Made by a program: the position numbers and the translations under genes. Under the pieces are notes generated by a model. That model was not told the DNA's origin, ran no database searches, and saw nothing but the letters and a program-made list of their open reading frames with translations. This document shows positions 1 through 32,137 of a stretch of DNA of 32,137 nucleotides, in pieces. The stretch's first letter is position 1; each line of letters starts with the position of its first letter. The DNA is taken from assembly GCA_023251895.1 (NCBI GenBank), contig JAHEXX010000012.1, forward strand, positions 1-32,137, written 5' to 3'. This stretch comes from a bacterium (GTDB lineage Bacteria > Actinomycetota > UBA4738 > HRBIN12).

Positions 1-189
1 GACCGGTCCGGCTCGGCAAGCCCCATCCGGAGCAAGGCCAAGCAGGGAGCGTTCGAGGGTGGCCCGCCCGAGCTCCCGGGTAGGCCGCAGGGAACCGGCG
101 AACGGTTCCCCGGCGCGGTTGCGCCGAGAGAGATGGCCGCCGGCCGCGCTTCGGCGCGGCGCACAGGATCCGGCTTACAGGCCGGCTCC
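1..189 (+). ncRNA. rnpB: RNase P RNA, 3' portion (left end cut by window)
   Basis: This is the 3' part of the catalytic RNA of ribonuclease P, which trims the 5' leaders of pre-tRNAs. Three blocks line up in order with the 3' half of bacterial type A RNase P RNA as I recall it from E. coli: CCGGAGCAAGGCCAA (27-41), CCCGGGTAGGC (75-85) and ACAGGATCCGGCTTAC (163-178). The last is the conserved 3' strand of the P4 catalytic core. A GC-rich helix with a TTCG loop lies just before it, near 140-160. The 5' half, including the other P4 strand and the P1 strand, is outside the window. The 3' end is estimated from the GGCCGGCTC block after P4 and may be off by several bases. The open frames crossing this stretch on both strands are not genes. 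Confidence 0.87.
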
Positions 190-248
190 TCCATCTCCCT
201 GCGGTCAGCCCGCGTGCCTTCGCAGATGGGCATCGAGTCTGACGCGGC

Positions 249-1214
249 TCAACGAGCCGCCGGGGCGAGGCCGGCATCGAGCGCGCGGCGGAGCTGCTTG
301 CCGGCGTGGTAGCTCGACCGGACGAGCGGGCCGGCCTCCACGTGGGCGATGCCCATGGCCTCGCCGTCGGCCTTGTGCCGGTCGAATTCCGCGGGGGGGA
401 CCCACCGGTCCACCGGCAGGTGGAACTTCGTTGGCTGTAGGTACTGGCCCATCGTGACGATGTCGCAATCCGCGTCGCGGAGGTCGCGAAGGGCCTCGGT
501 GACTTCCGACTCCGTCTCGCCCATCCCGAGGATGATGTTCGACTTCGTGATCTGCCCGGGCCGCAGGCGCTTTCCGACCCGCAGCACCTCGAGCGACCGG
601 TCGTAGCCGAACGCCGGTCGGATCCGGTCGTGCAACCGCCGCACGGTCTCGAGGTTGTGGGCGAACACGTCGGGTTCGGCTTCCATCACCGTCGCGATGT
701 CGCGTTCGCCCCCACGGAAGTCCGTCGGCAGGACTTCGACGCCGCACCCGGGAACGGCTGCCCGCACCGCGCGGACGCACGCGCCCCAGATCCGAGCTCC
801 GCCGTCCGGCAGGTCGTCCCGAGCCACGCCCGTCAGCACGACGTACCTCAAGCCCATCGCCAGCACGGCGTCGGCGATCCGCTGTGGTTCCTGCTCGTCG
901 ACCGGGTCGGGTCTCGCCGTCATGACGTCGCAGAACCCGCACCGCCGCGTGCACCTGTCCCCCAGGATCAGGAACGTCGCCTCCCGCTCCTCCCAGCACT
1001 CGCCGATGTTGGGGCACGATGCTTCCTCGCACACGGTGTGGAGCGAGAGCCCTCGCATGATGTGCTTCAGATCGGTGTAGTTCTCGCCGGCCGAGTAGCG
1101 GACCTTGAGCCAGGGCGGCTTGCGTTCAGCGGGGGTCGAGACCCCGGCGCCGTTCGTCGCGACGATCGGGAGGTGGAGGCGCCGCCTGTGAGGGTTGTGA
1201 TCCCGGACCGGCAT
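249..1214 (-). CDS. lipA: Lipoyl synthase LipA
   Basis: Radical SAM enzyme that inserts two sulfur atoms into protein-bound octanoyl groups to make lipoyl-lysine on E2 and GcvH proteins. The 321-residue length is normal. CEEASCPNIGEC supplies the auxiliary cluster ligands C62, C67 and C73, and CTRRCGFC supplies the radical SAM cluster ligands C88, C92 and C95. The C-terminal RSSYHAG motif holds the serine that also binds the auxiliary [4Fe-4S] cluster in this family. ERKPPWLK near residue 30 is typical of the N-terminus. The start is ATG at 1214 without a clear Shine-Dalgarno sequence. The gene lies 10 bases downstream of the large sensor kinase on the same strand, so the two are probably on one transcript. 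lipB, which acts one step earlier, is about 12 kb away at 13418-14125. Confidence 0.96.
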   Translation of the reverse strand: MPVRDHNPHRRRLHLPIVATNGAGVSTPAERKPPWLKVRYSAGENYTDLKHIMRGLSLHTVCEEASCPNIGECWEEREATFLILGDRCTRRCGFCDVMTARPDPVDEQEPQRIADAVLAMGLRYVVLTGVARDDLPDGGARIWGACVRAVRAAVPGCGVEVLPTDFRGGERDIATVMEAEPDVFAHNLETVRRLHDRIRPAFGYDRSLEVLRVGKRLRPGQITKSNIILGMGETESEVTEALRDLRDADCDIVTMGQYLQPTKFHLPVDRWVPPAEFDRHKADGEAMGIAHVEAGPLVRSSYHAGKQLRRALDAGLAPAAR

Positions 1215-1224
1215 CGACGCCAGT

Positions 1225-4200
1225 CTAGCCCGTGCCCGCGCGAGGGTTGCGGTTGCCTGCGACCGGGGCTCGTTCCGGGGACGCGTCCCGAACGGGCGGC
1301 TCCGCGCCTCCGGCGAGGCCGGGGAGGAACACGCGGAAGGACGAGCCGCCGCCCTCTCGGTCCTCGACCCACGCCCTGCCCCCGTGGAGGTCGGCGAACA
1401 TCTTGACCAGCGACAGGCCGATGCCGGTTCCCGGAGCGTGGGGGGAGGCCGTGGGTCCCTGCCGGAACGGCTCGAAGATGGCTTCCCGCAGGTTCTCGGG
1501 GATGCCCGGCCCGTCGTCCTCCACGGCGATCAGCACACCCGCTTGGTGGGCGGCGACCCGAACCCAGATGCGGATGTCGGGTTGGGTGTGCCGGATCGCG
1601 TTCGCCACCAGGTTCTCCACGATGCGCTCCACCTTCGGGGAGTCGGCCGGGATCACCACGGGCTGCGCCTCGACCACGACCGTGCGATGTCCCACGACGT
1701 CCAGGCTGTCCACGGTCCTGCGGACCAGCGCTCCGATATCCGTGGGCCGCTGTTGCGTCATACCGACCCCCCGGGACAGCCGATCGATGTCCAGCAGGTC
1801 CTTGAGGAGCCGGTCCAGCTTGCGCGCGTTGGAAGCAAGTCGGCCGAGCAGATCCACGCGGTCATCGTGGGGCAGCTCGTGCTGCTCCAGGGTGAGGGAC
1901 AGGCCCAGGATCGACGTGAGCGGGCTGCGCAGCTCGTGGGAGACGGCCGCCAGGAAGGTGTTCTTCATGTCGTCCAGGGCCCGGAGGCGTTCGGCCGCCT
2001 CGCGCTCACGCCGCTCGCTCTCGACAAGGGCCTGCTCCGCCAGCCTGCGCTCGGTGATGTCGAACATGACGCCCTGCCAGTACAGCGGCACCCCTCCCTC
2101 ATCGCGGATCAGCGTGGCTTCGTCGTGAACCCACACGACCCGGCCGTCGCGCCCGACCAACCGGTACTCGCAGAGGTAGGGTTCCTGCGTTTCGTCGGCG
2201 AGGTCGGAGGCGGCCGCGGCCCGTTCCCGGTCATCCGGGTGCAGCGCGCTCAGCCACATGTTGGGATCTTCCATCCATCGCTGCGATGGATACCCAAGGA
2301 GCGCCTCGATCTGGGGGCTGAAGTAGAGGGACGCGACAGGTTCGGGTTCGATCGGATCGATGTACGTCATGGCGGGTATGTGCTCGACGAGGGTTCGGAA
2401 CTTGGCCTCGGCCTCCTCGAGGCGCTCCTCGGCGAGCTTGCGGTCGGTGATGTCGTACATCAGGCCGGACAACAGGCCCGGGTGTCCCTCCGGGCCGGGA
2501 ACGACCTCGGCCTCGTCCCGGATCCACACGACCCGGCCGTCGCGAGCGATCATCCGGTACTCCGAGATGAGCTGCTGGCCGGTGTCACGGCTTCGGTCCT
2601 CCTCTTGCATCACCCGCTCGAGGTCGTCCGGATGGATCCGTTCCATCCACAGCGCCGGATCCTGGATCCACTCGTCGGGTGTGAACCCGAGGATCGACTC
2701 GGCCTGGGGGCTCACGTAGAGCCAGGGAGCGGCCTCGCCGAACACCGCCAGGTAGACGATGGCCGGGATCCGCTCGACCAGGGTCCGGTAGCGCTCCTCG
2801 GCGTCGCGAAGCTGCTCGTCGGCCTCCTTCCAGGCGGTGATGTCCATGCGCACCCCCTGCCAGTAGAGGGCCCTCCCGCCATCGTCGCGGACCAGGACCG
2901 CATGATCCCGCAGCCACACGGTCCGGCCGTCCTCGGCGAACTGGCGGTATTCGACGGTGAAGGGTTCGCCGGTGTCTTCCGTGCGAAGGTCCTCGGCTCT
3001 GACACGCTCGCGGTCGTCGGGATGCATGACCTCCCAGTACTTCTCCGCGTTCCACTCCTCGGGGGAGTAGCCGAGGATCGTCTCGACCTGTGGGCTCACG
3101 TAGGAGGGCCAGTGGCCGGAGGCCGGGCCGTGGATGTAGGTGATGGCCGGCATCTGCTCCACAAGGATCCGATACCGTGTCTCCGCCTCGGCCAGCCTGG
3201 TGACCGCGCGCTCGCGGGCCATGGTCGCCCCCAGGATGTCGGCCGCTGCCGTCAGGGCGTCGGTCTCGGCCTTCGGCCACGCTCTCGCCTCGCGGCACTC
3301 GTCGAATCCCAGGAACCCCCACCAATCACCGCCCAGGAAGATGGGGACGACGGCCACCGACACGATGTCCTCGTCTTCCAGGTCGAGGCGCTCGCCCTCC
3401 GGGAATCCCGCCACCAGGCCGGCGATCGCGTCGCCCCGGGACAGCACCTCCTCCCAGCGTGCGTAGGCGGTCCGGTAGGGGTGATCGTGGTTGTCCGGGT
3501 CGCCCAGGGTGGAGGCGATGCCTTCGGCCACCCACTCGAAGCGCTCGGTCATCGTGAGCTCGCCGGCGTCGTTCCGGCCGTTCTCGAAGACGTACACCCG
3601 AGAGACGCTGGCGGAGGAGCCCAGGTACGCGAGGACTTCGTCGATGCAATCCTTCCACGACTCGGCCTGCAGGAACCGCTCGGCGGCGAACCGGACCGCT
3701 TCGAGGATGGCATCCCGGCGCCGGAGGCTCTCCTCGGCGTCCTTGCGCTCGGTGATGTCGAGCAGCACGCCCTGCCAGAACAGGGGCTTGCCCGTCTCGT
3801 CCCCATAGAGGTTCCCCTCGTCGCGGACCCAAACCACGTGCCCGTCCCTGTGGAGCATCCGGTACTCGATCCGGAAGGGTTCTCGGGTTTCGTTCGTCCG
3901 CCGCGATTCCTCGAGCACGCGCTCCCGGTCGTCGGGATGCAGCTGGCGGGCCCACAGGCCGGCGTCGGCGATCCTCTCCTCCTGGGTGAAGCCCAGGAGC
4001 TTCTCGTACTGAGGGCTCACGTAGAGCGCGGTGCTCACCTCGTCCACGGCGTCGACATAGACGACCGCGGGGATCTGCTCCACCAGGGCTCGGTACCGGG
4101 ACTCCGCCTCCCGCAGGAGCTCCTCGGCACGCTTCTGCTCCGTGATGTCCGACAGCAGGCCCTGCCAGTAGAGGGGCCGGCCCTCGGCGTCGCGCACCAG

Positions 4201-5136
4201 GACCGATTCCTCCCGGACCCAGATCACGCGGCTGTCCCGGCGGACCATGCGGTACTCGGCGGTGAAAGGCTGGCCGGACGCGCGGGCCCCGTCACCGGCC
4301 TCCTCGACCCGATCGCGGTCATCGGGGTGGACGCACTTCCCCCACAGCCCGTCGTCGCCCACCCACTCCTCGGGCGTGTACCCCAGCAGGTCCTTCACCT
4401 GGGGAGTGATGTAGATGGGCGTGGCGTCCGAGGGGTCCTCGAGTGAAACCTGGTCGCGGTAGGTGACGGCGGGGATCTGCTCGACCAGGCTTCGGTAGGC
4501 CGCCTCGGCCTCCGCAAGCCTGTCCTCGGCCCGCCGCCGTTCGGTGATGTCGATCAGGACGCCCTGGTAGATGGGCTGGCCGCCGTGACCCGTGGCGACG
4601 GGAGCGGCCTCGTCGCGAAGCCAGATCTCGCGGCCGTCCTTGGACAACATCCGGTACTCACAGCTGAACGGCTCGGTCGACAGCTCGGCGCGGTCCCACT
4701 CCGCGAGCACACGATCCCGATCCGCCTCGTGTACCTGCCGGAGCCAGATCTGCGGGTCCCCTTGCCACTCATCGTGGGTGAACCCGAGCAGCCCCTCGAT
4801 CTGGGGGCTGATGTACGGGGCCGAGGCCTCGCCGGGGCGCACCGATGCGTCCCATGTGTAGGTGGTGGCGGGGGTCTGCTCGATCAGGGATCGGTACCGG
4901 ACCTCGGCCTCGTCCCCCCGGCGAACCTCGTCGTTCGCCTGCCGCCAGCGCAGGACCGCCAGCACGGTGACCGCGGCCGCGAACACGATGATGAACGCGA
5001 CGACCTCGTCCTCCGTGCCGGGGAGGGCGGCGTTGAGATGGTCGTGGAGCCACTGGAAGCCCCCCGTCATGGCCACGACGAGGTAGAGCGCGAGCGCGAG
5101 AAGCGAGACCGCGATCAGGTCCCGCCTTCCGCTCAC
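1225..5136 (-). CDS. Orphan multi-PAS/GAF sensor histidine kinase
   Basis: A 1303-residue membrane-anchored sensor kinase. From the N-terminus: two hydrophobic segments (about residues 5-22 and 42-60) separated by a short loop; three PAS domains starting near 77, 213 and 347; a GAF-like domain about 478-645; three more PAS domains starting near 655, 782 and 913; a HisKA domain with phospho-accepting H1067 in VSHELRSP; and a C-terminal ATPase domain (N box ENLVANAIRH, then DDGPGIP and GTGIGLSL). Each PAS unit opens with a variant of RYR.LVEQIPA.TY and closes with a variant of YWQG...DITER, so the six appear to be duplicates. I chose GTG at 5136 because AGGGA lies 7 bases upstream and the first hydrophobic helix follows at once. 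The longer open frame to 5424 gives low-complexity sequence and enters the E1 beta gene. No response regulator is adjacent. The ligand cannot be read from the sequence. Confidence 0.93.
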   Translation of the reverse strand: MSGRRDLIAVSLLALALYLVVAMTGGFQWLHDHLNAALPGTEDEVVAFIIVFAAAVTVLAVLRWRQANDEVRRGDEAEVRYRSLIEQTPATTYTWDASVRPGEASAPYISPQIEGLLGFTHDEWQGDPQIWLRQVHEADRDRVLAEWDRAELSTEPFSCEYRMLSKDGREIWLRDEAAPVATGHGGQPIYQGVLIDITERRRAEDRLAEAEAAYRSLVEQIPAVTYRDQVSLEDPSDATPIYITPQVKDLLGYTPEEWVGDDGLWGKCVHPDDRDRVEEAGDGARASGQPFTAEYRMVRRDSRVIWVREESVLVRDAEGRPLYWQGLLSDITEQKRAEELLREAESRYRALVEQIPAVVYVDAVDEVSTALYVSPQYEKLLGFTQEERIADAGLWARQLHPDDRERVLEESRRTNETREPFRIEYRMLHRDGHVVWVRDEGNLYGDETGKPLFWQGVLLDITERKDAEESLRRRDAILEAVRFAAERFLQAESWKDCIDEVLAYLGSSASVSRVYVFENGRNDAGELTMTERFEWVAEGIASTLGDPDNHDHPYRTAYARWEEVLSRGDAIAGLVAGFPEGERLDLEDEDIVSVAVVPIFLGGDWWGFLGFDECREARAWPKAETDALTAAADILGATMARERAVTRLAEAETRYRILVEQMPAITYIHGPASGHWPSYVSPQVETILGYSPEEWNAEKYWEVMHPDDRERVRAEDLRTEDTGEPFTVEYRQFAEDGRTVWLRDHAVLVRDDGGRALYWQGVRMDITAWKEADEQLRDAEERYRTLVERIPAIVYLAVFGEAAPWLYVSPQAESILGFTPDEWIQDPALWMERIHPDDLERVMQEEDRSRDTGQQLISEYRMIARDGRVVWIRDEAEVVPGPEGHPGLLSGLMYDITDRKLAEERLEEAEAKFRTLVEHIPAMTYIDPIEPEPVASLYFSPQIEALLGYPSQRWMEDPNMWLSALHPDDRERAAAASDLADETQEPYLCEYRLVGRDGRVVWVHDEATLIRDEGGVPLYWQGVMFDITERRLAEQALVESERREREAAERLRALDDMKNTFLAAVSHELRSPLTSILGLSLTLEQHELPHDDRVDLLGRLASNARKLDRLLKDLLDIDRLSRGVGMTQQRPTDIGALVRRTVDSLDVVGHRTVVVEAQPVVIPADSPKVERIVENLVANAIRHTQPDIRIWVRVAAHQAGVLIAVEDDGPGIPENLREAIFEPFRQGPTASPHAPGTGIGLSLVKMFADLHGGRAWVEDREGGGSSFRVFLPGLAGGAEPPVRDASPERAPVAGNRNPRAGTG

Positions 5137-5293
5137 GCGCTTGTCCCTGCGTTCGCCAGGGGTGCTCTTTGCGCTTGGCACAGGCAGGCGTGTCTTTCGT
5201 GCTCGGCGTCCGTTACCCGTTCGGTCCCTGTATCGGCCTAGGCCGGAGGGTCCTGAACCGTTGCCGGAGGACCTATGCGGGTGTGCCGAGGAG

Positions 5294-6283
5294 CTAGAAG
5301 CGGGCCAGATCGAGCATGCGCCGGTACAGTTGGTCCGGCTCTGGCTCCAGGTAGAAGTGCTCGAGGGAAGTGGCGAACGGCATGGCCGGGATGTCGGGCC
5401 CGCCGATCCGCACGATCGGCCCATCCAGGTCGAACATGGCCTCCTCGGCGATGGTGGCGACGATCTCGGCTCCGGCCCCGTACGTGCGGTTGTCCTCGTA
5501 GACGACCATGGCCTTGCCGGTCTTTCGGACGGAGGACAGGATCGTCTGCTTGTCCAGGGGCGAGATGGACCGAGCGTCGACGACTTCGACCGAGATGCCG
5601 TGGTCTTCCTGCAGGCGCGTTGCGGTCTCCAGGCAGGTGTGCATCATGAACCCGTACGCGACGACCGTGAGGTCTTCGCCCTCGCGCTTCACGTCGGCGA
5701 CCCCGATGGGAACGGTGTACGGCTCGTCGAGGACATCGCCCGTGATGGCGCGGTAGGTCTTCTTGTGCTCCAGGAACAGCACCGGGTCCGGGTCGCGGAT
5801 CGCGGTCCGCAGCATCCCGACCGCGTCGGATGGAGTCGAAGGGACCACAACCTTCAGGCCCGGCACATGGCCGTAGAAAGCCTCGATCGATTGGGAGTGG
5901 TACAGGGCCCCGTGGATCCCACCGCCCCACGGCGCGCGGATCACGAGCGGCACGTTGAAGTCGTTGTTCGAGCGGTACCTGATGCGCGCAGCCTCGGACA
6001 CGATCTGGTCGAAGGCCGGGTGGATGAAGTCGGCGAACTCGATCTCGGCGATCGGCAACAACCCGTGGAGGGCCATACCGATGGCGACGCCCACGATTCC
6101 CGCCTCGGCGAGCGGTGTGTCGATCACCCGTGCCGGCCCGAACTCCTCCATGAATCCCTGGGTGATGCGGAACACACCCCCCCGGACCCCCACGTCCTCG
6201 CCCAGGACCACGATCCGGTCGTCGGCGGCCATCTCCTCGTGCAGGGCGTCGTGGATGGCGGTCACGACGTTCTTCTGGGCCAT
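5294..6283 (-). CDS. bkdB: 2-oxoacid dehydrogenase E1 beta subunit (branched-chain type)
   Basis: Beta subunit of the thiamine-diphosphate-dependent E1 of a 2-oxoacid dehydrogenase complex, 329 residues, the usual length. Family landmarks include VLGEDVGVRGGVFRIT near the N-terminus, IDTPLAEAGIVGVAIGMAL, the EIEFADFIHPAFDQI segment, and EVVDARSISPLDKQTI in the C-terminal transketolase domain. The ATG at 6283 is preceded by GAGGA 5 bases upstream, inside the end of the alpha-subunit gene, and one base separates that gene's stop from this start. The alpha partner most resembles branched-chain 2-oxoacid enzymes, hence the name, but pyruvate cannot be excluded. No E2 or E3 follows, so this E1 probably uses the E2/E3 encoded at 14127-18934 or ones outside the window. 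Confidence 0.93.
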   Translation of the reverse strand: MAQKNVVTAIHDALHEEMAADDRIVVLGEDVGVRGGVFRITQGFMEEFGPARVIDTPLAEAGIVGVAIGMALHGLLPIAEIEFADFIHPAFDQIVSEAARIRYRSNNDFNVPLVIRAPWGGGIHGALYHSQSIEAFYGHVPGLKVVVPSTPSDAVGMLRTAIRDPDPVLFLEHKKTYRAITGDVLDEPYTVPIGVADVKREGEDLTVVAYGFMMHTCLETATRLQEDHGISVEVVDARSISPLDKQTILSSVRKTGKAMVVYEDNRTYGAGAEIVATIAEEAMFDLDGPIVRIGGPDIPAMPFATSLEHFYLEPEPDQLYRRMLDLARF

Positions 6284-6284
6284 C

Positions 6285-7295
6285 TCAGTCCTCTTCGAAG
6301 ACGTACCGGAGCACCGTCGCGGGGTCGGGGTCCGGAGCGGCCCAGGCGTCGGCGACGGCCCGGTCGACCTCGGCCTTCACCTCCGCTCGCAGGCTCTCGA
6401 TCCGGGCGTCGTCCATCAGCCCCAGCGTCTTCAGGTCCGCCGAGAACCGGTCCAGGGGGTCGTGATGGCGGGCTTCCTCGACCTCCTCGCGCGTGCGGTA
6501 TGTGCGGTCGTCGTCGTCCGACGTGTGGGGCTGGAACCTGTAGGTCTTGCACTCGATAAGGGTGGGACCCTCCCCGGACAGGGCCCGTTCCACGGCTCGC
6601 TTCATGGCCGCGTAGGAAGCCAGCACGTCGTTCCCGTCGACCACCACGCCGGGGAAGCCGTACCCCGCGGCCCGATCGGCCACGTTCTCGACGGCCATCT
6701 GCTTGGACTGAGGGACGGAGATCGCGTAGTGGTTGTTCTCGCAGACGAACACCACCGGCAGCTTGTGGATGCCGGCGAAGTTCAGCCCCTCGTGCCAGTC
6801 GCCCTCGCTGGTCGCGCCCTCCCCGAACCACGTGGCGACCACGGCGTCCTCGCTCCGGAACTTCACCGCGTACGCGATGCCGGCGGCGTGAGGGATCTGC
6901 GTGCCGATGGGGGAGGAGCCGGTGATGATGCCCAGGCGCCGGGAGCCCCAATGCGCCGGCATCTGCCGACCGCCGGAGGTTGGGTCGCCGGCCTTGGAGA
7001 AGATCCCCAGGAACACATCGAAGGCCGTCATGCCGGCCACCAGCACGACAGCGAGGTCGCGGTAGTAGGGGAGCCAGATGTCTTGTCCCCGGCGCATCGC
7101 CCAGGCCGTGCCGACCTGGCAGGCCTCGTGGCAGGACACCGGGATCACGAAGGGAGCCTTGCCCTGGCGGTTCTGGCGGATCGCCGCTTCGTCGATCAGG
7201 CGGGCCAGGACCATGAACCGGTGCATCGAGAGGAGGTCCTCGCCGGAGAGGCCGAGCGTGTCGATCTCGGACTGCCGAGTTGCTTCCACGGCCAT
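6285..7295 (-). CDS. bkdA: 2-oxoacid dehydrogenase E1 alpha subunit (branched-chain type)
   Basis: Alpha subunit of the thiamine-diphosphate E1 component, which decarboxylates the 2-oxoacid and transfers the acyl group to lipoyl-E2. PYYRDLAVVL, GRQMPAHWGS and ASPIGTQIP-like motifs (here SSPIGTQIPHAAG) are typical of branched-chain enzymes such as that of Thermus. The cofactor motif runs from GEGATSEGDWHEGLNF to ENNHYAISV, with GEG in place of the usual GDG. PHTSDDDDRTYR is the phosphorylation-loop region of the family. I prefer ATG at 7295, which gives 336 residues. An in-frame ATG at 7394 would add a low-complexity leader and run up to the CsoR operator of the divergent copper operon. No strong Shine-Dalgarno is seen for either start. 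Its stop and the beta-subunit start are one base apart. Confidence 0.92.
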   Translation of the reverse strand: MAVEATRQSEIDTLGLSGEDLLSMHRFMVLARLIDEAAIRQNRQGKAPFVIPVSCHEACQVGTAWAMRRGQDIWLPYYRDLAVVLVAGMTAFDVFLGIFSKAGDPTSGGRQMPAHWGSRRLGIITGSSPIGTQIPHAAGIAYAVKFRSEDAVVATWFGEGATSEGDWHEGLNFAGIHKLPVVFVCENNHYAISVPQSKQMAVENVADRAAGYGFPGVVVDGNDVLASYAAMKRAVERALSGEGPTLIECKTYRFQPHTSDDDDRTYRTREEVEEARHHDPLDRFSADLKTLGLMDDARIESLRAEVKAEVDRAVADAWAAPDPDPATVLRYVFEED

Positions 7296-7384
7296 CTTCG
7301 GCGCCGAGTCTAGCACCCCGTTTTGCTTGGATCGGCTCGCTGAACCCCCGCCCGCGGGGCAGTCACACGCCGCGTCCGGGGTTG

Positions 7385-7414
7385 TTGTCGACATATACCC
7401 CCCCAGGGTATCCT
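7385..7414 (+). promoter_or_regulatory. csoR promoter with CsoR-type copper operator
   Basis: A 17-base inverted repeat, ATACCCCCCCAGGGTAT (7395-7411), has the TACCC...GGGTA form of known CsoR binding sites. It lies inside a plausible sigma-70-type promoter: TTGTCG at 7385-7390, an 18-base spacer, and TATCCT at 7409-7414. A repressor bound there would cover the spacer and the -10 box. This fits autoregulation of csoR-copA by Cu(I). The promoter boxes are inferred; the dyad is seen directly. Confidence 0.8.
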
Positions 7415-7447
7415 TGCGCCGTGAGAAGCGAGACGGAGGTGGGTCCC

Positions 7448-7723
7448 ATGTACGGGTACGCCGCTAGGAAGAAGGGCCTGCAGGACCGGCTGCGCCGGAT
7501 CGAGGGCCAGGTTCGAGGGCTCCAGCGGATGGTGGGCGAGGACAAGTATTGCATCGACATCCTGACCCAGCTCAACTCGGTGCAGGCGGCCCTGAAGGCC
7601 GTCGGCATGATCCTGCTCGACGAGCACGTGCGTCACTGCGTGAAGGAGAGCATCGAACAGGGCACCGGCGACGAGAAGGTGGAGGAGCTCATGGCCGCGG
7701 TGGCCCGCCTGGCGGGGCGCTGA
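7448..7723 (+). CDS. csoR: Copper-sensing transcriptional repressor CsoR
   Basis: Small all-helical repressor of the CsoR/RcnR family, 91 residues, that releases DNA on binding Cu(I). The ligand triad is complete: C35 in KYCIDIL, then H60 and C64 in EHVRHCV, the same spacing as M. tuberculosis CsoR (C36, H61, C65). The N-terminal [16 protein letters not shown] segment is the typical family signature. GGAGG lies 8 bases before ATG 7448. A GTG at 7421 is in frame but lies about where transcription should begin, so it is less likely. The next gene is copA, 53 bases downstream, and a matching operator lies upstream at 7395-7411. Cu(I) is therefore well supported over other CsoR-family ligands such as formaldehyde, Ni or persulfide. 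Confidence 0.96.
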
Positions 7724-7776
7724 GGAAGGGATGCGGGACCGTTGGAACGCGTGAGCAGGTGCAGGAGGAACGAGCG

Positions 7777-9954
7777 ATGAGTGCGACCAGGGCGCCGGAG
7801 CGGGAGGTCGTCCTCGATATCGAGGGCATGACCTGCGCGTCCTGCGTGAACAAGGTGGAGAAAGCCCTGAACGGCACCGACGGGGTCGAGGCAGCCGTCG
7901 TCAACCTGGCCAACAGGACGGCGACGATCAAAACGTCGTCGCCGGAGGTGAAGCCGTTGGTCGAGGCCGTGGAGAGAGTTGGCTACGGCGCCCGTCCGCA
8001 CACGACCGAACGGTCCCCTCACGAGGAAGAGCGAGCCTACCTCGTCCGGCTGATCGTGGCGGTTGTGTTGACCCTCCCGGTGCTCGTACTGACGTTCCTC
8101 GTGAGGCCGTCGGACCAGACGATGCGGCTGATCTGGGCACTGGCGACACCGGTGGAGTTCTACGCAGGGTGGCCGTTCATCCGGGGTGCCTCTCGTGCCG
8201 CCCGCCACCGAGCGGCAACCATGGACACGCTCATCGCGATCGGGTCGCTGGCCGCTTACGGCTACAGCGCGTGGTCGGTGATCGCTGGGCAGAAGGAGAC
8301 CTACTTCGACACAGCCGCGGTGATCGTCACGCTGATCCTGGTGGGCAAGACCCTGGAGGCCCGGGCTCGTGCCGCCGCCGGCGACGCGGCCCGCGCCCTG
8401 CTTGAGCGCGGCGCGAAGGACGCCACGATCCTGGTCGGGGGCGAGGAGCGGCGGATCCCGATCGAGGACCTCCGGCCCGGGAACATGGCGGTAGTCCGCC
8501 CCGGCGAGAAGATCCCGGCCGACGGCATCGTGGAGGTGGGTGCGTCATGGGTGGACCTCTCGATGCTGACGGGCGAGTCCGTGCCCGTGGACGTCGGTCC
8601 CGGCGACGAAGTCGTCGGCGCGTCGATCAACGGACACGGGCGACTCTTGGTATTCATCTCGAAGGTCGGCGGGAACACGAGGCTGGCCGAGATCGTCCGG
8701 CTGCTCCAGCGCGCCCAGGCATCCAAGGCCCCCATCCAGCGGCTGGCCGACCGGGTGTCGTCCGTGTTCGTGCCGATCGTGATCGGGGTTGCGCTTGCGA
8801 CCCTCGGCGGCTGGGTGGTGCTGGCCGACGCGAGCCCGGGGACCGCGCTGCTGCACTCCGTGGCGGTGCTGCTGATCGCCTGCCCCTGCGCGTTGGGTCT
8901 GGCCACGCCCGCGGCCATTATGGCGGGGACCGGTCGGGCCGCGCAGCTCGGCATCCTGTTCAAGGGCGCCGAGGTCTTCGAGTCGACACGCGGCATCGAC
9001 ATCGTGCTGCTCGACAAGACCGGCACGGTGACCGAGGGCGTCATGGAGCTGGCCGACGTGATCCCGGCTCCCGGACGAGACGCCGACCGGGTGCTGGCGC
9101 TGGCGGCGGCGGCCGAGTCCGGCTCCGAGCACCCCATCGCGCGGGCCGTGGTCGAGGGGGCCGGGGCCCGCGGCCTGACGGTTCCCGACGCCGCCGAGCA
9201 CGCGGTCCGACCGGGAGCCGGGGCGCTTGCTTCCGTCGGGGGCCGGGAGATTCGCGTGGGCCGGCCCGAGGGGCTGCCAGAGCAACTGGCGGCCCGGGCG
9301 GACGACTTGGCCGCGGGCGGCCTCACGCCGTTCGCGGTATGGGACGACGGTCGACCGATCGGCCTGGTCGCCGTCTCGGACCGGGTCAAGGCCGAGGCGG
9401 CCCGCACCGTGCAACGCCTGCACGAGCTGGAGGTCGAGGTGGCCATGGTCACCGGCGACCGGCGGGCCACCGCCCGGGCTATCGCCGAGCAGGCCGGCAT
9501 CGACCGGGTCCTGGCCGAGGTGTTCCCGGAGGGCAAGGTCGGGGAGGTCCGCCGGCTGCAGGGCGAGGGCCGCCGCGTGGTCTTCGTCGGCGACGGTATC
9601 AACGACGGTCCCGCCCTGGCGCAGGCGGATGTGGGCGTGGCCGTGGGAACCGGGACCGACGTCGCGATCGAGGCCGCCGACGTCACCCTGATGGGTGGGG
9701 AGATCGCGTCGGTGGCCGACGCGCTGGAGCTGGCCCGGCGGACGTACCGGGTGATCGTCCAGAACCTGGTGTGGGCGTTCGCCTACAACGTCGTGATGAT
9801 CCCCCTGGCGGTGTTCGGGGTGCTCACTCCCATGTGGGCGGCCGGCGCGATGGCCGCCTCCAGCGTGAGCGTCGTGCTGAACGCCCTGCGGCTCCGCCGG
9901 TACCGGCGCGCCGGGTACTCTGACTCGAGGGATCGAGGAACGGAAGGGATATGA
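7777..9954 (+). CDS. copA: Copper-exporting P1B-type ATPase CopA
   Basis: Membrane pump that exports Cu(I) from the cytoplasm with ATP, 725 residues. One N-terminal heavy-metal domain carries GMTCASC (C20, C23). TGES marks the actuator domain. The membrane metal site is CPC (C369, C371), with AYN in the seventh helix and a MAASSVS segment in the eighth, the pattern of the Cu(I) subgroup. D413 in DKTGTVTEG is the phosphorylated aspartate, SEHPIA is the nucleotide-binding HP motif, and [16 protein letters not shown] is the hinge motif. ATG 7777 has AGGAGG 8 bases upstream. The longer open frame upstream overlaps csoR and is rejected. The stop overlaps the start of the thioredoxin-TPR gene (ATGA). 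The csoR operator at 7395-7411 should regulate the unit. Confidence 0.97.
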
Positions 9955-10754
9955 CGGAGCACGTGATGGAGACGCCGCCGACGGTCATCGACGTGACCGA
10001 CGCCGACTTCATGCGGTCGGTCGTCGAGGAGTCCAAGAGCCGTCCGGTAGTGGTGGATCTGTGGGCTTCTTGGTGCGCTCCTTGTCGCACGCTCGGTCCC
10101 ATCCTGGAGAAGGTGGCGGAGGAGCGGGGGGGCGAGGTCCTGCTCGCGAAGGTCGACGTGGACGCGAACCCGTACACGGCCGGACAGTTCGGCGTCCAGA
10201 GCATCCCCACGGTCTTGGGGTTCCGAGATGGGAAGCTCGTGGACGGATTCATCGGGGCGCTCCCCGAGCCGATGGTGAACGAATTCGTCGATCGGTTGGT
10301 CCCGTCGGATGCCGACCGTGCGGCCGCGGAAGCGATGGAAGAGGAGCGATCAGGCGACGTCGCAGAGGCCGAGGCCGGATACCGGGAGGCGCTGGCCGCC
10401 GACGATGGCAACCGTTCCGCGCGCGTGGGGCTGGCCCGGATCCTGGTCGACCGCGGGGACGGGGATGAGGCTCGGGAGCTGGTATCGCCGCTCCTGCCAG
10501 ACCCGGACGCGGAGCGCCTGCTGGCCGTCATCCGCGTCTCCGGATGGGGGAGCCTGGACGGCGCCGCCCCACTGGCGTCCGCCAAGCGCCTTGCGGCGCA
10601 GGCTAGGTGGCGCGAAGCCCTGGACGGGATGCTGGATGCGCTTGCGGACGATCCATCGGCCCGCGAGGCCATGCTCGACGTGTTCGCCGTCCTCGGCGAC
10701 GAGGATGAGGTGACCCAGGTCTACCGCCGTAAGCTGGCCAGCGCGTTGTTCTGA
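9951..10754 (+). CDS. cnoX: Thioredoxin-TPR protein, CnoX/YbbN-like chaperedoxin
   Basis: A 267-residue cytosolic protein with a thioredoxin domain (about 12-115) and a helical TPR-like tail (about 120-267), the architecture of CnoX/YbbN. E. coli YbbN has SxxC at the active site; this one keeps a full dithiol, WCAPC (C42, C45), so it could act as a redox enzyme as well as a holdase. The cis-proline is in SIPTVLGF. The tail has repeated helix pairs, for example [15 protein letters not shown]. It has no signal peptide. Its ATG overlaps the copA stop by 4 bases, which implies translational coupling and copper control. I infer that it protects or repairs protein thiols during copper stress. The domain assignment is firm; the copper role rests on position only. 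Confidence 0.9.
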
Positions 10755-11042
10755 CCCGACCATGGCCGACCTGCACGTTCAGATCCGAGAATTCTGGGAC
10801 CGGACGCCCGCACCTACGACGGAATCACTCTCGCCTGCCGCACGATTCGATGGAAACCGCCGCCACTGTTGCGCCACACGGTGACCGCGCTCACGTCTCA
10901 CCCGGACGTCCGACAATGCCCGAGGCCAAGGCGGAGGACCGGGACATCGACGTAGATCTTGTTGTGGGCCGCCATGAAGACGCTGAGGCGTTGCGTGACT
11001 GGCGGGACGTCACCGGTGGTGGCTGGATCACAATGGACTGCA
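10755..11042 (+). other. Gene-poor gap, possibly a decayed methyltransferase start
   Basis: These 288 bases between cnoX and a convergent methyltransferase hold no intact gene that I can support. From ATG 10762 a short frame begins MADLHVQIREFWDRT and ends after about 40 codons. Shifting frame just after WDR gives ARTYDGIT. Together the pieces resemble the IRxFWDRDAxTYD start of many class I SAM methyltransferases, which would mean a frameshifted remnant. Beyond about 10890 neither strand gives convincing protein sequence. Open frames that continue into the next gene on the + strand have no start signal or family motif. The methyltransferase reading is tentative. Confidence 0.25.
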
Positions 11043-12167
11043 TCAGGATGCACCGGTCACCGCGAACAGACCGCCCTCGAACTGCTCGTAGAAGAGCTCC
11101 CGTCCCGGCGATACGACCTCTGTGGTGCCTACCACCCGGCCTCCCGCCTGGATCACCCAGGAAATCACTTCGCCGGCCGGCGTCGTGTACATCTCCATGC
11201 GCGGGTCCGCGGGATCATCCGGTGTGGGTGCTGCCCCGGGGGTGTCCTCCTCGGCACCCTCGACGACCTCGACCTCGAGTCGGGTCATCGGGCCGCCCCG
11301 GTCTGCGAACCAGGCCACGTGCTCCTGAAGCAACCCTAGCTCCAGGGTGTAGCGCCCCGGCCGCTCGGGGGCGCGCAGGGCCAGGGTGATCGTTACGTCT
11401 TCGCCTGGCCCGAGTCCGATGTCCGCGGGGATGCTCCCACGAGCCTGGTCGCCGAAGATACCGCCATCTCGACGCCAGAGCGCGCCGACGAGGACCATCC
11501 GATGGCCGCGTGTAGGCCAGGTGAAAACGCTTCGGTTGGTCACATGGACACGGAAGAACACGTGCTCGCCGGCGGGCACTGTACCCGGCGGGTCCCCCAA
11601 GAGCTCGTGCGATCCAACGAAGGCGTCTTCGGGCATCGGGTCGTTGGGGGCCGGGGCTCGCCGCGCCGTGGGGATCTGGAACAGTGCGAGGCCCCCGGAG
11701 GCGAGCAGGCGGACGAACTCCTCCACGTAACGCCGGGCGAAGAGCGGCGGTATGTGCTGCAACACATAGGTCGAGTAGACGAAGTCGAAGGCATCGTCGG
11801 GGAACAGCGCCAAGTCATCGCTGTGGTTCAGGTGGTACCGGCAGCACTCTCCGTAGTGGTTCAGTTTCTCAGCTGCGCGGATCATCGAGGGCGCAACATC
11901 CACACCGTCGACTTCGTCGAAATGGCGGCATAGGGCCTGGGCGAGGCGGCCGACGCCGCAGCCGAAGTCCAGAGCGCGGCCACGCCGCAGCGGCCAGCCT
12001 AGGCCCTCGACGTACCCGAGCACCTCGTCGATCTCCGTCTCGCCGGTGCGGAAGAACTCGTGGATATCCCAGCGACCGGCCCGCGTGCCGGGCAGCGCGA
12101 GGATCGCCCATAGTGGATCGGATTCACCGAGGGCGTCCCAGCTGCGGGCGAGCTCATCGAGGTCCAT
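11043..12167 (-). CDS. Class I SAM methyltransferase with C-terminal beta-sandwich-like domain
   Basis: A 374-residue protein. Residues about 50-200 form a Rossmann-type methyltransferase: motif I is LDFGCGVGRLA (67-73 core), followed by the acidic VDGVDVAPSMI and later DDAFDFVYSTYVLQHI. The second half (about 215-335) looks like an immunoglobulin-type beta-sandwich with FFRVHVTNRSVFTWP, PGEDVTITLALRAPERPGRYTLEL and a conserved-looking AWFADRGG. Similar domains occur in actinobacterial surface-polysaccharide enzymes, so a sugar or glycan substrate is possible. There is no signal peptide or membrane segment. I chose ATG 12167 (MDLDELARSW); the upstream in-frame extension is low-complexity and overlaps the transporter remnant. 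No Shine-Dalgarno is obvious. The substrate is unknown. Confidence 0.82.
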   Translation of the reverse strand: MDLDELARSWDALGESDPLWAILALPGTRAGRWDIHEFFRTGETEIDEVLGYVEGLGWPLRRGRALDFGCGVGRLAQALCRHFDEVDGVDVAPSMIRAAEKLNHYGECCRYHLNHSDDLALFPDDAFDFVYSTYVLQHIPPLFARRYVEEFVRLLASGGLALFQIPTARRAPAPNDPMPEDAFVGSHELLGDPPGTVPAGEHVFFRVHVTNRSVFTWPTRGHRMVLVGALWRRDGGIFGDQARGSIPADIGLGPGEDVTITLALRAPERPGRYTLELGLLQEHVAWFADRGGPMTRLEVEVVEGAEEDTPGAAPTPDDPADPRMEMYTTPAGEVISWVIQAGGRVVGTTEVVSPGRELFYEQFEGGLFAVTGAS

Positions 12168-12230
12168 GGCGATCAGTCTGGCACGTGCGCGCCGCCGGCC
12201 ACCGCACGCGGGGTGGGAGGCCGACGGCGC

Positions 12231-12413
12231 CTTCGGGGCCGCTACCAAGGGGCGTTCGGTGCCACGTTCGCGGTGGCGGCCATCATCGGCCCATCGTCGG
12301 AACCGCCGTCTACAGCCTGAGCCCCGACGCGGTGTGGGTCGGGTGCGGCCTGCTCGGCGTGCTTGGCGCCTGGCTGGTCAGCCGGAGGACACCCCAGGCC
12401 CTGAGGGCCTCAG
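12231..12413 (+). pseudogene. Remnant of an MFS transporter, last two helices, frameshifted
   Basis: Between two minus-strand methyltransferases the + strand encodes LRGRYQGAFGATFAVAAIIGP (first 20 residues are enough to recognise it) from 12231 to about 12292. From 12293 it continues one frame over as IVGTAVYSLSPDAVWVG followed by CGLLGVLGAWLVSRR, to about 12413. GRYQG before a helix with a conserved glycine-proline, then a final hydrophobic helix ending in RR, is the usual end of a major facilitator drug transporter. The two parts join smoothly if one base has been lost near 12292. There is no start codon or upstream part of the gene. The 3' end just touches the end of the methyltransferase gene at 12410. 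I infer a decayed gene, marking a past rearrangement here. Confidence 0.72.
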
Positions 12414-13378
12414 GCCATCGCCCAGATCGCGAAGTCCTGCGCGCTGCCGGCGGGGTCGTCGTTGACGTACATGACCTTTACTTCCCCGAACCCGACCTCC
12501 TCCGCCATCGATCGCAGGGTTTGCGGGTGCGCCGGCCAAGTGTGCGAGATGTCGGCGAAGAACGAATCGGCCAGTGCCTTCGGGTTCATAGGATTGAGGG
12601 TCTCGACGAGCAGCCCGCCCCCCGCCCTGAGGGCGCCGTGGGCTATCTGGAAGAACCCCAGCCACTGGTCCTTGGGGAGGTGTTCGATCACCTGGATCGC
12701 GCTCATGCCCGCGGGGGCCTCGCCCTCACGAGCGGCCAGGTACTCGAAGACGTCGGCCTGGACCGCATCGATGCCCCTGGCCCGGCAGGCCTCGACGGCC
12801 TGCCGCGAACTGTCGACCCCCCGCACCCGCCATCCCCACTCGGAAAGGAGCGCCAGGAACTCTCCCCGTCCGCACCCGATATCGAGCCACAGCGGCGCGG
12901 GGCGGCGGCCGACACGGTCGAGGAGCCCAACTGCCAGTTCCTCGTACTGGCGTAGGCGGTGCGCGATACTCTCAGCCGATCCTCGCATCCGCTCCTCGAA
13001 CGACCAGTAGTAGGCGTCGGCGTCCTCCGCAGGCTCCGCTGCGGTGGCGGGGGCCCTTGCCGCCAGGGACCGCCGGAGCATCTCGACCTGTACCTGGGTC
13101 TCCGCGAGCTGTTCGGCCAGCCGAGCGGAGAGCCCCGCCACCTCGGCGCCGATCCGGTCGTACCGGCGACTGAGCGGTCGGGTCATGCGGAACTCGCGGC
13201 GTCGGACGGCACGGCGGAGCCTGGGGCCGCGAACCAGCCCGGGCTCGTCGCTCGGGATGGGCTCGCTCTCGGCCCGGCGCAGAGCGGCCTCCAACTCGTG
13301 AAGGGCCGCGCGCAGCCGCTCGGTTGCGGTGGGATCCGGTCCGGAAGTCTCCCCGGCGTGCTCGAGGCCGTCGCCCAT
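12410..13378 (-). CDS. SAM methyltransferase with N-terminal coiled coil
   Basis: A 322-residue protein. The first 110 residues are charged and helical (for example RLRAALHELEAALRRAES and LSARLAEQLAETQVQVEML), likely a coiled coil. The methyltransferase domain follows: YYWSFEERMRGS and a long helix precede motif I LWLDIGCGRGEFL (165-172 core), then VRGVDSS, DAVQADVFEYL and MSAIQVIEHLP. The YWSFEERFRG-like segment ahead of motif I recalls methyltransferases of O-antigen and lipopolysaccharide biosynthesis, including the chain-terminating WbdD type, so glycan methylation is the best guess. It starts 39 bases after lipB on the same strand and could be the last gene of the lpd-lipB transcript. 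No other polysaccharide gene is nearby, apart from the neighbouring methyltransferase. Confidence 0.84.
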   Translation of the reverse strand: MGDGLEHAGETSGPDPTATERLRAALHELEAALRRAESEPIPSDEPGLVRGPRLRRAVRRREFRMTRPLSRRYDRIGAEVAGLSARLAEQLAETQVQVEMLRRSLAARAPATAAEPAEDADAYYWSFEERMRGSAESIAHRLRQYEELAVGLLDRVGRRPAPLWLDIGCGRGEFLALLSEWGWRVRGVDSSRQAVEACRARGIDAVQADVFEYLAAREGEAPAGMSAIQVIEHLPKDQWLGFFQIAHGALRAGGGLLVETLNPMNPKALADSFFADISHTWPAHPQTLRSMAEEVGFGEVKVMYVNDDPAGSAQDFAIWAMA

Positions 13379-13417
13379 GAGGGCAGTAGCTTACCCGTGC
13401 GCCGACCCGGCGCTCGG

Positions 13418-14125
13418 TCAGATCCCAGATGCGGCGGCGATCGATGCGCTCGGCCGAGGCCAGGTCTCCTCCCGAAGTTCGAGCCGGACGTCGAAGACCT
13501 CCTCGAATCGCCGAGCGACGATCTGTGCCATTTCGTCCACCGTGACCTCACGCCCGGTGAGCTGCGAGAGCGATGCCACGCCTTCGTCGGCCAGGCCGCA
13601 GGGGACGATGGCGTCGTACCACGACAGGTCCGTGGTGCAGTTCAGGGCGAATCCGTGCAGGGTAACTCGAGCCCGCATCAGCCTGACCCCGATCGCGCAC
13701 ACCTTCCGGCCGCCCGCCCACACGCCGGTCTGCACGTCGCTGCGGCCGAGGTTCACGCCGATGTCGGCGGCGGACCGGATCACGATCTCCTCGAGGTTTC
13801 GCACGTAGCGCATGGCGTCGGGTCGGTGGCCGAGGTCCATGATCGGGTATCCGACGAGTTGGCCGGGCCCGTGGAACGTCAGCGATCCCCCCCGGTCGAT
13901 GAAGTGCAGCTCCGCACCCACTGCCCGGATGCGGTCCTCGTCCCACACGATGTGCTCCGGCTTCCAGCGGCGTCCCGCCGTGTAGACGGGCGGGTGCTCC
14001 ACCAGGATCAGCGTGTCCGGGATCTCCCTGGCCAGTCGGCGTTCCGACAGCTCGTGCATCGCTTCGTTCGCCCGGCCGTACGGGATCGGCCCCACCGGCC
14101 GGATCAGCCAGCCGGATCGCGTCAC
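13418..14125 (-). CDS. lipB: Octanoyltransferase LipB
   Basis: Transfers octanoate from octanoyl-ACP to the lipoyl-domain lysine of E2 and GcvH proteins, the first step of lipoate synthesis. The 235 residues carry the family hallmarks: RGGSLTFHGPGQLVGYP (about 78-94), GRKVCAIGV with catalytic lysine K141, and AIVPCGL with catalytic cysteine C176. The start is GTG at 14125. A single base separates it from the TGA of the E2 gene, so its translation should follow that of its main substrate protein. Together with lipA at 249-1214 the window encodes the complete endogenous lipoylation route. Confidence 0.96.
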   Translation of the reverse strand: MTRSGWLIRPVGPIPYGRANEAMHELSERRLAREIPDTLILVEHPPVYTAGRRWKPEHIVWDEDRIRAVGAELHFIDRGGSLTFHGPGQLVGYPIMDLGHRPDAMRYVRNLEEIVIRSAADIGVNLGRSDVQTGVWAGGRKVCAIGVRLMRARVTLHGFALNCTTDLSWYDAIVPCGLADEGVASLSQLTGREVTVDEMAQIVARRFEEVFDVRLELREETWPRPSASIAAASGI

Positions 14126-14126
14126 G

Positions 14127-15413
14127 TCAGACCCCCAGGTCCTCGGCGAAATCCCAGGTCTCCAGGTTCTCCTTGAGCCGGGCGAGGAACAGGGAGGCCA
14201 GGGCCCCGTCGATCACCCGGTGATCCCACGACATCGACATGTAGACCATGTGCCGGATCGCGATGGCGTCGTCGATCACTACCGGTCGCTTCTCCACCGA
14301 GTCGAAGGCCAGGATCGCCGACTGCGGCTGGTTGATGATCGGAACCGACATCACCGAGCCGAACGGCCCCGGGTTCGTGATCGTGAAGGTCCCCGCGTGC
14401 ACTTCGTCGGGCTGGAGCTGCTTGGCCCGAGCTCGGACGGCCAGGTCGTTGATGGCACGAGCCAGGCCGATGAGGTTCATGGTGTCGGCGCCCTTCACGA
14501 CGGGAACGATCAATCCCTCTTCATAGGAGACGGCGATCCCCAGGTTCACGAAATGGCGGACCAAGATGTCGTCTCCGCGCAGCTCGCTGTTCACCACGGG
14601 GTAGGCGAGCAGTGCGTCGCATACCGCCCTCGAGACGAAGGGCATGTAGGTGAGATTGAAGCCCTCGCGGGCCCTGAAGGCCTCCTTGGCGCGCTCCCGC
14701 AGACGGGCGACGCTCTCCATGTTGATCTCGACCATGTTCCACGCACGAGCCGAGATCTCCAGGCTGGTCTTCATGTGGGTGGCGATGGCCTTGCGGATGT
14801 GCGAGACGGGGACGACCTCCTCACCTGCTCCGGCCGCGGCCGGAGCAGGAACCGCCTGCATCGCCGGCGACGCGGCCGGAGCCACAGCCGCGGCCGCCCC
14901 TCCCGACGCGGCGAAGGCCAGCACGTCGTTCTTCGTGATCCGCCCACCCGTGCCGGTGCCGGCGATCCGAGCCAGATCGACTCGGTGCTCCGCCGCCAGC
15001 CGCCTCACGAGCGGCGACAGGATCTGCGACCTCGGCCCCCGATCCGGCACGGCCACGGCCGCTCGCGTTGCGGGGACTCGCTCGGCGAGGGCCGGGGCCG
15101 CGGGAGCCGCTGGAGTAGCCGGGGGGGCCGCGGCGACGGCCGCGGCCGAAGGCCCCGACGGAGCCTCGCCGTCTCCAGCCTCAGACTCGATCCGAACCAG
15201 CTCCGTCCCGACCGCGACGGTTTCTCCCTCGGGCACGAGGATCTTGGCCACGATCCCGGCCACCGGCGACGGCACCTCCGTGTCCACCTTGTCGGTGGAG
15301 ATCTCGAAGAGGGGTTCGTCGAGCTCGATCCGCTCGCCCTCCTGCTTGAGCCACTTCAGGATGGTGCCCTCGACGACGGTCTCGCCGAGCTGCGGCATGT
15401 TCACCGATGTCAT
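14127..15413 (-). CDS. pdhC: Dihydrolipoamide acyltransferase (E2)
   Basis: Core subunit of a 2-oxoacid dehydrogenase complex, 428 residues. It has one N-terminal lipoyl domain (1-76) with the modified lysine K42 in STDKVDTEVPSP, an alanine-proline linker (about 80-118), a peripheral-subunit-binding domain (about 131-167, ILSPLVRRLAAEHRVDLARI then GTGGRITKNDV), a second Ala-rich linker, and the catalytic domain from about 200. H398 and D402 in DHRVIDG are the active site. AGGGAGG lies 4 bases before ATG 15413. It sits between E1 beta and lipB in a compact minus-strand operon. The acyl specificity (acetyl or branched-chain) cannot be settled by eye. As the only E2 in the window it may serve both E1 pairs. 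Confidence 0.95.
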   Translation of the reverse strand: MTSVNMPQLGETVVEGTILKWLKQEGERIELDEPLFEISTDKVDTEVPSPVAGIVAKILVPEGETVAVGTELVRIESEAGDGEAPSGPSAAAVAAAPPATPAAPAAPALAERVPATRAAVAVPDRGPRSQILSPLVRRLAAEHRVDLARIAGTGTGGRITKNDVLAFAASGGAAAAVAPAASPAMQAVPAPAAAGAGEEVVPVSHIRKAIATHMKTSLEISARAWNMVEINMESVARLRERAKEAFRAREGFNLTYMPFVSRAVCDALLAYPVVNSELRGDDILVRHFVNLGIAVSYEEGLIVPVVKGADTMNLIGLARAINDLAVRARAKQLQPDEVHAGTFTITNPGPFGSVMSVPIINQPQSAILAFDSVEKRPVVIDDAIAIRHMVYMSMSWDHRVIDGALASLFLARLKENLETWDFAEDLGV

Positions 15414-15429
15414 GAACCCTCCCTGGAGA

Positions 15430-16476
15430 TCACCAGGCGGACAGCTTCTGCACGGCCTCCTCGATGTCCGCCACGTCCGGGAGGAACGCGTCCTCCAGGG
15501 CGGGGGAGAAGGGGACCGGAACGTTCGGGGGGGCCAGGCGCATCACCGGCGCGTCGAGGTGTTCGAACGCCTCCTCCGCGATGACGGCGGCGACCTCGGC
15601 GCCCACGCCCAGGAATCGGTACGACTCGTAGACGACCAACGCGCGGGAGGTCTTGGCCACCGACTCGAGCACGGCTTCCGTGTCCATCGGATGGATGGTC
15701 CGCAGGTCGACGACCTCGACCGAGACGCCCTTCTGCGCGAGGTCGGCGGCGGCGTCGAGCGCCCGGTGGACCATGGCCCCGTACGTCACGATCGTGACAT
15801 CGGTGCCGATCCGGCGAACCTCGGCCCGTCCGATCGGCACGAGGAAGTCCGGATCCTCCGGCACCACCTCCTTGATGCGCCGGTAGATCCACTTGTGCTC
15901 CAGAAACATGCACGGGTTGTCGTCCCGGATCGCGGACTTCAGCAGACCCTTCGCGTCGGAGGGGAACGCGGGGCAGATCACCTTGATCCCCCCCGCGTGC
16001 GCGAACCATGGCTCCGGATTGATCGAGTGGAACGAACTCGCGCGCACTCCGCCGCCCGAGGGGCCGCGGAGCACCACCGGCAGGGGCACACCCGACCGGT
16101 AGTGGTACCGGGCGAGCACCGTGGTGATCTCGTCGAAGCCCGACGACATGAAGTCCGCGTACTGGAACTCGGCGACGGGGCGGAACCCCTCCATGGCCGA
16201 GCCGATGGCCAGGCCCACGATGGTCTCCTCGGCGATCGGCGTGTCCATGACCCGCTCTGGGCCGAACCGATCGATGAAGCCTTCCGTCACCTTGAATGCC
16301 CCGCCGTACGCGCCGATGTCCTCGCCCAGCAGGAACACCCGCTCGTCGCGTTCCATCTCCTCCCAGAGCGCCTCGGCGATGGCGATGAGGTAGGTGGCCT
16401 CGCCCGCTTCGGTTCGCTTTCCGCGGGGTTCGGCTCCGTGGCCGGCGGCGCCCGACTCCACCGTCTGGGTCACCAT
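15430..16476 (-). CDS. pdhB: 2-oxoacid dehydrogenase E1 beta subunit (pyruvate/acetoin type)
   Basis: Beta subunit of the second thiamine-diphosphate E1 in the window, 348 residues. Landmarks: VFLLGEDIGAYGGAFKVTEGF, VMDTPIAEETIVGLAIG, FQYADFMSSGFDEI, PLPVVLRGPSGGGVRASSFHS and VVDLRTIHPMDTEAV. About 25 residues of low-complexity sequence precede the first conserved segment (TYLIAIAEALWEEM), so a start further downstream is possible. ATG 16476 shares its first base with the TGA of the alpha gene (TGATG). The E2 gene follows after 16 bases that carry its ribosome-binding site. It is a clear paralogue of the protein at 5294-6283, but the gene orders differ in what follows. Confidence 0.93.
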   Translation of the reverse strand: MVTQTVESGAAGHGAEPRGKRTEAGEATYLIAIAEALWEEMERDERVFLLGEDIGAYGGAFKVTEGFIDRFGPERVMDTPIAEETIVGLAIGSAMEGFRPVAEFQYADFMSSGFDEITTVLARYHYRSGVPLPVVLRGPSGGGVRASSFHSINPEPWFAHAGGIKVICPAFPSDAKGLLKSAIRDDNPCMFLEHKWIYRRIKEVVPEDPDFLVPIGRAEVRRIGTDVTIVTYGAMVHRALDAAADLAQKGVSVEVVDLRTIHPMDTEAVLESVAKTSRALVVYESYRFLGVGAEVAAVIAEEAFEHLDAPVMRLAPPNVPVPFSPALEDAFLPDVADIEEAVQKLSAW

Positions 16477-17543
16477 CAGCTTTGGGTCCCTCCCTCGCGG
16501 CTCGGTTCGCCCGTCCAATACCCATCCTCGACGAACAGGCCCTTGGTCACGTCCGAGCCCACGGGGAACGGAGACGACTGCGCGTACTCGTAGCCCTGGT
16601 CGAATTCCCGCCCGACCCGTTCCTGGATGGCCTTGATGCCGTCGTCGTCGATCACGTCGTGAGCCTTCAGGAGCTCCTCGAACCGCTTCACCGGGTCCTT
16701 GTTCTGCACGTGGTCCTCGAGCAGCTCCCGGGGCACGTACTTGGCTGGATCGTGCCCCGCGTGCCCCCGCCATCGCAGCGATACGGACTCGATCAAGCTG
16801 GGGTCGCCGCCGCGGGCCCGCTCGACGGCGTCGCGGGCCGCCGCGTAGACCTCCAGCACGTTCGCGCCGTCCACCCGCACGCCGGGCATGCCGTACGCCG
16901 CGGCCCGCAATGCGATGCTTGGCACCGCGAACTCGAGCTCGTTCGGCGTCGAGTACGCGTACTGGTTGTTGTTCACGACCCACACGACCGGGAGCCGATG
17001 GATGGCCGAGACGTTCAACGCCTCGTGCCACCGGCCGTTCGACGTGGCGCCGTCGCCGCAGATGGCCATGGCCACGCGGGGCTCCCCTCGCCGCTTGTAC
17101 GCCAGCGCCGCCCCGCAGGCCACGGGATAGGCGATCGGGAGGTGAGAGATGACGGCGAAGGTTCTGTTCCCCTTCCAGTCGCCGATGTGGCTGTTGCCGT
17201 CGCGGCCCCGCGTGTACCCGTCGATGCGGCCCCAGAACTGGGCCATTACCCGGTTGAGGTCGAGTCCCTTGGTGAGCTGGGCGGACAGGTCTCGGTGGGT
17301 GGGGAACAGCGAGTCGTCGGACCGCAACGCGTAGGCCACGCCGACGTGCGTCCCTTCCTGGCCCCGGCCGGAGTAGATGGCGCCGGGCAGCCGGCCCTGC
17401 CGATACAACGCTTCCATGCGCTCGTCGAAGTACCGGCACAGCTTGAGCTTGTACAACACCTCGCGGAGGTGATCCGGGGTGAGGCTCGCCAGCTCTTCGA
17501 CCGCCTCGGCCAAGTACCGCTCCTTCGAAACCTCGGTTGCCAC
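16476..17543 (-). CDS. pdhA: 2-oxoacid dehydrogenase E1 alpha subunit (pyruvate/acetoin type)
   Basis: Alpha subunit of a thiamine-diphosphate E1, 355 residues from the GTG at 17543. GRGQEGTHVGVAYAL, FPTHRDLSAQL and GRDGNSHIGD are family positions, and the cofactor motif is complete: CGDGATSNGRWHEALN through VNNNQYAYS. SLRWRGHAGHDPAKY is the activation-loop region and is closer to pyruvate and acetoin dehydrogenases than to branched-chain ones. Start choice is not firm: AAGGAGG is only 3 bases before the GTG, whereas AAGGAG lies 6 bases before an in-frame TTG ten codons on. The gene is 11 bases downstream of lpd and overlaps the beta gene by one base. Confidence 0.92.
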   Translation of the reverse strand: MATEVSKERYLAEAVEELASLTPDHLREVLYKLKLCRYFDERMEALYRQGRLPGAIYSGRGQEGTHVGVAYALRSDDSLFPTHRDLSAQLTKGLDLNRVMAQFWGRIDGYTRGRDGNSHIGDWKGNRTFAVISHLPIAYPVACGAALAYKRRGEPRVAMAICGDGATSNGRWHEALNVSAIHRLPVVWVVNNNQYAYSTPNELEFAVPSIALRAAAYGMPGVRVDGANVLEVYAAARDAVERARGGDPSLIESVSLRWRGHAGHDPAKYVPRELLEDHVQNKDPVKRFEELLKAHDVIDDDGIKAIQERVGREFDQGYEYAQSSPFPVGSDVTKGLFVEDGYWTGEPSREGGTQS

Positions 17544-17554
17544 CGGCCTCCTTC

Positions 17555-18934
17555 TTACGCCGAGTGCAGCGGCTTGCCCGCGAGCGCGAGGTGCGCCTCG
17601 CCCATGGCCTCGGACAGGGTCGGATGGGGATGGATCAGGGCCGCCACCTCGGCGGGGACGGCCTCCCAGTTCGTGATGAGCATCGCCTCGGAGATGAGGT
17701 CGGTGACGTGCGGTCCGACCATGTGGACGCCGAGAACCGGGCCGCCGTTTACTTCCGTCACGACCTTCACGATGCCGCCCTCGCCCAGGATGTTTGCCTT
17801 CCCCACGCCTTTGAAGTCGAACCGCTCGCTTGCGACGTCGTGACCGCGTTCGACCGCCTGGGCCTCGGTCAGCCCCACCGAGGCGATCTCGGGTGTGCAG
17901 TAGGTGACGCGCGGGAGGTTCGCGTAGTCGATCTCGGGCACCGCGGCGCCGGCGATGCGCTCCGCGACGGCCATCCCCTCCGTGAACGCGACGTGAGCCA
18001 GCTGGAGCGGCGTCGCGGCGACGTCGCCCACGGCCCAGACGTGGGGAACCGTGGTCTGGAGCTGCCCGTCCACCTTCACGAACCCCCGGTCCAGCTCGAC
18101 GCCCGCCCCCTCCAGGCCGAGGCCGTCGGTGACGGGACCCCGACCCACGGCGACCAAGCACACCTCGACGGAGAGGGTCTTTGGCTGGCCGGCGTCCTCG
18201 TAGGCGACGTCCACGAGCTCCCCGGCCGGCTCGACCCGCGATACGTTCGCCCCGGCCACCGTGGTGATCCCGCGTTTGTGGAAGGCCCTCGTGATCTCCT
18301 TGGAAACATCCTCGTCCTCCAAAGGTGCGAGGCGGGGGAGGGCCTCGAGTAGCGTGACCTCGGCGCCGAACGAGCGGTAAAGCGACGCGAACTCGAGCCC
18401 CACGGCCCCCGCACCGATCACGACGGCCGATGCCGGGATGAACGGGAGCCACAAGGCCTGGTCGCTCGCGATGATGCGTCCGGTGATGGTGAGGCCTGGC
18501 AGGAGCTTGGGGGCCGAGCCGGTGGCGATCACCACGTCTGCGGCGGATAGCCGGCGGCCGTCCACCTCGACCGCCGGGCCCTGGGCCAGCCGGGCGTCTC
18601 CTCTCACGACGTCGATCCCCCGGTGCTTCACCAGGGCCGTCAGTCCGGTCACCAACTTGTCGACCATTCTGTTCTCGAAGGCCACGATGGAGATCCAGTC
18701 GGGCTCGCCGGACGCCGTGATGCCCCATTCGGCAGCCCGGTTCACGGTATCCAGGACCTCGGCCGAGCGAAGGAGAGCCTTGGTGGGGATGCACCCGCGG
18801 AGGAGACAGGTGCCGCCGAGACGTTCGTCGCGCTCCACGAGGGCTACGCGCTTGCCGAGTTGGGCCGACCGCAGGGCCGCGGAGTACCCGCCGGTACCCG
18901 CGCCTATCACGACTACGTCATAGCCATCCGACAT
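17555..18934 (-). CDS. lpdA: Dihydrolipoyl dehydrogenase (E3)
   Basis: Flavoprotein that reoxidises dihydrolipoyl groups with NAD+, 459 residues. FAD is bound by VVVIGAGTGGYSAA. The redox-active disulfide is C43/C48 in GGTCLLRGCIPTK, NAD is bound through VVIGAGAVGLEFAS, and VWAVGDVA precedes the second FAD contact. The catalytic His-Glu pair is H437 and E442 in HPHPTLSE. I start it at ATG 18934 (MSDGYDVVVIG), not at the in-frame ATG at 18970, because the shorter form begins at the FAD motif and a plausible -10 box (TAACAT, minus strand, 18945-18950) would make the transcript almost leaderless. It heads the lpd-E1-E2-lipB operon and can also serve glycine cleavage as L protein. Confidence 0.95.
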   Translation of the reverse strand: MSDGYDVVVIGAGTGGYSAALRSAQLGKRVALVERDERLGGTCLLRGCIPTKALLRSAEVLDTVNRAAEWGITASGEPDWISIVAFENRMVDKLVTGLTALVKHRGIDVVRGDARLAQGPAVEVDGRRLSAADVVIATGSAPKLLPGLTITGRIIASDQALWLPFIPASAVVIGAGAVGLEFASLYRSFGAEVTLLEALPRLAPLEDEDVSKEITRAFHKRGITTVAGANVSRVEPAGELVDVAYEDAGQPKTLSVEVCLVAVGRGPVTDGLGLEGAGVELDRGFVKVDGQLQTTVPHVWAVGDVAATPLQLAHVAFTEGMAVAERIAGAAVPEIDYANLPRVTYCTPEIASVGLTEAQAVERGHDVASERFDFKGVGKANILGEGGIVKVVTEVNGGPVLGVHMVGPHVTDLISEAMLITNWEAVPAEVAALIHPHPTLSEAMGEAHLALAGKPLHSA

Positions 18935-19005
18935 CCAACCGGCAATGTTACCGCCCCTGGCAGTTCCCAACGGGGAACGGCGCGGGCCGTAGGATGTGGG
19001 CCCGG
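18935..19005. promoter_or_regulatory. Divergent lpd/gcvT promoter region with a perfect dyad
   Basis: This short region separates two divergent genes. It contains a perfect inverted repeat, GTTCCCAACGGGGAAC (18963-18978; six-base arms, four-base centre). On the minus strand TAACAT (18945-18950) could be the -10 box of lpd; on the plus strand TAGGAT (18990-18995) could be that of gcvT. The dyad falls near the -35 position of both. In each case the expected transcription start lies within a few bases of the start codon, suggesting leaderless or nearly leaderless mRNAs. The dyad is seen directly; the promoters and a shared regulator are inferred. Confidence 0.45.
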
Positions 19006-20109
19006 ATGGTGGCGGAGACCCTCAAGCACAGCCCCCTGGAGGAGGAGCACCTGGCGCTCGGCGCCAAGGTCGGACCGTTCGCCGGCTGGGCCATGCCGAT
19101 CGAGTACGCGGGGGCGGTTTCCGAGCACCGGGCCGTCCGTGAGCGGGTGGGTCTGTTCGATCTCACGCATCTGGGAAAGGTGGACGTCACCGGCCCCGGC
19201 GCCCTCGGCATGCTCCAGCGGGTGGTCACCGGGGACCTGTCGAAGACCGAGGTCGGCCACGCGCTGTACAACCTCGTTCTGAACGACCGGGGCGGCATCG
19301 TGGAGGACCTGATCGTGTACCGGCTCGGGGACGACCGGTACTTCGTGGTTCCGAACGCGGCCAATGCCGTGCGTGTCCTACGCATGCTGGAGGAGGAGAA
19401 GGCCCTGGGGCCCCTACACCTCATGTACCACCAGGATTGGTGCTTCCTGGCCGTCCAGGGCCCGAGGTCGGTGGAGGTCACCGGAAAGGTGTTAACGGGG
19501 GCCTCGGAGCTCGAGTTCATGCGGTGCACCGAGACCGAGTACCGGCGCCGACCCGTCATCCTGACCCGCTCCGGGTACACGGGCGAGGTGGGGTTCGAGC
19601 TGTTCACGTACCAGGACATCGCCGTGGAGCTGTGGCATGACCTCCTGGAAGCCGGATCCCCGTTCGACATCCAACCTTGTGGTCTGGCGGCTCGGGACGT
19701 CCTCCGCCTGGAGATGGGATATGCGCTGTATGGGCAGGACCTGTCGGAGGACCGCACGCCGCTCGAGGCCGGGCTGTCCTGGACCCTGGCCCTGGACAAG
19801 CCCTCGGGGTTCCGAGGACGCGACGCCGTGCTCCGTCAACAGCGGGAGGGGATCCCCGGCCGCCTCCGTGGGCTGCTGATGGCCGACAGGCGGCACATAC
19901 CGCGAGCCCACTGCCAGGTCTTCGATCGCAACCGACGGGTCGGGGAGGTGACCAGCGGGACGTTCTCTCCGACGCTCCAGCGGGGGATAGCGCTCGCCTA
20001 CCTCAGGCCCGAGATGGACCTCGGGGCGGCCCTCGAGGTCGAGATCCGGGGACGACGTGGCTCGGCCCAGATCGTGCGACCGCCGTTCGTGGATCGGAGC
20101 CCGCGCTAG
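19006..20109 (+). CDS. gcvT: Aminomethyltransferase, glycine cleavage T protein
   Basis: Takes the aminomethyl group from lipoyl-GcvH, releases ammonia and makes 5,10-methylene-tetrahydrofolate. The 367 residues cover the whole family: KVGPFAGWAMPIEYAGAVSEHRAVR at the N-terminus (conserved core GWAMPIEY), LFDLTHLGKVDVTGPGA, GGIVEDLIVYRL with the catalytic-region aspartate, RSGYTGEVGFEL, CGLAARDVLRLEMGYALYG, and the C-terminal GEVTSGTFSPTL. ATG 19006 is preferred over the in-frame ATG 18994 because the latter lies inside the likely -10 box. It is divergent from lpd, whose product reoxidises GcvH. gcvH and gcvP are not in the window. It ends 3 bases from the convergent lipoprotein gene. Confidence 0.94.
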   Translation: MVAETLKHSPLEEEHLALGAKVGPFAGWAMPIEYAGAVSEHRAVRERVGLFDLTHLGKVDVTGPGALGMLQRVVTGDLSKTEVGHALYNLVLNDRGGIVEDLIVYRLGDDRYFVVPNAANAVRVLRMLEEEKALGPLHLMYHQDWCFLAVQGPRSVEVTGKVLTGASELEFMRCTETEYRRRPVILTRSGYTGEVGFELFTYQDIAVELWHDLLEAGSPFDIQPCGLAARDVLRLEMGYALYGQDLSEDRTPLEAGLSWTLALDKPSGFRGRDAVLRQQREGIPGRLRGLLMADRRHIPRAHCQVFDRNRRVGEVTSGTFSPTLQRGIALAYLRPEMDLGAALEVEIRGRRGSAQIVRPPFVDRSPR

Positions 20110-20112
20110 GCT

Positions 20113-20814
20113 TCAAGCCCTCGAGGCGTGGATGAAGTCGGTGACGGTGGCCCCGTCGAACTGGGTGGAGCGCAGCAGCTCGTGGAGCTGCGCCCGGGCT
20201 CGCGCCGAATCCTTCAGCACGGCTACCACGACGTAGAGGCCCGAGCTCGGGATCCCAACGCGGCGGACCGGTCCGTAGCCCGGCGCCGCCACGAAGTAGG
20301 CCCACCTGGTCAGCGTTCCCTCCGTTCGACACGTGCCGTGCGCCCGGGCCACGTAGTCGCCCGGGGAGGATGTCCTGCCTTCCATGAAGGCCGGGCGGTG
20401 GTTCACGTACACCTCGTGAGCCGTTCGATCGCACCGGTTCGAGTGCAGGAGGCTCTCCACCGCTGGGCCCGTGGCGGCCAGGTAGTAGAAGTCGGACGGC
20501 ACGCCCACCCGTCCCACGTCGACCCACACGGCGGCCATCCCCTCTACCGACCCGTCCACGTGAGCCCACGCCCGTGGTCGGGGCGAGGCGATGAAGCCCT
20601 CCTGAGACGTCCCGGGGACGGCGGCGGCGACCGGTTCCCACTCTTGCGGGACCAGGGCCCGAACCGGCCCGAACGTGACCTCGTTGTATGGAGCGGCGGG
20701 GGAGGGGCGGATCTGGAGCTCGGGGCCGTACCGCGGCACGGGTGCCATCGCTCGGACGTCGCGACAACCCGCGGCGACCAATGCGATCGCGAAACCGATG
20801 ACGAGTCTGCGCAC
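20113..20814 (-). CDS. Putative lipoprotein of unknown function
   Basis: I do not recognise the family. From GTG 20814 the product is 233 residues, starting with a lipoprotein signal peptide: MRRLV, a hydrophobic stretch, and the lipobox VAAGC with lipidated C17. GGGGGA lies 9 bases before this GTG. An ATG at 20838 is in frame but has no ribosome-binding site. The mature part is soluble and beta-rich, with segments such as FGPVRALVPQEWEPV and GSVEGMAAVWVDVG, two cysteines (SNRCDRTAHE and GTCRTEGT) that could form a disulfide, and many aromatics. It is predicted to be anchored outside the membrane. It is divergent from the cobalamin riboswitch and convergent with gcvT; neither neighbour suggests a role. 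Confidence 0.72.
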   Translation of the reverse strand: MRRLVIGFAIALVAAGCRDVRAMAPVPRYGPELQIRPSPAAPYNEVTFGPVRALVPQEWEPVAAAVPGTSQEGFIASPRPRAWAHVDGSVEGMAAVWVDVGRVGVPSDFYYLAATGPAVESLLHSNRCDRTAHEVYVNHRPAFMEGRTSSPGDYVARAHGTCRTEGTLTRWAYFVAAPGYGPVRRVGIPSSGLYVVVAVLKDSARARAQLHELLRSTQFDGATVTDFIHASRA

Positions 20815-20923
20815 CCCGTCGATTCCCCCGGCGAGCATAGCGACCGGGCCGATTTCCCGCCAGCCGGCCTGATGCTACGATCCGCGGGAATCGCATAGGT
20901 ATCGCGTCCTCGCGGCGGCCCGG

Positions 20924-21102
20924 TCGGGCGGTTCCCGGTCGGGCCGGAGGCGCTGGGGTGTTCCCCGTCGCCGAAGAGGGAAGCCGGTGCAAGGCCGGCA
21001 CGGTCGCGCCACTGTGACCGGGGAGCGAACCCGACGGAACCACTGGGGAAACCCGGGAAGGGTCGGGGGAGCGAGGATCCGGGAGTCAGGAGACCTGCCC
21101 GA
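20924..21102 (+). promoter_or_regulatory. Cobalamin riboswitch
   Basis: An adenosylcobalamin-type aptamer upstream of btuFCD. The B12 box AGTCAGGAGACCTGCC (21084-21099) is essentially consensus. Further conserved blocks come in the right order: GGGAAGCCGGTGCAAG (around 20979-20994), the GCCACTGTGAC segment near 21008-21018, and the AAACCCGGGAAGGGTC arm near 21050-21063. The closing P1 helix can form between TCGGGCGG (20924-20931) and the CTGCCCGA after the box (21095-21102, with wobble pairs). Just downstream, the Shine-Dalgarno of btuF sits in the loop of a small hairpin closed by GCGT and ACGC (around 21126-21141), so control may be at translation initiation. That last point is inference. 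Confidence 0.95.
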
Positions 21103-21143
21103 GGACAGAGAGACGGTCGTCCTTCGCGTGAGAGGAGACGCTC

Positions 21144-22088
21144 GTGAGACCGTTCCGCTCCCTCGCTCCGCTCCTGGTATGCCTCGGCCTGGCCGCCGCC
21201 TGCGTCGGGGGCGCCACCCCCTCCGAAGGCCCCGGGTCGCCGGCGCGGGCGGCGGCCTCGTTCCCCTTCACGCTCGTGGACGATGCCGGCGTGCGGGTCA
21301 CCCTCGACCGGCAGCCGCAGCGGATCGTGACGTTCGCACCGTCGAACACGGAGATCGTCTACGCCCTCGGCCTCGGCGACCGGCTGGTGGGCGTCTCCGG
21401 CAGGTACGACGACTACCCGCCCGAGGCGAAGCGGGTGGAGGAGATCGGTGGCGCCGGCGATTTCGGGGCGGATCCGAACATCGAGAAGGTCGTAGCGTTG
21501 CAGCCCGATCTCATGCTCGCCATCTCGGGAGGCGATGAGTGGAAGGCGGAGCTTCGCGATCTCGGCGTGCCGGTGTTCACGATCAACGCGACCGACTTCG
21601 ACGATCTGCTGCACGACATCCGCACGGTCGGCCGGCTGACCGGTGCAGTAGGGTCCGCCGCCTCGCTCACCGAGCGCATGGCGTCGGTCGCCAAGGACAT
21701 CGAGGGCGCCGCCGCTTCGAGCGCGCGAGTCTCGTGCTTCTTCGAGGTCTTCTACCCACCCCTCACCACGGTGGGGCCCGACACCTTCATCGCCGACCTG
21801 CTGAACCGGGCTGGCTGTGACTCGGTGTCGGCCGGTGCCAAGCGCGACTATCCCGAGTGGTCGGTGGACGACCTCGTACGCCGGCAGCCCGCTGTCTACC
21901 TCGTCTCGTCGGAGTCTGGGGTGAGCCCCGGGGATGTGGCGAAGCGACCTGGCTTCGATGCGATCGAGGCGGTCGCCCGGGGCGACGTGGTGTTGATCGA
22001 CTCCGACCTGATCAGCCGACCGGGCCCGCGGGTGGTCCAGGGGCTGCAGGAGCTGGCCACGGCCATTCACCAGGAGGCCGGGCTGTGA
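21144..22088 (+). CDS. btuF: Cobalamin ABC transporter substrate-binding lipoprotein BtuF
   Basis: Extracytoplasmic binding protein of a vitamin B12 importer, 314 residues. The signal peptide ends at the lipobox LAAAC (C20), so the protein should be a membrane-anchored lipoprotein, as expected without an outer-membrane BtuB partner. The fold is a class III helical-backbone binder: QRIVTFAPSNTEIVYALGLGDRLVGVSGRYDDYP, of which the core APSNTEI and GRYDDYP are hallmarks, then VVALQPDLMLA and the second lobe from about residue 180 (FFEVFYPPLTTVGPDTFI). The GTG start is preceded by GAGGAG. The riboswitch upstream makes cobalamin the likely substrate rather than a siderophore. The stop overlaps the btuC start (GTGA). 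Confidence 0.94.
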   Translation: MRPFRSLAPLLVCLGLAAACVGGATPSEGPGSPARAAASFPFTLVDDAGVRVTLDRQPQRIVTFAPSNTEIVYALGLGDRLVGVSGRYDDYPPEAKRVEEIGGAGDFGADPNIEKVVALQPDLMLAISGGDEWKAELRDLGVPVFTINATDFDDLLHDIRTVGRLTGAVGSAASLTERMASVAKDIEGAAASSARVSCFFEVFYPPLTTVGPDTFIADLLNRAGCDSVSAGAKRDYPEWSVDDLVRRQPAVYLVSSESGVSPGDVAKRPGFDAIEAVARGDVVLIDSDLISRPGPRVVQGLQELATAIHQEAGL

Positions 22089-23125
22089 GCGCCGCGTCGC
22101 GCCGGTACCGGCGCCTGCTAGCAGCTCTGGCGGTCGCCCTGGTCGCGAGCGCGCTGTTGGCGGTGGCGGTCGGGGCGGTATGGATCTCGCCGGTCGACGC
22201 CGCCAGGCTGATCGCCTGGAAGCTCGGCCTCTCGGCCCGCCCGCCGGTCCCGCATTCGACGGAAGTCATCCTGTTCCAGCTCCGCCTGCCCCGTGTGCTG
22301 CTGGCCGGCGTCGTGGGAGCGGCCCTGGCGGCGTCGGGCCTGGTGTTCCAGGGGCTGTTCCGGAACCCCCTCGCCGACCCGGCCATCGTGGGCGTCTCGT
22401 CCGGGGCTGCCCTGGGTGCAGTCGCGGTCATCGTCCTGGGGGGGGCCGGAGCCCTGGGCGGGTACGGCGTGCCACTGGCCGCCTTCGTCGGTGCGCTGCT
22501 CGCGGCGTTCCTGGTCTTCCGGCTGGCCCGGATCGGCCCCACCGTGCACGTGGCCACGCTCCTTCTGGCCGGGATCGCGGTGGCCGCCATCATCTCGGCG
22601 GTGATCTCCCTCCTCATGTCGTTCTCGGGGGAGGAGGTTCGGTCGATCTACCGGTGGCTGCTGGGCGGACTGCAGGCCCGTGGGTGGACGTCGCTGTGGC
22701 AGGTCGTCCCGCTCGTCCTGCTCGGGATGGCCGCGGCCGCTCTGACCGCCCACGAGTTGAACGTCGTGTCGCTGGGGGAGGAGCGGGCCGCGCAACTCGG
22801 GGTGGAGGTCGATCGCCTGAAGCGGCGGGCCGTGGCTGTGGGGTCCCTGTTGGCGGCGGCGGCGGTTTCGGTGGCCGGCGTGATCGGCTTCGTGGGTCTG
22901 ATGACGCCCCACGTGCTCCGGCTGATCGTGGGAGCCGACCACCGGCGTCTACTGCCGGCCGTGCTGTTGGCCGGCCCCACCCTGTTGATCCTGGCCGACC
23001 TGGTCGCGCGAGTGGCCCTAGCCCCGGAGGAACTCCCCGTGGGCGCCATCACCGCGCTTCTGGGAGGACCGTTCTTCCTGTTCCTGCTGCGCCGTGAAAG
23101 GAAGGCGGCGGGTGCCCGGGCCTGA
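22085..23125 (+). CDS. btuC: Cobalamin ABC transporter permease BtuC
   Basis: Inner-membrane permease of the FecCD/BtuC family, 346 residues with about ten hydrophobic helices. Signature segments are LRLPRVLLAGVVGAALAASG, VFQGLFRNPLADPAIVGVSSGAALG, the coupling-helix region SLGEERAAQLGVEVDRLKRRA, and the C-terminal GFVGLMTPHVLRLIVGADHR, then PEELPVGAITALLGGPFFLFLL. I start it at GTG 22085, which overlaps the btuF stop by 4 bases; the open frame upstream is antisense-like and has no family match. The product should form a homodimer with two BtuD subunits. Confidence 0.95.
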   Translation: MSAASRRYRRLLAALAVALVASALLAVAVGAVWISPVDAARLIAWKLGLSARPPVPHSTEVILFQLRLPRVLLAGVVGAALAASGLVFQGLFRNPLADPAIVGVSSGAALGAVAVIVLGGAGALGGYGVPLAAFVGALLAAFLVFRLARIGPTVHVATLLLAGIAVAAIISAVISLLMSFSGEEVRSIYRWLLGGLQARGWTSLWQVVPLVLLGMAAAALTAHELNVVSLGEERAAQLGVEVDRLKRRAVAVGSLLAAAAVSVAGVIGFVGLMTPHVLRLIVGADHRRLLPAVLLAGPTLLILADLVARVALAPEELPVGAITALLGGPFFLFLLRRERKAAGARA

Positions 23126-24365
23126 GTCGTTCGTCGTCCTGGAGGGCGTGACCGCCGGCTACGGCGCGACGCCCGTCGTGCAGGACGTGTCGCTCTCGGT
23201 CGCTGCAGGCGAAGTGGTGGGCCTGGTGGGGCCGAACGGCTCGGGCAAGACATCGCTCATCCGGGCGGCCTCGCGGGCCTTGCGGCCTTCGGCCGGGCGG
23301 GTGATGATCGGCGGTCGCGATCCGTACGCCCTGTCCGCCCGCGAGGCCGCCCGGATGGTTGCGGTCGTCCCGCAGGACCTGCACCCCGCGTTCTCGTTCA
23401 CCGCCCTGGAGATGGTGCTGCTGGGCCGGTCGCCGTACCTGTCGCCGTGGGGCGGGGGCGGCGCGGCCGACTGGGCTCGGGCCCGGGACGCGATGGCCGC
23501 CACCGAGGTGCAGCACCTCGCCGATCGACCCATCGATGAGCTCTCGGGGGGGGAACGCCGCCGGGTGATCCTGTCCCAGGCCCTGGCCCAGGACGCCCCG
23601 GCCCTGCTGCTGGACGAGCCGACCACCCACCTGGACCTCCGCCACGTGCTGGATCTCCTCGGGGTGGTGCGAGCGCTGGCCGAGCGGCAGGACAAGGCGG
23701 TGCTGGCGGTGCTGCACGACCTCAACCTGGCTTCCTCGGCGTGCGACCGGCTGGTGGTGTTGCACCGCGGGCGGGTGGTCGCCGAGGGCGAGCCGCAGGA
23801 CGTGGTAACCGCCGACCTGCTCGGCTCGGTCTGGGGGGTCGAAGCCGAGGTCCGACCGAGCGAGGCCACCGGCCGCCCCGCTGTCCTGCTGGGACCCCCG
23901 CGGGGGGTTCCGGCGCCGCTGGGCCGTGGAGCCCACATCATCGGGGGCGCGGGGCGCGGTGCGCCGCTGATGCGGCGGCTGGCCGAGCGGGGCTACGACG
24001 TGAGCGCCGGGGTCCTGCACGGTACCGATACCGATGCCTTCGTCGCCGAGCGGCTCAACCTGGTCCGGGTGACGGTTCCGCCGTTCTCGTCGATCGATCA
24101 GGAGAGCGCGGCCGAATGCCGGGCGTTGATCGCTGCCGCCGACCTGCTCCTCGTGTGCGACGCCCCGTTCGGCCCGGGCAACGTCGCCAACCTGGACCTG
24201 GCGCTGGAAGCAGCGAGGGGCGGCACGCGGACCATCCTGCTTGAGCAGATCCCCATCGACGAACGGGACTTCACGGGCGGAGCGGCCGCGGAACGCTGGC
24301 GGGCCCTGCGCGATCTGGCGGCGGTGGTCCGGACCTACGAGGACGTGATGGCCGAGGTGGGCTGA
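23112..24365 (+). CDS. btuD: Cobalamin ABC transporter ATPase BtuD with extra C-terminal domain
   Basis: ATP-binding subunit of the B12 importer, 417 residues, about 160 longer than a usual BtuD. The ABC part (1 to about 250) has Walker A GPNGSGKT (40-47), Q loop VVPQDL, signature LSGGERRR, Walker B ALLLDEPT and the H loop LHDLNLA. After a Pro-rich link, a second domain (about 255-417) begins with HIIGGAGRGAPLMRRLAERGYDV, a Rossmann-like glycine-rich turn, followed by GVLHGTDTDAFVAERL, VTVPPFSSID, ADLLLVCDAPFGPGNVANLD and RTILLEQIP. I recall similar tails on some archaeal and bacterial B12 ATPases, but know no established function. GTG 23112 has GGAAGG upstream and overlaps btuC by 14 bases; GTG 23094 is also possible. 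The 3' end overlaps the convergent kinase gene by 31 bases. Confidence 0.93.
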   Translation: MPGPESFVVLEGVTAGYGATPVVQDVSLSVAAGEVVGLVGPNGSGKTSLIRAASRALRPSAGRVMIGGRDPYALSAREAARMVAVVPQDLHPAFSFTALEMVLLGRSPYLSPWGGGGAADWARARDAMAATEVQHLADRPIDELSGGERRRVILSQALAQDAPALLLDEPTTHLDLRHVLDLLGVVRALAERQDKAVLAVLHDLNLASSACDRLVVLHRGRVVAEGEPQDVVTADLLGSVWGVEAEVRPSEATGRPAVLLGPPRGVPAPLGRGAHIIGGAGRGAPLMRRLAERGYDVSAGVLHGTDTDAFVAERLNLVRVTVPPFSSIDQESAAECRALIAAADLLLVCDAPFGPGNVANLDLALEAARGGTRTILLEQIPIDERDFTGGAAAERWRALRDLAAVVRTYEDVMAEVG

Positions 24366-25567
24366 GTCTCGGGGTCGAACGGGACCACGGGTGGGCGGGT
24401 GAGTTGCTGGTCGGGCCGGTTCGGCAGGCAGAACGAGACGCGGCTCCCCCCGCCCGGCAGAGGATCCGCCCAGATGATGCCGCCGTGTTCCAGGACCAGC
24501 TGGCGGGCCATGTGGAGCCCAACCCCTGCGCCGTCTCGCTCCTTGCGGAGTATCGCCTCACCGGTGGAGAAGGGCTCGTTGAACGCGGCGGAGACGACGT
24601 CCCGGGGGATGCCCCGGCCCCGGTCGGTGACCGACACGACCACCCCTTCCTCAAGCGATCGGGCCCGCAGCAAGACCGGCTGGCCGTCGCAATATCGGCA
24701 GGCATTCTCGAGGATCTGGCGGACGATCTCGCCCACTCGGACGGGGTCGGCCCAGGCCGTGAGGGTTTCGGGAAGCTCCCGCACCAGGATGACTTGGGGG
24801 AACTGGCGATGCATCTCGTCGGCGGCGTGCCGCAGGACGGGGGCCAGGTCGGACTCCGCCTGCTGGAGCGTGACGTTGCCCTGGTCGAGCTCCGCGATCG
24901 TGAGGATCTCATCCACCAGCATCATGAGCCTCTCCAGGGAGGCCTCGAGCCTCCCGACGAACTCGTCCCGCTCCTCCTCGGAGATGCCCTGGTTCTTCAG
25001 GACGTAGGCGATGCCCTTAGCCACGGTGACGGGGGTCCGAAGCTCGTGGGAGACGTTGGCGAGGAAATCCGCTTTGGCCGCCGTGACCCGATCGAGTTGC
25101 TCGGAGAGGTCGGCGACCGAGGCCTCCAGCTCGCGTTCCCGGACGATCGACGCCGCGAGGCGTTGGGCCAGCATCGACGAGACCTTGGGGGAGAGTTCGA
25201 CGGTGCTATCCCGGACCGAACGGACCGCGGCCACCACCGCCTCCGGCCCCTCCTCTTTCAGGAGGTAGCCGGCGGCACCGGCCCCCAGCGCCTCGGCCAC
25301 CGCGTCGGGCGAGCCGTTCGCGGCCCACACGAAGACCCGCGCCCTCGGCGCTGTCCCGCCCAGGCGGCGGAGCAGTTCGGTCCCGGAGAGTCCCTCGAGG
25401 TCGGGGTCGCACACGATCACGGTGGGCTGGATCCGGGCGCACAGCTCGACCGCCCGGAACCCGTCGGTGGCGACTTCCGTCTCGAACAGCTCGCCGGACT
25501 TGATCAAGGCGTACTGGAGCTGGGCGGCCGCATGGGGTGAATCGCAGAGCAGCAGCTTATTGGCCAT
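24335..25567 (-). CDS. Histidine kinase with N-terminal receiver domain
   Basis: A soluble 410-residue signalling protein with no membrane segment. Residues 1-125 form a receiver-like domain with D54 in VIVCDPDLEGLSG as the probable phosphoacceptor and K104 in YLLKEEG. The acidic pair near the N-terminus is reduced to one aspartate (LLLCDS), so phosphorylation may be weak. A short coiled coil (about 135-165) leads to HisKA with H174 in NVSHELRTP, then the ATPase domain (ENACRYC, DRGRGIP, GAGVGLHMARQLV). The last 30 residues are a Pro-rich tail. It lies 60 bases downstream of the NarL-type regulator on the same strand, its likely partner. Upstream of ATG 25567 no clear Shine-Dalgarno was identified. 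Its 3' end overlaps btuD. Confidence 0.92.
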   Translation of the reverse strand: MANKLLLCDSPHAAAQLQYALIKSGELFETEVATDGFRAVELCARIQPTVIVCDPDLEGLSGTELLRRLGGTAPRARVFVWAANGSPDAVAEALGAGAAGYLLKEEGPEAVVAAVRSVRDSTVELSPKVSSMLAQRLAASIVRERELEASVADLSEQLDRVTAAKADFLANVSHELRTPVTVAKGIAYVLKNQGISEEERDEFVGRLEASLERLMMLVDEILTIAELDQGNVTLQQAESDLAPVLRHAADEMHRQFPQVILVRELPETLTAWADPVRVGEIVRQILENACRYCDGQPVLLRARSLEEGVVVSVTDRGRGIPRDVVSAAFNEPFSTGEAILRKERDGAGVGLHMARQLVLEHGGIIWADPLPGGGSRVSFCLPNRPDQQLTRPPVVPFDPETQPTSAITSS

Positions 25568-25627
25568 CCCGATTGGGGTATCGACATGCCCGGCCCGCGC
25601 TTGAGCGTGCCTGGAACGCGGGCCGCG

Positions 25628-26263
25628 CTACTGAACGAGGCCGCTTCGGAACGCGATGGCCACGGCCTGCGCGCGGTCGTTCGCGCCGAGCTTCTCGAAG
25701 ATCCGCTCCAGGTGGGTCTTCACCGTGTGCGGCGAGATCCCCAGCTCCTTGGCCACCTCCTTGGTGGTGGCCCCGTAGGCGACCTTCTGGAGGATCTCCT
25801 TCTCGCGCTTGGAGAGCGGCGTGGCCTCCGGGCGCTTGTCGGCGAGCTGGACCTCCTCGATGAAGGCCGCGGTGAGCTGGGGATGGATGACCGCCTTACC
25901 CTCCACGGCCAGGCGGGCCGCGTTCACCAGCTCGTCCGCATCAGCGTCCTTCAGGAGGTAGCCGGAGACGCCGGCCTGGATCGCTTCGGCCATGGAGGAA
26001 CGGGACTCGTCGATCGTGAAAAGGATCACCTTGGTGCTGGGGGAGGCCTCCCGGATGCGTCGGGTGGCCTCGATCCCACCTATCCCGGGCATGCGCACGT
26101 CCATGAAGACCACGTCGGGCATCTGGGCGCGAGCGGCGTCGACGGCCTCCTCGCCGGTCGCGGCCTCGCCGGCGACCTCGATTTCCTCGGACGTCTCCAA
26201 TGCGTCGCGGAGCCCCTCACGGGTCACCGGATGGTCGTCGACGATGAGGACGCGGATCGCCAT
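25628..26263 (-). CDS. NarL/FixJ-family response regulator
   Basis: DNA-binding response regulator, 211 residues. The receiver domain (1-120) has the acidic pair D9/D10 (LIVDDHP), phosphorylation site D55 (VVFMDVRMPG), the switch threonine in LFTIDES and the lysine in YLLKDAD. The C-terminal LuxR-type helix-turn-helix (about 148-205) contains LSKREKEILQKVA, TTKEVAKELGISPHTVKTHLERIFEKLG and the final conserved RAQAVAIAF. GAGGAGGG lies just before ATG 26263. It heads a two-gene unit with the receiver-kinase downstream and is divergent from sufT. Target genes cannot be told from the sequence. Confidence 0.95.
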   Translation of the reverse strand: MAIRVLIVDDHPVTREGLRDALETSEEIEVAGEAATGEEAVDAARAQMPDVVFMDVRMPGIGGIEATRRIREASPSTKVILFTIDESRSSMAEAIQAGVSGYLLKDADADELVNAARLAVEGKAVIHPQLTAAFIEEVQLADKRPEATPLSKREKEILQKVAYGATTKEVAKELGISPHTVKTHLERIFEKLGANDRAQAVAIAFRSGLVQ

Positions 26264-26334
26264 TTCCCTCCTCAGGCCTTTCGCTGGAAACGGTGGATAC
26301 TAGGATAGACCCCGGAACATCCCGAGGAGCCAGA

Positions 26335-26709
26335 TTGGACGACCACGTGACCACCGAGGACGCGGTGCCCGAGGAAGCAACCTCGATCCCCTCCGGCGGA
26401 ACCGGGCAGCTCACGAAAGAGGCCGTCTTGGACTCGCTCCGCAACGTGTTCGACCCCGAGCTGGGAATCAACATCGTGGACCTCGGGCTCGTGTATGAGG
26501 TCGATATCTCCGACGAGGGCACTGTCCACATCGAGTACACGCTCACGACGATGGGCTGTCCCATCGGCCCGCTGATCGAGCAGCAGATGCAATCTTTCCT
26601 GGCCAACCTTCCGGGCGTGACGGCCGTTGAGGCCGAGATGGCCCTTCGGCCGCCGTGGAGCCCGGAGATGATGTCCGACGAGGCCAAGGCCGCCCTCGGC
26701 ATCTTCTGA
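26335..26709 (+). CDS. sufT: SufT/MIP18-family (DUF59) Fe-S assembly protein
   Basis: Small protein, 124 residues, of the MIP18/PaaD-like family that helps mature [4Fe-4S] proteins. After a flexible acidic N-terminus come VLDSLRNVFDPELGINIVDLGLVYEVDI (core DPELGINIVDLGLVY), YTLTTMGCPIGP with the conserved C75, and the C-terminal MALRPPWSPEMMSDEAK, where PPW is a family landmark. I start it at TTG 26335 because GAGGAG (26324-26329) lies 5 bases upstream; GTG 26347 is an alternative. A TAGGAT at 26301-26306 could be its -10 box. In many actinobacteria sufT is the last gene of the suf operon. Here it precedes the operon, separated from it by the sulfurtransferase unit. Confidence 0.88.
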   Translation: MDDHVTTEDAVPEEATSIPSGGTGQLTKEAVLDSLRNVFDPELGINIVDLGLVYEVDISDEGTVHIEYTLTTMGCPIGPLIEQQMQSFLANLPGVTAVEAEMALRPPWSPEMMSDEAKAALGIF

Positions 26710-26722
26710 GGACCCCTCGGCG

Positions 26723-26752
26723 TTGACATCGCACCTGCAACGGGCATACCGT
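26723..26752 (+). promoter_or_regulatory. Promoter of the leader peptide and sulfurtransferase unit
   Basis: A consensus -35 box TTGACA (26723-26728) is followed after 18 bases by TACCGT (26747-26752), which fits the actinobacterial TANNNT -10 form. The predicted transcription start, around 26758-26760, lies just ahead of the GGAGG that serves the leader peptide. This is the best-looking promoter in the window. It lies 13 bases after the sufT stop, so the sulfurtransferase need not depend on sufT transcription. Confidence 0.65.
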
Positions 26753-26783
26753 GTCCGAATCCGATGCCGGAGGTAGGGATTCG

Positions 26784-26894
26784 GTGATCCGCACGCGCGA
26801 GCAGGGGCTGGTGGGAGCCATGATCCCGTCCCGGCTGTGCTGTTCGCGCTTCGGCGCCCGCCCGGAGGGCGCGGAAGGACGCGTGCGGCCGTAG
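26784..26894 (+). CDS. Cysteine-containing leader peptide (36 residues)
   Basis: A short frame from GTG 26784 to TAG 26894, with GGAGG (26769-26773) 10 bases upstream. In-frame starts at 26811 (GTG) and 26820 (ATG) would give shorter versions ending identically. The product is basic and centres on SRLCCSRF, with two adjacent cysteine codons at 26838-26843. It has no fold or export signal. The promoter is immediately upstream, and a terminator-like hairpin and the thiosulfate sulfurtransferase gene follow. Cys-Cys upstream peptides before sulfur genes are known in actinobacteria as cysteine-responsive attenuation peptides. I infer the same job here: ribosome speed at the cysteine codons reports cysteinyl-tRNA supply. 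Confidence 0.66.
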   Translation: MIRTREQGLVGAMIPSRLCCSRFGARPEGAEGRVRP

Positions 26895-26918
26895 CGGCAC
26901 CGGGACACCAGCATCGAG

Positions 26919-26943
26919 AGGCCGCCCGCTGGCGGCCTTTGCC
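26919..26943 (+). terminator. Attenuator hairpin in the sulfurtransferase leader
   Basis: AGGCCGCC (26919-26926) pairs with GGCGGCCT (26931-26938) around a CGCT loop, and TTTGCCGTTT follows, so it resembles an intrinsic terminator with an imperfect U tract. Its 5' arm GGCCGC (26920-26925) is also exactly complementary to GCGGCC (26885-26890), which overlaps the last codons of the leader peptide. The two pairings exclude each other: a ribosome that reaches the leader stop would cover the upstream segment and let the terminator form. The pairing is seen; the regulatory behaviour is inferred. Confidence 0.55.
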
Positions 26944-26982
26944 GTTTCAGGGAGATCGGTTCGGGAAGGAAGGGGGAGAGCG

Positions 26983-27828
26983 GTGAGTGGATACGCGAAG
27001 CCGGAGGTGTTGGTCGAGACCGACTGGCTGGAGGAACACGTCGGAGATCCGGGCGTCCGGATCATCGAGGTGGACGAGGACACGCAGGCCTACGAGAAGG
27101 GCCACATCAAAGGAGCGGTGGGCTGGAACTGGACCACCGACCTGCACGCCCCGGTGGGTCGGGACTATGTGGACCAGGCCGGCCTGTCGAAGCTGCTGTC
27201 GAACGCGGGCGTCGGCGCGGACACGACCGTAGTGCTGTACGGCGGGAACAACAACTGGTTCGCGGCGTACGCCTACTGGATCCTGAAGCTCCGGGGGTTC
27301 GACGACGTGAAGCTCTTGAACGGCGGGCGCAAGAAGTGGGAGCTGGAGAGCCGGGAGCTCACTCAGGAGACGCCCTCGTACAAGCCGACCGGTATCACGA
27401 TCTCGGCTGCGGAGAAGCGGGAGATCCGGGCCCTTCGGGACGAGGTGCTCGCCAAGGTCGGCGGCGCGACCGGGTTCGTCGACGTGCGCTCGCCGGAGGA
27501 GTACCGGGGTGAGAAGCTCGCCCCCGACCACCTGCCGCAGGAGCAGGCCCAGGTCCCGGGGCATATCGCCGGGGCGGCCAACATCCCATGGGCCAAGGCG
27601 GCGAACGACGACGGTACGTTCAAGTCGGCCGAGGAACTGAAGGCGCTGTACGAGGGTGAGGGGATCGGGGCGGACCGGGAGGTCATCGCGTACTGCCGGA
27701 TCGGCGAGCGGTCCTCACACACATGGTTCGCCCTGCAGGAGCTGCTCGGTTATCCGAACGTGAAGAACTACGACGGGTCCTGGACCGAGTACGGCTCGCT
27801 CGTGGGCGCTCCCGTCGAGAAGGGATAG
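26983..27828 (+). CDS. sseA: Thiosulfate sulfurtransferase (tandem rhodanese)
   Basis: Cytosolic two-domain rhodanese, 281 residues, that moves sulfane sulfur from thiosulfate or a related donor to a thiol acceptor. The N-terminal domain (about 8-125) is the inactive type, with HIKGAVGWNW and VVLYGGNNNWFAAYAYW. The C-terminal domain (about 160-277) has FVDVRSPEEYRG, GHIAGAANIPW and the active-site loop CRIGERS with persulfide-carrying C238, as in mycobacterial CysA2/SseA. The start is GTG 26983 with GGGGGAGA just upstream. It is preceded by the Cys-Cys leader and followed by a strong hairpin, so it forms a single-gene unit. Beside the suf operon it may contribute sulfur, but the donor there is normally SufS. 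Confidence 0.93.
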   Translation: MSGYAKPEVLVETDWLEEHVGDPGVRIIEVDEDTQAYEKGHIKGAVGWNWTTDLHAPVGRDYVDQAGLSKLLSNAGVGADTTVVLYGGNNNWFAAYAYWILKLRGFDDVKLLNGGRKKWELESRELTQETPSYKPTGITISAAEKREIRALRDEVLAKVGGATGFVDVRSPEEYRGEKLAPDHLPQEQAQVPGHIAGAANIPWAKAANDDGTFKSAEELKALYEGEGIGADREVIAYCRIGERSSHTWFALQELLGYPNVKNYDGSWTEYGSLVGAPVEKG

Positions 27829-27845
27829 TCCCCCCTCTCGGTGAC

Positions 27846-27882
27846 CGGAGGGCGGGCGCGCCGGAGGCGCGCCCGCCCTCCG
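27846..27882 (+). terminator. Long perfect hairpin after the sulfurtransferase gene
   Basis: GGAGGGCGGGCGCGCC (27847-27862) is followed by a three-base loop and its exact complement (27866-27881); one more C-G pair extends the stem to 17 base pairs. There is no U tract (GTCCTGC follows), so it is a terminator of the U-less type proposed for GC-rich bacteria, or an mRNA 3'-end stabiliser. It sits 18 bases after the sulfurtransferase stop and isolates that unit from the suf operon. Confidence 0.7.
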
Positions 27883-27948
27883 TCCTGCGGCGGCCTCGCA
27901 GGTCGCCGGTCAGCGTAGCGGAGCGGGGGGTAAATCCGACCTCCCAGG

Positions 27949-27984
27949 TGGACTTTTGGCCGTTTTCGGGGGTACCCTGAGGGT
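27949..27984 (+). promoter_or_regulatory. Likely suf operon promoter with an operator-like dyad
   Basis: TACCCT (27973-27978) fits a TANNNT -10 box, with TGGACT (27949-27954) 18 bases upstream as a weak -35. A perfect dyad, ACCCTGAGGGT (27974-27984), overlaps the -10 box, where a repressor would block transcription. The predicted mRNA would start near 27985, about 30 bases before sufB. No SufR or IscR gene is in the window. The dyad is seen; promoter and operator function are inferred. Confidence 0.4.
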
Positions 27985-28015
27985 GTCAGGGAACGGACCG
28001 CCGAGGGAGACGAAC

Positions 28016-29428
28016 GTGGCTGTCAGCCAGGAAGAGCACCTCAAGGAACTCAGCAAGGGCTACCGGTTCGACTGGAAGGACGCCGACCACTCCGTCTTCA
28101 CGCCCAAGCGGGGCTTGTCGGCCGCCGTCGTGGAGGAGATCTCCAGCCTGAAGGGCGAACCGGACTGGATGCGGAAGTTCCGGCTGAAGGCCCTGAAGCA
28201 CTTCGAGGCCCGCCCGATGCCGTGGTGGGGTGCCGACCTCTCCGACATCGACTTCGAGAACATCTACTACTTCATCCGTTCCACCGAGAAGCAGGCGAAG
28301 AACTGGGAGGACCTGCCGGAGGACATCCGGGGCACCTGGGACAAGCTGGGCATCCCCGAGGCAGAGAAGAAGTACCTGGGCGGCGTCAGCGCGCAATACG
28401 AAAGCGAGGTCGTGTACCACAAGATCAAGGACGAGCTCGACCAGATGGGCGTGCTGTTCACCGACATGGACTCGGCCCTCCGCGACCACCCCGACATCGT
28501 CAAGGAATACTTCGGGACGATCATCCCGCCCAACGACAACAAGTTCGCTTCGCTGAACTCGGCGGTGTGGTCGGGCGGCTCGTTCATCTACGTGCCGCCG
28601 GGCGTGCACGTGGACATCCCGCTGCAGGCTTACTTCCGCATCAACGCCGAGAACATGGGCCAGTTCGAACGGACCCTGATCATCGCCGACGAGGGCTCGT
28701 ACGTGCACTACGTGGAAGGCTGCTCGGCGCCCATCTACACGAGCGACTCGCTTCACTCCGCGGTGGTCGAGATCATCGTGAAGAAGGGTGCGCGGGTCCG
28801 GTACACGACCATCCAGAACTGGTCGACCAACGTGTACAACCTGGTGACCAAGCGGGCCGCGGCCTACGAGGACGCCGTGATGGAGTGGATCGACGGCAAC
28901 ATCGGCTCCAAGGTCACGATGAAGTACCCCTCGATCTACCTGCTGGGGAAGGGCGCCCGAGGCGAAGTGCTGTCGGTCGCCTATGCCGGCAAGGGCATGC
29001 ACACCGACGCCGGCGGCAAGGCCGTCCACGTCGCCCCGTACACCACCAGCATCATCACCAGCAAGTCGGTGTCGAAGGACGGCGGCCGCACCGGGTACCG
29101 CGGGCTGATCCGCGTGGAGCCGGGCGCGCACCACGCCAAGTCCAACGTGCGGTGCGATGCATTGATCCTCGACGAGGACTCCCGCTCCGACACCTACCCC
29201 TACATCGAGGTCGAGGAGGAGACGGCGGCCCTGGGCCACGAGGCAACGGTGTCCAAGGTGGGCGACGACCAGCTCTTCTACCTGATGAGCCGGGGCCTCT
29301 CCGAGCCTGCGGCCACGGCGATGATCGTGAACGGCTTCATCGAGCCGATCACGCGAGAGCTTCCCATGGAGTACGCGGTCGAGCTGAACCGCTTGATCGA
29401 GCTCCAGATGGAGGGCTCGGTCGGGTAG
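28016..29428 (+). CDS. sufB: Fe-S cluster assembly scaffold SufB
   Basis: Scaffold subunit of the SufBCD complex, on which Fe-S clusters are built, 470 residues. The family core is clear: [20 protein letters not shown] with conserved C236, [39 protein letters not shown], and [19 protein letters not shown] with C380, which corresponds by motif to the essential cysteine (C405) of E. coli SufB. The C-terminal [25 protein letters not shown] region is typical. The start is GTG 28016 with GAGGGAGA upstream. It is the first gene of a suf operon continuing with sufD, a Rieske ferredoxin, sufC and sufS. Confidence 0.97.
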
Positions 29429-29454
29429 GCCGGCAAGCGCTGGGCGGGACCGGG

Positions 29455-29478
29455 AGGGCAGGCCGGACGGTCTGCCCT
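29455..29478 (+). terminator. Intercistronic hairpin between sufB and sufD
   Basis: AGGGCAGGCC (29455-29464) can pair with GGTCTGCCCT (29469-29478) around a GGAC tetraloop, a ten-base-pair stem with one G-T wobble; TCTTGACGG follows. It lies in the 72-base gap between sufB and sufD, the only sizeable gap in the operon. It could be a partial terminator, an RNA-processing site or a stabiliser of the sufB message. The structure is seen; its function is not known. Confidence 0.5.
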
Positions 29479-29500
29479 TCTTGACGGAAGGAACGACGTG

Positions 29501-30811
29501 ATGGAACCGGCCACGAAGGTGCAGGGGTTCGACGAGGAGGCGCTCTCCGCGCTGTCCTCGTCCACACTGTTCGTGGAAGCCCTCCGCAAGCAGGCCCTGG
29601 AGGAGTTCCTCGCTCTGCCGATCCCGTCGCAGGAAACGGAGGAGTGGCGGTACACCGACCTCTCCGATCTCGACCTCTCGTTCGCACCTTTCGCGCCCGG
29701 GGGCGACGCGGAGAGCCTGAACAGGGGGAAGATCCTTCAAGCCGCCGGGGTGGTTGGTGAGCGCGCTGGGCTCCAGATCCAGCGCAACTCGGAAGTCGTC
29801 TCCACGCAACTCACCGAGGGGCTCGGCGCGAAGGGCGTTATCTTCGGCGACCTGGACCGGGCCGCGGAGGAGCACCCCGAGCTCGTCGAGCCGCACCTGC
29901 ACGCGCTGGTGCCGACGTCGCGCACGAAGTTCACCGCGCTGCACGGAGCCTTCAGGACCGGCGGGACGTTCCTGTACGTCCCGCCGGCGGTGACCGTGGA
30001 ACTCCCGCTCCAGACCCTCACCTACCTCGACGCCGACGGCGCCGCTGTGTTCCCCCACACCCTGATCGTGGTGGGACAGGACGCCGAGGTGACGTTCATC
30101 GACCGGTACGTTTCGCCTGCGCTCTCCCGAGCGCTGTCCGTCGGGATCACGGAGATCCACGCCGGCGCCGCCTCGCGTGTGCGCTACGTCTCGATCCAGG
30201 AGTGGGGCGACGGGGTCACCCACCTCGGTGTGCAACGGGCCCGGACTGGTCGCGACACCGAGCTGCGGACGGTCGCGATCGGCTTCGGGGCCTCACTGGC
30301 CCGTGCGGAGGCCGAGACCGAGCTCGCGGAGCCCGGAGGCTTCTCCGAGATGCTGGGCGTGTTCTTCGCCGACGGGACCCAGCACTTCGACCACCGGTCG
30401 CTGCAGGACCACGTGGCGCCGAACTGCAAGAGCGACCTCCTGTACAAGGGGGCGCTGAAGGGCGAGTCGAGGGCTGTTTACTCGGGGTGGGTGCACGTCC
30501 GCCCGGACGCGCAGAAGACCGATGCGATGCAAACCAGCCGGAACATCGTGCTCTCGGACCGGGCCAAGGCCGACGCCATCCCGAACCTGGAGATCGAGGC
30601 CAACGACGTCCGGTGCGGCCACGCCGCCAGCGTGGGCCCGGTGGAGGAGGAGCAGGTGTTCTACCTCCAAAGCAGGGGGATCCGGCGCGACGAGGCCGAG
30701 CGGCTGATCGTCTTCGGCTTCTTCCAGGAGGTCCTGGACCGCATCACGCTCGAGGAGGTTCGCGACAGCGTGTCGCACGCCATCGAGCAGGAACTCGCGG
30801 GGGAGGGCTGA
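29501..30811 (+). CDS. sufD: Fe-S cluster assembly protein SufD
   Basis: SufB paralogue and partner in the SufBC2D complex, 436 residues. The N-terminus has EEWRYTDLSDLDLS, typical of SufD. The beta-helix core includes GTFLYVPPAVTVELPLQ and HTLIVVGQDAEVTFIDRY. The C-terminal block is strongly conserved: NCKSDLLYKGALKGESRAVYSGWVHV (core DLLYKGAL), KTDAMQTSRNIVLSDRAKADAIPNLEIEANDV (core NLEIEANDVRCGH) and YLQSRGI. ATG 29501 follows GGAAGG by 9 bases; the GTG three bases earlier is an equal alternative. Its TGA shares a base with the ATG of the Rieske gene. Confidence 0.95.
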   Translation: MEPATKVQGFDEEALSALSSSTLFVEALRKQALEEFLALPIPSQETEEWRYTDLSDLDLSFAPFAPGGDAESLNRGKILQAAGVVGERAGLQIQRNSEVVSTQLTEGLGAKGVIFGDLDRAAEEHPELVEPHLHALVPTSRTKFTALHGAFRTGGTFLYVPPAVTVELPLQTLTYLDADGAAVFPHTLIVVGQDAEVTFIDRYVSPALSRALSVGITEIHAGAASRVRYVSIQEWGDGVTHLGVQRARTGRDTELRTVAIGFGASLARAEAETELAEPGGFSEMLGVFFADGTQHFDHRSLQDHVAPNCKSDLLYKGALKGESRAVYSGWVHVRPDAQKTDAMQTSRNIVLSDRAKADAIPNLEIEANDVRCGHAASVGPVEEEQVFYLQSRGIRRDEAERLIVFGFFQEVLDRITLEEVRDSVSHAIEQELAGEG

Positions 30812-31131
30812 TGGGGCTGGTGAAGGTGTGCACCGCCGCGGACGTCCCGGAGGGCGAGGTCCGGCGGTTCCAGGTGAACGGCCGGGAGGTGGCGGTCGTC
30901 AACCTTGGGCAGGAGGGGTTCCGCGCGGTGGATGCGATCTGCTCCCATGCCCACTACTTCCTGGACGAGGGCGAGGTCGACGTGGACCTCGAGACCATCG
31001 AGTGTCCCAAGCATGGCTCGACGTTCGACCTGAACTCCGGCAAGCCCCGGACCCTGCCGGCAACGCTGCCGGTGCAGGTGTTCCCGGTCAAGAACGAGAG
31101 CGACGACATCCTGATCGAGGTGGAGGAATGA
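30811..31131 (+). CDS. Rieske-type [2Fe-2S] ferredoxin of the suf operon
   Basis: A 106-residue single-domain Rieske protein. The cluster ligands are C44 and H46 in CSHAHYFLD, then C65 and H68 in CPKHGSTFDL, the C-X-H...C-X2-H pattern of ferredoxin components of ring-hydroxylating dioxygenases. It has no signal peptide or membrane anchor. It overlaps sufD by one base (TGATG) and sufC by four (ATGA), so translation of the three is coupled. A Rieske ferredoxin at this place in the suf operon is common in actinobacteria. It may carry electrons for cluster assembly or be an early acceptor of new clusters; its role there is not settled. Confidence 0.93.
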   Translation: MGLVKVCTAADVPEGEVRRFQVNGREVAVVNLGQEGFRAVDAICSHAHYFLDEGEVDVDLETIECPKHGSTFDLNSGKPRTLPATLPVQVFPVKNESDDILIEVEE

Positions 31132-31919
31132 CGGAAACCGCGGTGGCGACGGCGACCCTCGAGGTCCGAGGGCTGCACGCTTCGGTCGAGGGCAAGGAGA
31201 TCCTGAAGGGCATCGACCTCACGGTCCGCCAGGGCGAGACGCACGCCCTGATGGGCCCGAACGGCTCGGGGAAGTCGACCCTGGCCAACGTGATCATGGG
31301 CCGGCCCGGCTTCCAGGTCACGGCCGGCGAGGTCCTGTTCAAGGGCGAGGACATCCTGGGCCTCACCACCGACCAGCGGGCCAGGCGCGGGCTGTTCCTG
31401 GCGATGCAGTATCCGGTCGAGGTCCCCGGCGTCTCGGTCGTGAACTTCCTGCGAACGGCCTACCAGTCGATCAAAGGCGAGGGGGTCAGCGCGCTGGCGT
31501 TCCGCAAGCACATGAAAGAGAAGATGAACATGCTGGCGATCGAGGACGCCATGGTGAGCCGGTACGTGAACCAGGGCTTCTCCGGCGGCGAGAAGAAGCG
31601 GAACGAGATCCTGCAGCTCGCGGTGCTGGAGCCGGAGATCGCGATCCTGGACGAGACGGACTCGGGCCTGGACATCGACTCGCTGAAGCTGGTGGCGACG
31701 GGCGTCGCGCAGCTGGTCGGCCCGAACCTCGGCGTGCTGCTCGTGACCCACTATCAGCGGATCCTGAACTACATCACGCCCGACTTCGTCCACGTCATGA
31801 TCAACGGGCGTATCGTCAAGTCCGGCGGCGAGGAGCTCGCGGCCGAGCTGGAGAAGAAGGGCTATGAGGAGCTCCGCAAGGAGCTCGGGATCGAGGAGAA
31901 CGGCGGCGACGCGGCGTGA
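31128..31919 (+). CDS. sufC: Fe-S cluster assembly ATPase SufC
   Basis: ABC-type ATPase of the SufBCD scaffold, 263 residues, cytosolic and not a transporter subunit. Walker A is GPNGSGKST (43-51), the Q loop region is FLAMQYPVEVPGVSV, the signature is FSGGEKKRNEILQ (the EKKRNEI part is specific to SufC), Walker B is IAILDETDSGLD, and the H loop is VTHYQRIL. The DETDSGLD sequence in place of DEPTSGLD is normal for SufC. The start is ATG 31128, overlapping the Rieske stop, with GGAGGA just before it. The C-terminus is a charged tail ending at 31919. sufS follows after 16 bases. Confidence 0.97.
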   Translation: MTETAVATATLEVRGLHASVEGKEILKGIDLTVRQGETHALMGPNGSGKSTLANVIMGRPGFQVTAGEVLFKGEDILGLTTDQRARRGLFLAMQYPVEVPGVSVVNFLRTAYQSIKGEGVSALAFRKHMKEKMNMLAIEDAMVSRYVNQGFSGGEKKRNEILQLAVLEPEIAILDETDSGLDIDSLKLVATGVAQLVGPNLGVLLVTHYQRILNYITPDFVHVMINGRIVKSGGEELAAELEKKGYEELRKELGIEENGGDAA

Positions 31920-31935
31920 GTGAGGCGCGAGTGCG

Positions 31936-32137
31936 ATGGCGGTGACGCAGCAGGAGCCCAGGGCGGCCGGGCTCGACGCGACCAAGGTCCGGGCCGACTT
32001 CCCCATCCTGTCCCGGACCGTGGGGGACAAGCCGCTCGTGTACCTGGACAGCGCCGCCACCTCGCAGAAGCCGCGGCACGTCATCGACACCGAACGCGAG
32101 TATTACGAGCGCCACAACGCCAACGCCCACCGGGGCA
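31936..32137 (+). CDS. sufS: Cysteine desulfurase SufS, N-terminal part (cut by window end)
   Basis: Start of the PLP enzyme that releases sulfur from cysteine as a protein persulfide for SufBCD. Only 67 codons are present. The visible sequence, including [26 protein letters not shown] and [12 protein letters not shown], matches the conserved N-terminus of SufS/Csd[11 protein letters not shown] and NANxHRG belong to the substrate and cofactor pocket. The PLP lysine and the catalytic cysteine lie beyond the window. ATG 31936 has no strong Shine-Dalgarno; it is 16 bases after sufC, so translation may be coupled. The full operon probably continues with sufU. Confidence 0.94.

Follow-up and report, generated by a model that had tools for sequence, protein, structure and literature searches.

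The locus and its neighboring genes

The window, by which we mean the whole 32,137-nt stretch of DNA analyzed, carries a gene encoding a two-domain rhodanese (Pfam Rhodanese PF00581, 3.4e-33). The top match of its product among solved structures is 3hwi, 'Thiosulfate sulfurtransferase' (E 6.9e-110), the CRIGER loop being common to both, and the assignment of this gene as a thiosulfate sulfurtransferase, made in an earlier note from the DNA letters, was borne out as the CysA2/SseA type. On its 5' side lies a gene for DUF59 Fe-S assembly, whose last base is 26709, and on its 3' side two SufBD-type genes identified by Pfam. The interval between the rhodanese and sufB-like genes holds a long inverted repeat (27847-27881) that is GC-rich and lacks a T run; it may mark where the rhodanese transcript ends. 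Elsewhere in the window, a cobalamin riboswitch (Rfam RF00174, 93.4 bits) occupies 20931-21116 of the plus strand. A sequence check recovered every element named in the earlier note at the same coordinates; these and the additional features are listed in Table 1.

Table 1. Features of the sulfurtransferase gene and its upstream region, in window coordinates
Feature	Position	Strand	Basis or remark
Putative promoter, TTGACA 26723-26728, 18-nt spacer, TACCGT 26747-26752	26723-26752	+	Sequence
Operator-like palindrome TCGCACCTGCAA, one mismatch from TTGCACCTGCAA, in promoter spacer	26729-26740	.	Motif count
Shine-Dalgarno GGAGG of leader ORF, 10 nt 5' of GTG	26769-26773	+	Sequence
Leader peptide ORF (uORF), 36 sense codons, (M)IRTREQGLVGAMIPSRLCCSRFGARPEGAEGRVRP	26784-26894	+	GTG 26784 to TAG 26892-26894
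Conserved leader part, codons 1-20, ending with Cys-Cys	26784-26843	+	Invariant T4 R5 G8 V10 M13 P15 R17 C19
Tandem Cys codons TGC TGT	26838-26843	+	Cys19 34/34, Cys20 28/34 distinct loci
GC hairpin in distal uORF, GCGCCC 26854-26859 / GGGCGC 26867-26872	26854-26872	+	Predicted -16.4 kcal/mol with flanks
Candidate antiterminator 5' strand GCG-T-GCGGCC, at uORF stop	26881-26890	+	Pairs with 26920-26929; helix -15.7, hairpin -21.5 kcal/mol (predicted)
Putative terminator hairpin, 10 bp, loop 4	26917-26940	+	Arms 26917-26926 / 26931-26940; predicted about -17.8 kcal/mol
U-containing tail of putative terminator TTTGCCGTTTC	26938-26948	+	Sequence; suboptimal U-tract
Thiosulfate sulfurtransferase gene, CysA2/SseA type, putatively regulated	26983-27828	+	GTG start; CRIGER active-site loop

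Conservation of the leader peptide

Rhodanese orthologs were collected from 60 related genomes for comparison of the leader, and in most of the family's genomes the rhodanese gene is preceded by a version with the sequence [MVL][IV]RTRxxGxVxxMIPSRLCC. The leader ORF of the window matches the family HMM with an E-value of 6.4e-16. Across 34 distinct loci the uORF is present above chance expectation, its start codon swaps between ATG, GTG and TTG (with one CTG) at a single alignment position, variation is greatest at third codon positions, and pN/pS is 0.39 in frame versus 1.18 and 1.66 when the frame is shifted. The invariant residues of Table 1 are constant at all of these loci, and no conservation was seen beyond Cys20. 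Purine-rich stretches of the GGAG/GGNGG type occupy the position equivalent to the Shine-Dalgarno sequence at most non-tusA loci. Comparison among loci shows the protein-level selection expected of a translated leader. The earlier note had proposed looking in relatives for conservation of the Cys codons, which was found (Table 1); the N-terminal sequence kept beyond those codons was absent from it.

Where codon 20 encodes Cys it is TGT in 27 of 28 cases, yet only 16 of the 83 Cys codons in the genes of the window are TGT, TGC being preferred by about 4:1. Selection may act at this sensor position for the less used codon, or alternatively for the RNA. At one locus (L021) only the minimal frame MIPDRACCTG is present, and its ATG overlaps the TGA of the upstream DUF59 gene, which suggests either that MIPxRxCC is the essential part of the peptide or that Met13 is able to start translation.

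Distribution of the leader family and associated genes

A profile built from 25 leader peptides, with the family consensus [MVL]IRTRxxGxVxxMIPxRxCC, matched 19 of the 27 class genomes at E<1e-5, usually with two or three copies per genome; some match at E up to 1 was present in 25 of the 27, the weakest probably being due to chance. The leader DNA pattern occurs in 20 of the 27 in-class genomes versus none of 370 genomes drawn from the rest of the phylum, and its reversed control gave no match in the same 27 and 370 genomes. The named records are actinobacterial assembled genomes, including HRbin12 and KatS3mg013, and the class is probably UBA4738 in GTDB.

The leader precedes rhodanese, tusA-dsrE2, nitrite/sulfite-reductase-like and cysH-like genes, as well as one β-carbonic anhydrase-like gene and one small unknown gene. 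In the window's own genome, a tusA-dsrE2 pair with the leader is found at G000:C50. The TusA and DrsE_2 identities are backed by Pfam; the sulfite-reductase, cysH and carbonic anhydrase names were assigned by us from the sequences, and no Pfam match was obtained for the short N-terminal pieces scanned from the reductase-like and cysH-like products. The leader peptides matched no NCBIfam or Pfam family, and no Rfam covariance model (riboswitch, T-box or other) matched the leader RNA in 26700-27000. The leader is a sulfur-gene peptide family that matches no Rfam, Pfam or NCBIfam entry, and its class-wide occurrence before several sulfur genes was absent from the earlier note.

Promoter and candidate operator

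The TACCGT hexamer of the putative promoter fits the actinobacterial -10 element TANNNT, which together with nTGACn is a promoter motif of actinobacteria (PMC8079986). The earlier note had held that a transcription start downstream of 26894 would speak against attenuation; because the arrangement TTGAC[AG]-N18-TANNNT is common to relatives, being also present at L002, L003, L007 and L015, the position of the putative promoter favors the note on this point.

Within the promoter spacer lies an operator-like palindrome that the earlier note did not include. Among the 27 genomes of the class, the palindrome TTGCAYCTGCAA has 64 sites, compared to 3 for a reversed-pattern control. Its sites adjoin sulfur and cysteine genes, including positions in or beside the promoters of leader-peptide genes, and are also found 5' of JAB-domain (Mec-like) and Fur-family regulator genes (L123, which is G000:C129:1637, and L124-L152). 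This distribution marks TTGCAYCTGCAA as a candidate sulfur-regulon operator, through which the Fur-family protein may regulate its own gene.

A recurrent terminator-like hairpin

The 5' arm of the hairpin downstream of the uORF contains GGCCGC at 26920-26925, and the hairpin is followed by the tail TTTGCCGTTT. A perfect hairpin of -15 kcal/mol or lower, no more than 90 nt from the uORF stop, is present in 13 of 23 non-tusA leaders versus 0.30 expected from shuffles, although the terminator loci have common ancestry and this count, like the pair counts below, overstates their independence. In the 13 leaders the hairpin begins 25-45 nt after the first base of the uORF stop, followed in relatives mostly by a pyrimidine-rich tail of the TTYC type (TTTC or TTCC). 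In the 15 hairpins compared, GGCCGC/GCGGCC forms an unchanging core apart from one G-U, and the pair just outside it (-1) is G-C at five loci, A-U at three, C-G at three, G-U at three and a mismatch at one. Because the outer pair varies in this manner, the stem appears to be maintained through compensatory change. Comparison shows the hairpin to be conserved, and its recurrence and compensatory outer pairs uphold the terminator-like hairpin of the earlier note. The hairpin is absent from the output of a consensus terminator scan because its U-tract is weak; whether termination in mycobacteria requires a U-tract is debated, and suboptimal U-tracts are helped by NusG (PMC12288462).

A comparable hairpin is lacking in 10 of the 23 non-tusA leaders and in nearly all tusA leaders, variants that were absent from the earlier note. 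The rhodanese leaders without a terminator are L002, L003, L070, L012, L015 and L055, and in the first three, from one genus, the leader ends two residues past Cys-Cys. The tusA-dsrE2 leaders (L104, L109-L121) are near-leaderless: they begin close to the presumed 5' end of the transcript, with the ATG directly after the TANNNT box and TTGCACCTGCA. Since the peptide is kept without a terminator at some loci, it probably acts through outputs that vary from gene to gene.

The candidate antiterminator and the first hairpin

The six antiterminator pairs of the earlier note, 26885-26890 with 26920-26925, grow to nine with the addition of 26881-26883/26927-26929, and the predicted antiterminator hairpin of the window is -21.5 kcal/mol versus -17.2 kcal/mol when the terminator is folded by itself. 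In most leaders, the sequence that best complements the terminator 5' arm is located close to the uORF stop. GCGG is found within about 15 nt of the stop in 10 of 13 terminator-bearing versus 2 of 12 terminator-less non-tusA leaders (Fisher p 0.004, for a motif selected post hoc, after inspection). The antiterminator duplex was not more stable than expected from dinucleotide-shuffled spacers (p 0.32 for the window; Stouffer p 0.12 over 13 loci), and pairing energies did not reach significance in a sliding-window profile or in a Mann-Whitney comparison with terminator-less leaders (p 0.09 and 0.32). The pairing claimed in the earlier note thus stands in its complementarity and its placement, here and in most terminator-bearing leaders, but not in its energy. 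The note had also proposed looking for compensatory changes in 26885-26890/26920-26925; none were found, and no covariation is demonstrable because the GGCCGC core is invariant. The single GGCCGC-N-GCGGCC repeat within the window is not above chance (0.43 expected) and such repeats are common genome-wide (67 versus 74 for a control), therefore the sequence alone is meaningless and only its placement is informative. Indirectly, a second pairing partner is best indicated by the invariance of the terminator core, which could otherwise drift.

The spacing of the Cys codons, the antiterminator strand and the uORF stop (Table 1) suits a switch. As the earlier note had proposed, the antiterminator strand would be covered by a ribosome at the stop and left exposed by one stalled at Cys-Cys. 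With modeled ribosome positions, the terminator 5' arm was more occupied prior to synthesis of the 3' arm when the ribosome was stalled at Cys than at the stop at 14 of 14 loci, a result toward which any GC-rich spacer would bias the model. In an equilibrium model, the terminator still forms in most stalled states (P 0.95 in the window) and loses out only in the leaders of the cysH-like genes and in one of the reductase-like leaders; the switch would therefore need kinetic control.

The first GC hairpin of the earlier note, in the distal uORF, is present in the window but is not conserved above chance (p 0.28 versus shuffles; family mean z -0.39). An intra-uORF hairpin exceeds chance only at L051 and L061, and a role for 26854-26872 as a pause hairpin is possible but unsupported. 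The folding energy of the whole leader was uninformative (z -0.6). A seemingly conserved hairpin at the uORF Shine-Dalgarno sequence (AATCC...GGATT) was dropped due to inconsistent folding.

A probable cysteine-responsive attenuator and alternative readings

Taken from sequence comparison, the locus is probably a ribosome-mediated, cysteine-responsive transcription attenuator of the thiosulfate sulfurtransferase gene. RNA polymerase would start near 26759, and a ribosome would translate the 36-codon leader peptide. When stalled at Cys-Cys, the ribosome would leave 26881-26890 free to pair with 26920-26929, which would block the terminator and allow the sulfurtransferase to be transcribed. With ample cysteine, it would reach the stop and cover 26881-26890, so that the terminator forms and transcription ends. 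That cysteine is the signal, that the hairpin terminates transcription, that the antiterminator strands pair and that the response runs in this direction are inferences. The position of the leader before several kinds of sulfur gene appears to favor attenuation. Its identity as a Cys leader is well supported, and as an antitermination switch it is moderately supported: from the cysteine attenuator of the earlier note the leader, Cys codons, terminator and geometry were retained, the antiterminator only in part, and the first hairpin was not.

It is possible, though we think it unlikely, that the same Cys leader works via translation or Rho, as has been proposed for Cys leaders of mycobacteria. 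Stalling would then alter how accessible the downstream ribosome-binding site is, or whether Rho can load, and the hairpin would only add constitutive termination. The presence of the peptide without a terminator in several rhodanese and nearly all tusA leaders is consistent with such an output, as is the situation in mycobacteria, where Cys leaders have no conserved terminators (PMC1262725), their mode of action is described as translational attenuation (PMC13236596), and termination is dominated by Rho (PMC12288462). However, the U-tailed hairpin at a fixed distance and with an invariant GGCCGC core in 13 leaders is far beyond chance, and in the window the next start codon, that of the rhodanese gene, lies 88 nt past the uORF stop with the hairpin in between.

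The conserved RTRxxGxVxxMIPxRxCC sequence could instead act as a nascent chain that arrests the ribosome in response to a sulfur metabolite or to the charged state, sensed inside the tunnel, a reading that we also regard as doubtful. Invariant residues 4, 5, 8, 10, 13, 15 and 17 would be tunnel-exposed, about 2 to 15 residues before Cys19, and classical codon-counting leaders need not conserve such upstream residues; these are kept even at L055, L071 and L105-L108, where only one Cys is present at positions 19-20. Nevertheless, Cys19 is equally constant and the downstream genes are sulfur genes, both of which are explained by codon counting, and Met13 might persist as an alternative start, the position at which the L021 frame begins. 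In a broader reading, which we consider improbable as a whole, one peptide would serve a class-wide sulfur regulon as both nascent-chain and Cys-codon sensor, its output being transcription antitermination at some genes and translational or Rho-dependent at others, and the palindromic operator would possibly be bound by a Fur-family protein. That the hairpin is a mere terminator of read-through from the DUF59 gene, the short ORF being unrelated, is very improbable: the hairpin does lie between two same-strand genes, the first ending at 26709, but the uORF-hairpin pair recurs before cysH-like and sulfite-reductase-like genes, each with promoter-like sequence.

Comparison with known leader peptides

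In mycobacteria-like and Streptomyces-like genomes, the Ms5788A family (NF042933) is likewise a short Cys leader 5' of the orthologous CysA2-type rhodanese gene (L194-L199), and according to the literature leaders of Ms5788A and of the broader cis_reg_atten family NF042934 also precede cysteine and sulfur genes, as does the family described here. In mycobacteria, namely M. smegmatis, attenuation by leaders with Cys codons was shown to respond to cysteine (Canestrari 2020, as cited in PMC9031893). None of the 25 leader peptides matched the Ms5788A or NF042934 HMMs at E up to 10; conversely, NF042934 had no match over the cut-off in the 27 genomes of the class, and NF042933 had none in the in-class genomes sampled. 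The mycobacterial Cys leaders are leaderless (PMC9031893), whereas the leader in the window has a Shine-Dalgarno sequence and a putative terminator hairpin. The presence of unrelated leader families at orthologous genes suggests that CysA2-type rhodanese genes came under different Cys leader families in different actinobacterial groups. Actinobacterial Cys leaders have so far been described without conserved terminators (PMC1262725), and at several sulfur genes the present family shows both a terminator hairpin that recurs and a candidate antiterminator. Because it includes both leaders with terminators and natural terminator-less variants, the question of how stalling leads to control is directly testable by comparison and reporters.

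In the literature searched, the only Cys-Cys attenuator predicted to have a terminator was the one upstream of cysS in Rhodobacterales (PMC8632094). This predicted ribosome-mediated attenuator, uORFC-8-2, similarly combines tandem Cys codons in a uORF with a predicted intrinsic terminator. It is set apart by description and by location, in another phylum and before other genes: uORFC-8-2 is found in Alphaproteobacteria at cysS only, with a different peptide in which UGC is dominant, whereas the leader here is found in Actinomycetota before a multi-gene sulfur set, with UGC-UGU.

The actinobacterial trp and ilvB attenuators (PMC1262725; M. tuberculosis ilvB1, PMC13236596) resemble the locus in having a leader peptide with regulatory codons and a terminator that overlaps the antiterminator partner near the uORF stop, the antiterminator here being a candidate. 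In trp, short GC triples are kept between the antiterminator and terminator (gGCC-rGCy-GGCC), resembling those at this locus. Compared to trp and ilvB, the leader here would sense cysteine, its peptide is conserved well beyond the regulatory codons, and its U-tract is weaker.
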